Part shown: one piece after another, positions 1-64,000 of the stretch
Layout of the letters: the number at the start of each line of letters is the position of its first letter
How positions within the stretch are numbered: position 1 is the first letter of the stretch
NCBI RefSeq assembly: GCF_030994125.1
Contig: NZ_CP099917.1
Coordinates: 1,054,001 to 1,118,000, forward strand
Source of the DNA: Pseudoalteromonas xiamenensis
Lineage (GTDB): Bacteria > Pseudomonadota > Gammaproteobacteria > Enterobacterales > Alteromonadaceae
DNA: 64,000 nucleotides
Reading direction: 5' to 3'
Position numbers and translations under genes: made by a program
Notes under the pieces: model-generated
The model's input: only the letters and a program-made list of their open reading frames with translations
The model's database searches: none
What the model was told of the DNA's origin: nothing

Positions 1-115
1 AATAACGCGATAGGCCAAAGAAACGTCATAACAGACTCCCAGTAGAATACGAGTAAGTGACGAGTCTAGCGCCTAAGCAACCGACAGTGCATTTACATAT
101 GTTGAAACAACGGAC

Positions 116-701
116 TTATTTTAATTCTTTACGGACACGACTAAGCTGAGTGGGTGTAATCCCCAAGTAACTCGCAATGTGGTATTGCGTTAACCGCGAA
201 ATTATTGGCTTATGGGTATTCAAAAATGCGAGATAACGCTGCTTGGCGTCAAACTGTAAATATTCAATCTCCTTTTGCTCTTTTTCCAACAACCAGTGTG
301 TTTCGAGGTAATTGATCTGATAGATCATCAAGTCGGGTTTGGTAAGTAATGCGGATCGAAACAGCTTAAAATCAATTTCAACGAGTACACAGTCTTCGAG
401 TGCCTCGATTGCAAGCAAAGTTGGCGCAGCTTGCAAAAGCGCAGACATACAACCAGGGAAATCGACCTTCAGCAAAGAAGTTTTTATTAAATTCATTTCC
501 TCGCTCATCCACGACATAACTTCGCATCAACCCTTGGTGAATAAAAGCAAAACTCGTTGGTATCTCTCCGATCCGGTATAATAATTGACCTTTCTTTAGA
601 TGTTTCACCTTGCACGCATCCAAGTAAAGTCCAAGCGACTCTTTACTTAATGCACTGTAGCGATGAACAACTTGGGTTAGATGAGCGATTGCTTCGAGCA
701 A
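116..701 (-). pseudogene. Crp/Fnr-family transcriptional regulator, frameshifted
   Basis: The N-terminal part (about 701 to 455) encodes a cyclic-nucleotide-binding-like beta barrel, seen in 'LKKGQLLYRIGEIPTSFAFI' and 'GLMRSYVVDERGNE'. The C-terminal part (to 116) continues the effector domain in another frame and ends in a helix-turn-helix ('ISRLTQYHIASYLGITPTQL', then SRVRKELK). The two halves join if one base is removed from the GGG run at 456-458, which gives ...EGRFPGCMSALL.... The total would be about 195-200 residues, normal for this family. No good ATG is seen; the reading frame opens before a TTG at 701 and a CTG near 716. The gene is either inactivated or carries a sequencing error. 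The effector is not predictable. Confidence 0.75.
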
Positions 702-1034
702 ATGAGGTTCGTCCAGTGTGTGTTTAAAAAACTATAACAGGCAGACTAGTGGCATTCAATTAACTGACCCCAGATAACGCCAAAAGCGCTCACAAATGAG
801 CATGATAAAAACATAATTCAACTTAGCATTGCCACCTAGGACCTGCGCGACAGTTTGCGTTAGTTCAAAGGCTCAATTTGATATGAATATCCGATACCGA
901 TCCTACCTATTTCGTTTCGACATTTAGCGTGTCCAAACCACTTTGGTTGAATATTCCAAATACCAACGCATTGAAATTCAGCGATCCCTGTGTGCCTTCA
1001 TCAGCCAAAACAAACTTCGAATGAAAGTTTCTTA
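702..1034. other. Intergenic stretch without a clear gene
   Basis: No intact gene is recognised. On the minus strand an open frame without a usable start (about 1030 to 907) encodes a stretch beginning RNFHSKFVLADEG and running on to GSLNFN. This is reminiscent of a phospholipase D HxK...D...GSxN motif, but the D-to-GS spacing is two residues short. It may be a gene remnant; see findings. Confidence 0.3.
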
Positions 1035-2432
1035 TTAGAGATTGCTGTTCTCTTTTGAAGCATTCCCTTCGGCAATCGACTGGTTACCACTTGTATAAAA
1101 CGTTAGTGTACCAAGACGCTCTTGAAAATATCGAGTTTGATTAAACTCGTGGATTTTCATCACTTGATTGAAATGAAACGTTGACTCTACACTGGCTACA
1201 TTGTTCACAGCCCACTGTTCAAGTGCATCGGACTTAGAAAATTGCTCTGGCATCTCGTCTTTATCCGCAAGTAACTTACTCCAAAGTTCTTTTTGTATTT
1301 GAGCTGGAGAGCCTTCCATTTCCTTCAAGGCATCATTTATCCAACCTACTCCAAATTCATTATACGCTTTGAGCACGTTCTTATAGAGGCTACGGCGGTC
1401 GGATTCAGACGCGATATCGTCTTGCTGAGCAACATAGTCACCTGACTCGGTTTGGTAATATTGTCGATGCGCTTGATAATTCATTTGTTCACCGAGGTAC
1501 GCAAATAAATCCTGTTCCGCGTCTTTATCAACGTCATTAAACATAGCCAACATGTCATCAATCTGATGTGTCTTGATAAGACTTGCCATATCAACCATTC
1601 CCCTCGTCTGTTCAAACGAGCTTTGAGAAAGATGTGTATTGAATTGTACGGTTTGCTCGTCAGACATTTTACCTGTGATTAAAAGCTCGGCGTAGCGCTT
1701 GGACAACTCCGTGTCTGCGTTCGCCGCTAAATAACCAGCCTTAAAATCCATGCCATCTTCACTTGCAGTGAACAATGTATTTTCTAATCCTCGTTCATCT
1801 AGCCCAACTGGCGGAGGATTCTTCTTATATGATTGGCCATTTTCAAGGAGCGACTTCATCGCGCCAATTGAAGAGCTTAAGGCGTCTGCAGAGAGATCAT
1901 TGAGTGCGGGAATAAGCCGTTCCGCTAATTTGCTACTTTTATTTTGCAAAAAATCATACTGCGACACTTCCACCATAAACTCCGCAAGCTGACCAAGCTC
2001 TTCATCGGTTAACTTAGTCGCCAACTCGAGTAATTCTTTTGTTGGTTTCACATGCTCAAACATTAGTTTTTGGTCACCACTGAGTCTTTCAAGCTGGTCC
2101 AAGAACGCATTAATGTCGTCGGTTTCAGTTAAATCACCATATTGGTAGGTTCGCTCTTTGTTCGGGTTACCCATTTCAATCGCACTCGATTGAATTCGAT
2201 AATGCCGCATGCCAACAAAACGAGAATACTGTTGCAATGATGCATTGCGACCTTTAAATGGATCTTCATAGGCAATAACAGGCGCATTTTCGAATTCTTT
2301 GTATTTATCTAATTCGCTAGTTTGTTGGAAATTGCGGGCAGCCTGAGACATCTCATCAAGCGTAGTTGACGAGGGTACGGTATCCGATTTTGGCAACAAC
2401 ACATTGGGAAGGGTTGGTGAGTTAATTTTCAT
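1035..2432 (-). CDS. Hypothetical protein, 465 aa, unknown function
   Basis: This is a long intact frame ending at TAA 1035. It has no signal peptide and no membrane segment, so the product is probably cytoplasmic. The sequence is acidic and rich in Gln, Ser and Leu, with many predicted amphipathic helices (for example 'DEELGQLAEFMVEVSQYDFL'). No catalytic motif is recognised. It stands alone, transcribed away from the PadR gene at 2724. It could be a conserved lineage-specific protein, since the length and codon use look real, but no function can be assigned. Confidence 0.7.
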   Translation of the reverse strand: MKINSPTLPNVLLPKSDTVPSSTTLDEMSQAARNFQQTSELDKYKEFENAPVIAYEDPFKGRNASLQQYSRFVGMRHYRIQSSAIEMGNPNKERTYQYGDLTETDDINAFLDQLERLSGDQKLMFEHVKPTKELLELATKLTDEELGQLAEFMVEVSQYDFLQNKSSKLAERLIPALNDLSADALSSSIGAMKSLLENGQSYKKNPPPVGLDERGLENTLFTASEDGMDFKAGYLAANADTELSKRYAELLITGKMSDEQTVQFNTHLSQSSFEQTRGMVDMASLIKTHQIDDMLAMFNDVDKDAEQDLFAYLGEQMNYQAHRQYYQTESGDYVAQQDDIASESDRRSLYKNVLKAYNEFGVGWINDALKEMEGSPAQIQKELWSKLLADKDEMPEQFSKSDALEQWAVNNVASVESTFHFNQVMKIHEFNQTRYFQERLGTLTFYTSGNQSIAEGNASKENSNL

Positions 2433-2644
2433 CTCAGTCCTTTAGATGACAATAGCAATGTCTCATTATCGGCTACAAAGGTCAAAACTTGAGCATTATT
2501 TATTACCTATACTCATTTCAAGTATGACGACTAAGCTATGAGTGTTGAACATTTCAATCGCCCCCTACGTCGCAGCTGACATATACATAGAGATAGACGC
2601 CGCGTTGCTTTACACAAGCCACATCTTTTTCAATAACATTTACT

Positions 2645-2715
2645 CTACTTTGTAGTTTAAACCCTTGCACTCACTTAGAATGCAAATTACACTCAATATA
2701 TACTCTACAATGTAG
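2645..2715 (+). promoter_or_regulatory. PadR-type promoter flanked by two CTAC-N3-GTAG operators
   Basis: A promoter is visible as TTGCAC (2665-2670), a 17-bp spacer and TACACT (2688-2693). Two inverted repeats of the form CTACNNNGTAG lie at 2645-2655 and 2705-2715, exactly 60 bp apart. One is upstream of the -35 and the other is just downstream of the expected start site. PadR-family regulators commonly repress their own operon through such short palindromes, so autoregulation by the gene at 2724 is inferred. Confidence 0.6.
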
Positions 2716-2723
2716 TATTTATT

Positions 2724-3068
2724 ATGAATGAAAAAGAAAAGTACCTTGGCGAATTTGAACAGATGGTCTTGCTCGCCATTGTTCGACTAAAGCAAGATGC
2801 CTATGGTGCCACCATTCGGCAATTGTTAGCAGAAACCATTCAACGTGATGTCTCTATTGGCGCACTCTATACCACATTGGATAGGCTGGAGAAAAAAGGG
2901 CTTTTAACCAGTATGTTGGGTGAATCGACCAGCGAACGAGGTGGTCGAGCAAAGAAATACTTTAATGTGACCGCTGATGGCGTTCAGGCATTAAAACGTT
3001 CAAAGGATGCGTTAACTAATTTATGGCAAGGACTCTCTTTCCAACTAAAGGGAGATTTTTTTGGCTAA
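2724..3068 (+). CDS. PadR-family transcriptional regulator
   Basis: This 114-residue protein has the size and layout of the short PadR regulators. It has a winged helix from about residue 8 to 85 ('GEFEQMVLLAIVRLKQDAYG', 'ISIGALYTTLDRLEKKGLL'-type recognition helix and wing, then 'RGGRAKKYFNVTADGVQAL') and a short C-terminal dimerisation helix. It is the first gene of a two-gene unit, and the next gene begins 8 bp before its stop. In this arrangement the regulator usually represses itself and the adjacent membrane protein. Two candidate operators surround its promoter. The inducer is unknown. Confidence 0.9.
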   Translation: MNEKEKYLGEFEQMVLLAIVRLKQDAYGATIRQLLAETIQRDVSIGALYTTLDRLEKKGLLTSMLGESTSERGGRAKKYFNVTADGVQALKRSKDALTNLWQGLSFQLKGDFFG

Positions 3069-3734
3069 TTATCAACAACCACCCAAACTCGCCGAACGCT
3101 TTTTACGCTGGTCACTACCGGAAGAACTTAAAGAGAGCCTTTGCTCGGAGACTTGGCCGAAGAGTTTCAGTTACTTCATTTTAGCAATCAATCTTGCGCA
3201 ACTCAGTGGTACTTAAAGCAGGTACTTCGTACGTCAAATCAATATATTTGGCAAACTAAAAAAGGAATACTTATGTTCGTATTAAGCTTACTCGTTTTTT
3301 CAGCAATGTCATACATGGCGTTGTGGTTCAGTGTTGATGGCAGCATCGGCGATACTTTTGCAGATTTGCCATCACTTATGTTGACGTTTCCGCCTGCAAT
3401 TTTATTTGCGATTGGCGTCACATCGGTCAAAGACATGAAAAATGCTTTTGCACTTTTGTATAATGACGAGCTCGCATTGAGTGCGTTACAGATGCAAAAT
3501 GCAAAGCAATTCTATCGCGTGTTGGGTAATACTGCCGTGTTGATGTCGGTATTCACCGCGTTTATTGGTGCCGTTGCCATAGCTGTAAATATCGAAAATG
3601 TAGAGCACGAATTTGGCCCTGCACTTGGCGTTTGTATGCTTGTTTTGATGTACAGCTTCGGACTAAAAACAGTATGTTACGCAGCAGAGCAAAAGGTTCA
3701 ATACCGTTTGAACTCGCTAAACGCGGTAACGTAG
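3061..3734 (+). pseudogene. PadR-associated membrane protein with permease-prefix motif, frameshifted
   Basis: Translation probably begins at TTG 3061, after a strong AAGGGAG at 3047-3053 inside padR. The N-terminus (NYQQPPKLAERFLRWSLPEE) followed by GDLAEEF is the conserved start of the 'permease prefix' proteins that accompany PadR regulators. The frame breaks between about 3134 and 3143 (one base missing or two extra) and continues from TTG 3141 to 3734. The rest has three or four membrane helices (about residues 45-65, 75-95, 135-160 and 165-185 of the downstream frame). It is much shorter than full ABC-type permeases of this group, so it looks like a stand-alone prefix-type membrane protein. 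Function unknown. Confidence 0.65.
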
Positions 3735-3803
3735 TCCTCTACCTTTAAACAACCAGCGCCAATTTTATGCTTTCGTGCAAAGCACCAAACCAATGAAATG
3801 GCG

Positions 3804-4701
3804 CTAACCTAAGGTTTTCTGCGAGCTTGGCGCCACCAAAAGTGCCAATAACCTTTTCCCCAACACGCAAACAACGAGTCCGGACATAATCATCAGTGCG
3901 CCAACAATTTCACTGGTTTCTAAACTTTCGTTCAGCATAATATTGGAGGTCAACATTCCGACCACCGGGATTAATAATGCAAACGGAGTGACTGATGCTG
4001 CTGAGTAATTTTTAAGTAATGCTCCCCAAAGTGCGAAAGCAAGTAGAGTCGAAATGTAGCTAACATAGGCTAATGCTCCCCATGTTTTCATAGAAGTCGA
4101 AAGTAAAACCTCGACTGGATTGGATGTTTCCATGAACAAAGAGAGCGCCAACAGTGGCAAAGGTGGTATCAAGCTCACCCAAATTATAAAGTGAAACAGA
4201 TTGACTCCCTGCATTCTTTTCATCATTACATTGGCAATCGCCCAGAAAAAAAGCAGCAGATAAAATCAGCATCAAACCGAGTACGGTAATATTTCCCCCC
4301 GCATTAAACATATAAAAACTAAATCCAATCACAGCGATACCAATACCTGCGATTTGTACTTTCGTAATATGTTCTCTAAGAAACAACACACTAAGCACGA
4401 TGGTGAAAAACACTTGAGCTTGCAAAATGAGTGACGATAGACCCGCAGACGCATCCGATTTCATGGCAATAAACAATAAACCAAACTTGAAGACGCCTAA
4501 AAACATACCTACACCAATAACATTCCATTTCGATGTTTTAGGAAACGGTATAAATAACACCGCAGGAAGTGCTACCACCGCAAAACGTAAGGCAGAAAAA
4601 AGAATCGGCGGCAGTTCCTGAAGTCCCACTTTGATGAAGGAAAAATTCACGCCCCAGATCAATACCACCAACAATGCTAAAAAAATGTCTTTGGTGTTCA
4701 T
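3804..4701 (-). pseudogene. EamA/DMT-family transporter, frameshifted
   Basis: This is a drug/metabolite transporter superfamily protein with about ten membrane helices in two EamA repeats. It starts MNTKDIFLALLVVLIWGVNF at 4701, where the WGxNF motif is typical. The first frame runs to about 4250 and the second to 3804 ('TLLAFALWGALLKNYSAASV', 'LIPVVGMLTSNIMLNESL'). An A7 run at 4245-4251 has one base too many. With six A residues the protein reads ...AAFFWAIANVMMKRMQ... without interruption and would be about 298 residues, normal for the family. It would export a small metabolite or amino acid; the substrate is unknown. Confidence 0.8.
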
Positions 4702-4786
4702 TCGCTTTCCCTATATTTGAGATAGATTTCCTGCCAAACGAAGTACTTAGCCTGTGTCCCTTTGCACGATGGCACTTCGAATCACT

Positions 4787-5431
4787 TTATACGCCTTTAA
4801 GCTCCCGCATGTCTGCGATTATTTCTTCTAGCTTTTTGAATTGTCGACCGTAAACCACATTGAGATCAAAGCGATAAATCGCCTCTGAATAACGAACAAC
4901 GACAACAAACACCAAGAGTATCACTAACCAAAGGTAATACGGCACATCAAAGAGAACATAGTCCGTTGGAAGTTGGGTCAAACACAGAGCCAACACCTTG
5001 TGACCTGCTTGACTCATGATCGCTTGCGTCACCATACCTAAATACAACAAAGGGTATGCAACACGATAATATGCCCCATATGCTGCAATCGAGCTCTTTA
5101 GCCAAAGATCAAAATTCTGTAGATAATCCAGACTACTCTGCCCTTTCGATAAATCATACGATTTGCTCAACTCTCGCTTTGCGATATAAATAAGCGGCGA
5201 AACTAACAAACAAATGTACCCCCCTAATAACGGCGCACCTATCATCGTCATCACAATGAACATCACACCACAGCCGATGATGATCGCTTTGATATTTAGC
5301 GCAAACATCGCTTGAAGCTTATCAACAATATTTTGCGATTTTTGATTGTATAAATCATTTACTTTTGGCACGGAAAGTTCACCTTCATCGACAAACCCTT
5401 GTTTCCACATCGCTTCGATTGATTTGCTCAT
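4787..5431 (-). CDS. Membrane protein paired with ECF sigma factor
   Basis: This 214-residue protein starts MSKSIEAMWKQGFVDEGEL at 5431. That start lies 4 bp after the sigma-factor stop, with a GGGGTGAG-type ribosome site inside the upstream gene. It has an N-terminal cytoplasmic segment of about 55 residues and then four hydrophobic helices ('AIIIGCGVMFIVMTMIGAPL' onward, and 'YYLWLVILLVFVVVV' near the C-terminus). A charged tail follows. The tight coupling and membrane location suggest it may act as an anti-sigma factor or signal sensor, but no classic anti-sigma motif (HxxxCxxC) is seen. That role is inference only. Confidence 0.75.
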   Translation of the reverse strand: MSKSIEAMWKQGFVDEGELSVPKVNDLYNQKSQNIVDKLQAMFALNIKAIIIGCGVMFIVMTMIGAPLLGGYICLLVSPLIYIAKRELSKSYDLSKGQSSLDYLQNFDLWLKSSIAAYGAYYRVAYPLLYLGMVTQAIMSQAGHKVLALCLTQLPTDYVLFDVPYYLWLVILLVFVVVVRYSEAIYRFDLNVVYGRQFKKLEEIIADMRELKGV

Positions 5432-5435
5432 ACAC

Positions 5436-5924
5436 TCACCCCATCTGATGAATAATTTTGTTAATACGCTCTTTAATTCGCGAAACTCGAACACCAATGC
5501 TATTACTGCTAGCGCCAATTATCTCCGCAATTTCGGCATAGGATTTCTCTTCCAAATAAAGCAGTATCACTGCTCTATCAATTTCGGATAGATGCTTTAT
5601 CGCGTTGTAAAGTTGATTAATTTCATCTGAGTCAAATGCTTTTACCTCATCGAATTCGAGTTCAGACAATGCATCTGATGCAAATCGCCCTCTCCCACGC
5701 TTATGCTGTTTTAAATGAGTCAGACACACATTGAGTGCAACTTTATAAACCCACGTAGACCATTTCGCTTGTTTATTGAAGTTCGCTCGGCTTCGCCAGA
5801 TCTGTAAACAGACTTCTTGGTAATAATCTTCAAAATCCGCATGATTATGAGTATAAGCTCTGCATATTTTGATGATGATCCCTGCATACGGCAAAATTGA
5901 TTGCTGATAAAAGTCGCTTCCCAT
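5436..5924 (-). CDS. RNA polymerase ECF sigma factor (sigma-70 family)
   Basis: This 162-residue group IV sigma factor has region 2 at about residues 10-75 (FEDYYQEVCLQIWRS and KWSTWVYKVALN, the -10-binding helix). A charged linker follows. Region 4 lies at about 105-158, with the helix-turn-helix 'EEKSYAEIAEIIGASSNSIG' and VRVSRIKERI. It heads a two-gene unit with the membrane protein at 4787, which is probably its regulator. The target regulon and the signal cannot be seen here. Confidence 0.92.
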   Translation of the reverse strand: MGSDFYQQSILPYAGIIIKICRAYTHNHADFEDYYQEVCLQIWRSRANFNKQAKWSTWVYKVALNVCLTHLKQHKRGRGRFASDALSELEFDEVKAFDSDEINQLYNAIKHLSEIDRAVILLYLEEKSYAEIAEIIGASSNSIGVRVSRIKERINKIIHQMG

Positions 5925-6022
5925 TCACCCCGTTCCATACATTGATTTGTTCTTATTAGTGACCTCTGTGCGCAACTTATTACAGGCTACTGGAAAATTT
6001 TTTGATAGGAAAAGAAAAAACA

Positions 6023-6052
6023 AAAATGAGGAATCCTGTTATTCCTCATTTT
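6023..6052 (-). terminator. Rho-independent terminator of the serine hydrolase gene
   Basis: A perfect 12-bp stem (6023-6034 pairs with 6041-6052) closes a 6-nt loop. Read on the minus strand it is followed by a T-rich stretch, and it lies just beyond the stop at 6067. Confidence 0.7.
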
Positions 6053-6066
6053 CTTCTCACGTTGGC

Positions 6067-7212
6067 TTACTTCGTCAATTCATTGACCACCTTTTGGTAT
6101 AACGCATCATGCGCATCATCACAGGCTTTGTAACCGTTGCAATTCACTAGCATCGCAACCGTCGTTTTGCTTTCGACAACGTAAAAGTTATAGGTCGCAT
6201 AACCCAATTCAGAACCACCATGGTGTATAACATGCTTACCGTTAATCATCTCTTTAAAAAGTCCAGCACTGTATTGCAATCCGTTGATCCCTGTTGGGAT
6301 AAAGTGATCATCGGCCATCAAGAATTGATGTGTTGGCTCACTCAAGAGCGCTCCCTCAACAATTATTTTAAGTAAATCAGCCATGTCTTTTGCGTTGCCG
6401 ACTACAGGGGCATCCGCCACACCAATGTTTTGATAAAACGGCCGAGTGTTCAGCACGCCATCTTCATTTTTAAAGTAGCCGGAAGTAATGGAGCCTAGGT
6501 TTTGTTCTATGCCACCATAGCTCAAACTCGCCAGCCCTAATGGCTCGATGATCATCGAACGCATTGCGCCTGAATGATGTGCGCCAAGTACCTTATCTAA
6601 AATAAGACCACTCAAAATATAACCTGTATTTGAGTATCGCCAGCCTTGACTAGGCGAAAAATGCGCTGGTTTGTCCAATGCAAATTGCAGTGCGAATTCA
6701 TCCGTTTTAATGCTGTCAGGATCCGCAATTACCGCGTCATAAAATGCGCCACCCGAATCATTTAAATAATCGAATAGCCCAGCAGTGTGTTGCAGCATTT
6801 GTCTTGTTGTCATGATAGATGCATTAGGAATGTGATCGGTGATGTCCGACGCAAGATACTCCGTTATCGGTTTGTCCAAATCGAGCCGCTGCTCCTGTGC
6901 AAGCATTCCGGCTAACAAAGCGGTTAGTTTTTTCCCTGCACTACCATTTGGAATACGAGCATCTATTTGCATTGGTGTATTTTCTTCCTGATCGGCTATC
7001 CCTGCGGCACTGTAAAAATGCAGTTGTGGTGAATCAATGTATAGGACGACTCCGGGTAATTCGCCGAGTACCACATTCTCAATTAATGCTTGATAATCGA
7101 AAGGCGTAGTCGGTTCAATTTGAGGATCAGGCGTTTTGTTACCATTCGAGCCGCATGCAGTGAGCGCCAGTGACAGAAAGCAGGTCGTTAGTGTCGGTAG
7201 CAAGAGTTTCAA
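6067..7212 (-). CDS. Serine hydrolase, beta-lactamase/esterase family lipoprotein
   Basis: A class C beta-lactamase-fold hydrolase of about 381 residues. It has a lipoprotein signal peptide ending in LTAC (Cys20), the nucleophile motif S91-A-G-K94, Y193-S-N and a C-terminal HHGGSELGY (the HxG/KTG-equivalent). It is probably anchored to a membrane and acts as a D-Ala-D-Ala peptidase-like enzyme or esterase; true beta-lactamase activity is not implied. The open frame starts at TTG 7212 with no ribosome site. A better ATG with a GGATG site lies at 7225 but is out of frame by one base in an A5 run (7213-7217), so the true start may be there. It is divergent from the MipA operon and shares a control region with it. 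Confidence 0.85.
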   Translation of the reverse strand: MKLLLPTLTTCFLSLALTACGSNGNKTPDPQIEPTTPFDYQALIENVVLGELPGVVLYIDSPQLHFYSAAGIADQEENTPMQIDARIPNGSAGKKLTALLAGMLAQEQRLDLDKPITEYLASDITDHIPNASIMTTRQMLQHTAGLFDYLNDSGGAFYDAVIADPDSIKTDEFALQFALDKPAHFSPSQGWRYSNTGYILSGLILDKVLGAHHSGAMRSMIIEPLGLASLSYGGIEQNLGSITSGYFKNEDGVLNTRPFYQNIGVADAPVVGNAKDMADLLKIIVEGALLSEPTHQFLMADDHFIPTGINGLQYSAGLFKEMINGKHVIHHGGSELGYATYNFYVVESKTTVAMLVNCNGYKACDDAHDALYQKVVNELTK

Positions 7213-7302
7213 TTTTTAGTTTCATTTTGACATCCAATGTAGTTTTGATGTCACTAACTTAACGCGGCACAAGACAGCAAGCTGTACCGACGTTTAACGA
7301 TA

Positions 7303-7381
7303 TGTATCACTTTGTATCACGATTACCTTGTGATTCTAACTCACTGCTTTTGATTGGTTTTAGGTGATACACATTGATACA
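7303..7381. promoter_or_regulatory. Two inverted pairs of 10-bp-spaced direct repeats in a divergent promoter region
   Basis: TGTATCAC occurs at 7303-7310 and 7313-7320. Its complement GTGATACA occurs at 7364-7371, with a one-mismatch copy TTGATACA at 7374-7381. Direct repeats one helical turn apart are the usual binding pattern of OmpR/RstA-class response regulators. The regulator at 8704, in the operon downstream, is the obvious candidate, controlling both the operon and the divergent hydrolase. Confidence 0.6.
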
Positions 7382-7459
7382 CTCATAGACTGACTGTTAC
7401 GGTTAAACTCCACCAACCGAAATAGGATAACGGCAAATTAACTATCATAAGAAATTGCA

Positions 7460-8294
7460 ATGAAAACGTTTATATTCACACTCTTCTTGTTTTTTAGCGC
7501 ACTGAGCGCCGCGAACGAAACCCAAAATACGGCTCATTGGGTGGATGCGTTTACAAACAAACGAGATGCTGGCGGTTACTTATCTGTCGGCATTGCGGTT
7601 CAAAATCAACAAGGTCTATATCAATCTTCAGGAATTAAACTAAAAGGCAATGTACACGGGGCCTATTACTTTGAAAATGGCTTTTTACTCGAGTTTCCTG
7701 GGCTATCTGACAAGTTTGAAAGTCAATTTGCATTAGGATACAACATCGCGAATCTTGGCAACTGGGAAGTTGATGCGCTGCTTTCAATGGCTCATGGAGC
7801 CATCGAGTATAAAGCAGAACAGGATGGATTCAGTAAAGAGGCAACGCCCTATTGGGGTATCCGCGCAATGGGGACTATTGCAGACTTAGATGCGATGTTT
7901 GTGGTGGGGACAAACAGCAATAAAATGGATTACAGTGGTGGTCTTTACGCGGCTGCTTGGCTTGCAAAAAAGCTGGAACATCAATAATTGGAACCTGTAC
8001 TCGTCTATTGGCGCGCAGTACCGCAATGACACAATGCTTGACTACTATTATGGCGTTCCAGAATCAGCGAACGTGACAGAGCCATTTCAAGCAACCGGTG
8101 GATTTAATTACCTTTATAAACTTGGAGTCAAAAAGCCACTTGATGAGCATTGGCTAATGGAGGGCTTTTTTAGTTACACCCATTATGCATCAAGTATCGT
8201 TGACAGTCCTTATTCGCAGAATATTCTCAAATACAATGAGGGTCGAAGTGACAAAGGAAGCCTGTTTAACCTGTCTATCAACTACGTATTTTAG
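7460..8294 (+). pseudogene. MipA/OmpV-family outer membrane protein, frameshifted
   Basis: The first frame (7460-7987) has a signal peptide (MKTFIFTLFLFFSALSAANE) and beta-strand-rich sequence. The second frame, through to 8294, continues the barrel and ends in NLSINYVF, a typical outer-membrane C-terminal Phe. Removing one base from the A6 run at 7966-7971 joins them as ...WLAKSWNINNWNLYSS... and gives about 277 residues, normal for MipA/OmpV scaffold proteins. It is the first gene of a run with DUF3019, a response regulator and a kinase. This module probably senses an envelope or antimicrobial stress. Confidence 0.75.
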
Positions 8295-8300
8295 GGGTAA

Positions 8301-8693
8301 ATGATGCAAAACATCCTTCAATTACTTCTATTCACCTGTGCAGCGATACTGACTCATCCAAGTCTTGCTGAAACACCCGAGCAAACCATTAATCTGGTCG
8401 TTTCGCCAAAACAATGTACTGCTTTACAACAAGGTGATACGTGCTTTTTAGATTTAGATGTCATTTGGAACATGCCTTCAACGTCAGATTATTGCCTTTT
8501 TGCAGACCAACAAAAACTGAAGTGCTGGCATAATGTTGACCAAGGCGCTTGGCAGCAAGCGTTAACCCTTACCGAGGATATGGAGATACGACTTACGTCA
8601 CTCCACCAACAAACACTTCATACACACACCATTCGCTATGCATGGGTACATAAAAAAAATAACAGCAAAGCCATGCGGTGGCGCATGTTCTGA
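8301..8693 (+). CDS. DUF3019 domain-containing periplasmic protein
   Basis: A small secreted protein of about 130 residues with signal peptide 'MMQNILQLLLFTCAAILTHP' and then SLAE. The mature part has four Cys residues (VSPKQCTALQQGDTC, DYCLF, LKCWH), suggesting two disulfides in a small beta-sandwich. DUF3019 proteins typically lie beside MipA/OmpV and an OmpR-type two-component system, exactly as here. The function is unknown; a periplasmic sensor accessory is plausible. ATG 8304 has better ribosome-site spacing (AGGGG) than ATG 8301. It ends 10 bp before the response regulator. Confidence 0.8.
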   Translation: MMQNILQLLLFTCAAILTHPSLAETPEQTINLVVSPKQCTALQQGDTCFLDLDVIWNMPSTSDYCLFADQQKLKCWHNVDQGAWQQALTLTEDMEIRLTSLHQQTLHTHTIRYAWVHKKNNSKAMRWRMF

Positions 8694-8703
8694 TGGAGAG
8701 CCA

Positions 8704-9402
8704 ATGACTTCAATCGTATTAGTAGAAGATGACCAAGAACTGGCTTGCTGGATTGCCGAATACTTACGTGCAAAACAATATCATGTCACGGTGTATCACG
8801 ATGGAAAGCAAGCGTACGAGGCGCTGCACCGACACATACCAGATCTCGTTATTCTCGACGGAATGTTACCTTCGATGGATGGCCTCGACATCTGCAAACT
8901 AATACGATTGCACTCTCAAGTTCCAATTATTATGTTAACGGCTCGAGACGAAGAAATTGACGAAATTTTAGGACTGGAAATGGGCGCGGATGACTACCTC
9001 ACCAAGCCCGTTCGTGGTCGATTGCTTGAAACCCGAATCAAATCACTGTTAAGACGCACAGGCCCAAGCCACCCTGAGCGCTTAGAACAAGATGTATACA
9101 CTCTAGGTGAGTTAACTATTTGTAAGTCTGCCCGCACTGCTGAACTTGGCGGCACTCATTTGAAATTATCGACCAATGAGTTTGATGTCTTATGGATACT
9201 CGCACAACATGCCGGCAATGTTGTCAGTAGAGAATCATTAAGTCAGCAACTACGTGGTTTTGAGTATGACGGATTTGATAGAACTATCGATTTGCGGATT
9301 TCGCGGTTGAGAAAAAAACTCATGGACGATGCCGCTGAGCCTTATAAAATCAAAACGATTTGGGGTAAAGGCTATTTGCTTGCCCCCGAGGTTTCACACT
9401 AA
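8704..9402 (+). CDS. OmpR/RstA-family response regulator
   Basis: A 232-residue protein. The receiver domain (1-115) has the acidic pocket LVEDD, the phosphoacceptor in LVILDGMLPSMDG, a Thr in MLTAR and the Lys in YLTKP. The C-terminal winged helix (130-228) includes LSTNEFDVLWILAQHAGNVV, RTIDLRISRLRKKL and the wing TIWGKGYLL. The start is ATG 8704 after a GGAGAG ribosome site; an upstream in-frame ATG lies inside the previous gene and lacks support. Its stop overlaps the kinase start (TAATG). It probably binds the direct repeats at 7303-7381. Confidence 0.93.
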   Translation: MTSIVLVEDDQELACWIAEYLRAKQYHVTVYHDGKQAYEALHRHIPDLVILDGMLPSMDGLDICKLIRLHSQVPIIMLTARDEEIDEILGLEMGADDYLTKPVRGRLLETRIKSLLRRTGPSHPERLEQDVYTLGELTICKSARTAELGGTHLKLSTNEFDVLWILAQHAGNVVSRESLSQQLRGFEYDGFDRTIDLRISRLRKKLMDDAAEPYKIKTIWGKGYLLAPEVSH

Positions 9403-10683
9403 TGTGGCGCTTTACACTGGCGTTACTCCTCATCGTCGTGATGGGTAGCATTTTCGTTGGCCAACTTTTTGATGCACTCGCCATACGTCAATCCGAACAA
9501 CGATTGAGTACAGAGCAACAACAGTTGATGAATCAAGTAAACCTCATACAGAGTGCGTTAGCATCAGGAGTTGCCGTAGACAAACTTCCTAATTGGTTGG
9601 CGCTCAGTTCAACGACCTCAGAAGTTCGTTACGAAATACAATCTCTCAAAGACTACCCATTACCCGCAGCGTTACTTGACCAATTGGAGTCTGCTGGTGC
9701 TGTATTTTTAGAATCAAATGAAGGGCTTACAGCTTATTCGTTCATCGACCCACAAACCGTACTTCTTATTACTCAAAACATCAGCAACGAATCAGATACT
9801 ATTCCCTTATTGTTGACTGTCGGTTTTTATGGAGTCTTACTGTGTTTAATGCTGATATTTTTAGCGCCGTTTTTGCTTCGAATTTATCGCCTACGTTCAG
9901 CAGCAATGGCCTTTGGTGAAGGCAAACTGACTACGCGTTTGACTGTTGGATCGCTTTGGTATCTCAAAGACATAGAACAAACGTTTAACCAAATGGCTGA
10001 ACGCATTGAAAATCTTATGCAAGACATGCGCTTGCTGTCTGGGGTTGTCACACGAGTTACGTACACCTCTGGCGCGGGTCCGAATGGGATTAGATACGCT
10101 TTGTGATACTGAAGACGAAACACTTCGCACCAAATACGAGCTCCGCATCAATCAAAATTTAGATGACATGGAAGCACTCATTAATGCGCTACTCAATTTT
10201 GCCCGGTTACAACACTCACTTAATGATACGGAAAAGTCTCTCGTCAATGTGCAAACCGTGGTTAGCCAACTTTGCACTAAGGCCAATGACCCACGCTTGT
10301 TGCTGTTTATAGAGGGAGACGAACATTCGGTTGTCGGTCATGAATATTACCTTAGCTTATTGTTCAGCAACCTCGTGACAAATGCATTGAAGCATTGCAA
10401 CGAAAAGGTCCATGTGACGCTAAGCCAAGCGAATTCGGCCGTCTTGGTAAGTGTCGAAGACGACGGTACTGGCATTGCGGCAAGTGAAGCAGAAAAAATA
10501 TTCAAACCATTCGTTCGTTTAGCAAAACAAACAGCAGCGAGTAAAGAAGGATTTGGGATTGGACTCGCGCTTGTTGAACGGATTACGCTCTGGCTTCAGG
10601 GCGACGTAAACGTCGATACAAGTGAACAATTAGGTGGTGCGCACTTTGTTGTAACTCTACCGCTTCTTAAGCCATCACGTTAG
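9402..10683 (+). pseudogene. Sensor histidine kinase (RstB-like), frameshifted
   Basis: The first frame encodes an N-terminal membrane helix (about 3-25), a periplasmic segment of about 110 residues, a second helix (about 140-162) and a HAMP region up to 'FNQMAERIENLMQDM'. The second frame begins at the H-box SHELRTPLARVRMG and carries the N-box (NLVTNALKHC), DDGTGI and GFGIGLALV of the HATPase domain. A G4 run at 10041-10044 has one extra base; with GGG the protein is continuous at about 426 residues. It is partner to the response regulator at 8704. If the frameshift is real, signalling is lost because the catalytic half has no start of its own. Confidence 0.8.
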
Positions 10684-10905
10684 CCTGTTCAGGTGGTTCA
10701 TTACTCCCCCTGAATATCTCGATTTTATTAACAAAGTGATTAAAAAACTGACGAATTTTCTCAAAGCGGTATAATACCGTTTTTGAAGCCAATTCTTTTG
10801 GTTGTTCGCTTGCTAATGACGGACATGTTCTGCGCTTTTGATAGCGTTGAAGGTGCTTACCGTATTTAGCAAATGGTAAGTCTCGTTTTTGGAGTTGGAA
10901 GTCAA

Positions 10906-11601
10906 ATGCGTAAACTGTTTTTACTATTCGTGTGGTTATCTGCACCTGCAATTGCTTATCAAGTTCAACCAATGATCGTGGATCTTGCATCTCATGGTAA
11001 AAAGTCGTTAGTCACCTACAGACTGCAAAATCCGAGCGAAAGTACGCTCCCTATCGAAGTTGAAGTCTTTAAGCGTACCTTTGATGAAAACCAAAAAGAA
11101 GTATTGGTTAGTGCTGAAGAAGACTTCATTGTTTTGCCTCCACAAATTGAAGTGCCAGCCAACGGTTATCAAGTGTTTCGAGCTAAATATTTAGGGTCAC
11201 CAGAGCTTAAGAAGACGGAATCTTACCGCATCGTGTTCAAACAGCTTCCTTTACCAAGTGAAAATGAACAATCTGGCGTGAAGATGGTTTATAACTTTGC
11301 GACACTGGTTTTTGTGAGCCCTGACGGCGTCCAAGCGCAGCTCACTCACACTCTGAATTGTGAAAAATTGGACGAATGTAAACTGACCATCCGCAATGAT
11401 GGAGAACGAGTTCTCGATTTAGCTCAGTTTGAATATCGCTTTCATCAAGAAAATACCGTCATAAATTGGGCCGATTTTCAGGCCGTGACATCGGGCCGCT
11501 TTATCATGCCCACTCATTCGATGAGCGTTGACTTAAAAACCTTATTGAAAGATAAACCAACCAAAACGGTCACAATAGTCAATTTGTCCAATAAGAAGTA
11601 A
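10906..11601 (+). CDS. Periplasmic fimbrial chaperone (PapD-like)
   Basis: A 231-residue secreted protein with signal peptide 'MRKLFLLFVWLSAPAIAYQV'. Its N-terminal immunoglobulin-like domain has chaperone-type strands (SLVTYRLQNPSESTLPIEVE) and a 'FRAKYLGSPELKKTESYRIV' region. That region resembles the conserved edge strand that donates hydrophobic residues to pilins. A second, shorter domain follows (QAQLTHTLNCEKLDECKLTI). The start at 10906 is chosen for its GGAG/GGAAG ribosome site and signal peptide. It is first in the cluster, 10 bp before the usher. It delivers subunits to the outer-membrane usher. Confidence 0.85.
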   Translation: MRKLFLLFVWLSAPAIAYQVQPMIVDLASHGKKSLVTYRLQNPSESTLPIEVEVFKRTFDENQKEVLVSAEEDFIVLPPQIEVPANGYQVFRAKYLGSPELKKTESYRIVFKQLPLPSENEQSGVKMVYNFATLVFVSPDGVQAQLTHTLNCEKLDECKLTIRNDGERVLDLAQFEYRFHQENTVINWADFQAVTSGRFIMPTHSMSVDLKTLLKDKPTKTVTIVNLSNKK

Positions 11602-11611
11602 TCATTTAACG

Positions 11612-14062
11612 ATGTTGTACAAAGGCTCTAAAACTTGGCCTTGGTTATGCAAACCTGCCTTCTATACCCTATTGGCTACCTCTGCAGCACAAAGTGTCGC
11701 GGCAGTTTATTACATGGATTTTCCCGTGCGGCTAAATGTTGCCGAAGTGGGGCAAATTTCTGCAGCCGTCGATGATTTTGAGCTTGCCTCTGTCAGTGCT
11801 CGTGAATTTAGACAAAATTTGCAATCTGTGTTGAGTACGGAAGTATTAGCCTGGTTGGCAAGTCGCGAAGATGAAGCGATCACCCCTGATGAATTCAAAG
11901 CGCATGGCATTACTCTCGTGATGCAGCAACAAGATCTCACTATCGAGATGACTTTGAGTGAATCCGCGATGGCCACTGACAGTCTATCTTATGGCCGCGA
12001 AAAACATTTTGAAATCCCCAAAGGGGAAGCTTATTGGGCAATGTTAAATAACCTCAATTTAAGCCATGAGCGTAGTAACAATAACCAAATTCACCATTCA
12101 CAATTTGAATGGTTAATAAACGGCAATGTGGGTGGTGGCAATGGGCTCAATTTCCAAAGCGCGGTATTTTGGGAAAGCGGCACAAACGAGGAAAGCCACG
12201 TTTATCGAGGCGATACCTCCCTGTTTTATGATATGCCTGAAAAGCCTCTGCGAATGACTCTCGGTGATACGCAAGTAAACAGTACAGGACACTTGGCTGG
12301 GGTCCAACTTGCGGGTATTGGCATCGAAAAAGCGTATTCGAAGTTACAACCTCAGCGCAGGGTTTCACCAAGCAACAACCAACAATTTGTGCTGCCTCGT
12401 GGTGCTACCGTCGAAGTGTTTATCAACGAATTTTTAATATCTCGATTGAGACTGCAAGCAGGACGCTACAATCTCAGCGACTTGCCGTTGACCTCTGGCG
12501 TTAACAATATTCATCTGATTGCCACCTACGCAAACGGCGAAACACAAGCATTCCATTTCACAACCCACTACAATTCTCGGTTGCTTGCAAAAGGACTTAG
12601 CGATTATTCACTCGTATTAGGCTTTGTTTCGTCTTTAGATAACGGCCACTATCATTATGACGATGAAGCCTTGTTGTCAGGTAGTTACGAATATGGTTTG
12701 ACTGATGCAATAACGGTTGGTCTTAATGGTGCTGTCCACGATTTAGGACACGTTGTTGGTTCGACAACCTCGCTCAACACGCCTCTTGGTAATTTATCTC
12801 TACGTTACTCACAAAGTAAAGCACCTCAAATATCCGGGTACGCGTATTCGATAGAAACGGAACACAGTGTCTTTGGTAGTGGCAATTTTGGTTCACCAAA
12901 CTTGCGTTTAGGGTATGAAATTAAAGATAATTTTACGAATACACCGTGGCTCGAGCTCAACACAATAAATAATACCAGACGCACCTATTTTGATTATAGT
13001 TACGTCATTAGTGACACGATGGATTTCAACTTGAATGCGTCACGTTCCACGAACAGTGTTAACCAAGCAAGTGAAAACGTTACGGCTGAATTTAACGTCC
13101 GCTATGATGGATTTCGCGTTAGATTCGGTTATAACCACAATAACAGTGAAGACACGCGCCTCATTTCAGACAATCAATTTGTACTCAATATCGTTTGGAA
13201 TGGGTTTAATCGAGAGACCAATACGCGTACTAGAGCTCAGTACGATAATCGCACGAAAGTCGGCAGTGCGAGTTTCGAAAAAACCAACAACAACTTTGTG
13301 CATGATTATGGTTATGAACTACGCTCGGAAAGAGGCAGTGATTTTCGGCAAGAACAAGTCAGAGCCAGTTACACCGGTGCTTTTTTTAGAACGGACGTAA
13401 CCGCTAACAACTACACGCGTCTTCATCAATATAGCGACAGCAGTGCAAGCGTCAATTTATCAACGAGCCTCGGTATTGCTGACGGACATGTCGGTATGGG
13501 TTCGACCACAACGGCTCCTTTTGCTGTCATTTCGAAACACAAAACGCTGAGTAAGACAGAAGTCGCCGTCAACGTTGATAGATTGGGTCAAGCTCAAACA
13601 ACGCCTTCCGCACAAATAGGTGCGTTAATAAACCTTGGTACGGGCTATGCGGCAACTCAATTCAATGTTGATGTACCCGATGCTCCACTGGGATATGATT
13701 GGGGCCCTGGCACTTACACCCTGATAGGCGGCGCAGCCACTGGTCACTATATCCAAATAGGCTCTGATCTCTCTTTCACCGCGATTGGCGCCCTACAGGA
13801 TGAACAAGGCATGCCCTTTGCAATGAAACGTGGGCAAGTCATAAAAGTAAGCCATGACGATAATACGCCTGCAATGAGCTGGCCTATTTTCACCAATCGC
13901 GCTGGCCGATTTGTTGTGGAAGGCATTAGTGCTGGCGACTATCGAATCGAAGTGGGAAGTGCTATGGGTAACTTCCAGATTGATGACTCCGAAAAGCGCT
14001 TTGTTAAAGTAGGTAGTATCACGCTCAAGCAAGCTAACTCAAAAGGAAACTCAAACAAATGA
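11612..14062 (+). CDS. Fimbrial biogenesis outer membrane usher protein
   Basis: An 816-residue usher. It has an N-terminal export region, an N-terminal periplasmic domain (VRLNVAEVGQISAAVDDFEL) and a central 24-strand-type barrel rich in alternating aromatic residues. The plug/middle domain includes 'LPRGATVEVFINEFLISRLR' and 'LPLTSGVNNIHLIATYANGE'. C-terminal carboxypeptidase-like domains carry 'NRAGRFVVEGISAGDYRIEV'. The spacing and short N-domain resemble the alpha (CS1/TcfC-type) usher group more than the FimD group, but this is a judgement by eye. It accepts chaperone-subunit complexes and threads the fibre across the outer membrane. It overlaps the next gene by 4 bp. Confidence 0.88.
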   Translation: MLYKGSKTWPWLCKPAFYTLLATSAAQSVAAVYYMDFPVRLNVAEVGQISAAVDDFELASVSAREFRQNLQSVLSTEVLAWLASREDEAITPDEFKAHGITLVMQQQDLTIEMTLSESAMATDSLSYGREKHFEIPKGEAYWAMLNNLNLSHERSNNNQIHHSQFEWLINGNVGGGNGLNFQSAVFWESGTNEESHVYRGDTSLFYDMPEKPLRMTLGDTQVNSTGHLAGVQLAGIGIEKAYSKLQPQRRVSPSNNQQFVLPRGATVEVFINEFLISRLRLQAGRYNLSDLPLTSGVNNIHLIATYANGETQAFHFTTHYNSRLLAKGLSDYSLVLGFVSSLDNGHYHYDDEALLSGSYEYGLTDAITVGLNGAVHDLGHVVGSTTSLNTPLGNLSLRYSQSKAPQISGYAYSIETEHSVFGSGNFGSPNLRLGYEIKDNFTNTPWLELNTINNTRRTYFDYSYVISDTMDFNLNASRSTNSVNQASENVTAEFNVRYDGFRVRFGYNHNNSEDTRLISDNQFVLNIVWNGFNRETNTRTRAQYDNRTKVGSASFEKTNNNFVHDYGYELRSERGSDFRQEQVRASYTGAFFRTDVTANNYTRLHQYSDSSASVNLSTSLGIADGHVGMGSTTTAPFAVISKHKTLSKTEVAVNVDRLGQAQTTPSAQIGALINLGTGYAATQFNVDVPDAPLGYDWGPGTYTLIGGAATGHYIQIGSDLSFTAIGALQDEQGMPFAMKRGQVIKVSHDDNTPAMSWPIFTNRAGRFVVEGISAGDYRIEVGSAMGNFQIDDSEKRFVKVGSITLKQANSKGNSNK

Positions 14063-14919
14063 AATTAAGGAATATGGTTTTACTTGTATTGGGTTATTTG
14101 CTGCTAATAAACACTGCATTTGCAAAACCGTGCAAAGGCAACATATTAGTCTCGTCGAACTCCTCTGAAGTGATTGAAGAGTACAACAATCGCGCGACGG
14201 TTTATTTACCCTTAAAAATCCAAGTTCCGGATTCATTAGTCAGTTGTGCAGATGAAATTTGGGTGGAGGATGTTTACTACTATTCGCTTGTATTCTCAGG
14301 CCCAACAGAAGACAAATACGGCAAGCTTCTCGACGAGCAATTCAATACCTTATCTCCTCGCAATGGAATTTGGAGCATGCCGCTTAATAGTCGAACAACT
14401 CAATTATGGATTCGATTAAGACACTACAGCTTATTCCCTGCAGGAAATTACACAGGCAGTATAAAAGTAACACTACTACGCAAAAGCAAAATAATTGATG
14501 AACAGTACTTAGATGTCACTTACTACTCTGAGCCGCAAATCGCTATTTCGCTTGATAATTCCAGCCAAAGTAAAGTGTCGGGTAGTAACGGGCTTTATCA
14601 GATCGATCTGGGTGACTTGAAATCAAACATGCGATTCTACTGGGGTATTAAAATTCTTAGCAATAGTTCATACGACGTTGTTTTAGATTCAGAATTCAAT
14701 GGATTACGTCATGAATCCGACTCGCAATCTGTAATTGATTACACCATTGGCTTCGATAACGTCAAAATTTCGTCATCTGAGCGTCTTATGCGTAGCTACA
14801 ACTTTTATCCTGGTGTCAGAAATACGTGGTACGGCTTTGAATTTATTTTGGGTAATACCGAAATGAAACCTGCGGGTATTTACCGAGATAATTTATCCCT
14901 GACTGTCTACCCAAGATAA
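14059..14919 (+). CDS. Secreted fimbrial protein, probable tip/minor subunit
   Basis: A 286-residue protein with a signal peptide (KLRNMVLLVLGYLLLINTAFA). The mature part is beta-rich and asparagine/serine-rich with two Cys near the N-terminus (CKGNIL, LVSCADEIW). It overlaps the usher gene by 4 bp (ATGA), so it belongs to the same assembly unit. Its position and two-domain size suggest a tip adhesin or initiating minor subunit, but it is not clearly similar to a named family. The C-terminal strand (GIYRDNLSLTVYPR) resembles the pilin donor/acceptor end seen in the major pilin (GTYSDTITVTV). Confidence 0.65.
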   Translation: MKLRNMVLLVLGYLLLINTAFAKPCKGNILVSSNSSEVIEEYNNRATVYLPLKIQVPDSLVSCADEIWVEDVYYYSLVFSGPTEDKYGKLLDEQFNTLSPRNGIWSMPLNSRTTQLWIRLRHYSLFPAGNYTGSIKVTLLRKSKIIDEQYLDVTYYSEPQIAISLDNSSQSKVSGSNGLYQIDLGDLKSNMRFYWGIKILSNSSYDVVLDSEFNGLRHESDSQSVIDYTIGFDNVKISSSERLMRSYNFYPGVRNTWYGFEFILGNTEMKPAGIYRDNLSLTVYPR

Positions 14920-14991
14920 CAAGTTGATTTAAAAAGACTTTAAACAGAAATAAGAGTTATAAAGAAACTAACACAATATATTTTAAAGAAG

Positions 14992-15008
14992 TTGGCACAC
15001 CCTTTGCT
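14992..15008 (+). promoter_or_regulatory. Sigma-54-type promoter of the major pilin gene
   Basis: TTGGCAC (14992-14998), 5 bp, TTGCT (15004-15008) matches the TGGCAC-N5-TTGCW consensus with correct GG-to-GC spacing. It lies in an A/T-rich intergenic region with transcription expected near 15020, about 70 nt before the pilin ATG. A bacterial enhancer-binding activator would be required; none is encoded nearby. Confidence 0.65.
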
Positions 15009-15090
15009 TTATGTATTTCATCTAGGTAATCAAACCTAACTAATTAAATACAAATAAATACAAAGCTGTACTTATTCAAGGGGAAAAGCC

Positions 15091-15597
15091 ATGAACACAT
15101 TACTTAAAACTCTACTTGTAACGACTGCAATCACATCAGCTGCGGCAAACGCGGCAAACGTTACAAGCACTTCAGCGTCTGAAGCTAAATTCTCATTTGC
15201 TGGCAAAATTGACCCTATGTGTAAGACAAGCAGCGGCACAACAAACAGTGTAACTAATCTTGTATTGGACGCATCACAACAAGTTCAAGACATTGGTACA
15301 TTGGACGTTTGGTGTAACACGGGTAAAAATGCAACGACAGAATACACGTCTTTAAATGGTGGCTTCCTACAAGCAGACAATACACAAAAAAGCCAAATTG
15401 CGTATACGCTAACGATTGATGGTATCGCTGATATTAACCTGCAAAGTGGTAAATACACTCACACTTCAACGCTTGCTGGAACGGGTGTTAACGGTGAAAC
15501 CAAAGCAACTACATTAAAAATCAAACCTCTTTCTAACGGTTTGAATGATGCTGGTACTTACTCAGACACTATCACAGTAACAGTAAGCCCGAACTAA
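15091..15597 (+). CDS. Major fimbrial subunit (pilin) of chaperone-usher type
   Basis: A 168-residue secreted protein with signal peptide 'MNTLLKTLLVTTAITSAAAN' and then AANV. The mature pilin has KFSFAGKIDPMCK and LDVWCNTG (a probable disulfide pair) and ends in the alternating C-terminal strand GTYSDTITVTVSPN, typical for donor-strand exchange. It has its own sigma-54-type promoter and a strong GGGGA ribosome site, and a terminator follows, so it is probably expressed at a higher level than the chaperone-usher genes. An inverted paralogue lies at 15926-16429. Confidence 0.85.
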   Translation: MNTLLKTLLVTTAITSAAANAANVTSTSASEAKFSFAGKIDPMCKTSSGTTNSVTNLVLDASQQVQDIGTLDVWCNTGKNATTEYTSLNGGFLQADNTQKSQIAYTLTIDGIADINLQSGKYTHTSTLAGTGVNGETKATTLKIKPLSNGLNDAGTYSDTITVTVSPN

Positions 15598-15652
15598 TTT
15601 AGATTTAAGGCAATGGAGTTTATGGCTTAATCTTTATTGCCTGTAACCCTAC

Positions 15653-15687
15653 AAACGCTGGTCATAACATGACTAGCGTTTTTCTTT
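15653..15687 (+). terminator. Terminator after the major pilin gene
   Basis: The inverted repeat AAACGCT (15653-15659) / AGCGTTT (15675-15681) continues inward with GTCAT/ATGAC apart from one mismatch. It is followed by a T-rich run to 15687. Confidence 0.7.
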
Positions 15688-15925
15688 ACGACGAGTCAAT
15701 TTAATTCTCTCACGCAAAAAATCACACGAATACACAGCGGTACTCTGAATTAACAACGTTTGGGATGCATTGCCTTTTAAAAGCGATAGATTGCAAGGTG
15801 TGAGAATTACGTTAGACCACGTTGAAGGCTTTTTTGCTATTCCAGTTGAATTTTACGGAAGCCATACGCGACCACAGTACACAAACCACGGCATTGCAAA
15901 AGGGCGATTGTTTAATAAGAATTAC
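15688..15925. other. Spacer between inverted pilin genes, no clear gene
   Basis: A short plus-strand open frame (15770 onward) is present, but it runs into the antisense of the second pilin and has no ribosome site, so it is not called. No terminator for the minus-strand pilin is obvious. Confidence 0.4.
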
Positions 15926-16429
15926 TTAATTGGCGCTAATCGTTACGGTGATCGTGTCAGAATAAGTGCCAGCCTCATTAAGCCCATTAGATTGAGGGGT
16001 AATTTTCAATGTGGTTGCTTTGGTTTCCCCAGCAAGACCAGAACCCGCGAGCGTTGCCTTAACGTGCTTGTAAGCACCACTTTGTAAGTCGATACCTGAT
16101 GTGTCACCAATGTCCAACGTATACGCAAGTTTACTACCTTGAGCATTATCGGCAACAAGAAATCCGCCATTGGCTGAGCTATATTCCGTTGTTGCGTTCT
16201 CGCCAGTATTGCACCAAACATCTAATGTGCCAATATCTTGCGTTTTTTGGGATGCGTCTAACGTAAGCCCCGTCACTGTATTCGTGCCACTGCTTGTTTT
16301 ACAGGCAGGCTCGACCGCGCCTTCAAACGAAAACTTTGCTTCATTGCCTGATAAATCAGTTACATTCGCAGCCAACGGCATTGATGCGATAGCAAATACA
16401 ATAGACCAGTTTTTTAATGATGTGCGCAT
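15926..16429 (-). CDS. Second fimbrial subunit, inverted paralogue of the major pilin
   Basis: A 167-residue protein clearly homologous to the pilin at 15091. Shared blocks include EAKFSFEG, ACKTSSGT, DIGTLDVWCNTG, ATTEY, NGGFL, GETKATTLKI, SNGLN and the identical tail AGTYSDTITVT. A signal peptide (MRTSLKNWSIVFAIASMPLAAN) is present. It faces the first pilin, so the pair forms an imperfect inverted repeat. It probably uses the same chaperone and usher and is either an alternative major pilin or an anchor/minor subunit. No sigma-54 promoter like the one before the first pilin was found upstream, which suggests different control. Confidence 0.8.
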   Translation of the reverse strand: MRTSLKNWSIVFAIASMPLAANVTDLSGNEAKFSFEGAVEPACKTSSGTNTVTGLTLDASQKTQDIGTLDVWCNTGENATTEYSSANGGFLVADNAQGSKLAYTLDIGDTSGIDLQSGAYKHVKATLAGSGLAGETKATTLKITPQSNGLNEAGTYSDTITVTISAN

Positions 16430-16733
16430 AGACCCCCCTATCCTTCAAATTACAGCATTCCTTGAGTATTTTGCAACTTTTAAACGACGAATATTTCGAA
16501 TAAAAATAACGACATTTCTTTCATTTTACCGTCAAATTTGCCCACAACTTTGATCTTGTTTAAGAAAAACAAACTTTCAATCTTTACGTCGGCGCGTTTA
16601 AAACCGAGTACTCTATTTATACCGATGAGTTTATGTATTACCTACTCAGTTTGTAATACGTTGTAATTGCTCTCTCCATCCATCAATTCTAGCTTTACAT
16701 TTCAACCTCGATATAACTTCAAAGGAATATGAA
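16430..16733. other. Intergenic region, promoters only
   Basis: This A/T-rich region lies between the divergent second pilin and the vWA gene. No small gene or structured RNA is evident. A GGAA-type ribosome site precedes the vWA start. Confidence 0.4.
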
Positions 16734-17186
16734 ATGAAAAGTGAAATGTTAGTTGATGTGTACTTTTTAATGGATGCCACGGGCAGTATGCAAAATGCGA
16801 TTGATGGCGTGAAAACCGAAATCAAGAACTATGTTGCAAGCTATTGCAAGTGTAACCCAAGAGTCAATCTTGCATACGGACTTGGTATTTATAGAGATAC
16901 TGGTGATTCACAACCATTCAATTTTATCCAAACGGTAAACACAAATGTCGACTCGCTTGTGACTAATTTGGCGCGGGTTACAGCAACAGGAGGCGGTGAT
17001 ACACTTGAGGGACAAGTTATTCCACTATCGTTACTAAATTACAACGTAGCGCGATGGAGACCCGGCGCGCTCAGAATTGTTGCTTGGTATGGTGATCATG
17101 GTGCGCATGAAACTAGAGTGTATCAAGGTCGGACCTATAACAAAGAAACGGCTGTAAATAACCTAAAACTTGTTCTGTGTGGTTAG
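16734..17186 (+). CDS. vWA domain protein, probably C-terminally truncated
   Basis: A 150-residue von Willebrand factor A domain without signal peptide. The metal-site motif D14-A-T-G-S18 lies in 'VDVYFLMDATGSMQNAI' and the later conserved TGGGDTLEGQ is present. The fold normally needs further beta strands and helices after 'RTYNKETAVNNLK', but the frame ends five residues later (LVLCG). This happens inside the 3' end of the convergent CadC-like gene. I infer a deletion or rearrangement junction near 17160-17175. It may be non-functional. Intact relatives usually bind protein partners through Mg2+. Confidence 0.65.
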   Translation: MKSEMLVDVYFLMDATGSMQNAIDGVKTEIKNYVASYCKCNPRVNLAYGLGIYRDTGDSQPFNFIQTVNTNVDSLVTNLARVTATGGGDTLEGQVIPLSLLNYNVARWRPGALRIVAWYGDHGAHETRVYQGRTYNKETAVNNLKLVLCG

Positions 17187-18927
17187 AAACCGACCACTCA
17201 AACCACTGTTGGCCTTGTACACCTTTTCGGCTAAACACCAACGTGTTGTCTTCGCTCGACCAATAACGTGGAACACCAACGACGTCATCGAAATATTGTA
17301 TAGCTGGCGTGTCACTTTGCCATCGAACCATCACCAATCGTTCATTGCGCGCAAACGCCAACATACTGCCATCCTCATTCCACACGGGTTGCGAGAGCGC
17401 TAATTGCTGGGTTGGATTGGCGTAAATAAGTCTCTCTGCACCGCTTTCAATCTCCTTTACAAACACTTGAGAGAAACCATTTCGATTGGAATTGAACGCC
17501 ACATGACGGCCTGATGGGGAAAAACTAGCCAGCCAACTATGACGATTAGACTGAGTTAACGGCCTTGCATGCGCCTCATCGAATCGCCTCACAAACACAT
17601 TGCCGTTTATTTTCTTTAACGTAAAACTCAGGTGTTGACCATTTGTCGACATGGTTGGGAAATGCAAAAACTCGTAGTTCTCAAAGTCGATATCAGAGAG
17701 CTCATTGTGGTTATCCAAGTAGCGTAATCGCTTACCGTCACTCAGCAAATAGCCCTTTGTCGCCTCAGAATAGGTAACAAAATACCAATTTTCATCCAAT
17801 GTGGCGATTGTAGTTACCTGCTTGCTTTGCACATCTAACAACCAGATCTGTGACCGATGTTGTTCATCAAACCCCACCATAGCCACGGTTGATGATCCCT
17901 CGGCATTAGCGACGCGGTAAGGGAGAAAGACATTCGTCGGCTCATAGATTTTATCGACGAACCCCGTGCGTAAGTTACCACGATAAAGCGCTGATACGCC
18001 GGTCTCTTTCGATAAAAAGACCACTGAATCATTAATAACCACAACATTGCCAATGCCCAATGTTCCGTCGAATGTGAAATGACGTTGCACAGCGTGCTTT
18101 TGATAGTGACTATCCATCAGTAGGCTTTCAAACACCAGTTCATTGCCCTGCTGTGACACAAACAACAGTTGATGTTTGTACCCCGAAAGCGAAGGACGAA
18201 CCCAAGCTGCATAGCGAATGTGCTCGTCACTCTGCCAAATCAATTTTGAGATTGTTCTATCAAGCGAGGATAGCCAAACTTGTGTTCCAAGCTTGTCGTT
18301 CTCCGGTTCCCTCAGATAAATTATCGCGTTACTGTCTGGTGTAAATAAGCTGAATGATTCATCTTCTAGCGTCGCTGAAATAGGTCGAAGGTTGCTGACA
18401 TGTGGCATTTTAGGCGAGGATGACGTCGTCGCCATAAAAAGTATCCCAACTACCCCGCACAATAGTAATACCGCGAGTGAATAGAGCAAATACGCGGGTG
18501 TTCGATTAAGAATAACTTGTTCATTAAGCGAGCCCCCCTGTGGACGCTGATGTGAAACCGCGATCGTCTTTATCACGCCATGCAACGCATAACCACGTTT
18601 TGGGTACGTTTTTAGTACGTCCTTCTCAAGGTCTCCCAGTGCATTTCTTATCTGGTTTATCGCTCGTCGAATAGATACTGGATTAAAAATAGCACGTGGC
18701 CAAACCTGTTCAAAAATGGTTTCCGCACGCACTACTTGCCCTTCATGATGCGCGAGCAATACCAGTACATCCATCACCTTAGGTTCTAAGCGCGTTTGTC
18801 TACCATGACAAATGAGTTCACCTGTGGCAGGTGAAACCTGCACATTATTCAACCAAAAACCATCACGTAAGTTTACTTGTTGATTGTTAGCGTGTGCTTT
18901 TGGCTCACTTTCAAAGCAATCCAACAT
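17113..18927 (-). CDS. CadC-like membrane transcriptional regulator with PD40 repeats, 3' end altered
   Basis: A 604-residue ToxR/CadC-type protein. It has a cytoplasmic winged helix at about 20-118 (FWLNNVQVSPATGELICHGR, LEPKVMDVLVLLAHHEGQVV, TYPKRGYAL) and one membrane helix at 146-166. A large periplasmic region carries WD40-like (PD40/TolB) repeats such as SWLASFSPSGRHVAFNSNRN and PVWNEDGSMLAF. It is expected to bind DNA while anchored and to sense a periplasmic signal. The last 15 or so residues (GYLQPFLCYRSDLDTL) are antisense to the vWA gene, and a final repeat seems to be missing, so the C-terminus is probably truncated at the same junction. The start is supported by AAGGAA at the correct distance. 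Confidence 0.8.
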   Translation of the reverse strand: MLDCFESEPKAHANNQQVNLRDGFWLNNVQVSPATGELICHGRQTRLEPKVMDVLVLLAHHEGQVVRAETIFEQVWPRAIFNPVSIRRAINQIRNALGDLEKDVLKTYPKRGYALHGVIKTIAVSHQRPQGGSLNEQVILNRTPAYLLYSLAVLLLCGVVGILFMATTSSSPKMPHVSNLRPISATLEDESFSLFTPDSNAIIYLREPENDKLGTQVWLSSLDRTISKLIWQSDEHIRYAAWVRPSLSGYKHQLLFVSQQGNELVFESLLMDSHYQKHAVQRHFTFDGTLGIGNVVVINDSVVFLSKETGVSALYRGNLRTGFVDKIYEPTNVFLPYRVANAEGSSTVAMVGFDEQHRSQIWLLDVQSKQVTTIATLDENWYFVTYSEATKGYLLSDGKRLRYLDNHNELSDIDFENYEFLHFPTMSTNGQHLSFTLKKINGNVFVRRFDEAHARPLTQSNRHSWLASFSPSGRHVAFNSNRNGFSQVFVKEIESGAERLIYANPTQQLALSQPVWNEDGSMLAFARNERLVMVRWQSDTPAIQYFDDVVGVPRYWSSEDNTLVFSRKGVQGQQWFEWSVSNHTEQVLGYLQPFLCYRSDLDTL

Positions 18928-19094
18928 CCTGTATTCCTTACTTTTTATTTATCTTAATGTTTTCAGAACAAAAGCATAACGCTTTATCTATCGCTATCTG
19001 TTTAGGGTGCTTGCACACTCGATTCGAACACTACCTGCAATTGGGTTGTTGTTGGATTTTCCAATCGTTAACAATAATAGAAAGGTATTTCGCA

Positions 19095-20598
19095 ATGCTT
19101 CATTTTCCTTCTAACATCAGACATTTCTTAATCTACTTCGGTTTTGCTGTGCTATCGATAGTAACAAGCAAATCAGCACTATCCAATGCCAATGCGGGAT
19201 TGGATCCACACACACTATTAGACAGCACCATCACTATGTTACAAAATCAACGTGATCAGGCTGTAAGTGATTACGTAGACACTTATTTTCATAAAGACGC
19301 ATTGGAGCGTTGGAATGGCGAAGGGCGTGAACGCTATATTGGGTGGTTAAGTGCAATAAAACACTACCACAAGACCTTTAGTTTGCATGAAGCGTTACCC
19401 TTTGATGAAAAACGTAATCGCGTAACAGCTAAAATACTTTCACAAAGCACTCGTATTATCTACACCCTGACAATTACGCTCACTCAAGTCCAATTAGCGT
19501 CATCCGATGATAGTAGCCTACCTTGGAAAGTATCTGGTATTTCTATAACGGCGGACAAGCCTGTCATCGACAGCACACTCCACTCACTGACAAAACAAGA
19601 ATTGGCAACCAAACTGGCGGAGTATGTTGATTTTATGATCAAAAACAACGCGTTCTCAGGCGCCCGTATTGTTGGCAGATAACGACACCATTTTGTACCA
19701 AAGTGCACATGGTTACGCTGAACAACGATTTCAAATTAAAAATAACGTCGACACACGCTTTAACATTGCGTCTTTGAATAAAATGTTTACCGCCGTTAGC
19801 GTATTGCAATTGGCTGAAGCGGGAAAACTATCCCTTCAAGATCCAATAACGAACTACATTGACCACACACTACTAGGTAATGGTGATTTTAGTGCGATTA
19901 CCATTGCTCATCTTTTATCTCACACTGCGGGATTAGGCTACCCAAATTACCCGAAAACCCACCCAAACGATTTACGAAACCTAAACGATTACCTACCGTA
20001 TCTGCGCTATATTCCTATTGTGAGTAAACCAGGGGAACAATTTCGCTATAGCAGTGAAGGGTTTATTTTGCTCGGTCTCATCATAGAAGCGGTATCCAAG
20101 CAACCTTATGATGATTACTTAAAACAACATGTCTTTACGAAGGCAGGTATGACACAAACAGGTAACTTTGATATCGATGGCGTCACACCCAATATAGCAA
20201 TGGGTTACTTTTATTCAAACGAGCTCAAGTCTATGCAAACTAATTGGTTTATTCACGGCATTAAAGGAAATTCCGCAGGTGGGGGTTACTCGAACGTTGC
20301 AGACTTATACGCCTTTTCAAAAGCGTTAACCCATAATCACTTGTTAACCAAAAAATACACCCGTCTCGCGTTTTCCGCTAAACCTGAATTTCATTCCGAC
20401 CATTATGGGTTTGGCTTTAGTGTACATCATAGCGATAGTGGCAAAGTGATTGGTCATAACGGTGCATTTATTGGCGTCGGTGCCGATCTTCGTGTTTATT
20501 TGGATAAAGGGATAACCGTCGTTGTACTCGGAAATCAGGATATGGTGACAACCCCAGTTATCACCTACGTGAATGAGCTTATGCGGCACGTGCAGTAA
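19095..20598 (+). pseudogene. Serine hydrolase (beta-lactamase family) with N-terminal extension, frameshifted
   Basis: It starts at ATG 19095 (AAAGG ribosome site) with a signal-like segment ending SKSALSNANA and then an NTF2-like region of about 130 residues. The first frame stops at 19682. The catalytic part continues in a second frame, with S-x-x-K in FNIASLNKMFTA, Y-S-S in FRYSSEGFILLGLI, and HNG in VIGHNGAFIGVG. Removing one base from CCC at 19662-19664 joins them as FSGAVLLADNDTILY, the classical start of this fold, giving about 500 residues. It is probably a secreted peptidase or esterase. The NTF2-like gene downstream may be related in function. Confidence 0.75.
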
Positions 20599-20736
20599 GT
20601 CACTCGTGTATTCGTGCTGGGTTTGTATACACCAAACAAACTCAGCACGCGTGTAATTAAGAACATTCGGCTATTACAAAAGGCAAACGCCGATAAAATA
20701 ACAAACAATCTATTTACAAAATTTTGGAGCGCTACT

Positions 20737-21186
20737 GTGTTAGTCCGTTATTCCGCCAGCCTTTTTGCGGCCTTGTTTATGAACATGGTATCTGCAAACC
20801 CTAAGACGACCGAAAATAAGGAAAATGACCTCACAGAACAACAAACTATTCATCTCGTTGATAAACAAATTGCAGCGTACAATGCGCGCGATATCGATGC
20901 CTTTGCGGCTACCTATCATGATGATGCAGAAATTTACGTCTATCCTAATCAGCTACTATTAAAAGGCAAAACCGCACTCATTGAACGCTATAAGCAGACA
21001 TTTACCGCACTGACCATGCTAAGAGCAACCTCAGTACAACGCATCGTCAAAGGTAATTACTTAGTTGACCTTGAACGAGCGGAATCATCAACACACCCCT
21101 CTCAAGAAGTCACCCGTCGCGTTGAGCTAATTGCCACCTACGAGATAGAAGATGGACTTATCAAACGAGTTACGTTCAAGCGTTAG
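20737..21186 (+). CDS. Secreted NTF2-like/SnoaL-like protein
   Basis: About 149 residues starting at GTG 20737, preceded by GGAG at 8 bp. The start gives a good signal peptide (LVRYSASLFAALFMNMVSAN). The mature domain is a cone-like alpha+beta barrel of the SnoaL/NTF2 class: VDKQIAAYNARDIDAFAATY, HDDAEIYVYPNQLLLKGK and a C-terminal ATYEIEDGLIKRVTF strand. Such proteins are small-molecule-binding or isomerase-like, and the substrate is unknown. It lies 138 bp after the serine hydrolase and may be co-transcribed with it. Confidence 0.7.
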   Translation: MLVRYSASLFAALFMNMVSANPKTTENKENDLTEQQTIHLVDKQIAAYNARDIDAFAATYHDDAEIYVYPNQLLLKGKTALIERYKQTFTALTMLRATSVQRIVKGNYLVDLERAESSTHPSQEVTRRVELIATYEIEDGLIKRVTFKR

Positions 21187-21289
21187 TCAAACCGATCTTG
21201 GCTAAACTACATTGACTGTTACGAATGGCTTTTTAATTGTTCAGTTTCAAGGTATGCTCTCAAGACATCTGACCAGTTGATTAACAAAA

Positions 21290-22327
21290 ATGAAAACACG
21301 CATCACTGAACTTTTTGGCATTGAAAAGCCGATTATCTTACCTGGTATGAGTTGGATCTCCGTACCTGAACTCGTCGCTGCGGTATCAAACGCAGGCGGT
21401 TTGGGTATTTTGGCAACTGGCCCTCTTAGCAAAGCGCAAACCAAAGATGCCATCGCGAAAATTCGCTCGCTAACGGACAAGCCATTTGGCGTAGGTGTTA
21501 CACTTATGATGCCGGGTGCAAAAGAAAATGCCAAAATAGCGCTTGAACTCGAAGTGCCTGTAATCAATTTCTCGCTGGGTAAAGGTGATTGGCTTGTTGA
21601 AGGCGCTAAGAAATACGGTGGTAAAGTTATAGCGACCGTTGTAACTGAAAAACATGCCTTGGCGGCACAAAAATCGGGGGTCGATGCATTACTTGTCACT
21701 GGCCATGAGGCCGCAGCCCATGGTGGTGATGTGACCTCTTTGTGTCTTGTCCCAAATATTGTGGACATTGTTGACATTCCTGTGATTGCCGCAGGCGGTT
21801 TTGCTGACAGTCGGGGCCTTGTCGCGGCACTCGCATTGGGGGCAGACGGCGTTGCAATGGGGTCGCGCTTTGCGACAAGCCTTGAAAGCCCTGTTCATCA
21901 AAACGTCAAAGATGCCGTCGTAGCAAAACGGGTTGAAGACACCATCTATTCCAAAAACTTTGATGGCCTATACGCACGAGTTATGAAAACACCGATGGCA
22001 GAAAAAGCCACTCGTAGGCCGATGAATATATTCGTAGCAATAGCGAAATCGTTTAAAGCCGCAAAAATGGTCGACATGCCACTTTGGAAGTTGATACTCG
22101 GCCTTTTCGCACAATTCGATAAAATAAAAATGTTGTCTTTGTTTGGTGCTGCGACGGAAAAACTAGAAGCCGCAACCATTCATGGTGATTTGGAACATGG
22201 CGTTCAATTTATAGGTCAATCTCAAGGTGTTATACACGATGTGCGCTCAGTACAGTCACTGATGGACAGTATGATGGAGGACGCCTTAAAACTTGTCGAT
22301 GTCCTCAATCTGAAAATCAAAAATTAA
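21290..22327 (+). CDS. Nitronate monooxygenase (2-nitropropane dioxygenase family)
   Basis: A 345-residue FMN-dependent TIM barrel. The start 'TRITELFGIEKPIILPGMSW' is typical, followed by SNAGGLGILATGPLS, the active-site loop GHEAAAHGGD, the phosphate-binding AAGGFADSRG, and LGADGVAMGSRF. It oxidises nitronates such as propionate-3-nitronate with O2; related enzymes also act as enoyl reductases, so the substrate is not certain. It stands alone and shares a bidirectional terminator with the next, convergent gene. Confidence 0.9.
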   Translation: MKTRITELFGIEKPIILPGMSWISVPELVAAVSNAGGLGILATGPLSKAQTKDAIAKIRSLTDKPFGVGVTLMMPGAKENAKIALELEVPVINFSLGKGDWLVEGAKKYGGKVIATVVTEKHALAAQKSGVDALLVTGHEAAAHGGDVTSLCLVPNIVDIVDIPVIAAGGFADSRGLVAALALGADGVAMGSRFATSLESPVHQNVKDAVVAKRVEDTIYSKNFDGLYARVMKTPMAEKATRRPMNIFVAIAKSFKAAKMVDMPLWKLILGLFAQFDKIKMLSLFGAATEKLEAATIHGDLEHGVQFIGQSQGVIHDVRSVQSLMDSMMEDALKLVDVLNLKIKN

Positions 22328-22347
22328 GCCTCTTTCGAGGCTTAATT
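22322..22347. terminator. Bidirectional rho-independent terminator
   Basis: A perfect 11-bp stem (22322-22332 with 22337-22347) and a TTTC loop lie between two convergent genes. A- and T-rich arms on both sides fit termination in both directions. Confidence 0.75.
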
Positions 22348-22350
22348 GTC

Positions 22351-23013
22351 CTATTCTTGGTAACGTTCTGCATCGTAAAACAACGGTTTTAATCCACCAC
22401 AATGGGTGAATTTTACGGTTAATTCATTTTCCGATGGCACTCTTGAAGAGGTTCTGAATTTCTGTAAACAGGCGCCGCGCATGTCCACAAAGATAAGATG
22501 ATTAAAGCTCGGCTTTTGCTGAATTTTATGAATATAGATATGCTCGTTTTCTTTTACTTCAATTAAGTCATACTCTTGCCATTGCGACGCAGGCACTAAA
22601 TCTTTTAGCTCTCTTGCATACAGTTTACCGGTAAATTCTATGCTTTTGTTTTCATAGAGCAATTCACCACCATTGTCCAAATCACCAGCGTAAACATCCA
22701 CGTTAACCGTCACTTCATTGCCACGGATCAAATTCTCAATATTGAATTTTTTCGTTTTTAACGTCACCAGATCAAAATCACGCACCATATTTAAAAATGC
22801 CACGTCTTTGTTTTCGATTTTGTAAACGATTTGAACATCGCTGGGTTTCTCATAGGTGGGCATTGACACGGCAAAGACTTTGGACGCTTGGTTGACCAGC
22901 ACCATTTTATGCTCACCTTCCCACACGGGGTTTAGCGGAGGTGGCTCAGGCTTTTTCTCAGCCGCAAACGCCTGTCCAATCAACAGTGTAAACAAAATAA
23001 AAAGGTATTTCAT
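22351..23013 (-). CDS. Periplasmic protein of unknown function
   Basis: A 220-residue protein with a signal peptide (KYLFILFTLLIGQAFA) and a proline-rich mature start (EKKPEPPPLNPVWEGEHKM). The rest is beta-rich, with two Cys (RGACLQK and FTHCGGLKP) that may form a disulfide. No enzyme motif is seen. It stands alone between nitronate monooxygenase and the HD-GYP gene. Function not assigned. Confidence 0.65.
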   Translation of the reverse strand: MKYLFILFTLLIGQAFAAEKKPEPPPLNPVWEGEHKMVLVNQASKVFAVSMPTYEKPSDVQIVYKIENKDVAFLNMVRDFDLVTLKTKKFNIENLIRGNEVTVNVDVYAGDLDNGGELLYENKSIEFTGKLYARELKDLVPASQWQEYDLIEVKENEHIYIHKIQQKPSFNHLIFVDMRGACLQKFRTSSRVPSENELTVKFTHCGGLKPLFYDAERYQE

Positions 23014-23110
23014 ATTAGACCCAACAGATTGATAATGTAGCTATTATAGTCAACTGGCGGACTTTAGCAGCCACAGATGAATAATTTCTCTCAGTGGCAA
23101 ATTGAACACG

Positions 23111-24097
23111 CTAGTCCACAAAGCGCCCTTTTATTTCCAAAATTTCAGCCAACACCTTGTCAAACAACACGACTAATTTCGGGTCAAAATGGCGACCGCT
23201 CTGATCACGAATAAAAGTCAGTGCTTCGTCAATTGTCCAGGCCTTTTTGTAGGGGCGTTCACTCGTTAGCGCATCAAATACATCGGCAAGCGCCACGATT
23301 CGTCCTTCAATGGGGATAGCATCGCCAGCGAGACCATTCGGATAGCCACTGCCATCCCATTTTTCATGATGTGTTAATGCAACCGTTTTAGCCATTTTCA
23401 AGATATCTGAATCGTCTTCACCAAGAATATCAGCCCCTATTTGCGGATGGGATTTCATGATTTCAAATTCTTCATCCGTTAGCTTACCCGGTTTCAACAG
23501 GATGTTATCTGGGATCCCAATTTTTCCAATATCATGCATAGGCGCTGCGTGAAGAAGCAATTCAGCGTGCGTTTCGCATAAACCGTATGCCCGAGCAAGT
23601 GCCTGTGAGTAATAACTCATCCGCATGACGTGCATGCCTGTTTCATTGTCTTTATATTCTGCAGCTCGACCCAACCTTTGAATGATTTGCAAACGCGTTT
23701 CTTTCAAGGTATCGGCCTGCACCAGAGACAAGTGTGTCTTGACTCGAGCACGCACAATCGCCGCGGACACTGGTTTGGTGATGTAATCCACCGCGCCCAG
23801 CTCCAAGCCTTGTGCCTCATCAGATTCTTCATTTAATGCCGTGACGAAAATGACTGGGATTGTTTGTGTTGGTAGCGTTGACTTTAAGGCTTTGCACACT
23901 TCCAACCCCGTCATGTCCGGCATCATGATGTCCAACAGAATAAGATCGGGCTTACTATTGTTTACCAAACGCAATGCTTCTTCACCGCTTTTGGCAAAGC
24001 TGAGCCGATAATCATCTTGCAATATTTGTTTTAAAACACGCAGATTGGCTGGCTCATCATCCACGACCAATATTTGAGGCTTCACACTCAACATCAT
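23111..24097 (-). CDS. Response regulator with HD-GYP phosphodiesterase domain (RpfG-like)
   Basis: A 328-residue protein. The receiver domain (about 5-125) has VVDDEPANLRVL, the phosphoacceptor in LILLDIMMPDMTGLEV, and DYITKP. The HD-GYP domain (about 145-320) has H-D in MHDIGKIGIPDNIL, then HHEKWDGSGYPNGL with the full GYP signature, and ADVFDALTSERPYKKAW. It is expected to hydrolyse cyclic di-GMP on phosphorylation. Its start overlaps the stop of the hybrid kinase (24094) by 4 bp, so the kinase is the probable phosphodonor. Confidence 0.93.
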   Translation of the reverse strand: MMLSVKPQILVVDDEPANLRVLKQILQDDYRLSFAKSGEEALRLVNNSKPDLILLDIMMPDMTGLEVCKALKSTLPTQTIPVIFVTALNEESDEAQGLELGAVDYITKPVSAAIVRARVKTHLSLVQADTLKETRLQIIQRLGRAAEYKDNETGMHVMRMSYYSQALARAYGLCETHAELLLHAAPMHDIGKIGIPDNILLKPGKLTDEEFEIMKSHPQIGADILGEDDSDILKMAKTVALTHHEKWDGSGYPNGLAGDAIPIEGRIVALADVFDALTSERPYKKAWTIDEALTFIRDQSGRHFDPKLVVLFDKVLAEILEIKGRFVD

Positions 24098-27000
24098 TCT
24101 TTATCCTCAATCAGCGCTTTAATGGTCTTAACCAATTCATCCAACTTTTGCTCTGCGTCTTCAAATTCGAAGTCATTTACTCTATCGATAATGACGTTAA
24201 TCTCCGGTGTAAACGGTGTCGCTGACCGCGTGAGTGTTTCTATCAATTTCTCGTCGAATTCATGGCGTTTGACCACACTTTGAAGGTTCGTCAGTATCGA
24301 TAAAAGTGCTTGGTGACTAGTTTCTTCTGCGGATCGAGGTGACGTTTCACTGGCGCGAGATTCCACTCGTTCCCTCACTTTCTGAGCAGCGTCAAAAATC
24401 AAGGCTATTTGCGCCTTGCAAGTTTCAGGGCTGTGCTGTAAATCGTTTTCAAGCGTTTCCAAGGACATCATGAGCGAGCGAAGCGAAAGATTACCCGATA
24501 CGCCTTTGAGCGTGTGCGTCAAACGTCTTACTTCATCTACTTCGCCTCGTTCACACGCTTGTCTTAACGCCACGAAACGATCGAAATGATGTTTGATAAA
24601 TAGATTTAACTGCGCATAGTAAGCGTCGACACTCCCCCACAGCAACGCCCCTTTTTGCTCATCAATTACTTTGATAGTCGTTGTACTCGTCGTAGGTTCA
24701 TTTTGCCGTGTCACTTCAAGCCCAAGTACACGGGCAATTTCAGCACACAACACGGAGAAATCGACCGGTTTATTGGCAAAACCATCCATACCAGCCTCTA
24801 AAGCAGCTGAGCGGTCATCCTCTAACACACTTGCCGTCAGTGCGATAATTGGAACGCGTTTAATGTTTTGTTCGTGTTCAAGTTTTCTACGCGCCTTCGA
24901 TGCACTAAGACCATCAAGCACGGGCATTTGTACGTCCATCAAAACTAACATCAATACTGGTGTCACTTTCCATTCGGATCAGCGCTTGCTGCCCATCACG
25001 AGCCGTAACAACTTGATGCCCATTGCGGCTCAAAAGCATCGTGAGCAACTCAATGTTTTGCTGAATGTCATCGACAACGAGTATTGTCATGGGAGGCAAA
25101 TCAATAGGCTGAGTCTTGGTTTCAATCTTAAACGATTCACTTTGCTCAAGCGGTAACACGACACGGAAGCAACTCCCAATATTCAATTTACTTTCAACAC
25201 TGATTTCGCCCCCCATGAGTTCCACCAATTGCTTACTGATGGTAGTCCCAAGACCTGTACCACCAAATCGGCGACTCATCGACGCATCAGCTTGTGTAAA
25301 TGGGTCAAAAACTTTCTCAACTTGCTCCACGCTCATGCCGATTCCAGTGTCTTCAACTAAGAAAATCGTTCGTCCGTCCGCCATTGGTTTTACGCTGAGT
25401 ACGACTTGCCCACGTTCTGTAAATTTAATGGCATTGCTCAAAAGATTGGTGAGTACCTGACGAATACGTTCAGGTGAACCGACATAACTATTTTTGAGTG
25501 TTGGCGACACATCAACTCTTAACTTCAACCCCTTTTGATGCGCCTGTAGCCACAATGTTGAAACCACCGCATCGACTTCTTCAACAAGAGAGAAATCTCT
25601 TGTTTCGAGTTCTAATTTGCCTTTGTCGAGTTTGGCACTATCCAACACATCATTGAGCAAATGCAGTAATGACTTTGCCGATTGATTAATGGTTTTCAAG
25701 TGGCGTTGGTGTTCACTGCCCATACTCGCTTCAAGCAGAATATCGCTAAACCCGATGATGGCGTTCATGGGTGTGCGGATCTCATGGCTCATGTTTGCCA
25801 AAAATGCGGCGCGTGCTGAAGCAGCTTGTTCAGCATGTTCCTTTGCTTCACGCAGTGCCAGTTCCATTTCTCGACGCTCGGTAATATCCATAATGAAACC
25901 ATCTAACCACTCATCACCCGAAGTGTCATCGGTGACCCAATTACCATGCTCAAGAACCCATCGCACTTCGCCGTCTCGTCGAATGATGCGATATTCCAAT
26001 GTGAACTGGGTTTTATCTTTGACCTCTTGATAAATCCTAGCTTTATCATCTGGATGGAAAAGACTTGCGAACGTGCGCTTAGGATTGGGAAGCAAAAAAT
26101 CCTGTGCTGGGTATCCGGTGATGGCTTCAACGGCATCACTGATGAAAATCATTGACCATGCTTCATCATTGACGCAACGATACGCAATACCCGGGATATT
26201 GGTTATCAATGAACGAAGCTTTTCTTCATTTTCTCGAAGCGCACGCTCCATTGATATGCGCTGACGGATGTCTGAAATGAATGCGACAAAAAAGTCATCA
26301 TTCGCCAGTTTGACATGCCCTATCGCCAACCGAATAGACACTTTCTCTCCATTTCGGTGTAAGGCATCCACTTCACGTCCTTTACCAATAATACGTGCTT
26401 CTCCCGTTTCTAAATACCGCCCTAGATAACCGTCATGCTCGACCTTGTAAGGCGCAGGCATCAGCAAACTGACGTTTTTACCAAGTAGTTCTTGTTCTTT
26501 CCAACCCAGCAAACGCTCGACGGCTTGGTTCGTGCTTTTGATTATTCCCTTACTATCAATGGTCACGATACCGTCAACCGCCGTTTCCATCATGGCTCTA
26601 ACGCGCCGTTCGCTTTCAGAGGCGCGTTTAGAAATATCTTTGTATCGGTAAATCAAATTTACGCCAAGCACTAAACTGATAAGAACAATGGTCACGCTGG
26701 AAACCGCAAACGCCAAATAATACGAAATTTCCGCGGTTTGCTCCCCAAGCTCCAAACCGGGTGGTTTCACAAATCGAGCGGCGGCCATTCCGGTATAATG
26801 CATCCCCGCAATTGCGGTCCCCATCACCACACTCGCCACCAAATTGGCTAACCATTGGTTATCCGATTTACCCCACAATTTGATGAAAAATGACCGGACC
26901 CATAGCGATAAAATTGACAAACACACGGCAACCACGATTGACAACAAAAACATCCAAAGGTCATAGCGTAAAAGCGGAGCCATATCCATCGCAGCCATCC

Positions 27001-27424
27001 CGGCATAATGCATCGTCCCTATTCCCGCCCCCATCAAAACACCGCCCACCAACAATGGCATTAAGCGCTTTGTTTGATTTTGGATAAAGTTAAGCACCAC
27101 CCACGACGCACATATCCCCGGTAACATAGAAAGCAGCGTTAATATCCAACCATAGCGTATCGGAGTGCAAAGCGAAAAAGCCAACATACCGATAAAGTGC
27201 ATCGACCAAATACCGCCGCCTAACGCAAAACTACCGACCAATCGCATCATTGACTGACGGCGGTTAGACGATGTTTTTTGAGCTTGAGAGTTCACTTGCA
27301 ATGCCATAAACGAGGCAAATATGGCAATAAACACGGAGAGGATGACGAGGCCGGAATGGTAATTTCCGAAAATTAAAATACTGTCAGAAGGAATGGTAAA
27401 TTGCGAGGTGATCCAATCCAGCAT
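24094..27424 (-). pseudogene. MHYT-PAS hybrid sensor kinase with REC and HPt domains, frameshifted
   Basis: About 1,110 residues when rejoined. Seven or eight N-terminal membrane helices carry three MHYT-type motifs (SMHFIGMLAF, TMHYAGMAAM, GMHYTGMAAA), thought to sense O2, CO or NO through copper. Two PAS domains follow (about 275-390 and 395-520), then HisKA (FLANMSHEIRTPMNAIIGFS), HATPase (NLLSNAIKFTE, FGGTGLGTTI), a receiver (ILVVDDIQQN ... LMDVQMPVLDG ... NKPVD) and an HPt domain (RLTHTLKGVSGN). One extra base near 24945-24950 splits the receiver just before the phosphoacceptor Asp; removing it gives SIDVVLMDVQMP. The downstream RpfG-like regulator is the likely output. Confidence 0.85.
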
Positions 27425-27599
27425 AAGAGCGCTACATTATTGTTGGTATTTGCACTTTAACACCTGCGACTCGTTTTCGCGACTCAAAAGCTGTGAATCG
27501 ATTGCCTGACCTCCTATCAGGACCAAACCGACTTTAATCAAAACTCATGCTCAAAATGCGTAAGCAACAAAGAAAGCGCGTTTTGCGCTATCGGGATTC

Positions 27600-27678
27600 T
27601 TGGATTATTTTTTCTTCATCAATTTTAATGAGTGAATGACAAAAAACACTCATGAACAGCTCAATAATCCAAAGGAAG
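27600..27678 (+). promoter_or_regulatory. Structured 5' leader with nested inverted repeats abutting the ribosome site
   Basis: TTGGATTATT (27600-27609) pairs with AATAATCCAA (27663-27672), and inside it ATGAGTG (27628-27634) pairs with CACTCAT (27647-27653). The outer stem ends directly at AGGAAG (27673-27678), the ribosome site of the peroxidase gene, so folding could affect translation. No known riboswitch class is recognised. Confidence 0.4.
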
Positions 27679-27682
27679 CAAA

Positions 27683-29232
27683 ATGAAACTAAGTCATTAC
27701 GTCATGTTCATAGGTGTGTTCTTCTTCGTACTACCCGCTCTTTCAGGCTGCGGTGACAATGATGTCAACGTTCATTACATAGAAAAAAATCTCGACGAGG
27801 AAGCACACCAAAAACTCGTGACCGATGTACAAGAACTGGTAAAACAACATCAGTTAAACGGGCTGAACGACGAAGCAAAGCAGCTTCCAACGATTGAATC
27901 GCCCATCGCTCAGTTAGGTATGCAGCTATTTTTTTCCAAATCCCTAAGTGGTGACATGGATACTGCGTGCGCAAGTTGTCACCATCCATTTTTAGGCGGT
28001 GGAGATGCATTACCTCTGTCCATCGGAGTAGCCGCCATTCAGCCCAACGTGCTCGGTCCTGGTCGTTTACATGATGCTGGAGCTGTTCACGCAGATGGAG
28101 GGCCCACCGTACCAAGAAACGCACCTTCCACATTCAATATTGCCTTTTACAATCAAGCGTTATTTCACGACGGCAGAGTACAAACACTCTCCGACTCGGG
28201 TGCACTTAATGGTCTCAATGAACCTCTACGAACGCCAGACAGCCCATTCGCAACCGCAGATAATTTCGCTGGGACAAATTTAACTGCAGCACAAGCTCGG
28301 TTTCCCGTAACCTCGAAAGAAGAAATGAGAGGGTTCAATCTAGCTGCCGGACAATCAAACCAAGTTCTTCGTGATGCGCTGCAACGTCGATTACGTGGCG
28401 AAACAGTCGATTACGTGGCGAAACAAATGAACTATCCAAAAACGAATGGGCTACTCGTTTTGCAACGGCATTCAATCTAACAACAGACCAAGTCATTCAA
28501 GACAACATTCTAAGTTTTGATAACGTTGCTTTTGCCCTTGGCGAGTATCAACGCTCCCAAGTACTCGTCAACTCGCCTTGGAGTCAATTTATTCAAGGCG
28601 ATAGGAGTGCGCTTACAGACGAGCAATTAAAAGGGGCTAAGCTTTTTTATTCAACCAAACCCCAAGGTGGTTTTGATTGTGTTGCTTGTCACTCAGGCGA
28701 CTTTATGACAGATGAACAATTTCACGTTATTGCCATGCCACAAATTGGACGAGGAAAAGGTGATGGTGAAGATGGAAGCAATGATTTCGGGCGTTTCCGT
28801 GAAACAAACATTGAGGCTGATAAGTTCGCGTTTAGAACACCTCATTTAACCAACATTGAGGTCACCGCTCCTTATGGGCATGACGGCGCATTTGCGACGC
28901 TCGAAGCGGTTGTTGAACACCACCTCAATCCCGAAGTTTCAATTGCAAACTATGATCCTTCAGACGCACAGCCTGGCATTCAGACTACGCATTGGGTAAC
29001 CAACACTAGCCAAGCACTCGATGTATTAAAAATGAACATGGACGCAGGACGTTCACGGCTCACAACGATAGATTTTAGTACCGAACAAATAACTCAACTG
29101 GTTGCATTTTTGAAAGCACAAACCGATCCTTGCGCTAAAGACAAGGACTGCTTACTTAAATGGGTTCCTGCGCCAACGATGGATGCTGACAACACCTTGC
29201 TGATTGCCGAGTTTCAGGAATCGCCTTTATAA
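27683..29232 (+). pseudogene. Di-heme cytochrome c peroxidase lipoprotein, disrupted by 20-bp duplication
   Basis: The N-terminal part has a lipoprotein signal (FFFVLPALSGC, Cys23) and heme motif 1, C96-ASC-H100. The frame is broken by a perfect 20-bp tandem duplication at 28386-28425. Without the second copy it reads LRGETNELSKNEWATRFATA and continues to 29232, through heme motif 2 (FDCVACHSG) and the loop TPHLTNIEVTAPYGHDGAF. The whole protein would be about 510 residues, a CcpA/MauG-like periplasmic peroxidase that reduces H2O2 with c-type electron donors. As written, the product ends at residue 265 without the second heme. Confidence 0.85.
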
Positions 29233-29235
29233 TTT

Positions 29236-31467
29236 TTAAACAGTGGGGTTAATGGGCAACATAATTTGCATTTTAATCCCACCTAACGCACTTTGCTCAG
29301 CCCAAATTGAACCGTGATGGGCACTAACAAGCCCTTTGCTGATTGCCAACCCTAAACCTGAGCCACTCACTCTGCGCTGCTTAGAAGCTTCTGTTCTGAA
29401 AAGTCGTTCGAACATTTCACTGAGGTGTTCTTTATCCACGGTTGGCGAAGAATCTTCAATCACCATTAAGACCTGTTTATCCTGAAGTGTAACGTGAAAA
29501 GAGACCATGCCGGGCAAATCAGTGTAATTCACACTATTAGCAAACAAATTCGTTAAAACTTGTTTCACTCGGTCAATATCCCAATTTACAACCAGTTTTT
29601 GAGGGAGGTCTAACGTTGCATTCCATTTAAACCCTTTTACAAGCGCAAGCTGCTTGTATTCTCTTTCCCACAGTTGAATAACTTGAACAAAATCGTGTTC
29701 ATGCAGATTTATCACTAGGCTGGCAGTATCAACCAACGCAAGTTGATGGATATCGGAAATCAGGTGATTAATGTCGGCCAGCTTTCGATTTATGACTTCG
29801 TATGACCCTTCAACATCCTCGATGATGTTATGCTGCAACGCTTCAATCTGCAGATATAATGCGGTTAGAGGAGTACGAACTTCATGTGAAACATCGGCCA
29901 GCATTTGATTTTTCTTGTGTACAACGTCTTCGAGCATTTGAGCGCGTTCAGCCGCAATTTTTCGATTTTGATACAGGCGGTAACCCACCAAAACAACAAT
30001 TAGCAACGCACACCCAGATCCAAGCCACCATGCTCTAAGTTGCAACTCATTTTCCTTCAACCTAGCTACCTGCAATTCTTTTTCAATATTTAACCGATCA
30101 ATTTGTGTTTGACGACGTTTAAATTCTGCTTTTGATTGCAACGCGGCGAGCGTTAAGTTGTGCTGTTTAATGCCAAGAGAATCTTTAATTTTTGTCGCTT
30201 CTTTAAATGCGTTAAATGCCTTTTCGAATTGATTTTGCTGTTGATAGCTCTCAGCCAATAGATTCAAAATTGTCATTTGATCTTCAAGTTCTTCCAAGGC
30301 CCGAGCGAGTTGTAATGTTTCTTCACCAAGTAAAATCACGGCTTGAACATCACCTTCTTGTTGGGAAATTTTGATTTTAGCAATGTAAGTCGTGATGAGC
30401 CGCGCTTTTAAATCATGTTCTTTGGCGATAACGATGGCTGCTTCTATGAGCTCGAGCGCTTTTGCTTTGTCGCCACGTTGATAGGCTAACTGGCCAAGCA
30501 ATGTTTGCGAAATAACCAATCCCACTTTATTGTTTACTTCTACATATAACTTATAGGCTTTTTCAGCAAAGGTCTGTGCGGCTTCATAATCTTTCTCGAC
30601 AAACGATAAATTGCCCACTTTGAAGGCACTGTTTGCTATCTCTAAAGGAACATTGCGTTGAACATCAATCTCGTGTGAAAGTTTAAAATACTCCAACGCC
30701 GATTTGGTGTTACCCATTTTCCGGTAAACTTCTGCAATCTCATACACCGCATCGGCCACTCCCTGCTGGAAACCACGTTGTTCACTTGCCTCGTAACTTT
30801 GAGTCAGGGTATCAATTGCGCCGTTATAATCGCCAAGCAGGGCTTCTAAAATGCCCAAATTACGAAGTGCAAAAATATACGTTTTTGTTTTAGGTGAACC
30901 TGCTAGGGATTGCACTGACTTTTGTGCTGTCTCGAGTGCTTCGGTATATTTATCTTGTCGCCTTTGCACAGAAGACACTCGCTCGTATGCTTGTGATATC
31001 AGTTCATCATCCTGCGCACCTTCTGCAAGCTTTAGACCTTCGCGATAATAATACTCAGCTTGTTTATAGTTATCCTGCACGTCATAGATATAACCTAGCA
31101 AAAGCAGCGCCGTGACGCGAAAATCAAAGTTTTGCGCCTTTAACGCTAATTCTCCAAGCCGAGTACTGGCTTCTATCGCCTCTTCATACTGTCCTTCATT
31201 GTTGTAGGCAAACCCCAAACTTTCGAGCGCCTTCAGTTGCAAATCCACGGCATCGGCTAACTCTTCGTCGTGAACGATTTGATTCAACAGGAAAATTGCT
31301 TTTTGGGGATCACTTTGGCGCAAACTTTCAGACTCTTCAAACTGCTTTTTACCTGCTTCCAAAGACATCGCATAAAGCGTGCCGTGAAAAAAGACAGGAA
31401 AGAGAAGCAAAGCCAGTAAGCTGAGGTATTTAAATGATGATAGGTACCGCGGACTAAGTGAGAGCAT
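29236..31467 (-). CDS. TPR-repeat sensor histidine kinase
   Basis: A 743-residue protein. It has an N-terminal signal/anchor, about 400 residues of tetratricopeptide repeats in the periplasm (for example 'ESLGFAYNNEGQYEEAIEAS' and 'LGILEALLGDYNGAIDTLTQ') and a coiled coil. A membrane helix (about 475-495, AWWLGSGCALLIVVLVGYRL) precedes the kinase core: H-box VSHEVRTPLTAL, N-box NLFANSVNYTD and GSGLGLAISKGL. No cognate response regulator is adjacent. It converges with the peroxidase gene with only 3 bp between stops. Confidence 0.9.
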   Translation of the reverse strand: MLSLSPRYLSSFKYLSLLALLLFPVFFHGTLYAMSLEAGKKQFEESESLRQSDPQKAIFLLNQIVHDEELADAVDLQLKALESLGFAYNNEGQYEEAIEASTRLGELALKAQNFDFRVTALLLLGYIYDVQDNYKQAEYYYREGLKLAEGAQDDELISQAYERVSSVQRRQDKYTEALETAQKSVQSLAGSPKTKTYIFALRNLGILEALLGDYNGAIDTLTQSYEASEQRGFQQGVADAVYEIAEVYRKMGNTKSALEYFKLSHEIDVQRNVPLEIANSAFKVGNLSFVEKDYEAAQTFAEKAYKLYVEVNNKVGLVISQTLLGQLAYQRGDKAKALELIEAAIVIAKEHDLKARLITTYIAKIKISQQEGDVQAVILLGEETLQLARALEELEDQMTILNLLAESYQQQNQFEKAFNAFKEATKIKDSLGIKQHNLTLAALQSKAEFKRRQTQIDRLNIEKELQVARLKENELQLRAWWLGSGCALLIVVLVGYRLYQNRKIAAERAQMLEDVVHKKNQMLADVSHEVRTPLTALYLQIEALQHNIIEDVEGSYEVINRKLADINHLISDIHQLALVDTASLVINLHEHDFVQVIQLWEREYKQLALVKGFKWNATLDLPQKLVVNWDIDRVKQVLTNLFANSVNYTDLPGMVSFHVTLQDKQVLMVIEDSSPTVDKEHLSEMFERLFRTEASKQRRVSGSGLGLAISKGLVSAHHGSIWAEQSALGGIKMQIMLPINPTV

Positions 31468-31570
31468 GCTTGTTTAAAACCAAAGTTAAGCTACGATTTT
31501 CGGACGTATAAACGGTTATCATAGCGAGGAACTATCCCCTCGTCCAAATATAAAAACAATCTCACTTGTA

Positions 31571-31589
31571 CAAAAACGCGCACGCGCGT
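31571..31589 (-). terminator. Short GC-rich hairpin downstream of cytochrome b561
   Basis: On the minus strand ACGCG-CGTG-CGCGT is followed by TTTTG. It is a small stem but in the expected place after the gene ending at 31658. Confidence 0.4.
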
Positions 31590-31657
31590 CTCTTTCTGGA
31601 AACAATGGGCAGAAACAGATAACAGCCTCACCCATTGCTATTTAATTAGCCTTTGAA

Positions 31658-32206
31658 TTACTGCTTTTTAATCAGTGAAATACGTAGCATCGTATTGTCT
31701 TTTAGCACGTGGTGATGAATGATAGCGGCCAACGCATGAAGACCTATTAACCAATAACCCAATTCGCCAACCGCTTCGTGGACTTCTTCAATATCGTGCG
31801 CAAGTGACTTATTAGGCTCGATGAGCGCTGGCAGTTCTAAACCAAAGAAAGGGATAGTTTTGCCTTCACCACTGAGAATTAACCAACCGGCTAAGGGCAT
31901 GCCAATCATAAACACATACAAGGCGAGGTGCCCTATTTTCGCTAACAACGCCTGCCATCTAGCTGGTTCAGGACTAATCGGCGGAGCTGTCGTAACAACT
32001 CGCACGACGATGCGCAGCCAAACGAGAAAAAACACAGACAACCCGAGCATAAAATGCCACATTTTCATCGCATCACGCTCAGGTGTTCCTTTGTCGAATA
32101 ACACTCTTAATTCGATTGAAGCAAACGTTGCAGCAATCAGTAAAAACATAATCCAGTGGAGCATAATCGACCACTGGTTGTAACGAGTTGAACTGGAATG
32201 ATTCAT
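31658..32206 (-). CDS. Cytochrome b561 family protein
   Basis: About 182 residues with four membrane helices and paired His ligands: 'NQWSIMLHWIMFLLIAATFA', WHFMLGLSVFFLVWLRI, KIGHLALYVFMIGMPLAGW and GLHALAAIIHHHVL. It is a CybB-type di-heme b561 that passes electrons from quinol or to superoxide/oxidants in the inner membrane. The start is ATG 32206, preceded by GAGG at the right distance; an upstream in-frame ATG at 32278 adds 24 poorly fitting residues. It stands alone. Confidence 0.88.
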   Translation of the reverse strand: MNHSSSTRYNQWSIMLHWIMFLLIAATFASIELRVLFDKGTPERDAMKMWHFMLGLSVFFLVWLRIVVRVVTTAPPISPEPARWQALLAKIGHLALYVFMIGMPLAGWLILSGEGKTIPFFGLELPALIEPNKSLAHDIEEVHEAVGELGYWLIGLHALAAIIHHHVLKDNTMLRISLIKKQ

Positions 32207-32412
32207 TTCACAAACCTCAGCACACATTGGCATTTTTTTATTCTGTTCAGGCGGCATAACACAAACATCTACCGCCATCGACTTTGCTAAAACGACTGAC
32301 TTCGTTAACTTTATACCGCACTATCCAGTAACTCATTTTAGTTAAAAAACCTCAAGCGATAGTGCTCGAAACGTTGATTTAGAACAAATCTGGTACGACC
32401 AGCTCATTTTAT

Positions 32413-34956
32413 TCAACGCGATAAAATTGTCTTTATGCTGTTCAATGCTTTTTGGGCATTACCACTACACGCGAGGATCCGTTCAACTATTTCTTGCTCT
32501 TTTGCTGCTAATCCCGGAATTTGCTGCCATTGCGAAAACGCTTCAATAACTAAATCTCGTTCTTTTTCAGAACATGCGGTCATAAAGTTGTATGGCATCC
32601 ATTGCAGTTCATCCTGCGCCAAACGTGTTGCAACTCGCGCTTGGTTGGTTGCAAAAAATTGCGCGACATGCGCCCTAAATCGCGGCTGAAATGCTGGGTA
32701 TTGGAAGCGATAACCGATAGCAAATCCCAACGTTGCGTCACTCAAGAGTAAGTCGTAAAACAGGTTAACGTGTTCTGTATTTGACACATAACCTAATGAA
32801 TCTAAGAGCACATCCTTATACTCAGCATCGGCTTTTTCAAACAACCCGAGAAGCGCAAGGTACTGGGTCTTATTGGCATTAAATGCCAGTACCTTTACCA
32901 TTGCCTCTAGATTGTCTGAGTGCAAAAAATCCGACTCAGCATACTGGCGCTGAGCATACTGATACACCCTGTTGTCATGTAAGTAGAGTCCATAAAATGA
33001 CAACCAGCTTTGCGCTGTAGATAACGCCGCGACCTTGGACCAATCCTCAATGTGTGGCAATCTTGTTTTCAAGTAGGCACTAAACTCGACCTGTTTTTCG
33101 GCAGGTATGGTCGACACAAACGCATCGGTCAATGCCGACAACGCAATAGACACCGCTCGACTGTCCTTTGGCATTGTGTTTATCGTGTTCAATTGCTGTT
33201 CAAGATACACTTGGAAATCGATATAACCATACTCCGCAAGCGCATCCACATTATCAAAATAGACTTCCCATTCGCGTTCATTGAGCTTCGCAAGTAACTG
33301 ACTATCTTGCCCTGAAGCATCGAAAAAGCGGTAATAACCTTTGTCATCCTCATTGAGCCAAAGACGACTTCCTTTTGGTATGTTCTTTATTTCTAACGAT
33401 TTACCAGAAATAACCCATCGTTTTGACTGCATCGATTGCCCATTCCAGATTTTCACGAACACAGGCACAGTCCACTGTTTATCCGAATTACCATTAAAGT
33501 CCGATTGTTCTAACAAAAATCCCCCATCCGTCTTTTTTAATGTGATTAACGGGTAACTGGACTGTGAGGTGAAACTGTCCACCAGCTGCTGTGCCAGAGG
33601 AAAAGCGCTCAATTTACTGAGAAACGAATTCGTATTGGCGTTGCCATATTGGTTCTCTGCAAAATAGGCTTGCATCACCCCTGACAAGGCATCTTCGCCA
33701 ATCAACTGCTCGACCATATTAAGTACCGCAACACCTTTGACATAATGAAAATCATCCATGGGGATGTTGTCACCAAGCTTTTGCATCTTAGCCCGCATTG
33801 GCGCTACTGAATTTGTATCAAAATGGTAAAGCCTTGATTTTCTGCCGTAAGTACAAGATGCAAATTCAGGGAAATGACGTCGAACGATTTTCACGGCCAT
33901 AAACTCAGCAAATGTCTCATTCAACCAAAAATCGTCATACCAACCGATTGTCACTGAGTTACCAAACCACATATGCGCTACTTCGTGCGCAACCAACTTA
34001 GTAAATTCACAGTGACTTTGACCATCGTCATCATCGGGAAACTGATTGGGATTAAGCGCAACCAATCCAACATTTTCCATACCCGAGAGGGTCTCTATTG
34101 GCGCCACAAAGAAATCCAGTTTCTCAAATGGAAATGGGCTTTTTAGGTAACCTTCGATACCTGCAACGGTGCGGTTGAGTACATCCGTAAAAACCACAGG
34201 TACCGAGACATCTCTATCAACAGGACTAAATACACGGGATTTCAATTGCGTTTCATTAAATTCGGTGAATTTAAACTCGCCTACCGCAACCGCAAGTACA
34301 TCGGTGTTCAGTTTTGGTGTCGGTTTAAAGTGAACGACTTTGCGTTCGCCTTTAATTTCTTCTTTTACGGAAACCGTATTATGAAGCGCTTGGTATTGCT
34401 TTGGAATGTCTAACGTGAAGGCAAAGTGTGTTTTAAAACTTGGATCATCCACCGTTGGAAACGCACGTCTTGCAAGCATTTTTTGAAACTGCGAGAAGAT
34501 AAATGGCTTTTTACCTTCCGTTCGTTGTACGAACAATCCCTCGACCGAATTGGAAAACTGCCCTTTAAAATGGACAATCAACTTAGCACTGCCCGATACG
34601 GGGCTGACCAACTTTTGTCTAACAACATCAAACGCGTCTGCTTGAGTCAGAGCTAAGGATGTCGATTGCTCATTTTGTACGAGTGTCACCGATTCAAGTT
34701 GCAAATCTTTACTGTGAAACGCGACTTCAGAAGTCTCTTTAATAAACGATAAATACAATGTTGTCTCACCAGAATAACCTTCTTCTCTTGGGTCAAGCTG
34801 AAGGTACACATCTTGTCTTTGCAGAACTTGATTAGGGCTTATTCGATAGTCTGCTGCCGATACTAAACTGGCCATACAAAGCGCGAAAAAAGCCATCAAA
34901 CAGGGAAGATTGCTCGTCAAGAAATGTTTTCTTTTATCGTTATTCCTTTTATTCAT
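32413..34956 (-). CDS. M1 family aminopeptidase (secreted)
   Basis: An 847-residue zinc metallopeptidase with a signal peptide ('NLPCLMAFFALCMASLVSAA'). It has the exopeptidase motif G292-MEN and the zinc site H324-E-V-A-H328 followed after 18 residues by E347 in WLNETFAEF. A long helical C-terminal ERAP-like region follows. It removes N-terminal amino acids from peptides, here in the periplasm or outside the cell. It lies 15 bp downstream of the kinase stop on the same strand, so it is probably co-transcribed with the two-component system. That suggests peptide sensing or peptide-linked control. Confidence 0.93.
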   Translation of the reverse strand: MNKRNNDKRKHFLTSNLPCLMAFFALCMASLVSAADYRISPNQVLQRQDVYLQLDPREEGYSGETTLYLSFIKETSEVAFHSKDLQLESVTLVQNEQSTSLALTQADAFDVVRQKLVSPVSGSAKLIVHFKGQFSNSVEGLFVQRTEGKKPFIFSQFQKMLARRAFPTVDDPSFKTHFAFTLDIPKQYQALHNTVSVKEEIKGERKVVHFKPTPKLNTDVLAVAVGEFKFTEFNETQLKSRVFSPVDRDVSVPVVFTDVLNRTVAGIEGYLKSPFPFEKLDFFVAPIETLSGMENVGLVALNPNQFPDDDDGQSHCEFTKLVAHEVAHMWFGNSVTIGWYDDFWLNETFAEFMAVKIVRRHFPEFASCTYGRKSRLYHFDTNSVAPMRAKMQKLGDNIPMDDFHYVKGVAVLNMVEQLIGEDALSGVMQAYFAENQYGNANTNSFLSKLSAFPLAQQLVDSFTSQSSYPLITLKKTDGGFLLEQSDFNGNSDKQWTVPVFVKIWNGQSMQSKRWVISGKSLEIKNIPKGSRLWLNEDDKGYYRFFDASGQDSQLLAKLNEREWEVYFDNVDALAEYGYIDFQVYLEQQLNTINTMPKDSRAVSIALSALTDAFVSTIPAEKQVEFSAYLKTRLPHIEDWSKVAALSTAQSWLSFYGLYLHDNRVYQYAQRQYAESDFLHSDNLEAMVKVLAFNANKTQYLALLGLFEKADAEYKDVLLDSLGYVSNTEHVNLFYDLLLSDATLGFAIGYRFQYPAFQPRFRAHVAQFFATNQARVATRLAQDELQWMPYNFMTACSEKERDLVIEAFSQWQQIPGLAAKEQEIVERILACSGNAQKALNSIKTILSR

Positions 34957-34971
34957 TTTTTATTCATCTAT

Positions 34972-36135
34972 TTACTTAAAGTTCAGTATCAAACGAAAAC
35001 ATTCGCCGACCGTCGTGGATTCAACTCGCCACCCCATTTTACGAGCAACCGCATGCACAATAAAGAGACCTACACCAAACCCTTGGCTTGTAACCCTTCC
35101 TGACGCTATATCGTTTTCAAATACAAGCTCATTGGTGTTCAATCTAACTCTTAAACTCCCACTACCGTAGCGCTGCATATTGGTATTTACTTGGTTCAAT
35201 AGTAAGGCAAAATCTTCCGTGTTTAACGACACAGGAAACTGTTCAAACTGGGTGTCTATCTGGCATGGAAACGGCGTCGAATTTCCCCAGTTAAACAATT
35301 CAATCACTAAATCACTGCAACTTGTTTTCTCATCAGGCGCATGAACATCTAGCAAATTTAAGATGGTATTACTGAGTTGCACCGTTTCTTTTTGTGTTGT
35401 TTTTAATGCATCTATTTGCTTAAGTGTTTCAATGGACAGCTCATCCATGTGATCAAATTGAGCAAGTTGATGACCCAGTTTAGTGATTGGGTGCCTTACT
35501 TCATGACTTAAAAAGCTCGCAAATGCCTTCTGCTGCTCAATTTGTTGCTTTTGACTCGCCAGTGCCGCGAGCGTAATGTTCTGTGCAGATTGGAACTCTT
35601 CGAATTTTACTAAGGCGTTCTCCTGCCCCTGCTGAATATTCTGTGTAAATTGCGCCAACGGTGCTCGAACTCGTTGAATCACGCTAAGTAGCCAAAGTGC
35701 GAAACACAATAAACTAATCAACATGATCACCAACAATAAAGGCCGAATGTCTTGCGAGTCCGCTTTTGCAAATTGATGCAACACGAAAACCGCATCAAGC
35801 CCCTTACTTGGATGATGCTTCAAGTAATAAACGTCGTGTCCTTGGGTTGAAAGATACTGGACCTCATCTATCGGCATAGCGAGATTCTTGAAGCGTTTTT
35901 GAATCTCCGGAGGAAAGTCCTCCACCTCATCAGACACGATACGAAACGACGTTTTAATGCGTGTTGGGATTTCAACAAATTGATATGCGTCCTCGAACAC
36001 ATAATATTCTGCGGTTTCGTCCAACGCGGACCAATAAAATTGAGTAGCAATGCACAGCCAAAGCAGGCCAAACAAAGCAAACGGTACGAGCAAGTTAATT
36101 TGTAAAAAGCGATGCAAGGTCTGTTGTTTAATCAC
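34972..36135 (-). CDS. Sensor histidine kinase
   Basis: A 387-residue protein with a membrane helix at about 12-35, a periplasmic region of about 100 residues and a second helix at about 130-150. The kinase core has an H-box (FLSHEVRHPITKLGHQL), a weak N-box (LNQVNTNMQRYG) and an ATP-lid/G-box (SQGFGVGLFIVHAV). The usual DxGxG box is degenerate (ENDIASGRVTSQG), so catalysis may be reduced. It overlaps the response regulator by 8 bp upstream and leads into the aminopeptidase downstream. Confidence 0.88.
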   Translation of the reverse strand: MIKQQTLHRFLQINLLVPFALFGLLWLCIATQFYWSALDETAEYYVFEDAYQFVEIPTRIKTSFRIVSDEVEDFPPEIQKRFKNLAMPIDEVQYLSTQGHDVYYLKHHPSKGLDAVFVLHQFAKADSQDIRPLLLVIMLISLLCFALWLLSVIQRVRAPLAQFTQNIQQGQENALVKFEEFQSAQNITLAALASQKQQIEQQKAFASFLSHEVRHPITKLGHQLAQFDHMDELSIETLKQIDALKTTQKETVQLSNTILNLLDVHAPDEKTSCSDLVIELFNWGNSTPFPCQIDTQFEQFPVSLNTEDFALLLNQVNTNMQRYGSGSLRVRLNTNELVFENDIASGRVTSQGFGVGLFIVHAVARKMGWRVESTTVGECFRLILNFK

Positions 36136-36826
36136 GCAGTACCACTCCTACCCCTTTTAACGTGTGCAGTAAAGGCTTCTCGTGTTCTAGCGACAAATTA
36201 CTACGCAGGCGCGTAATGAGTGTTTTGTACATCGTGATACTGGCGTCTTGTTCAGGCCAAACACGTTCCAATATTCGCGTTTTACTCACTGGATTTGGTG
36301 CGTGTTCAATAAGTAAAGTTAACAAAGTCCATTGCTGTGGAGACAAGGTAATCACTCGCTCACTACGCCTGATGATGCGTTTTGCCAAGTCGACGTCTAA
36401 ATCATCCAATCTAAAAACTTGATGGAGGCTATCTTGCCGCTTTACGCAGAGCAACTTTATGCGGATGGCTAACTCTGCAAGCTCAAAGGGCTTAGTTAAA
36501 TAGTCGAGTGCGCCAAGCGAAAATGCTTCGAGCTTTGCCTCTAAAAGGCTATTTGCCGTTAGGAACAAAATAGGCACCGTCGGATGCGAGCGCTGAAAAT
36601 AACGCGCCAATTCAAAGCCAACACCGTCGGGCAATCCAACATCCAAAACAAATGCATCATACAGTTGCCCATCTGCGATGTGCTGTGCGTGTGTAATTGA
36701 ATCGGCATAATCAACTTCTATACCTTCATGATGCAAAAAATCAATGGTATTTGCCGCAAGTGCGCGGTCATCTTCAACGAGCAAAATAAGCATATCAAAC
36801 AACACAACATGAGCTTCTTTTTGCAT
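36128..36826 (-). CDS. OmpR-family response regulator
   Basis: About 232 residues (or 221 from the internal Met at 36793). The receiver has LLVEDDRALAAN, the phosphoacceptor in DAFVLDVGLPDGVGFEL, LTAN and YLTKPFE. The C-terminal winged helix has LSPQQWTLLTLLIEHAPNPV and YKTLITRLRSNL with TLKGVGVVL. First gene of the regulator-kinase-aminopeptidase unit. A GTTACC direct repeat lies upstream, between it and the divergent amidohydrolase. Confidence 0.92.
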   Translation of the reverse strand: MQKEAHVVLFDMLILLVEDDRALAANTIDFLHHEGIEVDYADSITHAQHIADGQLYDAFVLDVGLPDGVGFELARYFQRSHPTVPILFLTANSLLEAKLEAFSLGALDYLTKPFELAELAIRIKLLCVKRQDSLHQVFRLDDLDVDLAKRIIRRSERVITLSPQQWTLLTLLIEHAPNPVSKTRILERVWPEQDASITMYKTLITRLRSNLSLEHEKPLLHTLKGVGVVLRD

Positions 36827-36881
36827 GCTAGCTCGTTATGTTCAAGATTGCGACCTACAATTCGGATACGTCATGTCCCCC

Positions 36882-36898
36882 GTTACCTTTCGGTTACC
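36882..36898. promoter_or_regulatory. GTTACC direct repeat, candidate response-regulator site
   Basis: GTTACC occurs at 36882-36887 and 36893-36898, 11 bp apart. The site lies between the divergent response regulator and amidohydrolase. One-turn spacing suits an OmpR-class dimer, so the regulator at 36128 could control both directions. Confidence 0.4.
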
Positions 36899-36938
36899 TA
36901 GACTCCGTTAGGCTGTTCACATCTTTAGGAGACAAAAC

Positions 36939-38624
36939 ATGAGTACCAAAATGATGATGACAACCACATTTGCCCTTACTTGCACGCTTGTTGCTTGTGG
37001 TGGAAACATGAATTCGTTAAGTGAGGCAACACTTTATGCCGATCAAGTATTTGATAACGCATCAATTTACACCGTTAATGAGTCTCAACCGTGGGCTGAG
37101 GCCATGGCAACAAAAAATGGCAAAATCATTTTTGTTGGCCGCTCTGAAGAAGCGTCTAAGTTGATTGGGCCAAAAACCGTCATTCACGATCTTGATGGCA
37201 AAATGGTGATGCCAGGTATTCACGATGTGCACATCCACCCTCTCGAATCCGCGTCAGATGCAACGCATTTTTCCTTGCCTGAATATGCCTCTGTCGCAGA
37301 GTATCAAGACATCGTCGCCGATGCGCTCGCGAAAAACCCATCTGTACCCTGGCTAATCGGATACGGTCACAATATAGATGGTTTACTCGCACTTTCTCAA
37401 TCACCACGCATAATTTTAGATGAGGTCTCCACTGAGCGACCGATTATCATTATGGAGCAGACCTCGCACTCCATGTGGGTCAATTCAAAAGCGCTCGCAT
37501 TGGCAAATCTCAATCAAGCCAGTAATGACCCGATTGGTGGCGTGTTAGGTCGAACCCAAGCAGGACATCTCGATGGCGTTCTTTACGACAATGCAGGCAA
37601 TTTGGTGATGGACATCGCAATGCAAGCGATTGGCTCAGAAGGAGAGCGTAATTACCAAGGGTTTGTTGAATATACACAACCAGAATTGCTAAAACACGGT
37701 GTAACATCGATAAGCGATGCTCGCGTTTATTGGCAACGAGGCCAGCTTGATACGTGGCAACAACTTGCACACGACGGTGCGTTGAATCTGCGTGTCAGCC
37801 TAGGACTTTGGGCCTATCCAGACGCAAACGATGCGCGTCAAATTGAGGAACTGAAGAAGCGTTACAACGCCAATTACAGTCCCATGTTAAAAGTGGATCA
37901 AATCAAAGTTTATATGGATGGCATACTGGTTAACACCACCGCAGCAATGAAAGCGCCATACCAAGAAAGCTGGTTGGAGTTACCCGAAGATAAAGGACTG
38001 AACTACTTTACCCAAGCTCGTTTGGAAAAATACCTAGATGCCCTTGAGCCAGTAGGCTTTGACTTTAATATTCATGGCATTGGCGACAGAGGGATCCACG
38101 AAGCATTAAATGCGATTGAAAACGTGACATCGGGTAAAGCTAGACACCGCATTACCCATGTTGAGGTTGTCGATCCACTTGACTATAAGCGCTTCAAACA
38201 ACTTGGCGTGATAGCGGATGCACAAGTTGCAGGTGACTTTACGCAACCCGCACATTGGTCAGAAATGGAACCCTTACTCGGTGCAGAACGGGCGGATCAC
38301 CTAGTCCCTATCGCAAGTCTTGCCGATAATGGCGCGACACTGACACTCAGTAGCGACTGGAATGTAAGTTCGTTAAACCCGTTTATTGGGATAGCAAACG
38401 CACTAAGCCGCGCTCCAGAGTCTATCAGTCTTGAAGAAGCGATTAAGGCATATACTCTTTCGGGAGCCTATGCAATGCGCCAAGAAAACAAAGTTGGTTC
38501 TCTTGAAATTGGCAAAGAAGCAGATTTCATCATATTGGATAAAAATCTCTTTGAACTCACCCCCGCACAAATTAAACGCGTCAATGTACTTAACACCTAC
38601 GTTAAAGGTGAGCGCAAATACTAA
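36939..38624 (+). CDS. Amidohydrolase family lipoprotein (YtcJ-like)
   Basis: A 561-residue protein with a lipoprotein signal ending LVAC (MSTKMMMTTTFALTCTLVAC). The amidohydrolase barrel has the first metal motif H-x-H in GIHDVHIHP, internal His in FNIHGIGDRGIHEAL and ITHVEVVDP, and the late Asp in TLSSDWNVSSLNP. A C-terminal beta domain (GSLEIGKEADFIILDKN) closes the fold. It hydrolyses an amide or N-acyl bond; the substrate is unknown. It has a strong AGGAGA ribosome site and is divergent from a two-component system. Confidence 0.9.
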   Translation: MSTKMMMTTTFALTCTLVACGGNMNSLSEATLYADQVFDNASIYTVNESQPWAEAMATKNGKIIFVGRSEEASKLIGPKTVIHDLDGKMVMPGIHDVHIHPLESASDATHFSLPEYASVAEYQDIVADALAKNPSVPWLIGYGHNIDGLLALSQSPRIILDEVSTERPIIIMEQTSHSMWVNSKALALANLNQASNDPIGGVLGRTQAGHLDGVLYDNAGNLVMDIAMQAIGSEGERNYQGFVEYTQPELLKHGVTSISDARVYWQRGQLDTWQQLAHDGALNLRVSLGLWAYPDANDARQIEELKKRYNANYSPMLKVDQIKVYMDGILVNTTAAMKAPYQESWLELPEDKGLNYFTQARLEKYLDALEPVGFDFNIHGIGDRGIHEALNAIENVTSGKARHRITHVEVVDPLDYKRFKQLGVIADAQVAGDFTQPAHWSEMEPLLGAERADHLVPIASLADNGATLTLSSDWNVSSLNPFIGIANALSRAPESISLEEAIKAYTLSGAYAMRQENKVGSLEIGKEADFIILDKNLFELTPAQIKRVNVLNTYVKGERKY

Positions 38625-38679
38625 ATCATCAACCCAGAGCGGCCTTATTTAGGATATGGAACTCAACGATTGAACGTGT

Positions 38680-38708
38680 AATCAGGTGGTTTACACCACC
38701 TGATTTTC
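38680..38708. terminator. Bidirectional terminator
   Basis: A perfect 10-bp stem (38680-38689 with 38696-38705), a 6-nt loop and a following TTTT lie between the amidohydrolase and the convergent DUF2306 gene. Confidence 0.75.
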
Positions 38709-38721
38709 TATTGAATCACGT

Positions 38722-39561
38722 TCAAAGTGCACTGAATACCGATTGAATTCGAGGAAACCACATTAACAGCACAGCAGAGCCGACGCCAATTATGGTGATC
38801 AACGCACCAAGTGATGCGAACATCGTGACCATCCATTTTACACTCATCTTTGTCGAGCGCTTAGCAAACAAAACGCATTCTACGATAGCCATGGGCATTA
38901 AATAGCATAGGAATGAAATCGCGATATCAGCCGGACCATCAATCTTATTCGTATTACCATTTGCACCTTGATTGATGACAAACCAGCCCATCAAGTACAA
39001 TCGGAAAAACCACACACCGTTGACTAAAATAAAGCTGTGAATTGCAAAACGTTGATGTGCGGCAAATCGCTTGGTAACCGCAGTGTACCACGCCAAAGCA
39101 ATAAAAATGGGGATTAGCATTCCGTTAAAGCTCACGCCCATCGCCCCAATATCACTCAATCGTAGTCCTGCAACCCAAGTTAAATACATACCAGTAAATG
39201 CCCCGCTGAGTGCGAGAACAAAAAAGACACGTCCATTCCAGCGATGAAAGGAAGGATATTGTTTACGAAGTCGAGGAAATAATTGAAGCAAGCCACTTGC
39301 AGCCATCATGATTGCAGGCAAAATATGGACGAAGAGTACCGTCAAATCTGCACCCAAAGATTTTTTCATTCCTGTTGCAGGGGATAATTTAGACACTAGT
39401 TCTGGTGAACCTAAAAGTGATGGCATCGCGTACAAAATAAAAATATACAGTGCGAACATCCACTGCCCTATCAAAACGATTGTTACCCAACTTTTAACCA
39501 CACCATCCAAGATGGAGTCGATTGAGAATGACGGTAGCAGCTTAGTCTGTGACATCAACAT
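38722..39561 (-). CDS. DUF2306 membrane protein
   Basis: A 279-residue inner-membrane protein with about eight hydrophobic helices. Conserved His/Arg blocks are typical of DUF2306: LTVLFVHILPAIMMAASGLL, SFHRWNGRVFFVLALSGAF and AHQRFAIHSFILVNGVWFFR. The spaced His residues suggest heme binding, but this has not been shown. A Met at position 3 is an alternative start. It is divergent from an AraC regulator, with a palindrome between them, and may be its target. Confidence 0.8.
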   Translation of the reverse strand: MLMSQTKLLPSFSIDSILDGVVKSWVTIVLIGQWMFALYIFILYAMPSLLGSPELVSKLSPATGMKKSLGADLTVLFVHILPAIMMAASGLLQLFPRLRKQYPSFHRWNGRVFFVLALSGAFTGMYLTWVAGLRLSDIGAMGVSFNGMLIPIFIALAWYTAVTKRFAAHQRFAIHSFILVNGVWFFRLYLMGWFVINQGANGNTNKIDGPADIAISFLCYLMPMAIVECVLFAKRSTKMSVKWMVTMFASLGALITIIGVGSAVLLMWFPRIQSVFSAL

Positions 39562-39629
39562 GTTTTAACACCTTCCATTAATACATTGATTTAAAATGAA
39601 AAGTGACATAAAAACACGGCAACGTCGCA

Positions 39630-39646
39630 CCGAATTTGAAATTCGG
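39630..39646. promoter_or_regulatory. Perfect 17-bp palindrome between divergent genes
   Basis: CCGAATTT-G-AAATTCGG lies between the divergent DUF2306 and AraC genes. It is a candidate operator. AraC proteins usually bind non-palindromic sites, so another regulator is possible. Confidence 0.4.
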
Positions 39647-39745
39647 CACATGATAATCGCGTCAAGTTTGCTTACAAAGTGGATTTGAGTTGCAAAAAAT
39701 CATTCGCTACCATAGACCCAAGTTTCGTTTGGAAAATGGCCGCTC

Positions 39746-40861
39746 ATGTCACAAAGCAATCTCTATATGCTCTTGCTCGTTGTTGCAATTGCCCTGCTAC
39801 TGACTCAAATATCCATAAAGCAAAAACGCACGATGCATGTGTTGTTTGCCGTCTTTTGTGGTTCGGTGGCCATGGTGGCATTAAAGAAAATCACGGGCGA
39901 GCAAATTGGCGCATACCAATATCTCATTGGCATGACAACGTGTGCAACATGTAATGTGTATTGGCTGCTCTCTCGCTGTTTATTTAGAGAAAAGTCCCCC
40001 ATCGCACTGCCACATTTGATCATGGCTGCATCCATTGCGTGCCTAGTTATGTTTAATCAAGGTTACCTGTTTGTCTCTAATCTTTACGACATTCAATTTT
40101 CTTCGTCATTTACACATCATTTTTTAGGCGAGCTAATCGGATTACTTTCATCGTGCATTTTAGTGCTTATGATTTGGGAAGGATTTAGAGGGTTTCAGCA
40201 AGCCAATAAACTTGAGAAAAAGCAGCGCACATTCTACTTAGTCACCATTATGGGTGCCATTGGATTAAGTACTGTATCTAACAGCCTATTTGTTGATGAT
40301 CCCGCTGCTACGGATTGGAGTGTCGGCTTAATTACACTTACGGTTCTCATCAACACACAGGTTTTGGTTTATTGGCGAAGAAGATCATCTCTAGCTTCCA
40401 AAACGACATTGAGCGTTACGCACGATGAGGCGGAAGAATCAAAGAACCGCTCGTTAACCCTCATTGAAAAGGAAGAAGAGAACGATTTTGCAAAAGCCAT
40501 CTTGGCACTAATAGTCGATGAACAACGCTTTTTACAAGCAAACCTGAAAGTCGTTGATATCGCACGAGAACTTAATGTGTCTGAATACCGTATAAGTAAA
40601 GCGCTTCGAAATCAGCTCAATGCCAAAAACTTTAATGATTTCGTTAATAGACTACGTATTGAACACGCGAGTAGTTTGTTGCTAGATCCGGACAAACAGC
40701 ATTGGTCAATCCTTGTTGTGGGTCTTGAAAGCGGCTTTGCTTCGGTTGGTCCATTCACGCGCGCGTTCAAATCGCACACAGGCTTTACGCCTAATCAATA
40801 TCGTCTTTCTCATCAGGCTTCCTCCGAGGAAGAAGCCGATTTACATATTCAAACACCGTGA
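39746..40861 (+). CDS. AraC-family regulator with N-terminal membrane domain
   Basis: A 371-residue protein. Six or seven hydrophobic helices fill residues 5-215 (LYMLLLVVAIALLLTQISI onward), then a charged linker. A C-terminal AraC domain (about 255-355) has two helix-turn-helix units: NLKVVDIARELNVSEYRISK and 'VGLESGFASVGPFTRAFKSH' followed by TGFTPNQYR. It is a membrane-bound transcription factor whose signal is likely sensed in the membrane. It is divergent from DUF2306. Confidence 0.9.
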   Translation: MSQSNLYMLLLVVAIALLLTQISIKQKRTMHVLFAVFCGSVAMVALKKITGEQIGAYQYLIGMTTCATCNVYWLLSRCLFREKSPIALPHLIMAASIACLVMFNQGYLFVSNLYDIQFSSSFTHHFLGELIGLLSSCILVLMIWEGFRGFQQANKLEKKQRTFYLVTIMGAIGLSTVSNSLFVDDPAATDWSVGLITLTVLINTQVLVYWRRRSSLASKTTLSVTHDEAEESKNRSLTLIEKEEENDFAKAILALIVDEQRFLQANLKVVDIARELNVSEYRISKALRNQLNAKNFNDFVNRLRIEHASSLLLDPDKQHWSILVVGLESGFASVGPFTRAFKSHTGFTPNQYRLSHQASSEEEADLHIQTP

Positions 40862-40877
40862 TTTGAATTAACGAATC

Positions 40878-40904
40878 AAGAAGCGGTTGTACTTACCGCT
40901 TCTT
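40878..40904. terminator. Bidirectional terminator between AraC and SDR genes
   Basis: A perfect 10-bp stem (40878-40887 with 40895-40904) and a 7-nt loop lie between two convergent genes. Confidence 0.7.
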
Positions 40905-40911
40905 CTTACAT

Positions 40912-41661
40912 TTAACGCGTAACAAAACCACCGTTCACAAGCAAAGTTTGACCTGTCATCCATTTCGCTTCAGGTGACGCGAGGAACGTCACAACCGGCA
41001 CAATATCGTCAATTTCACCCAAGCGACCGAGTACACTTGCCGCACTTAAATAAGCAACCGTCCCTGCGTCTTCCTGACCATGGAAGAACGCGGTATTAAT
41101 TGGACCCGGTGCGACCATATTCACCGTGATACCTCGACTTCCTAACTCTTTCGCCAGCGCGCGGGTAAAATGCTCAAGCGGCGCTTTTGAGCCGGCGTAC
41201 AGCCCATAATGCCCAGTAAATGCAGCCAATAATGAAGTACCAATATTGATGATTCGACCATTGTCACTCAACATCTTGGCCGCGCCCTGCAATAGCATAA
41301 AACTTGCTCGAGCATTGATGCTAAACAAGTTGTCAAAATCGTCCAAGCTATATTCTACAAACGCCTTCTTGACGATTTTCCCCGCATTGTTCACGACAAT
41401 ATCTAAACGACCGAATTCATTCTGGATCTGCTTAAACAAGCCCTCTACCTGAGCTGGTTGAGTTAAATCAGCTTGAACGAGCATTGCTTTACGCCCTAAT
41501 GATTCAATCATACTAACCGTTTCTAGTGCGTCTGCTTTTGAACTTTCACTGTTATAGTGCACCACAATATCATTCCCTTTTTCAGCCAAGGCCAGCGCAA
41601 AAGCGCGTCCCATATTGCGTGCAGAGCCCGTAACTAGTGCGATAGCGTTCAATGTGTTCAT
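40912..41661 (-). CDS. SDR-family oxidoreductase
   Basis: A 249-residue classical short-chain dehydrogenase/reductase. It has the nucleotide motif TGSARNMG (about 10-17), NNAGK (about 90), a catalytic Ser in IGTSLLAAF and the YAGSK catalytic Tyr/Lys. The PGPINTAFF loop is present, and the C-terminal signature reads MTGQTLLVNGGF. It reduces or oxidises a carbonyl/alcohol with NAD(P)H; the substrate is not predictable. It is divergent from a LysR regulator at 41769, its probable controller. Confidence 0.9.
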   Translation of the reverse strand: MNTLNAIALVTGSARNMGRAFALALAEKGNDIVVHYNSESSKADALETVSMIESLGRKAMLVQADLTQPAQVEGLFKQIQNEFGRLDIVVNNAGKIVKKAFVEYSLDDFDNLFSINARASFMLLQGAAKMLSDNGRIINIGTSLLAAFTGHYGLYAGSKAPLEHFTRALAKELGSRGITVNMVAPGPINTAFFHGQEDAGTVAYLSAASVLGRLGEIDDIVPVVTFLASPEAKWMTGQTLLVNGGFVTR

Positions 41662-41768
41662 GAGTTTTCCTCGTTGTATTTTATGACGAGGTAAAGTGTA
41701 GTTTGTTGCTTAAACTTTAGGTATTCGCTATTTTCTCATTTATTACATGCAAAAAATGCACTTAAAAG

Positions 41769-42677
41769 ATGAAATCTTACTCAAATGAACAACTTTTCCT
41801 TCTTGTGGTTGAAATGGGCAGTTTTAAAGCTGTTGCTGAACATATTGGTGGCGATCCATCGATCATCAGTAGACGGATTGCATCACTTGAGAAAAAACTC
41901 ACGACCAAACTGATTGAACGCTCAACCCGTAGCTCCACATCCACACATGCTGGACAAATTTACTATCAAGGTTTGAGGCACATTATTGATGAACAAAATG
42001 CCCTTGAACAATACGTCAGCGCCCATACGGAAATCCCTATTGGCCGGTTACGAGTGGCTGCACCTCATGACTTCGGGATCCGATTTGTCATGCCCGTGCT
42101 TGAAGCTATGACACTAGAATATCCTCAGCTGGAAGTAGAACTGGTGCTAGGCTCTGACTTTACCGATTTAAAAGAGCAAGGGATCGATGTCGCGATTCGA
42201 ATTGGATTATTACCAGACTCCAGTTTAATGTGCAGAAAAATAGGCGATGTATCGCGTGTATTAGTCGCGTCTCCAAATTACGTTAAAGAAAAAGGGCTAC
42301 CATCCACTCCTGTTGAGTTGATAAATCACCATTTCATCCTCTATCGTAACTCGATTAATGCCAAAAACCTTCAAATGGTGAAAAGCGGTCAGGTCTTTTC
42401 CCAACCAATTAGCGGTACGTTTACGGTAAACAGCGTTAAGGCAATACATCAACTTGTCTTGTCTGGACGAGGCATGCATCTAGGGCCTAGATGGGCATTT
42501 GTCGATGATTTACGTGCAGGAAACTTAGTTGAAATTCTACCTGAATATGAATTTCCAAGTTCGCCACTCAACGCACTATACGTATCGCGTAATTACTTGC
42601 CTGCAAAATCGAAAGTGTTTATTGATAAAGTAAAGGCGCAATATCAAGAGAATAATGAACAATTTAAGGGAAGATAA
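41769..42677 (+). CDS. LysR-family transcriptional regulator
   Basis: A 302-residue protein with an N-terminal winged helix (NEQLFLLVVEMGSFKAVAEH, PSIISRRIASLEKKLTTKLI) and a periplasmic-binding-like effector domain from about 90 (RLRVAAPHDFGIRFVMPVLE). It resembles the CrgA/AaeR-like subgroup. It is divergent from the SDR gene with 107 bp between, so autoregulation and control of SDR are likely. The inducer is unknown. Confidence 0.9.
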   Translation: MKSYSNEQLFLLVVEMGSFKAVAEHIGGDPSIISRRIASLEKKLTTKLIERSTRSSTSTHAGQIYYQGLRHIIDEQNALEQYVSAHTEIPIGRLRVAAPHDFGIRFVMPVLEAMTLEYPQLEVELVLGSDFTDLKEQGIDVAIRIGLLPDSSLMCRKIGDVSRVLVASPNYVKEKGLPSTPVELINHHFILYRNSINAKNLQMVKSGQVFSQPISGTFTVNSVKAIHQLVLSGRGMHLGPRWAFVDDLRAGNLVEILPEYEFPSSPLNALYVSRNYLPAKSKVFIDKVKAQYQENNEQFKGR

Positions 42678-42814
42678 AACGTGGAGAAAAAAGGCGGACA
42701 AACGATTCACAGGGGAAGCAATCTTGACTTGCCCGCCTCAAACACAAAACTTACAACAACATTGGAACGTACAGGCTCTTTTATTAAGCGGCGCCTATTC
42801 CGCTATTCACGCTG

Positions 42815-43435
42815 TTAGCTCTTAGCAATCAACTCTTTGCTCACGGCGTCAATGCCAATTTCACTGATACGAGATACAATTTCTTTTTGTTTCGCGCTCA
42901 GCAATGAAATACTTTCTGCTTCAATATCATAAACTTGCCATTGACCCGATTTACTTTTACGGAACTTGAAAATCATGTCAATCGTCGGTGCGCCTTCAGC
43001 TACAATCTCTGATTTTACAGAAGCATACTGACTCGCAGCATCGAAAACAGGTTCAATAAAATGCACATCCTGACCTTTGTAGCTCATTAATACGTTGGTG
43101 TATGTACCAACCAAATATTGTTCTACCGCATCTATGAATGTAACAGCCTGTTCTTTCTTAATTTCTCTTACATGTTTACCAAGCAACTTAAACGACACAA
43201 ACTTTGTATCAATGTGAGGCATAAGCTGATTTTTTATTAATACCTTTAACTGTTCACGTTTTGTCTTCTCGTCTAACTCGTTCAATTTAGCAATATCGCT
43301 AAACAGTTGATTACCAACATTTTGAATAAGCACATATGGTGTGGAACTGGCTGTTTGAGACGAACCAGCAGCAAAACTTAAACTACTGAAAATTAATAAA
43401 ATTGATAAAGATAAAACTTTAAATATGTGTGTCAT
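42815..43435 (-). CDS. MlaC/Ttg2D-like phospholipid-binding periplasmic protein
   Basis: A 206-residue protein with a signal peptide (MTHIFKVLSLSILLIFSSLSF). The mature domain has the MlaC pattern: ELDEKTKREQLKVLIKNQLM, PHIDTKFVSFKLLGKHVREI, FIDAVEQYLVGTYTNVL and GQWQVYDIEAESISLL. It would carry phospholipid between the membranes. There are no other mla genes here, so it is an orphan copy. The start at 43435 is supported by AGGGGAA; the open frame extends upstream without support. Confidence 0.85.
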   Translation of the reverse strand: MTHIFKVLSLSILLIFSSLSFAAGSSQTASSTPYVLIQNVGNQLFSDIAKLNELDEKTKREQLKVLIKNQLMPHIDTKFVSFKLLGKHVREIKKEQAVTFIDAVEQYLVGTYTNVLMSYKGQDVHFIEPVFDAASQYASVKSEIVAEGAPTIDMIFKFRKSKSGQWQVYDIEAESISLLSAKQKEIVSRISEIGIDAVSKELIAKS

Positions 43436-43666
43436 AACATTCCCCTGTTTATTCAATGAGGCCATGTTACTCTTGTATTTCATGATGAAAAAGACGCAAA
43501 GCGGCACTTGATTGATGCCATTTGTGCACACAACAACAAAATAAGAAAAAACAACGCATTAGCCAATTGATGCAAATTTATCACCAATATGGTGCTATTT
43601 TGCTTACAGATCTAATCACAAAAAACAGAAACAATGCGCGTCCTTTTAGATATAGGTACGCGAAGT

Positions 43667-44197
43667 ATGTACACTGTAAACAAACTAATCTCTGCTCTTA
43701 TTTTATTACTCCTATCCTTTTCTCTAATGGCACAAGAACGCCACGGTTATGCGGTTCACTTTATTCACGGTGAAGGTGACGTCGATGGAGTTAAATTAGC
43801 CTATCAATATCATGCGAAAGCGTTTTTGCCAGAGGATTGGCAACATTTGGACTTATTCTTTGAAAGTAGCGTCAACTTTTGGCGTTATGGTGATGACAAT
43901 AATCATGATCGCAATTTTGTTTTAGCGGTTACGCCGGTGTTCCGTTACCCGTTTAGTGAAATCAATGGGAGGCCATTGTCTGTTGAATTTGGTATCGGCG
44001 CCGCGTTACTTGATGACACCCAATTTGCGGGCAAGGATGTGAGTACACACTATCAGTTTGAAGATAGATTAGGTCTAGTTTATAGTTTAGGGAAAGCCAA
44101 TATAGCACTGCGTTACATGCACTATTCTAACGCTGGCTTTAAAAAGCCAAATCCAGGTCTGGATTTCTTGTCATTGTCCTACTCTAGCTACTTTTGA
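43667..44197 (+). CDS. pagL: Lipid A deacylase PagL-like outer membrane protein
   Basis: About 176 residues from ATG 43667, giving a signal peptide (MYTVNKLISALILLLLSFSL). It forms an eight-strand barrel pattern and ends in SSYF. The catalytic block near the C-terminus reads RYMHYSNAGFKKPNPGLD: His and Ser two apart match the PagL His-Ser pair, and the acidic position 14 residues after His is Asp rather than the Glu I recall from the Pseudomonas enzyme. It would remove the 3-O-acyl chain of lipid A. A strong terminator follows. Confidence 0.8.
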   Translation: MYTVNKLISALILLLLSFSLMAQERHGYAVHFIHGEGDVDGVKLAYQYHAKAFLPEDWQHLDLFFESSVNFWRYGDDNNHDRNFVLAVTPVFRYPFSEINGRPLSVEFGIGAALLDDTQFAGKDVSTHYQFEDRLGLVYSLGKANIALRYMHYSNAGFKKPNPGLDFLSLSYSSYF

Positions 44198-44237
44198 CCA
44201 CCCCAATTCACGCCGTTGTATTACTGACGTTAATAGC

Positions 44238-44270
44238 AAAAAAGCGCGATTCTTGATATCGCGCTTTTTT
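44238..44270. terminator. Strong bidirectional rho-independent terminator
   Basis: A perfect 13-bp stem (44238-44250 with 44258-44270), A6 on one side and T6 on the other, lies between convergent genes. Confidence 0.85.
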
Positions 44271-44289
44271 GCTCATGATTCTATTTCGT

Positions 44290-45303
44290 TTAATCCACTT
44301 GATGAGGGATTTTAATCACGGGTCGTTGTTGACAGGTTTGCGTGAGTAAACGCGACAACACATCACGTACAGCGCTCACGTCAAAGTCAATTAATGACAC
44401 CTCTGGAGATTTAACTTTTCCACTTGCAACATCGTTAAGCAGTTGCTGGCCCATAAAACACAATCTCTGCTGCGCGCACAAGCTATTGGCAAGCCACGCA
44501 CCAGCCACCGAAACGACGCCGATATTTGGCGCCTTCTCAAACAGCAATCGCTCGGGGATCTCGCCAAAACCATTTAAACACACAATGCGACCACAGAATC
44601 GTAAACGCTGTAAATCTTGCAAAAAGGAGGCGCCACCTTGGGTGTTTAGCACACAATCAAAACCACCATTACCAACTTCGCGTTTGACTTGTTCACAGAT
44701 ATTGTTTTGTTCACAATCAAATACGAAATCCGCACCTAACGACAGTAGCCGTCTATGATGAGACTTTTGCGCGAACGCAAAGACCTGAGCGCCTCGCATT
44801 TTAGCGTATTGAATAGCGAAGTGCGCCACGGCACCTTGTGCACTATTGATAGCAAGCGTATCGCCTTGTTGTATTTGCAATTTTTCTATTGCTAACAGCG
44901 CGGCCATACCCGCATTTGGCAATGTCACCGCAGTTTCGCTGCCGACAGAATCAGGGATTTCAGAAACAGAATGATTTGGGATGACCGCGTATTCACGCAA
45001 CATGCCTTGCTGCGACAAACACACATTGAATACGACGCGAGATCCTTTTGCAGGAAAAACGCCTTTGGCCGCTTTCACCACAGTGCCAACCGCATCAAGG
45101 CCCAAAATGTGAGGATATTCCCACTGTTCAAAACCATCTCGAGCGAGTTTTGCGTCCAAATGATTTAGTGCAACATATTCAATGGCAACCAGTAATTCAT
45201 TGTCGCCGGGTTCGGGCATCACGTGTTCGGCCTTTACCAGTTCTAATTGTGGACCACTTTCTACAAGCTCAATTGCGTACATCTTTGTGTTAGCTGATAA
45301 CAT
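44290..45303 (-). CDS. Zinc-independent alcohol dehydrogenase/quinone oxidoreductase (MDR family)
   Basis: A 337-residue medium-chain dehydrogenase/reductase. The GroES-like N-domain has EYVALNHLDAKLARDGFEQW and PHILGLDAVGTVVKAA. The Rossmann domain has the nucleotide loop AINSAQGAVAHFAIQYAK. Zinc-ligand cysteines are not evident, so a quinone oxidoreductase-like NADPH enzyme is more likely. It is divergent from a LysR regulator at 45580, which probably regulates it. Confidence 0.85.
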   Translation of the reverse strand: MLSANTKMYAIELVESGPQLELVKAEHVMPEPGDNELLVAIEYVALNHLDAKLARDGFEQWEYPHILGLDAVGTVVKAAKGVFPAKGSRVVFNVCLSQQGMLREYAVIPNHSVSEIPDSVGSETAVTLPNAGMAALLAIEKLQIQQGDTLAINSAQGAVAHFAIQYAKMRGAQVFAFAQKSHHRRLLSLGADFVFDCEQNNICEQVKREVGNGGFDCVLNTQGGASFLQDLQRLRFCGRIVCLNGFGEIPERLLFEKAPNIGVVSVAGAWLANSLCAQQRLCFMGQQLLNDVASGKVKSPEVSLIDFDVSAVRDVLSRLLTQTCQQRPVIKIPHQVD

Positions 45304-45579
45304 GATGTTCCTGTTTCTTACCTATTTGCCGACTTAGTCCTGCGGCTGTTACTCAAGTTGTGCCGATATGTTCCGTTCGTTAACAACTCTTGCATATTTT
45401 GCTATTAAATCATTTGCGAACGAATGCAACAAGCGCCGTTAAAAGAAACCTGACGAATGACCTATACATTAAAAGATCGCTAAACCTCAGATAAATCCTA
45501 GGGTTGCAGTAGTTTTTTGCTATTATTAGTGCCAGAATCGCATCAATGTTTTGCGCTATTGTGTATAGGTTAGGTAAGT

Positions 45580-46527
45580 ATGGATACAACCAGTCGTCTC
45601 ATCATGCTGCTTGAAGTCGTCGAGCAAGGCTCTTTTTCAAAAGCCGCTGAGCTTCGAAATATCGATCGTTCGGTGATTTCGAAGCAAATAAGTAAGCTAG
45701 AGGAAGACTTAGGAGTCAGGCTACTCAATCGCACCACTCGTTCCTTTTCCTTGACAGCCGCTGGAGCGGAGATGGTGAAAAAAGCCGCCGAGCTGCGAAT
45801 GTTGCTACAAGATACCGTCCAAATGGCCGAAAACTATCACCAAGAACCGAGAGGATTGCTGCGCATCACGGCCGCCAACTACATTGGCAAGCACTACCTC
45901 ATGCCCGTTATCAACGATTTTCAGAAACGTTTTCCACAGGTCAATGTCGAGCTTCGACTTGACGATCGAGTTGTTGATATTATCTCTGAGGGTTTTGACA
46001 TCGCATTTCGTATTGGTGAGCCACGAGACTCGTCGCTTGTCGCGCGTAAACTCGCGAGGATCCGCATGCTCATCTTGGCGACACCAAAGTTTATCGACAT
46101 TTACGGTGAACCAAAAACAATGGATGACTTAGCTGAATTGCCAGCCGCGGTATATACCAACTCGCACATTCGCTTTGAATCCATCAGTTACATTGACAGT
46201 AATGGTGAGCCGAAAGAGCAAGTGATCAACCCCGTATTTCGTTCTAATGATGGTGAAACGTTACTCGCAAAAGTGCTTTCGCATACCGCGTACTTTACGA
46301 CGCCTGCGTTTTTCTTCTCCAAACACATTGACGCCAACAACCTCGTTCCAATGCTCACTGACGTACACCTTCCTGATTTCAGTGCGATGTATGCCGTTTA
46401 CCCACATCGAGATTTGCCAGTACGAACGAGGCTCTTTTTAGATGCAGTGCGCCATTATCTAGGCGATGATATACCGATTTGGGAGCAAAACATTCCGGGT
46501 CTCGATACTATGTATCGACCCAAATAA
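45580..46527 (+). CDS. LysR-family transcriptional regulator
   Basis: A 315-residue protein. The N-terminal winged helix reads LIMLLEVVEQGSFSKAAELR and 'SVISKQISKLEEDLGVRLLN', and the effector domain starts at about 90 (GLLRITAANYIGKHYLMPVI). It is divergent from the oxidoreductase with 276 bp between, in which no exact LysR box is picked out. The inducer is unknown. Confidence 0.9.
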   Translation: MDTTSRLIMLLEVVEQGSFSKAAELRNIDRSVISKQISKLEEDLGVRLLNRTTRSFSLTAAGAEMVKKAAELRMLLQDTVQMAENYHQEPRGLLRITAANYIGKHYLMPVINDFQKRFPQVNVELRLDDRVVDIISEGFDIAFRIGEPRDSSLVARKLARIRMLILATPKFIDIYGEPKTMDDLAELPAAVYTNSHIRFESISYIDSNGEPKEQVINPVFRSNDGETLLAKVLSHTAYFTTPAFFFSKHIDANNLVPMLTDVHLPDFSAMYAVYPHRDLPVRTRLFLDAVRHYLGDDIPIWEQNIPGLDTMYRPK

Positions 46528-46569
46528 GGTTGTTGTATTTAACCTCAAATACACTATAGATAAGTTCAC

Positions 46570-46998
46570 TTATTTCGCTTTCAAGGTGATGGGGTTGCCT
46601 TCAATGCCTGCGTAAAACACCATGATTTCTGCAGCTTCTTCACCAATGCTGCGGCCAAAGTGCCATGTGTCGATTACTTCAACGATAGGGTCTCCTGGAT
46701 TTAAAATCAGCACTTCACCACTTTTTTTCTCAACGTGTAGTTTTCCTTTCAACAGCACACCTGCATTGATCACTGGATGTTGATGAAGTGGCAGTGTCGC
46801 TCCTGCTGCAATGGTGAACTTCAATATCTGAATTTCAGGTTGACCCTGTGGATAAGCAGGGAGTACTGTGCCATCCCAACTGTGTGTGGACTTAACAATT
46901 TCAGTAACCTGTATGGGCGCTTCGGCTAAACACAATGGAGACAACAACATTGCACTTAAGATAGCGACAAGCCCCGTTGTGGCGGTTAGGTCGTTCAT
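46570..46998 (-). CDS. Secreted cupin-domain protein
   Basis: A 142-residue protein with a signal peptide (NDLTATTGLVAILSAMLLSP then LCLAEA). The cupin barrel has the metal motif PLHQHPVINAGVLLKGKLHV and a second motif around GDPIVEVIDTWHFG, so one metal ion is likely bound by His residues. Its role, enzymatic or ligand-binding, is not predictable. It is a single gene. Confidence 0.82.
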   Translation of the reverse strand: MNDLTATTGLVAILSAMLLSPLCLAEAPIQVTEIVKSTHSWDGTVLPAYPQGQPEIQILKFTIAAGATLPLHQHPVINAGVLLKGKLHVEKKSGEVLILNPGDPIVEVIDTWHFGRSIGEEAAEIMVFYAGIEGNPITLKAK

Positions 46999-47118
46999 TG
47001 GATTTGCCCTCCTTGATTTGAAATGACCACGACAGTGTACGTTAAAAAATCAGATGATTCATTGCGTTACTACAGATAACTTTGTTAGCCTGCGCTTAGC
47101 AACGATTTTAAATTACTC

Positions 47119-48155
47119 TTGATGATTTCATTATCCTCCGACCAAATTGTCGACCTTTTCTTTCGATTTGCAGCTGTTGGGCAGTTATTCGTTCTTGTTA
47201 TACTCGCGTTTAAACAGACAAGCGTATTGCAGCGATGCGCTCAAAGTTTGTTAATCGTGACCGCGATTTCCTATCTTTTACTGACAGCCCCAATTGCAGA
47301 CCATCACTACGGACTTTTTCGACGTCCACTGTTACTTTTTACGGATTTAAGTGCTACGGCAATTTTGCTATTCGCTTACACGCAGCTAAAACCCGACCTT
47401 CCCTTTTCTCGTTATCCTAAATGGGCAACTTGGACGCTCGTTTTCTGGTCTATTTTGATGTGCTATTTCTTTCTATTCACGACCGCAAACCACCCACTGC
47501 ATGACATAAATCACGCGGTCGGTTTGATTCTATTGATAAGCACCCTATTTTTGGGGATATCAGGTTACCAAGATGATTTAATCGATGCTCGCAGAAAGTT
47601 TCGGCTTATGCTAGTCCTAGGCTGCGCACTATATATGGGGATCTTAACCGTTTTCGAATTATCGATTAGTAGTATTAAAGATCATTGGCTATTTAGCCTT
47701 TGCAACTCCGCCTGTGTACTTGCAGCCACCAGTTTTTCCGTATTATATAGAGTAAAGCGCACCGAAATTGCGGTCGAGTCGTCACAAGAAAAGGTCACAT
47801 TCCCGCCCTGCCCCCCGCAAACAATCCGATACTATCAGCGCTCCAGACTTTAATGGAATCCGAGTTTTACACGCGTTCAAATCTTACGATTACGTTGCTT
47901 GCGGATGAACTTGGAGTACCACAACATCAACTCAGGCAGCTGATTAATCAATCGTTGGGATATAGCAACTTTTCCCATTTCCTAAATAGCTATCGGATCC
48001 CTGCTATTTGCGCTCAATTACAAGACCCGAAATTTAAACAGACACCTATTCTAACGTTAGCCCTAAACATGGGATACGGTTCCATTGCGTCGTTCAATCG
48101 AGCGTTCAAGCAACAAATGAAGATAACGCCGACAGAATTTCGTGATCAATTTTAA
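47119..48155 (+). pseudogene. AraC-family regulator with membrane domain, frameshifted
   Basis: The first frame (47119-47853) has about seven membrane helices (FRFAAVGQLFVLVILAF onward). The second (to 48155) is an AraC domain: NLTITLLADELGVPQHQLRQ and LALNMGYGSIASFNRAFKQQ, then MKITPTEFRDQF. The frames join if the C6 run at 47811-47816 gains one base (PPANNPILSALQTLMESEF), giving about 345 residues. It has the same architecture as the regulator at 39746 and is likely a related membrane-bound activator of the serine hydrolase that follows at 48235. Confidence 0.8.
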
Positions 48156-48234
48156 AATTGCGCAGCTTTTTTCATTTTTGATAAGACTATTTTCATTCAA
48201 TTCATAAAGATAGCGCTAAACATTATGAATATGG

Positions 48235-49518
48235 ATGGAACACATGAAACACTTTAAGAAAACCATTTTCTTGCTTGTCTTGTTGATTATTGGGTTGTAT
48301 TTAAAACCAATTTACGGTTTTTACAGCCACAAAGAAAAACTACCGATGCCACTTTGGGGCTGGCTCGAACTAAAGGGTAACCTCCCGAAAAACGCCGAGT
48401 TGTATGACGGACGCTATCAATCCGTTGCCACACAATCACTTGACCTACTTGCACAGCACCAAAAGGATATCCAGGCGCCCGGTATGACCGTATCTATTGC
48501 GATAGACAATCATCGAGTTTGGAGCGGGGCAATTGGCTGGGCCGACATTGAAACACAACAACCCATGACCACAACAACGCAATTTCGCATAGGGAGTACG
48601 TCTAAAGCACTTACCTCGGTTGGTCTTGCGCAGCTCATAAAAGCAAACCTAATTACGTTAGATACGCCGCTTGATGCAATCTATCGTGATTTGCCAAATC
48701 CTCTGTGGGCGAATATGACACCACGCCAACTTGCCTCACACATGGCAGGTATCCCACACTATGGAGAAAACACGCAATTAAGTGGTTTGCTTGCCAGCAT
48801 CAGACTTGACCGTCACTTTGACGATGTGCATGACGCAGTTAGCCTTTTTAAAGACAGTGAATTACTTTTTGAACCCGGTGAGCGGTTTGAATATTCAAGT
48901 TTAGGGACGGTTTTATTAAGTGATGTGATGCAAGTTCGTGCAAACATGCCATACCAACAGTGGATGCAGCAATCTGTCATTGACCCTTTGCAGTTAACCA
49001 ATACGGCGACAGAGTATGAAGTGCGTAATCAAACTGCACAACATCTCGCCACATTTTATTGGCATCCGAAAGCCACTCCCGCCTCTTTACGTGTTTGGCG
49101 CGATGTTGATTTAAGTCATCGCCTTGCCGGTGGTGGTTGGATTTCGACATCCGAAGATCTAGCAACATTAGGACAAAGTATGTTGCAAGACGAGTTTATC
49201 CCGGCATCCATACGAGACCAATTTTGGTCGCCTCAAACGTTAAACAATGGCCAAGTGAATCCACAAAATTACGCTATCGGCTGGCGAAAAGGTCAACTTG
49301 ATTTAGGTGCTGAAATTGGGTTGGTTGATTACTATCATCATGGTGGGGTATCACGCGGCGCGCAGTGCTTTCTCGTTGTGGTCCCCGCTTTTCAACTTTC
49401 ACTCGCTATAAACACCAATGTAAAAACAAATCATTTCCATGACTTTGCAAAAATCACGACACCGATAGTTCAACTGTACGCGAACCAATATATTCAATTA
49501 AACCAATCATTAAATTAG
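48235..49518 (+). CDS. Serine hydrolase, beta-lactamase/D-Ala-D-Ala carboxypeptidase family
   Basis: A protein of about 427 residues. It has an N-terminal membrane anchor or signal ('TIFLLVLLIIGLYLKPIYGF'), S-x-x-K in FRIGSTSKALTS, Y-S-S in FEYSSLGTVLLSD and a C-terminal HHGGVSRGAQ. It is probably periplasmic and membrane-attached. It acts on peptide or ester substrates; beta-lactam hydrolysis is not implied. ATG 48244 is an alternative start with a GGATGGA ribosome site. It follows the AraC regulator by 79 bp. Confidence 0.87.
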   Translation: MEHMKHFKKTIFLLVLLIIGLYLKPIYGFYSHKEKLPMPLWGWLELKGNLPKNAELYDGRYQSVATQSLDLLAQHQKDIQAPGMTVSIAIDNHRVWSGAIGWADIETQQPMTTTTQFRIGSTSKALTSVGLAQLIKANLITLDTPLDAIYRDLPNPLWANMTPRQLASHMAGIPHYGENTQLSGLLASIRLDRHFDDVHDAVSLFKDSELLFEPGERFEYSSLGTVLLSDVMQVRANMPYQQWMQQSVIDPLQLTNTATEYEVRNQTAQHLATFYWHPKATPASLRVWRDVDLSHRLAGGGWISTSEDLATLGQSMLQDEFIPASIRDQFWSPQTLNNGQVNPQNYAIGWRKGQLDLGAEIGLVDYYHHGGVSRGAQCFLVVVPAFQLSLAINTNVKTNHFHDFAKITTPIVQLYANQYIQLNQSLN

Positions 49519-49608
49519 ATTTTTGTGGAAAAACAGAATGCTTTTTAAAAAAAGTGTGTTTCGATGATGACTTTTATTAATTTTTGCGCGTTTTTTGTAC
49601 AAAACCTC

Positions 49609-49636
49609 TCGACATTAGAAAAATAACGCGTATAGT
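49609..49636 (+). promoter_or_regulatory. Promoter of the cold-shock gene with long leader
   Basis: TCGACA (49609-49614), a 16-bp spacer and TATAGT (49631-49636). The expected start near 49643 leaves a leader of about 135 nt before the ATG, the size expected for a temperature-responsive csp leader. Further upstream, 49519-49600 holds no gene. Confidence 0.5.
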
Positions 49637-49777
49637 GGAGGTCGTTTGAAGATGTCTGAGTTATTTGTTGTTCGCTATATTCTGTTTTACTAAATAAAAC
49701 CTAAATCTAGCTACATTTGTAAAATTCAAGTCTACACCAAACATAATTTTTTAATTATTTATTATAGGTTTATATTT

Positions 49778-49987
49778 ATGTCTAAGTTAACAGGTACAGT
49801 AAAGTGGTTCAACGAGTCAAAAGGCTTTGGTTTCATTTCTCAAGATAACAACGGTGGCGACGTATTCGTTCACTTCCGTGCTATCAAAGGCGACGGTTTC
49901 AAAACTCTAGCTGAAGGCCAAAAAGTAAGCTACTCAACTTCTCAAGGCGCTAAAGGTTTACAAGCTGACGACGTAGAAGTTATCTAA
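49778..49987 (+). CDS. Cold-shock protein (CspA family)
   Basis: A 69-residue OB-fold protein with both RNA-binding motifs: [15 protein letters not shown] (RNP1) and VFVHFRAI (RNP2). It acts as an RNA chaperone that melts structured mRNA at low temperature. Monocistronic, with a long leader and its own terminator. Confidence 0.97.
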
Positions 49988-50003
49988 GCTTACCAAGCCC
50001 TGA

Positions 50004-50027
50004 TTGTGCGGTGTTTTCACCGCACAA
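50004..50027 (+). terminator. Terminator of the cold-shock gene
   Basis: A perfect 10-bp stem (50004-50013 with 50018-50027), a TTTT loop and a T-rich tail. Confidence 0.75.
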
Positions 50028-50132
50028 ATGTTCTATTTTCTTCGTATGTCTCTAAGCCTAAATCCATCAAGCCAATCTATTAAAGTCCACGTTTAAACTA
50101 TCTCTTTTTACTCACACTACGCACACCTTAGA

Positions 50133-50435
50133 TCACGCAAGTTCGTCAATACCTTCAATCAAGTAATGGTTACTTACCGAACCTTCTGTTCGTGCTTTTA
50201 AATGTGGTAAATAATCAGGATCGTTCATAAAATCAATTGCCGCTTGCTTTGATGGCCATTGAATGATGATTCTGAGCGCAGGTGTGTCACCCTGACCTTC
50301 CAATCGCTCATGACTGGATGTTCGAGCAATGTATTTTCCGCCATATTGAGCAACTAGACGATTTGCAGGCGCAATGTACTCTGGTATCCAACTATCACTT
50401 GTCGGTGTTACATCTAAAACTGAATAATAAGCCAT
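50133..50435 (-). CDS. DUF1330 domain protein
   Basis: A 100-residue ferredoxin-like alpha+beta barrel of the DUF1330 type. Motifs are YIAPANRLVAQYGGKYIART, RIIIQWPSKQAAIDFMNDPD and YLPHLKARTEGSV. Related folds include monooxygenases and heme-degrading proteins, but the activity is unknown. It lies 19 bp downstream of the antibiotic biosynthesis monooxygenase gene, on the same strand. Confidence 0.88.
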   Translation of the reverse strand: MAYYSVLDVTPTSDSWIPEYIAPANRLVAQYGGKYIARTSSHERLEGQGDTPALRIIIQWPSKQAAIDFMNDPDYLPHLKARTEGSVSNHYLIEGIDELA

Positions 50436-50454
50436 TTATGTCTCCTTAGAATAA

Positions 50455-50823
50455 TTAAACTTCAGATTGAATTGAGCGAGCAAAGCCACCGAAAGGCTTT
50501 AGCCATAAAGGTGCTAATGCACTATGTCGTGCACGCAGATCTTCGGGTAATTCCCCTAAATGAACCATACGAGTAGGTGTCGCTGCCGCAACCCAACGTT
50601 CGGCAAAAGTATCCCAGTTACTGACATGAATATGGGCAGAGTCCACATCCGCAAAGCGTTCATACACCAACACATCCCCTTCGTCAGAAAGGTAATATTG
50701 ATAGTTTAATGTGCCTTTTTCTTCGCGCGTTTTGGCAACTATCTCCGACATAACGGCCTCGAATTCAGCTTTCTTACCCTGACACAGTTTTGCCTCAACA
50801 ATCCAACCAATATTCTCAAACAT
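50455..50823 (-). CDS. Antibiotic biosynthesis monooxygenase (ABM/YgiN-like)
   Basis: A 122-residue protein with an ABM ferredoxin-like domain at 5-95: WIVEAKLCQGKKAEFEAVMS, TLNYQYYLSDEGDVLVYERF and FAERW. It is likely a cofactor-independent quinol or small-aromatic monooxygenase. It is first of a two-gene unit with DUF1330, and the Rrf2 regulator upstream may control it. Confidence 0.87.
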   Translation of the reverse strand: MFENIGWIVEAKLCQGKKAEFEAVMSEIVAKTREEKGTLNYQYYLSDEGDVLVYERFADVDSAHIHVSNWDTFAERWVAAATPTRMVHLGELPEDLRARHSALAPLWLKPFGGFARSIQSEV

Positions 50824-51024
50824 ATTTTTCTCCTACACCTTAGTTGTGGTGTGGGACTAGCATAGTAAATAAACAAATAATTGATAATATCGATTTAAAA
50901 ACAATCAGTTTTTACTTATTGTAAATAATTAACCTATTCAATCGATGCGTCCATATGCTTATTCGCGTTCTATTTAGTCATTCGCAAACAATACATGCCT
51001 CTGCGCAATCGAGCTATTTGCCTC

Positions 51025-51456
51025 TCATTCACTTGGCGGGGTAATATTTGCAATCAAATCAAGCGTTATCTCACCGAAACGACTCAACATGAGTGATTGA
51101 GCTTCAGCCATTACACCACTTAAAGATTCATTGATTGCTTTTTCAATCAGGCATTCGGTGTGCTCGTCAGATAGCCCAATCGTAAATATAGTGGGTTCAC
51201 CAAGCGCTCGATGAATATCCAACAAGGTTATTTCTGACAATTCGCCAATCAACGACCACCCACCGTTATGTCCTTTAACAGAAGTGATATAACCCGCTTT
51301 TTTTAAAAGCGCCATCGTCCGTCTAACCACCACAGGATTAGTGTTGAGCATCTTTCCCATTTCTTCTGAAGTCACAGCACGACCAAGATGAGACATGTGT
51401 GCCAATGCATGTAATACCCGAGATAACCGACTGTCTTTTCTCAAAATACGCTCCAA
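51025..51456 (-). CDS. Rrf2-family transcriptional regulator
   Basis: A 143-residue protein with a winged helix (VLHALAHMSHLGRAVTSEEM, NTNPVVVRRTMALLKKAGYI) and wing 'GHNGGWSL'. Only one Cys is found in the region where IscR/NsrR bind Fe-S, so it is probably a cluster-free (YwnA-like) member. It is divergent from the methyltransferase gene with a GTTACATG inverted repeat between them. Confidence 0.88.
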   Translation of the reverse strand: MERILRKDSRLSRVLHALAHMSHLGRAVTSEEMGKMLNTNPVVVRRTMALLKKAGYITSVKGHNGGWSLIGELSEITLLDIHRALGEPTIFTIGLSDEHTECLIEKAINESLSGVMAEAQSLMLSRFGEITLDLIANITPPSE

Positions 51457-51495
51457 TAACGTGAATTAGACACAGTATATCAAGAAACTTTTAAA

Positions 51496-51544
51496 GTTAC
51501 ATGTATTGCAAAGCACAACATCATGTAACTATAATTGTTACATT
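51496..51544 (+). promoter_or_regulatory. Methyltransferase promoter overlapped by GTTACATG inverted repeats
   Basis: TTGCAA (51506-51511), an 18-bp spacer and a perfect TATAAT (51530-51535). GTTACATG (51496-51503) and CATGTAAC (51522-51529) form an inverted repeat around the -35 and spacer, and a further GTTACAT lies at 51537-51543. The Rrf2 protein at 51025 is the likely repressor. Confidence 0.6.
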
Positions 51545-51573
51545 AATTAATATGTACAAAAGAGAGCGATTAG

Positions 51574-52272
51574 ATGAACAAAGATGAAATAGTCCAAGCG
51601 TTTGATGAGATGGCACCGAACTACGACACACAATGGAGTCGCATGGCCCCGATTACCAATACGTTGTATTTTTTTATGGAGTCCTTATTAAAAAATCGAC
51701 CAAAGAACGCTTCTATACTTTGTGTTGGTGCGGGTACTGGCAGAGAAATTGCGCATTTAGCACAACGATTTCCTTCGTTTCGTTTTACCGTTGTAGAACC
51801 AGCTAAAAACATGATGGAACGGTGTATTGAAATGACGAAAGAATTGGATATATATGAACGCTGTACGTTTCATTGTGGTTTTCTAGATAGCTTAGGTGAA
51901 TCAACTCGTCATGACGCTGCAACCAGTTTGTTGGTTTCTCACTTTCTAATGGATATGCAAGCTCGTAGTGATTTTTTTGCGCAAATTGCGCTGCGATTGA
52001 AACCTCGAGGCTTGTTGATAAATGCCGACCTAACCGCAGACACAAGCGACACCCGCTATGCAGTTTTACTGGATTTCTGGATCACACTGATGATGAACGC
52101 GGATTTATCACAAGAACTTATCGACAAGGCAAGACAGGCCTACACCACGGATGTGGCAATTTTATCCCGAGACTCGTTAAACGAGTTGATGATGAAATCG
52201 GGTTTTGAACACCCAACGACGTTTTATCAAGCAGGCATGATCCAAGCACAATTCGCTATCAAGCCTAACTAA
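51574..52272 (+). CDS. Class I SAM-dependent methyltransferase
   Basis: A 232-residue Rossmann-fold methyltransferase. Motif I is ASILCVGAGTGREIAHLAQR, the acidic residue after strand 2 lies in FTVVEPAKNM, and a later SLLVSHFLMDM corresponds to motif IV. The substrate is unknown. It has a strong promoter with putative Rrf2 operators, so it is probably induced when that regulator is released. The adjacent ABM/DUF1330 genes may belong to the same response. Confidence 0.9.
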   Translation: MNKDEIVQAFDEMAPNYDTQWSRMAPITNTLYFFMESLLKNRPKNASILCVGAGTGREIAHLAQRFPSFRFTVVEPAKNMMERCIEMTKELDIYERCTFHCGFLDSLGESTRHDAATSLLVSHFLMDMQARSDFFAQIALRLKPRGLLINADLTADTSDTRYAVLLDFWITLMMNADLSQELIDKARQAYTTDVAILSRDSLNELMMKSGFEHPTTFYQAGMIQAQFAIKPN

Positions 52273-52287
52273 GTATCAGGGCTATTA

Positions 52288-52345
52288 AGGCAACAATCGT
52301 AGGCGGTGAGTGACCAATCAGTTGTTGCCCTATTCCTCGTTTTCG
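52288..52345. terminator. Possible hairpin downstream of methyltransferase
   Basis: GGCAACAA and TTGTTGCC, about 28 bp apart within 52288-52345, can pair. There is no clear T tract, so termination is only possible. Confidence 0.3.
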
Positions 52346-52437
52346 CCAAGCCAGACTAACGCAAACCCTTTAGGATAGAAGATGCCACCGAGACATTGAG
52401 TCATTCGCCCAATCTCTCGAATTAGATTGCCATTGCG

Positions 52438-53925
52438 CTAGTACTTAAAGAGCCCCAATTTAGTCACGATGCCTTTTTCTAGTTCGTTTAACTGCGCCAC
52501 CGTTTTCTCGAGTTGTTCAGTTTGCGCACTCAGAGCCCTTGCGCCATGGTTAATTTTCTCCATAGTATTGAGGACTCCTTGCGTGACATGGCTTTGTTCT
52601 TCGGAACTCGATGCTACGCGTTCATTCATCAAATTAATTTCATCCACTTGTAGCGCTATCGAGCTGAAGATAGATTGGCTAGTACGGCTGGTTTCCATCA
52701 CATTGGCGCTCACTTGCTTACTTTGGGATGTGGCTTCCACACACTCAGTGGCATTCTGTTGCAGTGCACTTATGATAGCTTCGATTTCGGTAGTCGATTG
52801 GTGTGTTTTGCTTGCCAGTGCACGGACTTCATCTGCAACAACCGCAAACCCTCGTCCTGATTCACCCGCCCGTGCCGCTTCAATTGCGGCATTAAGTGCC
52901 AATAAATTAGTCTGCTCTGCAATACTTTTTATCACATCCAGTACTTGGCTAATTTCGGTGCTTCTACGTTCCAGCTGCGCAACAACCGTGGAGGTGTAGT
53001 CCAACTTGTCTTCAAGTGCATGTAGCTGGCCATCATTTTCGTTCATGCTTGACGCACCTTGCTTACACAACGTTTGTACTTGCGTTGTTTGATAGGCCGT
53101 TTTACTCGCCACTTCAGCAATCTCTTTGGTGGCATCCGTTAATTGTGTTAAAGAATCTGTCGCACTTTCCGTCAAGTCGTATTCTTGTTCAGCCTCCTTT
53201 TTCGAATTGAGTGTCGCCTGTTTAACGTGCTGAGCAATGATTTCAAGTTCATGGGACGTTGCACCTAGTCCTTGAATGATTTTCTGGACTTGCTCTATGA
53301 ATCGATTAAACCCTTGGGTTAAATGACCGATTTCGTCTGACGAGTGATAGTCTATGCGTTGCGTTAGGTCACCTCCACCCGCGGCAAGTTTTTTAACTAG
53401 GCTATTTACACTGACAATTGGGTTTACGACCAGCATGCGGATCACTCCAAGGACAACAAACCCAAGCACCGCGAACAATAAACCCAAGGTGATAACCATG
53501 GAAAGCAACGCGCTCCTGATACTGTTCGCCAGATTTTGTTTGCTGTAGACAATGGCAATGTGGCCGATATCTTTGTCTTGATAGCGTAAATTCAACTCGT
53601 GCACTTGCGCAAACTTCGCTGGCGGCGTTTGATTGTGAATTTCCCCAAGCAGAATGTTACGATGATCGAACACGCTGATTTCAGCAATATCAGGACTGGA
53701 GCCAAATGCGTTCAGGATTTGCTCAATCAGCGGTTTATCATATGAAAAAACCGGTTCAGATAAAATAACGTTCACTTGTTCATTCAGTGCCGCTACGTTT
53801 GTGTCAAAGCGCGCAATTTCATTTCTCTGCAGTAAAATGTAATTCACGGCGAGAACCGCGATAAACACCACCACCAAGCCAATAGCAAGCGCCATAGATA
53901 TTTTGTATTGTAGTGACTTCATCAT
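52438..53925 (-). CDS. Methyl-accepting chemotaxis protein
   Basis: A 495-residue receptor. TM1 lies at about 8-30, followed by a small periplasmic domain of about 110 residues. TM2 lies at about 140-165 and HAMP at about 165-220 ([20 protein letters not shown]). The signalling hairpin has the conserved tip [20 protein letters not shown] followed by [12 protein letters not shown]. It signals to CheA/CheW at the inner membrane. Its ATG overlaps the stop of the upstream binding-protein gene, so the two are translationally coupled; the binding protein may present its ligand to this receptor. Confidence 0.93.
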
Positions 53926-54773
53926 TATTGAACGCCTTCTTCAAGAGGATTAAACCAAAGTTCTTTGCGAGTTAGCGGTGTGTTTGCGCTCAGTGCAGGA
54001 TTGTCAATGGATAGGATTAATCGTTCACTCAAGTGCGCTTTTGAAAGAACCGTTTTGACTTGATTATCACCAAAAAACATCGCGTTAAATGTGCCATCGT
54101 TCACCATCTCGTTAAGTGAGTTTTCGAGTGCAACTGCGAGAGTGGTATTGCCCTTCGATACGAAAAAATACAACGGTGCGGTGTACTTAATCACCAGATA
54201 GGGATCCACGGTCAGCCCTAAATCAGCGTGAGACACTATTTCATCCCATGGTTCGTTCACTCCTCTTGGAAAATAGTCAAATCGACCCCCTTCGAGCATA
54301 GGAAACAAGTTGGGGTATTTGAGAGTCGTGACCACAGGTAAGTGATTGGCTTTCAATATCGCGGTGTCAGGCCATGTTTTTCCCTGTCCCGCTGAGAATT
54401 TTTTAAGGTCATTAAGTGAGTGCACTTGTCTAAAAAGATGCTCATTTTGCTTAGTGACAATCGCCACGCGCATCCCAAGCAAACCTCGAAACAAAGGGAT
54501 ATAGACCGCTTGATATTCTTGTTCAAGCTCTTTTGACGTCATGCTCCACATAACATCCAACTGACCCGTTTTCACGTCATTTAAAATACGTGCATTTGAG
54601 ATGTCCTTATCGCTTTCATAGGGGTGCGTGTAATTCAGATGCGCTCGTTCGAGCGCCTTTACTAGCAGTTTGTGTGGTAGTGAGTTGTCTTGTGAATAGC
54701 TTTGCAACTTTATTGGCTGTGCCGTAACACATAAGCTCATCATTGCCGCAATTAGCGAGAGTATGGTTTTCAT
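53925..54773 (-). CDS. Periplasmic solute-binding protein (family 3-like)
   Basis: A 282-residue protein with a signal peptide ([18 protein letters not shown]) and a type II binding-protein fold: [58 protein letters not shown] and a hinge return. No transporter permease or ATPase is adjacent. Instead it is coupled by stop-start overlap to a chemoreceptor. The ligand is unknown; amino-acid-like compounds are typical for the family. Confidence 0.85.
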
Positions 54774-55248
54774 AGGCTGTATATTTATTATTCTTTTCAG
54801 GGCACGTTACGACTGTTTTGAAGATTGCTCAATGAATTCTTAATTGCATACGTATTCATAAAAATGAAACGCGACCCCCTATTCGATTAAAGGTTATCGC
54901 AAGTAAGATAACCCCAGAATTAGAGCGTCATTCTTTAACCGCCAAAAATTGCAAATAGCTAAATAAATCAATTCATTATTAGAAATTTTTTGTTGTTCGT
55001 AACACAAAATCGCTTCAAGTTTCGTCATGACCAATTATCGCAGCATCAATTACCACGTCGAAACATTATGCAATTGCCATTTACCGTAAATCTACAACTG
55101 ATTGAATCTAAAGGAATAGAGACATATTCATTACTGGCACAAGTCGTCCCCAATACAGTACAGATTTTCACCTTCTTTTATTTGCGAATTATTCGCATTT
55201 GTATTAGCATGCGCAAAAATCACATAATCAAACTGACTCAGGCTCAAT
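54774..55248. other. Intergenic region upstream of the TonB receptor
   Basis: Divergent spacer of 475 bp. A short plus-strand open frame at 54990-55328 has no ribosome site and overlaps the receptor start, so it is not called. Apart from the palindrome at 55184 nothing is recognised. Confidence 0.4.
55184..55198. promoter_or_regulatory. Fur-box-like 7-1-7 palindrome
   Basis: TGCGAAT-T-ATTCGCA is a perfect 7-1-7 palindrome matching TGATAAT-N-ATTATCA at 10 of 14 positions. It lies 50 bp before the siderophore receptor start. Iron control of the receptor is plausible from context. Confidence 0.45.
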
Positions 55249-57384
55249 ATGACTCATCAAAGATTCAAGTTAAGCGCGCTATTTATTGCAACTTCAGCAA
55301 TTTTCTCCACTCCTACTTTTGCAGATGAAGCAAAGGATCAAGATATTGAGAAAATCGCGGTGCTTGGCGATAAACCAAGTAATTATTTAGGCATTGAAGC
55401 ACAGACTGCCTCCAAGCTTGGTATCGCAATTAAGGATACACCGCAATCCGTCCGAGTCGTGACTCGCGCCTTGATGGACGACTTTTCATTAGATGACGTA
55501 AATCAAGTACTTGAAACGACCCCAGGCATCTCGGTAGAAAAAATCGAAACGGATCGCACCTATTACAAAGCCAGAGGTTTCGATATCACCAATTTCCAAG
55601 TTGATGGTTTAGGTCTTCCACAAGAACGCGGTTCATTGCAAGGTACACTCGACACGGCAATCTACCAACGCGTAGAAGTTGTGATGGGCGCAAATGGCAT
55701 GATGACAGGCGCAGGCAATCCATCGGCCACCGTAAACTTTATCCGTAAACGCCCAACCGACAATGCCCAAGCAAGCCTATCACTCACGGTGGGCTCTTGG
55801 TCAAACCGTCGTATCGATGCCGATGTGTCTGGCCGCATTAATGACGCTGTCGCCGCGAGGGCTGTGGTTGTAAGTCAGGTTCGCGACTCCTATTTGGACC
55901 GTTATAGTGTTAACCGGAATGTGTTCTATGGCATCACCGAGTTTAATCTGTCAGAAGACACCACGTTAACCACGAGCATAACCTACCAAAAGAATGATGC
56001 GGATAGTCCTCTTTGGGGTGCCTTACCTCTTTTCGATTCAGAAGGTAACGCAACCAATTTAGACGTTTCAACATCCACTGCATCCAATTGGGCATTTTGG
56101 AACAACACATCCAAACAAGCCTTTGTAGAACTTGAACACTACCTTGGCGGTGATTGGACCCTTTTCGCGCGTTATGCACATGCGCAAACAGAGCAAGATT
56201 CAGAACTGTTCTATGTCTATGGCACACCTGATGCCAAAACGGGTTTGGGATTAACCGGTTATGCAAGTGACTATCAACTAGAAGACAAGCAAAACCTTTT
56301 TGATGTATACGCACAAGGCAGCTTCGATCTCTTTGGTCAGAACCACTTGATTGCAGCTGGCGCAAGCCAAGCCAAAATGGCCTACAACGAACAGTCTTTG
56401 TACGACTTTACAACAGGCAATGGTTTCCCTGCGATGCCAAACCTCAGCACGTGGGATGGTTATGCGCCGCGCCCCACACTTGTCGATGGTATAACTGGTT
56501 CACAAATTGATAGCCGTCAGCGCTCAGAGTATGTGTCTGTTCGCTTTTCCATTCGGGACGATTTGAAACTCCTTACTGGACTTCGCCATACGGATTGGGA
56601 AACAGTCGGAGCGGCGTATCAAGTCAACAAAGGACGTGAAGACAGTGACACCACTCACTATTTAGGGGCGATATATACTATTAATGAAGATTTAAACGTG
56701 TATGGCTCGTACACTGAAACCTTTGCTCCGCAATTTGAACAAGGCCTTGATGGCAATGCTCTTTCACCGATTGAAGGCGACACACGTGAAATAGGCTTAA
56801 AAACCGAGTTTTTCAACGATAACTTGATGTTGAACATCGCCCTTTTTGACGCTGAACAACTGAATATTGCCGTAGCCGACGTCGAAAATTCAACACCCGA
56901 CAATTCCGTTTACAAGGCAGCACCTGGTATTCAATCGAGAGGTTATGAAATTGAGCTCAGTGGTGATTTAGGGTTTGGCGTAAGTGCAAACCTCGGTTAC
57001 ACCTACACGAATATTGACGTTGCCGATTCCATTGATGCCGGCAACACAGAAGCTGAACTTGTTAAAAACTATACGCCCAAACAAGTATTTAAGCTTGCGG
57101 CTAAATACGATGTAGCGGCGTTAGAAGGGTTAACCTTTGGTATGAACATGCGTTGGCAAGATGACATCAGTCGCGTGCAAGTTCAATCACCCCGGGTTGT
57201 GACCGAGCAAAAGGCGTATGCCTTAGTCAATTTCATGGCGAGCTATCAAATTTCGCCAACGGTTGACCTTACGTTTAACGCGAACAATGTATTTGACAAA
57301 AAATACATTAACTCACTTTATTGGGCGCAAGGTTTCTATGGTGCACCACGTAATTATTCATTAACGCTTAATTGGGCACTGTAA
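55249..57384 (+). CDS. TonB-dependent siderophore receptor
   Basis: A 711-residue outer membrane receptor. A signal peptide (HQRFKLSALFIATSAIFSTP then TFA) precedes the plug domain (IKDTPQSVRVVTRALMDDFS, VNQVLETTPGISVEK, VEVVMGANGMMTGAGNPSAT, VNFIRKRP). A 22-strand barrel follows, ending NYSLTLNWAL. The pattern matches ferric-siderophore receptors of the FhuE/FpvA type. The exact ligand is not predictable. It lies upstream of a PepSY protein, as often seen when iron is released by reduction. Confidence 0.92.
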   Translation: MTHQRFKLSALFIATSAIFSTPTFADEAKDQDIEKIAVLGDKPSNYLGIEAQTASKLGIAIKDTPQSVRVVTRALMDDFSLDDVNQVLETTPGISVEKIETDRTYYKARGFDITNFQVDGLGLPQERGSLQGTLDTAIYQRVEVVMGANGMMTGAGNPSATVNFIRKRPTDNAQASLSLTVGSWSNRRIDADVSGRINDAVAARAVVVSQVRDSYLDRYSVNRNVFYGITEFNLSEDTTLTTSITYQKNDADSPLWGALPLFDSEGNATNLDVSTSTASNWAFWNNTSKQAFVELEHYLGGDWTLFARYAHAQTEQDSELFYVYGTPDAKTGLGLTGYASDYQLEDKQNLFDVYAQGSFDLFGQNHLIAAGASQAKMAYNEQSLYDFTTGNGFPAMPNLSTWDGYAPRPTLVDGITGSQIDSRQRSEYVSVRFSIRDDLKLLTGLRHTDWETVGAAYQVNKGREDSDTTHYLGAIYTINEDLNVYGSYTETFAPQFEQGLDGNALSPIEGDTREIGLKTEFFNDNLMLNIALFDAEQLNIAVADVENSTPDNSVYKAAPGIQSRGYEIELSGDLGFGVSANLGYTYTNIDVADSIDAGNTEAELVKNYTPKQVFKLAAKYDVAALEGLTFGMNMRWQDDISRVQVQSPRVVTEQKAYALVNFMASYQISPTVDLTFNANNVFDKKYINSLYWAQGFYGAPRNYSLTLNWAL

Positions 57385-57463
57385 TCGTGCCTTAGTTGCA
57401 CCGTATTTTGCGTGTTATGCCAATCACCGAACTCGGTGGTTGGCTTTTTAAGGACGTCACCGA

Positions 57464-58564
57464 ATGAAAAAAACACTGCACCTTTGGCACCGGTATTTGG
57501 GTCTTCTTGTTGCCATTCCTCTTTTAGTCATTTCCCTGACTGGCAGCGTACTTGTGTTCAAAGAAGAAATAGATCACTGGCTAATGCCCGAGTTGGCGAA
57601 AGTCGACGCACAAGTGGGTGCCCGCCTTCCCTACGACCAATTACGTACTTTGCTTACGAATCGGTTTCGACATTATGAAATTGGCAGCTGGGAAATCTTT
57701 GACGATGGACACACGGCTGACCGCATCTATCTGATAAAACACGGGACACTTGATTGGTATAAGGTCTATCTCGATCAATATCAGGGCACTGTCCGCTCAG
57801 AGCCCGTCCCCGTTAATTTCTATCTAACCGACTGGTTGCTAGACCTTCACTATAAATTTCTGATTGGTGAAACTGGACTTTGGATAACCGGAGTAGTCTC
57901 AATCATCTTATTGTTTATGGGCATTTCCGGACTCGTGATATATCGACAGTTTTGGAAAAAGTTCTTTAGTTTGCGGCTGAACGTAAAACGCACCGCATTT
58001 TTTAGCGATCTTCACAAGCTCACGGGCATTTGGTCAGCTCCTATCCTTTTTGTCCTCGGCTTTACCGGTGCGTATTGGAACATTTCGGAGATAATTCATC
58101 ATCAATTTGAGCATCATGATGAAGAGAAGGTGGTAACTGGGCCGCTATACAATCAAGCACTTTCACTCGATGCAATGGCAAAAAATGCGCAAACGCAAAT
58201 GGGGGGATTTAGAGCAACGTATTTACTTTTCCCATTTGAAGAAGGTCGTCAAATTACTTTCTTTGGTGAAGTCGGCAACATTGGCGTGCTTTCAAGTGAA
58301 TATTCATCGACCGTCACGTTCAACAAGGACACCGGAGCACTTGAACCGAACTTTGATATTCGCGAAGCACCTGTCTTTTTCACGGTGGTTGATAGCTTTC
58401 GGAAACTGCATTTTGGTTACTTTGCAGGGTTTCCCAGTAAAATGATTTGGTGCTTAATTGGATTAACACCTCTCATCTTTACGATTACTGGGTGTTACTT
58501 ATGGCTGAGACGCAGAAAGCCACAACAAAGTCGCAAGCAAGTGCCTTTATCAGCACAAATGTAA
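57464..58564 (+). CDS. PepSY-associated membrane protein (iron-uptake reductase-like)
   Basis: A 366-residue protein with four membrane helices. It starts LHLWHRYLGLLVAIPLLVIS (TM1 with His), followed by periplasmic PepSY-like domains, 'GLWITGVVSIILLFMGISGL', 'LHKLTGIWSAPILFVLGFTG' with conserved His, and a C-terminal GLTPLIFTITGCYLWLRRR. Proteins of this kind beside siderophore receptors are thought to reduce Fe(III) in the periplasm through heme-bound electron transfer. It lies 79 bp after the receptor and is probably in the same iron-controlled operon. Confidence 0.87.
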   Translation: MKKTLHLWHRYLGLLVAIPLLVISLTGSVLVFKEEIDHWLMPELAKVDAQVGARLPYDQLRTLLTNRFRHYEIGSWEIFDDGHTADRIYLIKHGTLDWYKVYLDQYQGTVRSEPVPVNFYLTDWLLDLHYKFLIGETGLWITGVVSIILLFMGISGLVIYRQFWKKFFSLRLNVKRTAFFSDLHKLTGIWSAPILFVLGFTGAYWNISEIIHHQFEHHDEEKVVTGPLYNQALSLDAMAKNAQTQMGGFRATYLLFPFEEGRQITFFGEVGNIGVLSSEYSSTVTFNKDTGALEPNFDIREAPVFFTVVDSFRKLHFGYFAGFPSKMIWCLIGLTPLIFTITGCYLWLRRRKPQQSRKQVPLSAQM

Positions 58565-58774
58565 ACATCATTTTAGCGGCTCGTCCAAGGGCCGCATTCC
58601 ATGATATTCCCGCACAAACCTCATACTACAATGATTATGTTACAAAAAGAGACACAAGAAGCTTAAAAAACTTTTCGCCCTCCTCAAGATATGATATTTT
58701 TGTTAACGCTATTTATACACTGTAAATACAGGGATTTAATTTACTTAATTTAATATTTCAAACTTTATAACATC

Positions 58775-58799
58775 CATTGTTTTAGGTAAGGTAACAATG
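58775..58799. promoter_or_regulatory. CATTGTT-N11-AACAATG inverted repeat upstream of HTH operon
   Basis: Perfect 7-bp arms at 58775-58781 and 58793-58799, 38 bp before the first HTH gene, in an A/T-rich promoter region. It is a candidate operator for the HTH proteins encoded downstream. The remainder of 58565-58774 holds no gene. Confidence 0.45.
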
Positions 58800-58836
58800 T
58801 AATGCGAAAGTTTGGCGTTTTAGCATTGAGGGAGCC

Positions 58837-59139
58837 ATGCAATCACCCGAAGAGTATGAGGTCACACTTAGGATCCATACCATTATTAAAGAGCTGAAAG
58901 CCAGACGAGGCTATACCAAAAAGAAAATCAGTGAGCTGCTGGGGATTGGCTTAACCACGTTAGATGACCACCTCAATGGCACTAGTTCTTTTCGCTTAGG
59001 TACACTCATTAAATTTGCTCAGATTAGTCGCACACGTTTAGGCGACATTCTTGAAGGCACAAAAGAATTTGATCAGGAATTAAAAAAGGACACCCAACAT
59101 GAAGAAGCAATCGAACCTATCAAAAGCCAAAACTCTTAA
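58837..59139 (+). CDS. Stand-alone XRE-like HTH protein, unit 1 of the HTH-membrane locus
   Basis: A 100-residue protein consisting of one helix-turn-helix domain (about 8-80): EYEVTLRIHTIIKELKARRG, YTKKKISELLGIGLTTLDDH, LNGTSSFRLGTLIKFAQISR and a short charged tail. The same domain forms the N-terminus of the fused proteins at 59943 and 60842, so this copy has lost, or never had, the membrane part. That part is encoded separately at 59285. It starts at ATG 58837 after GAGGGAG. The next gene, a peptide, begins inside its 3' end. It probably binds the inverted repeat at 58775. Confidence 0.8.
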   Translation: MQSPEEYEVTLRIHTIIKELKARRGYTKKKISELLGIGLTTLDDHLNGTSSFRLGTLIKFAQISRTRLGDILEGTKEFDQELKKDTQHEEAIEPIKSQNS

Positions 59140-59269
59140 TAATCTCTTATCATCACAAGTATGTGGTGGTTCTGGCGGACACAAAGGTACAGATCCAGCG
59201 CAAGTAAATGCCCCCGTAATGGCTGAAATCCCAACGCCTCCGAAAGTAATAGATAAGTTAGGTCTTTAG
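59099..59269 (+). CDS. 56-aa peptide with Cys and GG motifs, possible secreted or signalling peptide precursor
   Basis: ATG 59099 follows AAAAAAGGA at 8 bp and overlaps the HTH gene by 41 bp in another frame; the stop is TAG at 59267-59269. Residues 1-21 (MKKQSNLSKAKTLNNLLSSQ plus V) form a charged, leader-like amphipathic segment. CGGSGGHKG follows, and then a proline/valine-rich tail (PVMAEIPTPPKVIDKLGL). The shape is that of a short peptide with a double-glycine-type leader (bacteriocin or RiPP precursor, or a pheromone), but no processing enzyme or exporter is encoded nearby. It is coupled by overlap and short spacing to the flanking HTH and membrane genes. No family is recognised; the function is inferred only from context. 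Confidence 0.6.
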   Translation: MKKQSNLSKAKTLNNLLSSQVCGGSGGHKGTDPAQVNAPVMAEIPTPPKVIDKLGL

Positions 59270-59284
59270 GCTTGGGAAGGATAT

Positions 59285-59923
59285 ATGAATTCACTGAAAA
59301 ATTTGATTTTACTGGCTATTATATTTGGAGCAATAGGCGCTACCTATCTTTACTCAGACTTGATTTTACTACCTTTTTTTATTTTACTTCTACTTCTGAT
59401 GGCTACATTCAACAAAGACGAATTTAACTTTACGTATTTAATAAAAGTAATTATTGCGTTCACTATAGTTGAATCACTCCTTGGCCTGACTATATTCAAG
59501 TTAATAACACACAAACCCGGCTTCATCCAGAACTCTATAATTTTCACCTCTCATTTGATAATTGACATACTAATCGCATATTTCATTTCAAATAGAAAAA
59601 GCATCTGCCTAAAATACATAAAAAACATTTCTATAGAAACTAAAAAGGAAATTTTTGAAAAATCTCTTCTTGATGCACCTCTATTAGGTGTCTATCTTCT
59701 ATTTTGCATAGTAGATACTTTAGCACTTTTAGAAAATCTTTTGAGGCATTTAGACAAAATTGGCTTTCCGGCTGAGGCGGCTAGTAAATTCAGTGATTTT
59801 CAATTTTTATATAATAATTATGAATATATAAAATACGCTTTACTATCATTAGTTTTACTTTTATTTATTTCTCTTTTCATTAGAAAAGCAACCTCAGGAT
59901 CTCAACTTCTACATCGGAGGTAG
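59285..59923 (+). CDS. Six-helix membrane protein, unit 1 of the HTH-membrane locus
   Basis: A 212-residue protein with GGAAGGA five bases before the ATG. About six membrane helices lie near residues 5-22, 25-42, 52-72, 84-102, 131-152 and 186-204. It is homologous to the C-terminal two-thirds of the proteins at 59943 and 60842. Shared blocks are GFIQNSIIFTSHLIIDI and FCIVDTLALLENLLRHLDKI. Unlike them it carries no HTH; its matching HTH is the separate gene at 58837. The coding sequence is notably A/T-rich. It may act as a membrane receptor or anchor for the HTH protein. No known family is recognised. Confidence 0.75.
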   Translation: MNSLKNLILLAIIFGAIGATYLYSDLILLPFFILLLLLMATFNKDEFNFTYLIKVIIAFTIVESLLGLTIFKLITHKPGFIQNSIIFTSHLIIDILIAYFISNRKSICLKYIKNISIETKKEIFEKSLLDAPLLGVYLLFCIVDTLALLENLLRHLDKIGFPAEAASKFSDFQFLYNNYEYIKYALLSLVLLLFISLFIRKATSGSQLLHRR

Positions 59924-59942
59924 ATTACAGAAAAAAACTGAA

Positions 59943-60836
59943 ATGCAAACCTGTGAAGAGCTAGAAGTCACACAGCGCGTTCGTGAGATAATCGATGAGC
60001 TTAAAGCAAGACGCGGTTACACCAAAAAGCGCGTGTGCGATTTATTGGGCATTGGTCAATCCACCTTAGATGATTATCTTAATGGTAAATCGTCTTTTAA
60101 ACTCGATACGTTGATCAAGCTCTCTCAAATTAGTCGCTTAAGTCTTTCTGATATCGTTGAAGGGACTAAAAATTATGACCGTCAATTGCACGAAACCAGC
60201 GATTTAAAAATCAAGCAACTTATCCGTAAAGGTATCGAGCTGAGCTTTATTGTTCTACTCGGTTCTATGATTGGGGCTAATTTCCTATTGCTAGTCATTC
60301 CTCTACTAGTCGTGTTTACCTTTTTATCAAGGAAGGAACCTCACGGCCAACTTTTCTCTGCGTTTATACTTATTCTTTCGGTTTTTGAATTAGGGTTAAC
60401 CATCCCTTTTGAACGATATATATATGGCCAGTATTCTTCTTTCATACAAAACAGCACGATATTCTCAATCCATTTACTAATGGATATCATTACGTTCGTT
60501 TGCATTCGTAATTACCAAACCATCTCTCTATTCATTTTGTATAGAAAGCCTTTAAAGGAACGACTTGTGTACTTCAATACAAGCAGCATACTCAGCCCAC
60601 TCCTTTTTACTTATCTTATTTTTTGTCTTACCGACGCTATCGCATTAGCAGAAAATTTGATCCGACATTTAGACAAAATCGGCATTAATGACTCTTTTGC
60701 AGCTCGATTTTCCCATTGGACTTTCTGGTTCCATCACTATCCAGAGATAAAAACAACGTTAGTCTGTTTTGTTCTTTTCTTACTGTATAGTAATTTGATG
60801 CTTCATCGCTCGCCCAAAACAATCTCATTAAGTTAA
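59943..60836 (+). CDS. HTH-membrane fusion protein, unit 2
   Basis: A 297-residue protein. The N-terminal HTH (about 8-80) has GYTKKRVCDLLGIGQSTLDD and NGKSSFKLDTLIKLSQISRL, followed by a linker of about 20 residues. Six membrane helices run from about 100 to 290. Conserved blocks in the membrane part are SSFIQNSTIFSIHLLMDI and FCLTDAIALAENLIRHLDKI. Cytoplasmic DNA binding by a membrane-anchored protein is expected. It starts 19 bp after unit 1, with only a weak ribosome site, so translation may depend on upstream ribosomes. The family is unknown to me. Confidence 0.78.
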   Translation: MQTCEELEVTQRVREIIDELKARRGYTKKRVCDLLGIGQSTLDDYLNGKSSFKLDTLIKLSQISRLSLSDIVEGTKNYDRQLHETSDLKIKQLIRKGIELSFIVLLGSMIGANFLLLVIPLLVVFTFLSRKEPHGQLFSAFILILSVFELGLTIPFERYIYGQYSSFIQNSTIFSIHLLMDIITFVCIRNYQTISLFILYRKPLKERLVYFNTSSILSPLLFTYLIFCLTDAIALAENLIRHLDKIGINDSFAARFSHWTFWFHHYPEIKTTLVCFVLFLLYSNLMLHRSPKTISLS

Positions 60837-60841
60837 TCACC

Positions 60842-61735
60842 ATGCAAATCCCGGAAGAAATTGAAGTCACACAACGTGTTAGAGAAATTATTGATAACTT
60901 AAAAGCCAAACGCGGCTACACGAAGAAACGTGTGTGTGATTTGTTGGGGATTGGTCAATCCACCTTAGACGATTATCTTAATGGCAAGTCGTCTTTTAAA
61001 CTCGATACGTTGATCAAGCTATCGCAAATTAGTCGTTTAAGTCTTTCGGAGATCGTTGAAGGGACAAAAGAGTATGATTATCAACTGAAGACGTCTGAAG
61101 AGTTCAAACTGAAGGAGATTGCACGTAAGGGAATAGAACTTAGTTTAATTATTCTCGTTGCAATGTCTTCTGGCGTTTACTACCTAAGCTTTTTTGTCCT
61201 TGCGCTAATCGCGGTTTATTTTTTATCTAAAAAATCCTTAGGATCACAGTTTATTATTTTAACAATTGTCGCATCTACAATTATTGAACTGGGGTTTACT
61301 ATCCCATTCAAGCTATTCATATACAATCAATATTCAGGATATTTCCAGAACAATACTATATACTCCATACACTTAATAATGGATTCAATTACTCTTACCT
61401 GCATTTGGAATTACCAAACTCTTGCATGCTATTTTCATAAATCTAGATCGTTAAAAGAAATACTGTCTCTTTTTGACAAATGCCATATTCACGCCCCGAT
61501 GATAGTAGTCTATTTTGCTTTTTGCTTTGTCGACATTGCAGCTATTGTAGAAAATCAAATCCGAAATATGGAAAGACTTGGGCTTGACGAAACGTTGGCC
61601 TCTCAGTTTTATCATTGGCAATTTATTTACGACTACTATGCAACTGTCAAAGTTACGCTGATTTGTTGCACGGCTTTTTTACTCATCAGTAACCTGTCCA
61701 TTATTAAATCAACTCAAAAGCGAGCCTCTGCGTAA
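60842..61735 (+). CDS. HTH-membrane fusion protein, unit 3
   Basis: A 297-residue paralogue of unit 2, starting 5 bp after it. The HTH half is almost identical to unit 2 (GYTKKRVCDLLGIGQSTLDD, NGKSSFKLDTLIKLSQISRL). The membrane half is clearly diverged but keeps SGYFQNNTIYSIHLIMDS and FCFVDIAAIVENQIRNM. This suggests a shared DNA target with different membrane signals or partners. A hairpin, a small ORF and a strong terminator follow. Confidence 0.78.
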   Translation: MQIPEEIEVTQRVREIIDNLKAKRGYTKKRVCDLLGIGQSTLDDYLNGKSSFKLDTLIKLSQISRLSLSEIVEGTKEYDYQLKTSEEFKLKEIARKGIELSLIILVAMSSGVYYLSFFVLALIAVYFLSKKSLGSQFIILTIVASTIIELGFTIPFKLFIYNQYSGYFQNNTIYSIHLIMDSITLTCIWNYQTLACYFHKSRSLKEILSLFDKCHIHAPMIVVYFAFCFVDIAAIVENQIRNMERLGLDETLASQFYHWQFIYDYYATVKVTLICCTAFLLISNLSIIKSTQKRASA

Positions 61736-61751
61736 GCAGTACCCATAGTCA

Positions 61752-61773
61752 GCTGGTGCAATTTTGCACCAGC
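61752..61773. terminator. Perfect hairpin after HTH-membrane unit 3
   Basis: A 9-bp GC-rich stem (61752-61760 with 61765-61773) and an ATTT loop. No T tract follows, so it may be a weak terminator, attenuator or RNA-stability element between the main operon and the small ORF at 61862. Confidence 0.45.
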
Positions 61774-61861
61774 GAGATTCAAAAACACTCCACGACGAAC
61801 CTGAATGTCTTTGTTAATTTGTATTTGGCGACTACAGAACAACAATCGGGAGACTACAACA

Positions 61862-61984
61862 ATGAGTTTGCTTCTTAAAATAACATCTGCAATTACGGTA
61901 TTAATATGGAGCACGACAACGCGATGTGCTGAATCAGAAAAGCAAGCAATTGCCTCGCTGTTTACCAACTATATGGCTAAATAG
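61862..61984 (+). CDS. 40-aa small ORF with signal-like N-terminus
   Basis: ATG 61862 follows GGGAG at 9 bp; the stop is TAG at 61982-61984. The first 20 residues (SLLLKITSAITVLIWSTTTR) look like a signal or membrane segment, followed by a Cys and a charged tail ending SLFTNYMAK. It is placed between two hairpins, the second only 10 bp after its stop, which supports a real transcript. It could be a second secreted peptide of the locus or a chance ORF. Confidence 0.4.
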   Translation: MSLLLKITSAITVLIWSTTTRCAESEKQAIASLFTNYMAK

Positions 61985-61994
61985 TCGATTCTGA

Positions 61995-62025
61995 AAATCT
62001 CAGTTTTTTCAAAAAACTGAGATTT
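61995..62025. terminator. Strong bidirectional terminator
   Basis: AAATCTCAG (61995-62003), T6, C, A6, CTGAGATTT (62017-62025) form a palindrome of two 15-base arms around one base. With T6 and A6 arms it can terminate both the HTH-membrane locus and the convergent transposase gene. Confidence 0.7.
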
Positions 62026-62053
62026 CCGATTTAGGTGACAACCGTCAATTTAT

Positions 62054-63337
62054 CTAACCCATTAATTCTGTCTCATGCTGACTTTCGCGCTCCAAAGGCA
62101 TAAAGAACCAGCATAAAATCCAGACGTAAAAAAACCTCAATAGGCTTAGGATTTTTCTCAAGTTTTGCCCGACACCCGCGAAGATTGCGTTTAATTTATC
62201 GCCCAATATGCCTCTCAAGCGGTTTAATCCCAAGTGGCCATCATTTTTCATGTGTCCGATGATGGGTTCTATGCCATTGCAGCGCTTGAGTTTTTTCTTA
62301 CTCGCAGGTGTCACGCCGCGTTTTTGACCTGCAATAAAGACCTCGTAGCGCTCTGCCATATGACCCCGATAACCTCGGTCTACAAAGCAGGTAAACGGAT
62401 GCACGTTGGCGACGTCTTCGACTATCCTCAAGGTGCGATACAAGGTGTCACCGTCATAAGGGTTACCGTGCATCGCATGACAGCACTGTATAAACTGTTC
62501 TTTCACCGTCGTTGCCACGCTGACCTTCACCCCAAACTCGTACGGTTTTGCACTTTTGCCTTTTGCTATGCATTCAACGTGTGGCTCATGCAGTGAGTAC
62601 AGCTTCGATTTACTGAATTTATCTTGTTTTAACAGTGTTTCAGCTTGCCGGAGTTGAACGACCATCGCCGCTGAAGGGTCGGTATCTAACTTACGAAGAA
62701 TGTCGCGGAACACACGGCCAAGATACGACTTTTGTTTTTTCAACGCCTTACGCATCCGCTTGTATTGTTTGGCATACGCATAGCGACTGACTGAGTTTGC
62801 GACCTTCACACCTGCTCTCGCATAGCTTTGTCGCAGTGTGATACCTGCGTGTTTGGCAAGGTCGACTAGTTTTTTCCAGCATCGTTCAAGCAGTTTACTG
62901 TCGGTTGGAAAGCTGATGTTCTTGTCCATCACGGTGCTATCCACCACCACTTCGCGCAAACTACTTTCTTTTACCGCGCCGACTTTTAGTCCGACATCGA
63001 CGGTGAGCGACAACATTAATTCCGTACCTTGCTCGCCAATTCGCTTGCAAAAACGCACCATAGAACTTGGGTCACACGGCATATGATGGGTAAAAAACTG
63101 CATCCCAAAAAAATACTGCCAATAGGGATTTTCACACCACATGGCGACGGCTTTTTCATCCGAAAGCTTATGAATTTGTTTAAGATATTCCAATCCAGCC
63201 AGTAATCGAATCGGTTTTCCCAACGCGCCACTATCTGCACTGTAAAGTTGACCAAATTCGGCTTCTAAACGCTGCCAATCAATGGTGTGGGCCAACTTAA
63301 CGAGTTCATGGTTACAAAGAATCATTGAACATCTCAC
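62054..63337 (-). mobile_element. IS5-like transposase gene
   Basis: An intact 427-residue DDE transposase. The N-terminal domain has NHELVKLAHTIDWQRLEAEF and GKPIRLLAGLEYLKQIHKLS, followed by CENPYWQYFFGMQFF. The catalytic acids are in VVVDSTVMDKN, CFVDRGYRG and GIEPIIGHMKND. It resembles the IS5/IS4-superfamily group. I could not define terminal inverted repeats or a target duplication. Left (near 62034) and right (near 63405) candidates match only weakly, so the element's ends are open. It lies between the HTH-membrane locus and the HipB-like gene. Confidence 0.88.
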
Positions 63338-63720
63338 TAGGCAACAAACTAGTTATGGTCCAATTAAATGATTTAAGTGGTCCAGCTTAAAACTATAACT
63401 GTCCCTATATAAAAGATCCCACTGGTTAAAAAGATCAGAATATGGATGTGCAAAATATCGGTCCTTTGAACCAAAGAAATTAGCAGGTTAAACCATTGAT
63501 GATAATAACCTGAACCACTTAAATCATCATGATGAACCACCTAGTAAATAGCAGTTTCGTAGACTAACAAAGAGCTTAATGCTAAAGATACAAGAGGAAG
63601 GTTGCTTGCAAACTATTCGGCTGATGCAAGTATCGCACTGGTGAGTATCATACTGTTCAATTCGATACTTTTAAAAGCACAGTTCTTGAAAGGAGCAACT
63701 GCTGTTAACTACCACCTAAA
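63338..63720. other. Region right of the transposase, no gene; contains an 18-bp inverted repeat
   Basis: No coding region is recognised. An inverted repeat of 18 bp with one mismatch (63368-63385 and 63510-63527, core CCACTTAAATCAT) lies here and may be a remnant of mobile-element ends. Confidence 0.35.
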
Positions 63721-63722
63721 AG

Positions 63723-63862
63723 GGATAATTATCCATATTAAAGCGCGTTTAACAGGATAATTATCCCTAGACAAAGCAGTAAGCTTAAAACTCAAACTTG
63801 AATAACTTTATTTTTAAGGGATAATTATCCGCATTAATGGGCAATTAACGGGATAATAATCC
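63723..63862. promoter_or_regulatory. Four GGATAATTATCC operators upstream of a HipB-like gene
   Basis: GGATAATTATCC occurs at 63723-63734, 63755-63766 and 63819-63830, with a one-base variant (GGATAATAATCC) at 63851-63862. Starts differ by 32, 64 and 32 bp, so all lie on a 32-bp grid with one vacancy at 63787. A promoter fits the third copy: TTGAAT (63798-63803), 16 bp, GATAAT (63820-63825). The TATCC and GGATA half-sites are those known for E. coli HipB operators, although their spacing here differs. Confidence 0.6.
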
Positions 63863-63876
63863 CTAGTGAGTTAAGC

Positions 63877-64000
63877 ATGACAAGTGTAGCAGGCCACAAA
63901 AAGCTGTTTCCAAAGCAAAAGAAGATCCTTACTACGTTTGGTGAAGACTTATTTCTCGCCATGAAACGCCGAGAATTCACCAAGTCATTGGTAGCAGAGC
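63877..64000 (+). CDS. HipB-like XRE-family antitoxin, partial (runs off the window)
   Basis: The first 41 residues are visible: MTSVAGHKKLFPKQKKILTT then FGEDLFLAMKRREFTKSLVAE. The pattern KLFPKQ..IL...GE...LA..RR....VAE is typical of XRE-type antitoxins found with HipA-like kinases. Operators with TATCC/GGATA half-sites directly upstream support this. The rest of the HTH and any toxin gene lie beyond the window, so the assignment is provisional. Confidence 0.5.
   Translation, partial: MTSVAGHKKLFPKQKKILTTFGEDLFLAMKRREFTKSLVAE

Follow-up and report, generated by a model that had tools for sequence, protein, structure and literature searches.

Joint exchange of a short peptide gene and a membrane protein gene in Pseudoalteromonas suggests a new peptide signalling system

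Peptide pherotypes are characteristic of Gram-positive bacteria, with ComC/ComD, ComX/ComP and AgrD/AgrC as the familiar pairs; peptides of the ComC type carry a double-glycine (GG) leader. Class II microcins and bacteriocins typically have GG leaders and C39 (PCAT) exporters. The RRNPP regulators PlcR, ComR and PrgX, a third group, are TPR proteins of the cytosol whose peptide ligands are taken back into the cell. The Pseudoalteromonas locus described here shares features with each of these. Its peptide and membrane protein appear to be swapped together like signal and receptor, a pattern suggestive of a new system of peptide signalling.

The window, 64,000 nucleotides of Pseudoalteromonas xiamenensis DNA, contains a cassette of five genes (Table 1). 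A sequence-only reading had proposed three homologous HTH/membrane units at 58837..61984, and these were borne out: the ORFs all lie on the plus strand, the HTH parts score above the Pfam cut-off for HTH_3/HTH_26, and U2 and TM1 could be modelled. The proposed span holds for the five genes and fails for the small ORF at 61844-61984, which lies outside the pattern. Chance arrangement is excluded by the occurrence of the same gene triplet at dozens of loci across Pseudoalteromonas.

Table 1. Features of the cassette in the window
Feature	Coordinates	Strand	Basis
HTH1, stand-alone XRE/Cro-CI type DNA-binding protein, type A	58837..59139	+	100 aa; HTH_26 30.6 bits and HTH_3 23.7 bits, both above cut-off
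Precursor peptide gene	59099..59269	+	56 aa; ORF calls and alignment with family
TM1, stand-alone six-helix membrane protein, predicted receptor	59285..59923	+	212 aa; family alignment, model, no Pfam match
U2, HTH (~residues 1-78) fused to six-helix membrane domain (~93-290)	59943..60836	+	297 aa; Pfam, model
U3, second HTH-membrane fusion	60842..61735	+	297 aa; Pfam and homology to U2
Operator-like palindrome	58775..58799	.	CATTGTT-N11-AACAATG; function inferred

The HTH1 and peptide ORFs, read in different frames, have 41 nt in common, and gaps of 15, 19 and 5 nt separate the peptide gene from TM1, TM1 from U2 and U2 from U3 respectively. In U2, and by homology in U3, a DNA-binding domain and a membrane segment are joined in one chain; HTH1 and TM1 are split. 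Over 78 residues, HTH identity is 91% for U2-U3, 67% for HTH1-U2 and 65% for HTH1-U3, and the TM domains are 38% (TM1-U2), 35% (TM1-U3) and 40% (U2-U3) identical. The cassette is present twice in the P. xiamenensis genome, inside a larger duplication, and a transposase-like gene (62054-63337) adjoins the window copy. The palindrome at 58775-58799 is real, with 37 nt between it and the start codon of HTH1; at another locus (L134), GTTTGTT-N11-AACAAAC, likewise of 7-N11-7 form, precedes a type-A HTH. Exact copies in the genome are confined to the two duplicated cassette copies. Allowing up to one mismatch gave five genome sites, two of them in the duplicated cassette, versus two for a reversed control; no convincing further sites and no regulon emerged. 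Consensus promoters were about as frequent as in shuffled sequence (12 versus 11.2).

The AlphaFold2 model of U2 (pLDDT 87.0) comprises a lambda-repressor-like HTH and, by eye, about six membrane helices; TM1 modelled alone reached a pLDDT of 89.1. The C-terminal part is a hydrophobic helical bundle, and 30 family members showed neither a TPR nor any other consistent Pfam match. Searches of Pfam, NCBIfam, PHROG and PADLOC gave no match for the TM family and the PDB no clear one; a match of the membrane domain to a known enzyme or transporter family, which would have counted against the sequence-only reading, appeared in none of the libraries searched. Weak matches to PADLOC anti-phage models (E 7e-4 or worse) were restricted to the HTH part, with none for the peptide or TM1. 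The TM family is an undescribed membrane protein family.

Members were found in 45 of 108 Pseudoalteromonas genomes, with as many as 12 TM matches in a single genome, and convincing members were limited to this genus among the genomes sampled. With U2 as query, relatives appeared in 9 of 60 relatives' genomes, all Pseudoalteromonas, and profile searches at order and class level were positive in 4 of 345 (A1, order), 5 of 394 (A3, order) and 1 of 369 (A3, class) genomes; in the U2-query and profile draws at most eight candidates per genome were scored. The only candidates from other genera, three partial matches (E 6.6e-4 to 8.3e-4) in ORFs of 367-423 codons, were taken as chance. Scanning a named genome collection with a single protein gave no relatives and with an alignment 12 loci, Pseudoalteromonas only, and one pattern scan of IMG/VR gave no viral relatives.

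Of 74 TM-only genes, 70 have an HTH gene in the same orientation no more than 1.5 kb upstream. A small peptide ORF recurs beside homologues, as the sequence-only reading required: a short GG-like ORF stands just upstream of 63 of the 74, 48 recognized by a fixed core pattern and 15 by eye. In the controls, the core pattern preceded 47/403 other ATG ORFs (at least 150 aa) and turned up at 432/5000 random points. HTH and core-pattern peptide were both present at 48/74 TM-only ORFs; no peptide was recognizable at 11/74, five of which belong to one P. luteoviolacea-like group. There were also 44 HTH-TM fusion ORFs, 40 with a type A HTH and four with a type B4 HTH. Extra peptide ORFs adjoin the current pair at loci L112, L131 and L046, and truncated TM ORFs were seen in L131. 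Kinase-like, regulator-like and ABC-transporter families recur beside cassettes in four to five locus types, the first two at 14-15 of the loci fetched, chiefly those of types C and B3; all were judged generic neighbours, the regulator at L130 lying ~4 kb from the TM gene.

The window peptide has a leader of 24 residues (59099-59170) with L at -12, V at -4 and GG at -2/-1, and an AAGGA-type ribosome site stands 8 nt 5' of its ATG. Its predicted core, residues 25-56, would start with SGGHKGTDP. In an alignment of the peptide with 12 other family peptides, GG is invariant and L(-12) almost so. Scored on the duplicate copy (L009), it passed a loose leader pattern and, with S at -7, failed the strict one (L at -12, hydrophobic residues at -7 and -4, GG). 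The strict pattern was found for 24/74 TM genes, versus 10/403 other ORFs and 44/5000 random points; an earlier, less exact random-zone control, of no more than 5000 draws, had given 21 strict matches. Many family peptides combine double-glycine leaders with cores near GG(S/T)xGxKxDDP(R/K), and some loci encode tandem multi-core precursors with up to seven core copies. The cores are short and polar, and a K..P(R/K) motif is common to many of them across species, also at non-orthologous loci. Median omega for the peptide frame in relatives was 0.18-0.64 in six groups, all below 1.

Searches with a peptide profile gave 32 matches with E better than 1e-6, all within ~1 kb upstream of a TM match (by eye); these came from 12/108 genomes, and at least 14 of the 32 were profile-building sequences or their duplicate. 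At E<=0.01, matches appeared in 29/108 genomes, every one TM-positive. We discarded this 29/29 figure as evidence because 17 of the genomes rest on weak, mostly off-locus matches: all their matches are weaker than 1e-6, and only G079 and G130 have one at a listed TM match.

Comparison of syntenic loci shows flanks and HTH that are for the most part 90-100% alike, with peptide core and TM replaced by alleles roughly 50-80% alike. Median HTH/TM identities in five types were 97/66, 96/53, 94.5/61, 99/82 and 94/75%; the contrast was absent from type B4 (68/64%). Five of six type-A pairs follow one profile of DNA identity: 90-100% as far as the middle of the peptide gene, 49-83% from there through the TM gene, and back to 87-97% after it. 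Within P. xiamenensis, TM1 is 53% identical to its relative P0015 and U2 93% identical to its relative P0001. Another possible source of the low mid-locus identity is old alleles combined with gene conversion that keeps the HTH similar.

Peptide core and TM co-varied in types Bm (rho 0.87, reached by 0 of 5000 permutations), B2 (0.67, by 6) and B2x (0.95, by 82), also when near-identical TMs were removed (0.77, 0.60 and 0.95, reached by 32, 141 and 93 of 5000). Co-variation was weak in type C (0.55, 474/5000) and absent from type A, that of the window (0.03, 2189/5000). These values come from a corrected core list covering types A, Bm, B2, B2x and C, with B4, D and E omitted (D and E had too few members). 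It supersedes an automatic core extraction, which took wrong pieces at L034, L039, L116 and L133 and had given -0.21 for A and 0.86 for C; for B4 the automatic extraction gave 0.01. Joint exchange of peptide and TM, with co-variation in three of five types, is as expected for signal and sensor.

A C39 exporter-peptidase match was present in 45/45 TM-positive versus 36/63 TM-negative Pseudoalteromonas genomes, a co-occurrence that may reflect shared ancestry. P. xiamenensis encodes two C39 transporters, each with an HlyD neighbour, ~1 Mb from the cassette; the nearest same-contig C39-TM distance among the matches listed was ~26 kb (G076).

The sequence-only interpretation, with the peptide as signal or cargo and the membrane HTH proteins as its sensors in control of the operon, is partly supported. 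We lean towards reading the locus as a polymorphic, pherotype-like signalling cassette made up of an exported peptide pheromone, a polymorphic membrane receptor and an XRE-type regulator. The small gene would yield a precursor with a double-glycine-type leader, and a C39-peptidase ABC exporter encoded elsewhere would cut after GG and export the short polar core. The six-helix protein would be an inner-membrane protein with a cytoplasmic N terminus; it would present a helix 1-3 region that varies between alleles and a periplasmic loop that is conserved (ENxxRNLE...G..E..AK.FW) as the putative binding site for the cognate peptide. Binding would change the state of the XRE-type protein, be it the upstream partner (HTH1) or the fused HTH (U2, U3), which would then switch its own operon and possibly other genes. 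For the fuller picture, a Gram-negative pheromone system in which exported GG-leader peptides, some from tandem multi-core precursors, are read by a six-helix receptor of a new family wired directly to an XRE domain, with pherotypes exchanged as cassettes across species and each genome carrying several orphan receptors, we put the chances at about even.

The main rival, which we think unlikely, is a bacteriocin or microcin with its immunity protein: the GG peptide would be antimicrobial, the TM-only protein would protect the producer, the HTH would regulate, and the HTH-TM fusions would be derived sensors or orphan immunity proteins. Joint peptide/TM polymorphism, including the co-variation in three types, is also expected of bacteriocin-immunity pairs, GG leaders and C39 exporters are their usual equipment, and the extra peptide and truncated TM ORFs recall displaced toxin-immunity arrays. 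However, the HTH partner at 70/74 loci and the fusion of TM to two HTH families fit a regulator better, and short polar cores, often with K..P(R/K) across species, are unlike membrane-active bacteriocins. It is distinctly improbable that the peptide stays inside the cell, as an adaptor or anti-repressor linking the HTH to a membrane protein that senses another stimulus: the leader positions L(-12), hydrophobic (-4) and GG, the tandem multi-core precursors and the C39 co-occurrence all argue for export, although no C39-type exporter was seen among the families recurring beside cassettes and a GG-like peptide is missing from 11/74 loci. Selfish or mobile regulator genes, with HTH-TM units spread by recombination and incidental small ORFs, would suit the patchy distribution, the multiple TM matches in a genome (up to 12) and the adjoining transposase-like gene, but are very improbable given the median omega values, the motif shared by non-orthologous loci and the IMG/VR scan.

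The evidence for pheromone signalling, all of it from sequence, is the three-part association, the two-family HTH fusions, the GG leaders, the C39 co-occurrence and the replacement of core and TM as one allele. If this reading is right, the evolutionary signature of pherotypes would extend to marine Gammaproteobacteria, with an undescribed membrane family and a one-component output, making cell-cell recognition testable in a tractable genus; were the bacteriocin rival true, a new bacteriocin-immunity family would be found instead. The cassettes define a new precursor peptide family, and the natural allele swaps are usable for mapping specificity.

Among known systems, ToxR, CadC and TcpP resemble U2 and U3 in their one-component architecture, with, as the model predicts, an N-terminal cytoplasmic DNA-binding domain tethered to the membrane. 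The HTH here is of lambda-repressor/XRE type whereas ToxR and CadC have a winged helix, and no OmpR-type winged HTH of that kind is found in the cassette proteins, which also differ from ToxR, CadC and TcpP in their about six membrane helices, lack of a large periplasmic domain and adjoining peptide gene. The main text of one survey (PMC10269533) contains 'HTH_3', 'XRE' and 'multiple transmembrane' 0 times. Foldseek with the U2 model lists PlcR, ComR and PrgX, at TM-scores of only about 0.2 and rmsd of 16-22; like these RRNPP regulators the cassette couples an XRE HTH to a peptide, here a predicted signal, but its second domain is membrane-embedded and without TPR. With class II microcins and bacteriocins it shares a putative GG-leader precursor, a C39 transporter in the genome and a polymorphic peptide with a membrane partner; it differs in its short polar core, a transporter outside the cluster and an HTH fused to the membrane protein. 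Domain searches found no histidine kinase or receiver domain in the cassette proteins of the window, and homology to ComC/ComD, ComX/ComP or AgrD/AgrC surfaced in no database search of cassette proteins. Like those Gram-positive pherotype systems, the cassette combines a polymorphic short peptide, whose export is predicted here, with a polytopic membrane protein, both exchanged as alleles between conserved flanks; unlike them, it has a Gram-negative host and an XRE HTH as output, fused or adjacent.

ORF calls confirmed the earlier placing of the five cassette genes, returning the same coordinates as the sequence-only reading. Gaps downstream of the peptide gene are 15, 19 and 5 nt, and the peptide ORF overlaps the stand-alone regulator HTH1 by 41 nt. 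The HTH parts are of the XRE/Cro-CI type. Between the two HTH-TM fusions, U2 and U3, the HTH is 91% identical and the six-helix membrane (TM) part only 40%, with a DNA BLAST match restricted to the first 236 nt. Close relatives of U2, where named, are from P. xiamenensis.

Genes of the window cassette
Feature	Position in window	Strand	Basis
HTH1	58837-59139	+	ORF call
Peptide, 56 aa	59099-59269	+	ORF call
TM1	59285-59923	+	ORF call
U2	59943-60836	+	ORF call
U3	60842-61735	+	ORF call

Directly upstream, on the same strand, lie a TonB-dependent receptor and a PepSY_TM protein (window 55249-58564), a pair probably unrelated to the cassette. After U3, a 46-aa ORF (61844-61984) has a start resembling a signal peptide; among the loci searched its sole other occurrence is the window's duplicate copy, and it was rejected as a cassette member as lying outside the cassette pattern. 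Operator-like repeats, AGGGATAATTATCC / GGATAATTATCCCT, occur as two pairs 20 nt apart at 63721-63864, directly before an ORF starting at 63877. The genome (4.6 Mb, two contigs) holds a second copy of window 40567-64000 at C1:985000-1008432, 99.8-100% identical and running on at least 4.5 kb beyond the window's end. Window 20000-21500 likewise matches C1:964434, and window 1-1500 matches C1:1178474 instead. The near-identical second copy reflects either duplication of a large region or an artefact of assembly.

The TM-family profile matched 45 of 108 Pseudoalteromonas genomes, at most 12 times in any one of them. Order-level samples gave matches in 4/345 and 5/394 genomes and a class-level sample in 1/369; beyond the genus, these samples yielded only three partial matches near E 1e-3. 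Protein searches returned 4 and 14 relatives, and each one with a named organism (3/4 and 8/14) was a Pseudoalteromonas. Named genomes with cassette loci include P. sp. HM-SA03, P. piscicida, P. peptidolytica, P. flavipulchra and further Pseudoalteromonas.

To describe unit anatomy, 79 loci (L numbers) were fetched, counting orthologous loci from different species apart and allowing two loci per genome. They contain 74 TM-only ORFs (≥ 150 aa) and 44 HTH-TM fusions. Of the 74 TM-only ORFs, 70 have a same-strand HTH gene in the 1.5 kb before them, and comparison among non-orthologous loci made HTH genes the most widely common neighbour family; kinase-like, regulator-like and transporter families recur in fewer locus types and were judged generic. 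Both an HTH gene and a peptide with a fixed core pattern precede 48/74, although this pattern is loose, being found also upstream of 47/403 other ATG ORFs with a length ≥ 150 aa. TM genes are preceded by a strict double-glycine leader pattern in 24/74 cases, versus 10/403 for other ORFs and 44/5000 for random points. Fifteen more short ORFs missed by the core pattern, the window's own peptide among them, were recognised by eye from GG-like motifs (GG, AG, GA or GS ahead of a K- and P-rich stretch), giving 63/74. By either route, no peptide was found at 11 TM-only genes: L010 (a broken fusion), L123 (at a contig edge), L107, L111, L043 and L122 (one allele in two copies), and five P. luteoviolacea-like loci (L048, L049, L127-L129).

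Forty fusions carry an HTH of type A, the window's type, and four one of type B4 (two of them in L146, the others in L148 and in L150); the joining of HTH to TM therefore probably occurred at least twice. A 141-aa ORF at L143 6604-7029, left out of the fusion count, has a shortened HTH start of GDDL type followed by part of a TM domain and is perhaps a deletion product. Upstream of HTH and fusion genes at L034, L039, L093, L097, L101, L104, L112, L116 and L120, a shared box close to CTTGTCTTTATATTWAACNNNATGTAANNTTTNGGTTAA, recognised by eye and varying at single bases, stands before up to three genes within one array, a candidate common operator.

Precursors are mostly ~40-100 aa long. Cores lie near GG(S/T)xGxKxDDP(R/K), with other groups AGxTxGKGSGPRQQ and GGxxAxKPPR, and tandem multi-core precursors exist (seven GG-core segments in L037, by eye; four in L115). 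An alignment of 13 peptides shows GG in every sequence and L(-12) in nearly all, with V or I at position -4. The peptide frames look constrained: median omega (dN/dS) in six groups, leaving out many pairs with saturated dS, was 0.18-0.64 for peptide, 0.08-0.17 for TM and 0.01-0.16 for HTH. The close pair L036/L099 gave a peptide omega of 2.72, from very few changes. The peptide profile had 32 matches better than 1e-6 in 12/108 genomes, at least 14 being the profile's own sequences or the duplicate copy, and 8 of the 12 genomes having fed the profile. When peptide and TM listings were compared, all 32 preceded a TM match by no more than about 1 kb; weaker matches fell in 17 further TM-positive genomes, mostly away from listed TM loci.

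Identity along the loci points to exchange of peptide and TM as a unit. In six pairs of type A arrays, compared in 100-nt bins relative to the TM gene, DNA is 90-100% identical from 1100 to 100 nt upstream of it. In five pairs, a stretch beginning in the latter half of the peptide gene and reaching ~800 nt, beyond the TM gene end, is 49-83% identical, and the following bin is back at 87-97%; the sixth, L034/L116, has one allele in common (95-100%). In 4/6 pairs, a second low-identity island covers the TM part of the following fusion. Median HTH/TM identities (%) were 97/66 for type A, 96/53 for B2, 94.5/61 for Bm, 99/82 for B3 and 94/75 for C; the contrast was absent in B4 (68/64). Bm loci are largely syntenic, 8/9 sharing a flanking gene, presumably thioesterase-like, with a median identity of 98%. 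Among these, L102 and L113 have the same peptide and near-identical TMs (100% rounded, dN 0.002), whereas L041 and L102 match at 100% (rounded) in the flank protein, 99% in HTH and only 55% in TM. The Bm pattern looks like exchange of peptide plus TM as an allele. Similarity of the core is correlated with that of the TM in Bm (0.87), B2 (0.67) and B2x (0.95), also after removal of near-identical TMs (0.77, 0.60 and 0.95), and weakly in type C (0.55, 474/5000 permutations); in type A the two are uncorrelated (0.03, 2189/5000). Beside the peptide-TM pair now in place, L112, L131 and L046 have additional peptide ORFs, and L131 also has truncated TM ORFs, which suggests that the pair has been replaced repeatedly.

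Two ABC transporters with a C39 peptidase, each adjoining an HlyD protein, are encoded in the window's genome, ~1 Mb from the cassette. A C39 match occurred in 45/45 TM-positive versus 36/63 TM-negative genomes, the latter falling to 19/63 at E ≤ 1e-30 and 9/63 at E ≤ 2e-34, a cut-off picked post hoc, with all 45 retained; P values for this co-occurrence are too strong because related genomes are non-independent. Two LanC-like proteins are encoded in the C39 exporter locus at G000:C1:2156000-2180000 (L174, L175), together with HlyD partners and 10 or more short ORFs with GG leaders; these ORFs belong to several families, and some are near-identical tandem copies. The locus may be an island for RiPP production or peptide export. 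Within it, an ORF at L174 17914-18273 is a simple tandem repeat of CLFVCLSV / CLSVYLFI units, possibly phase-variable or non-coding.

Among the literature matches listed from a mostly open-access collection (titles and abstract starts), no HTH-peptide-TM system was described for Pseudoalteromonas double-glycine/C39-leader peptides and peptide pheromones, for P. xiamenensis, or for Gram-negative GG peptides, pherotypes and membrane-bound one-component regulators. At the level of sequence, we demonstrate association, fusion, the leader type at many loci, co-occurrence and allele swapping, and we read the peptide as a signal and the TM protein as its receptor. The peptide would be cleaved at GG and exported via a C39 transporter, and would then bind the TM protein at its periplasmic face; the signal would be relayed to the XRE regulator, as partner protein or fused N-terminal domain, with a presumed transcriptional output. 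The main rival explanation is that the TM-only protein is the immunity protein of a bacteriocin system. The HTH-TM fusions speak for the TM domain acting in regulation; signalling and bacteriocin immunity could also operate side by side.
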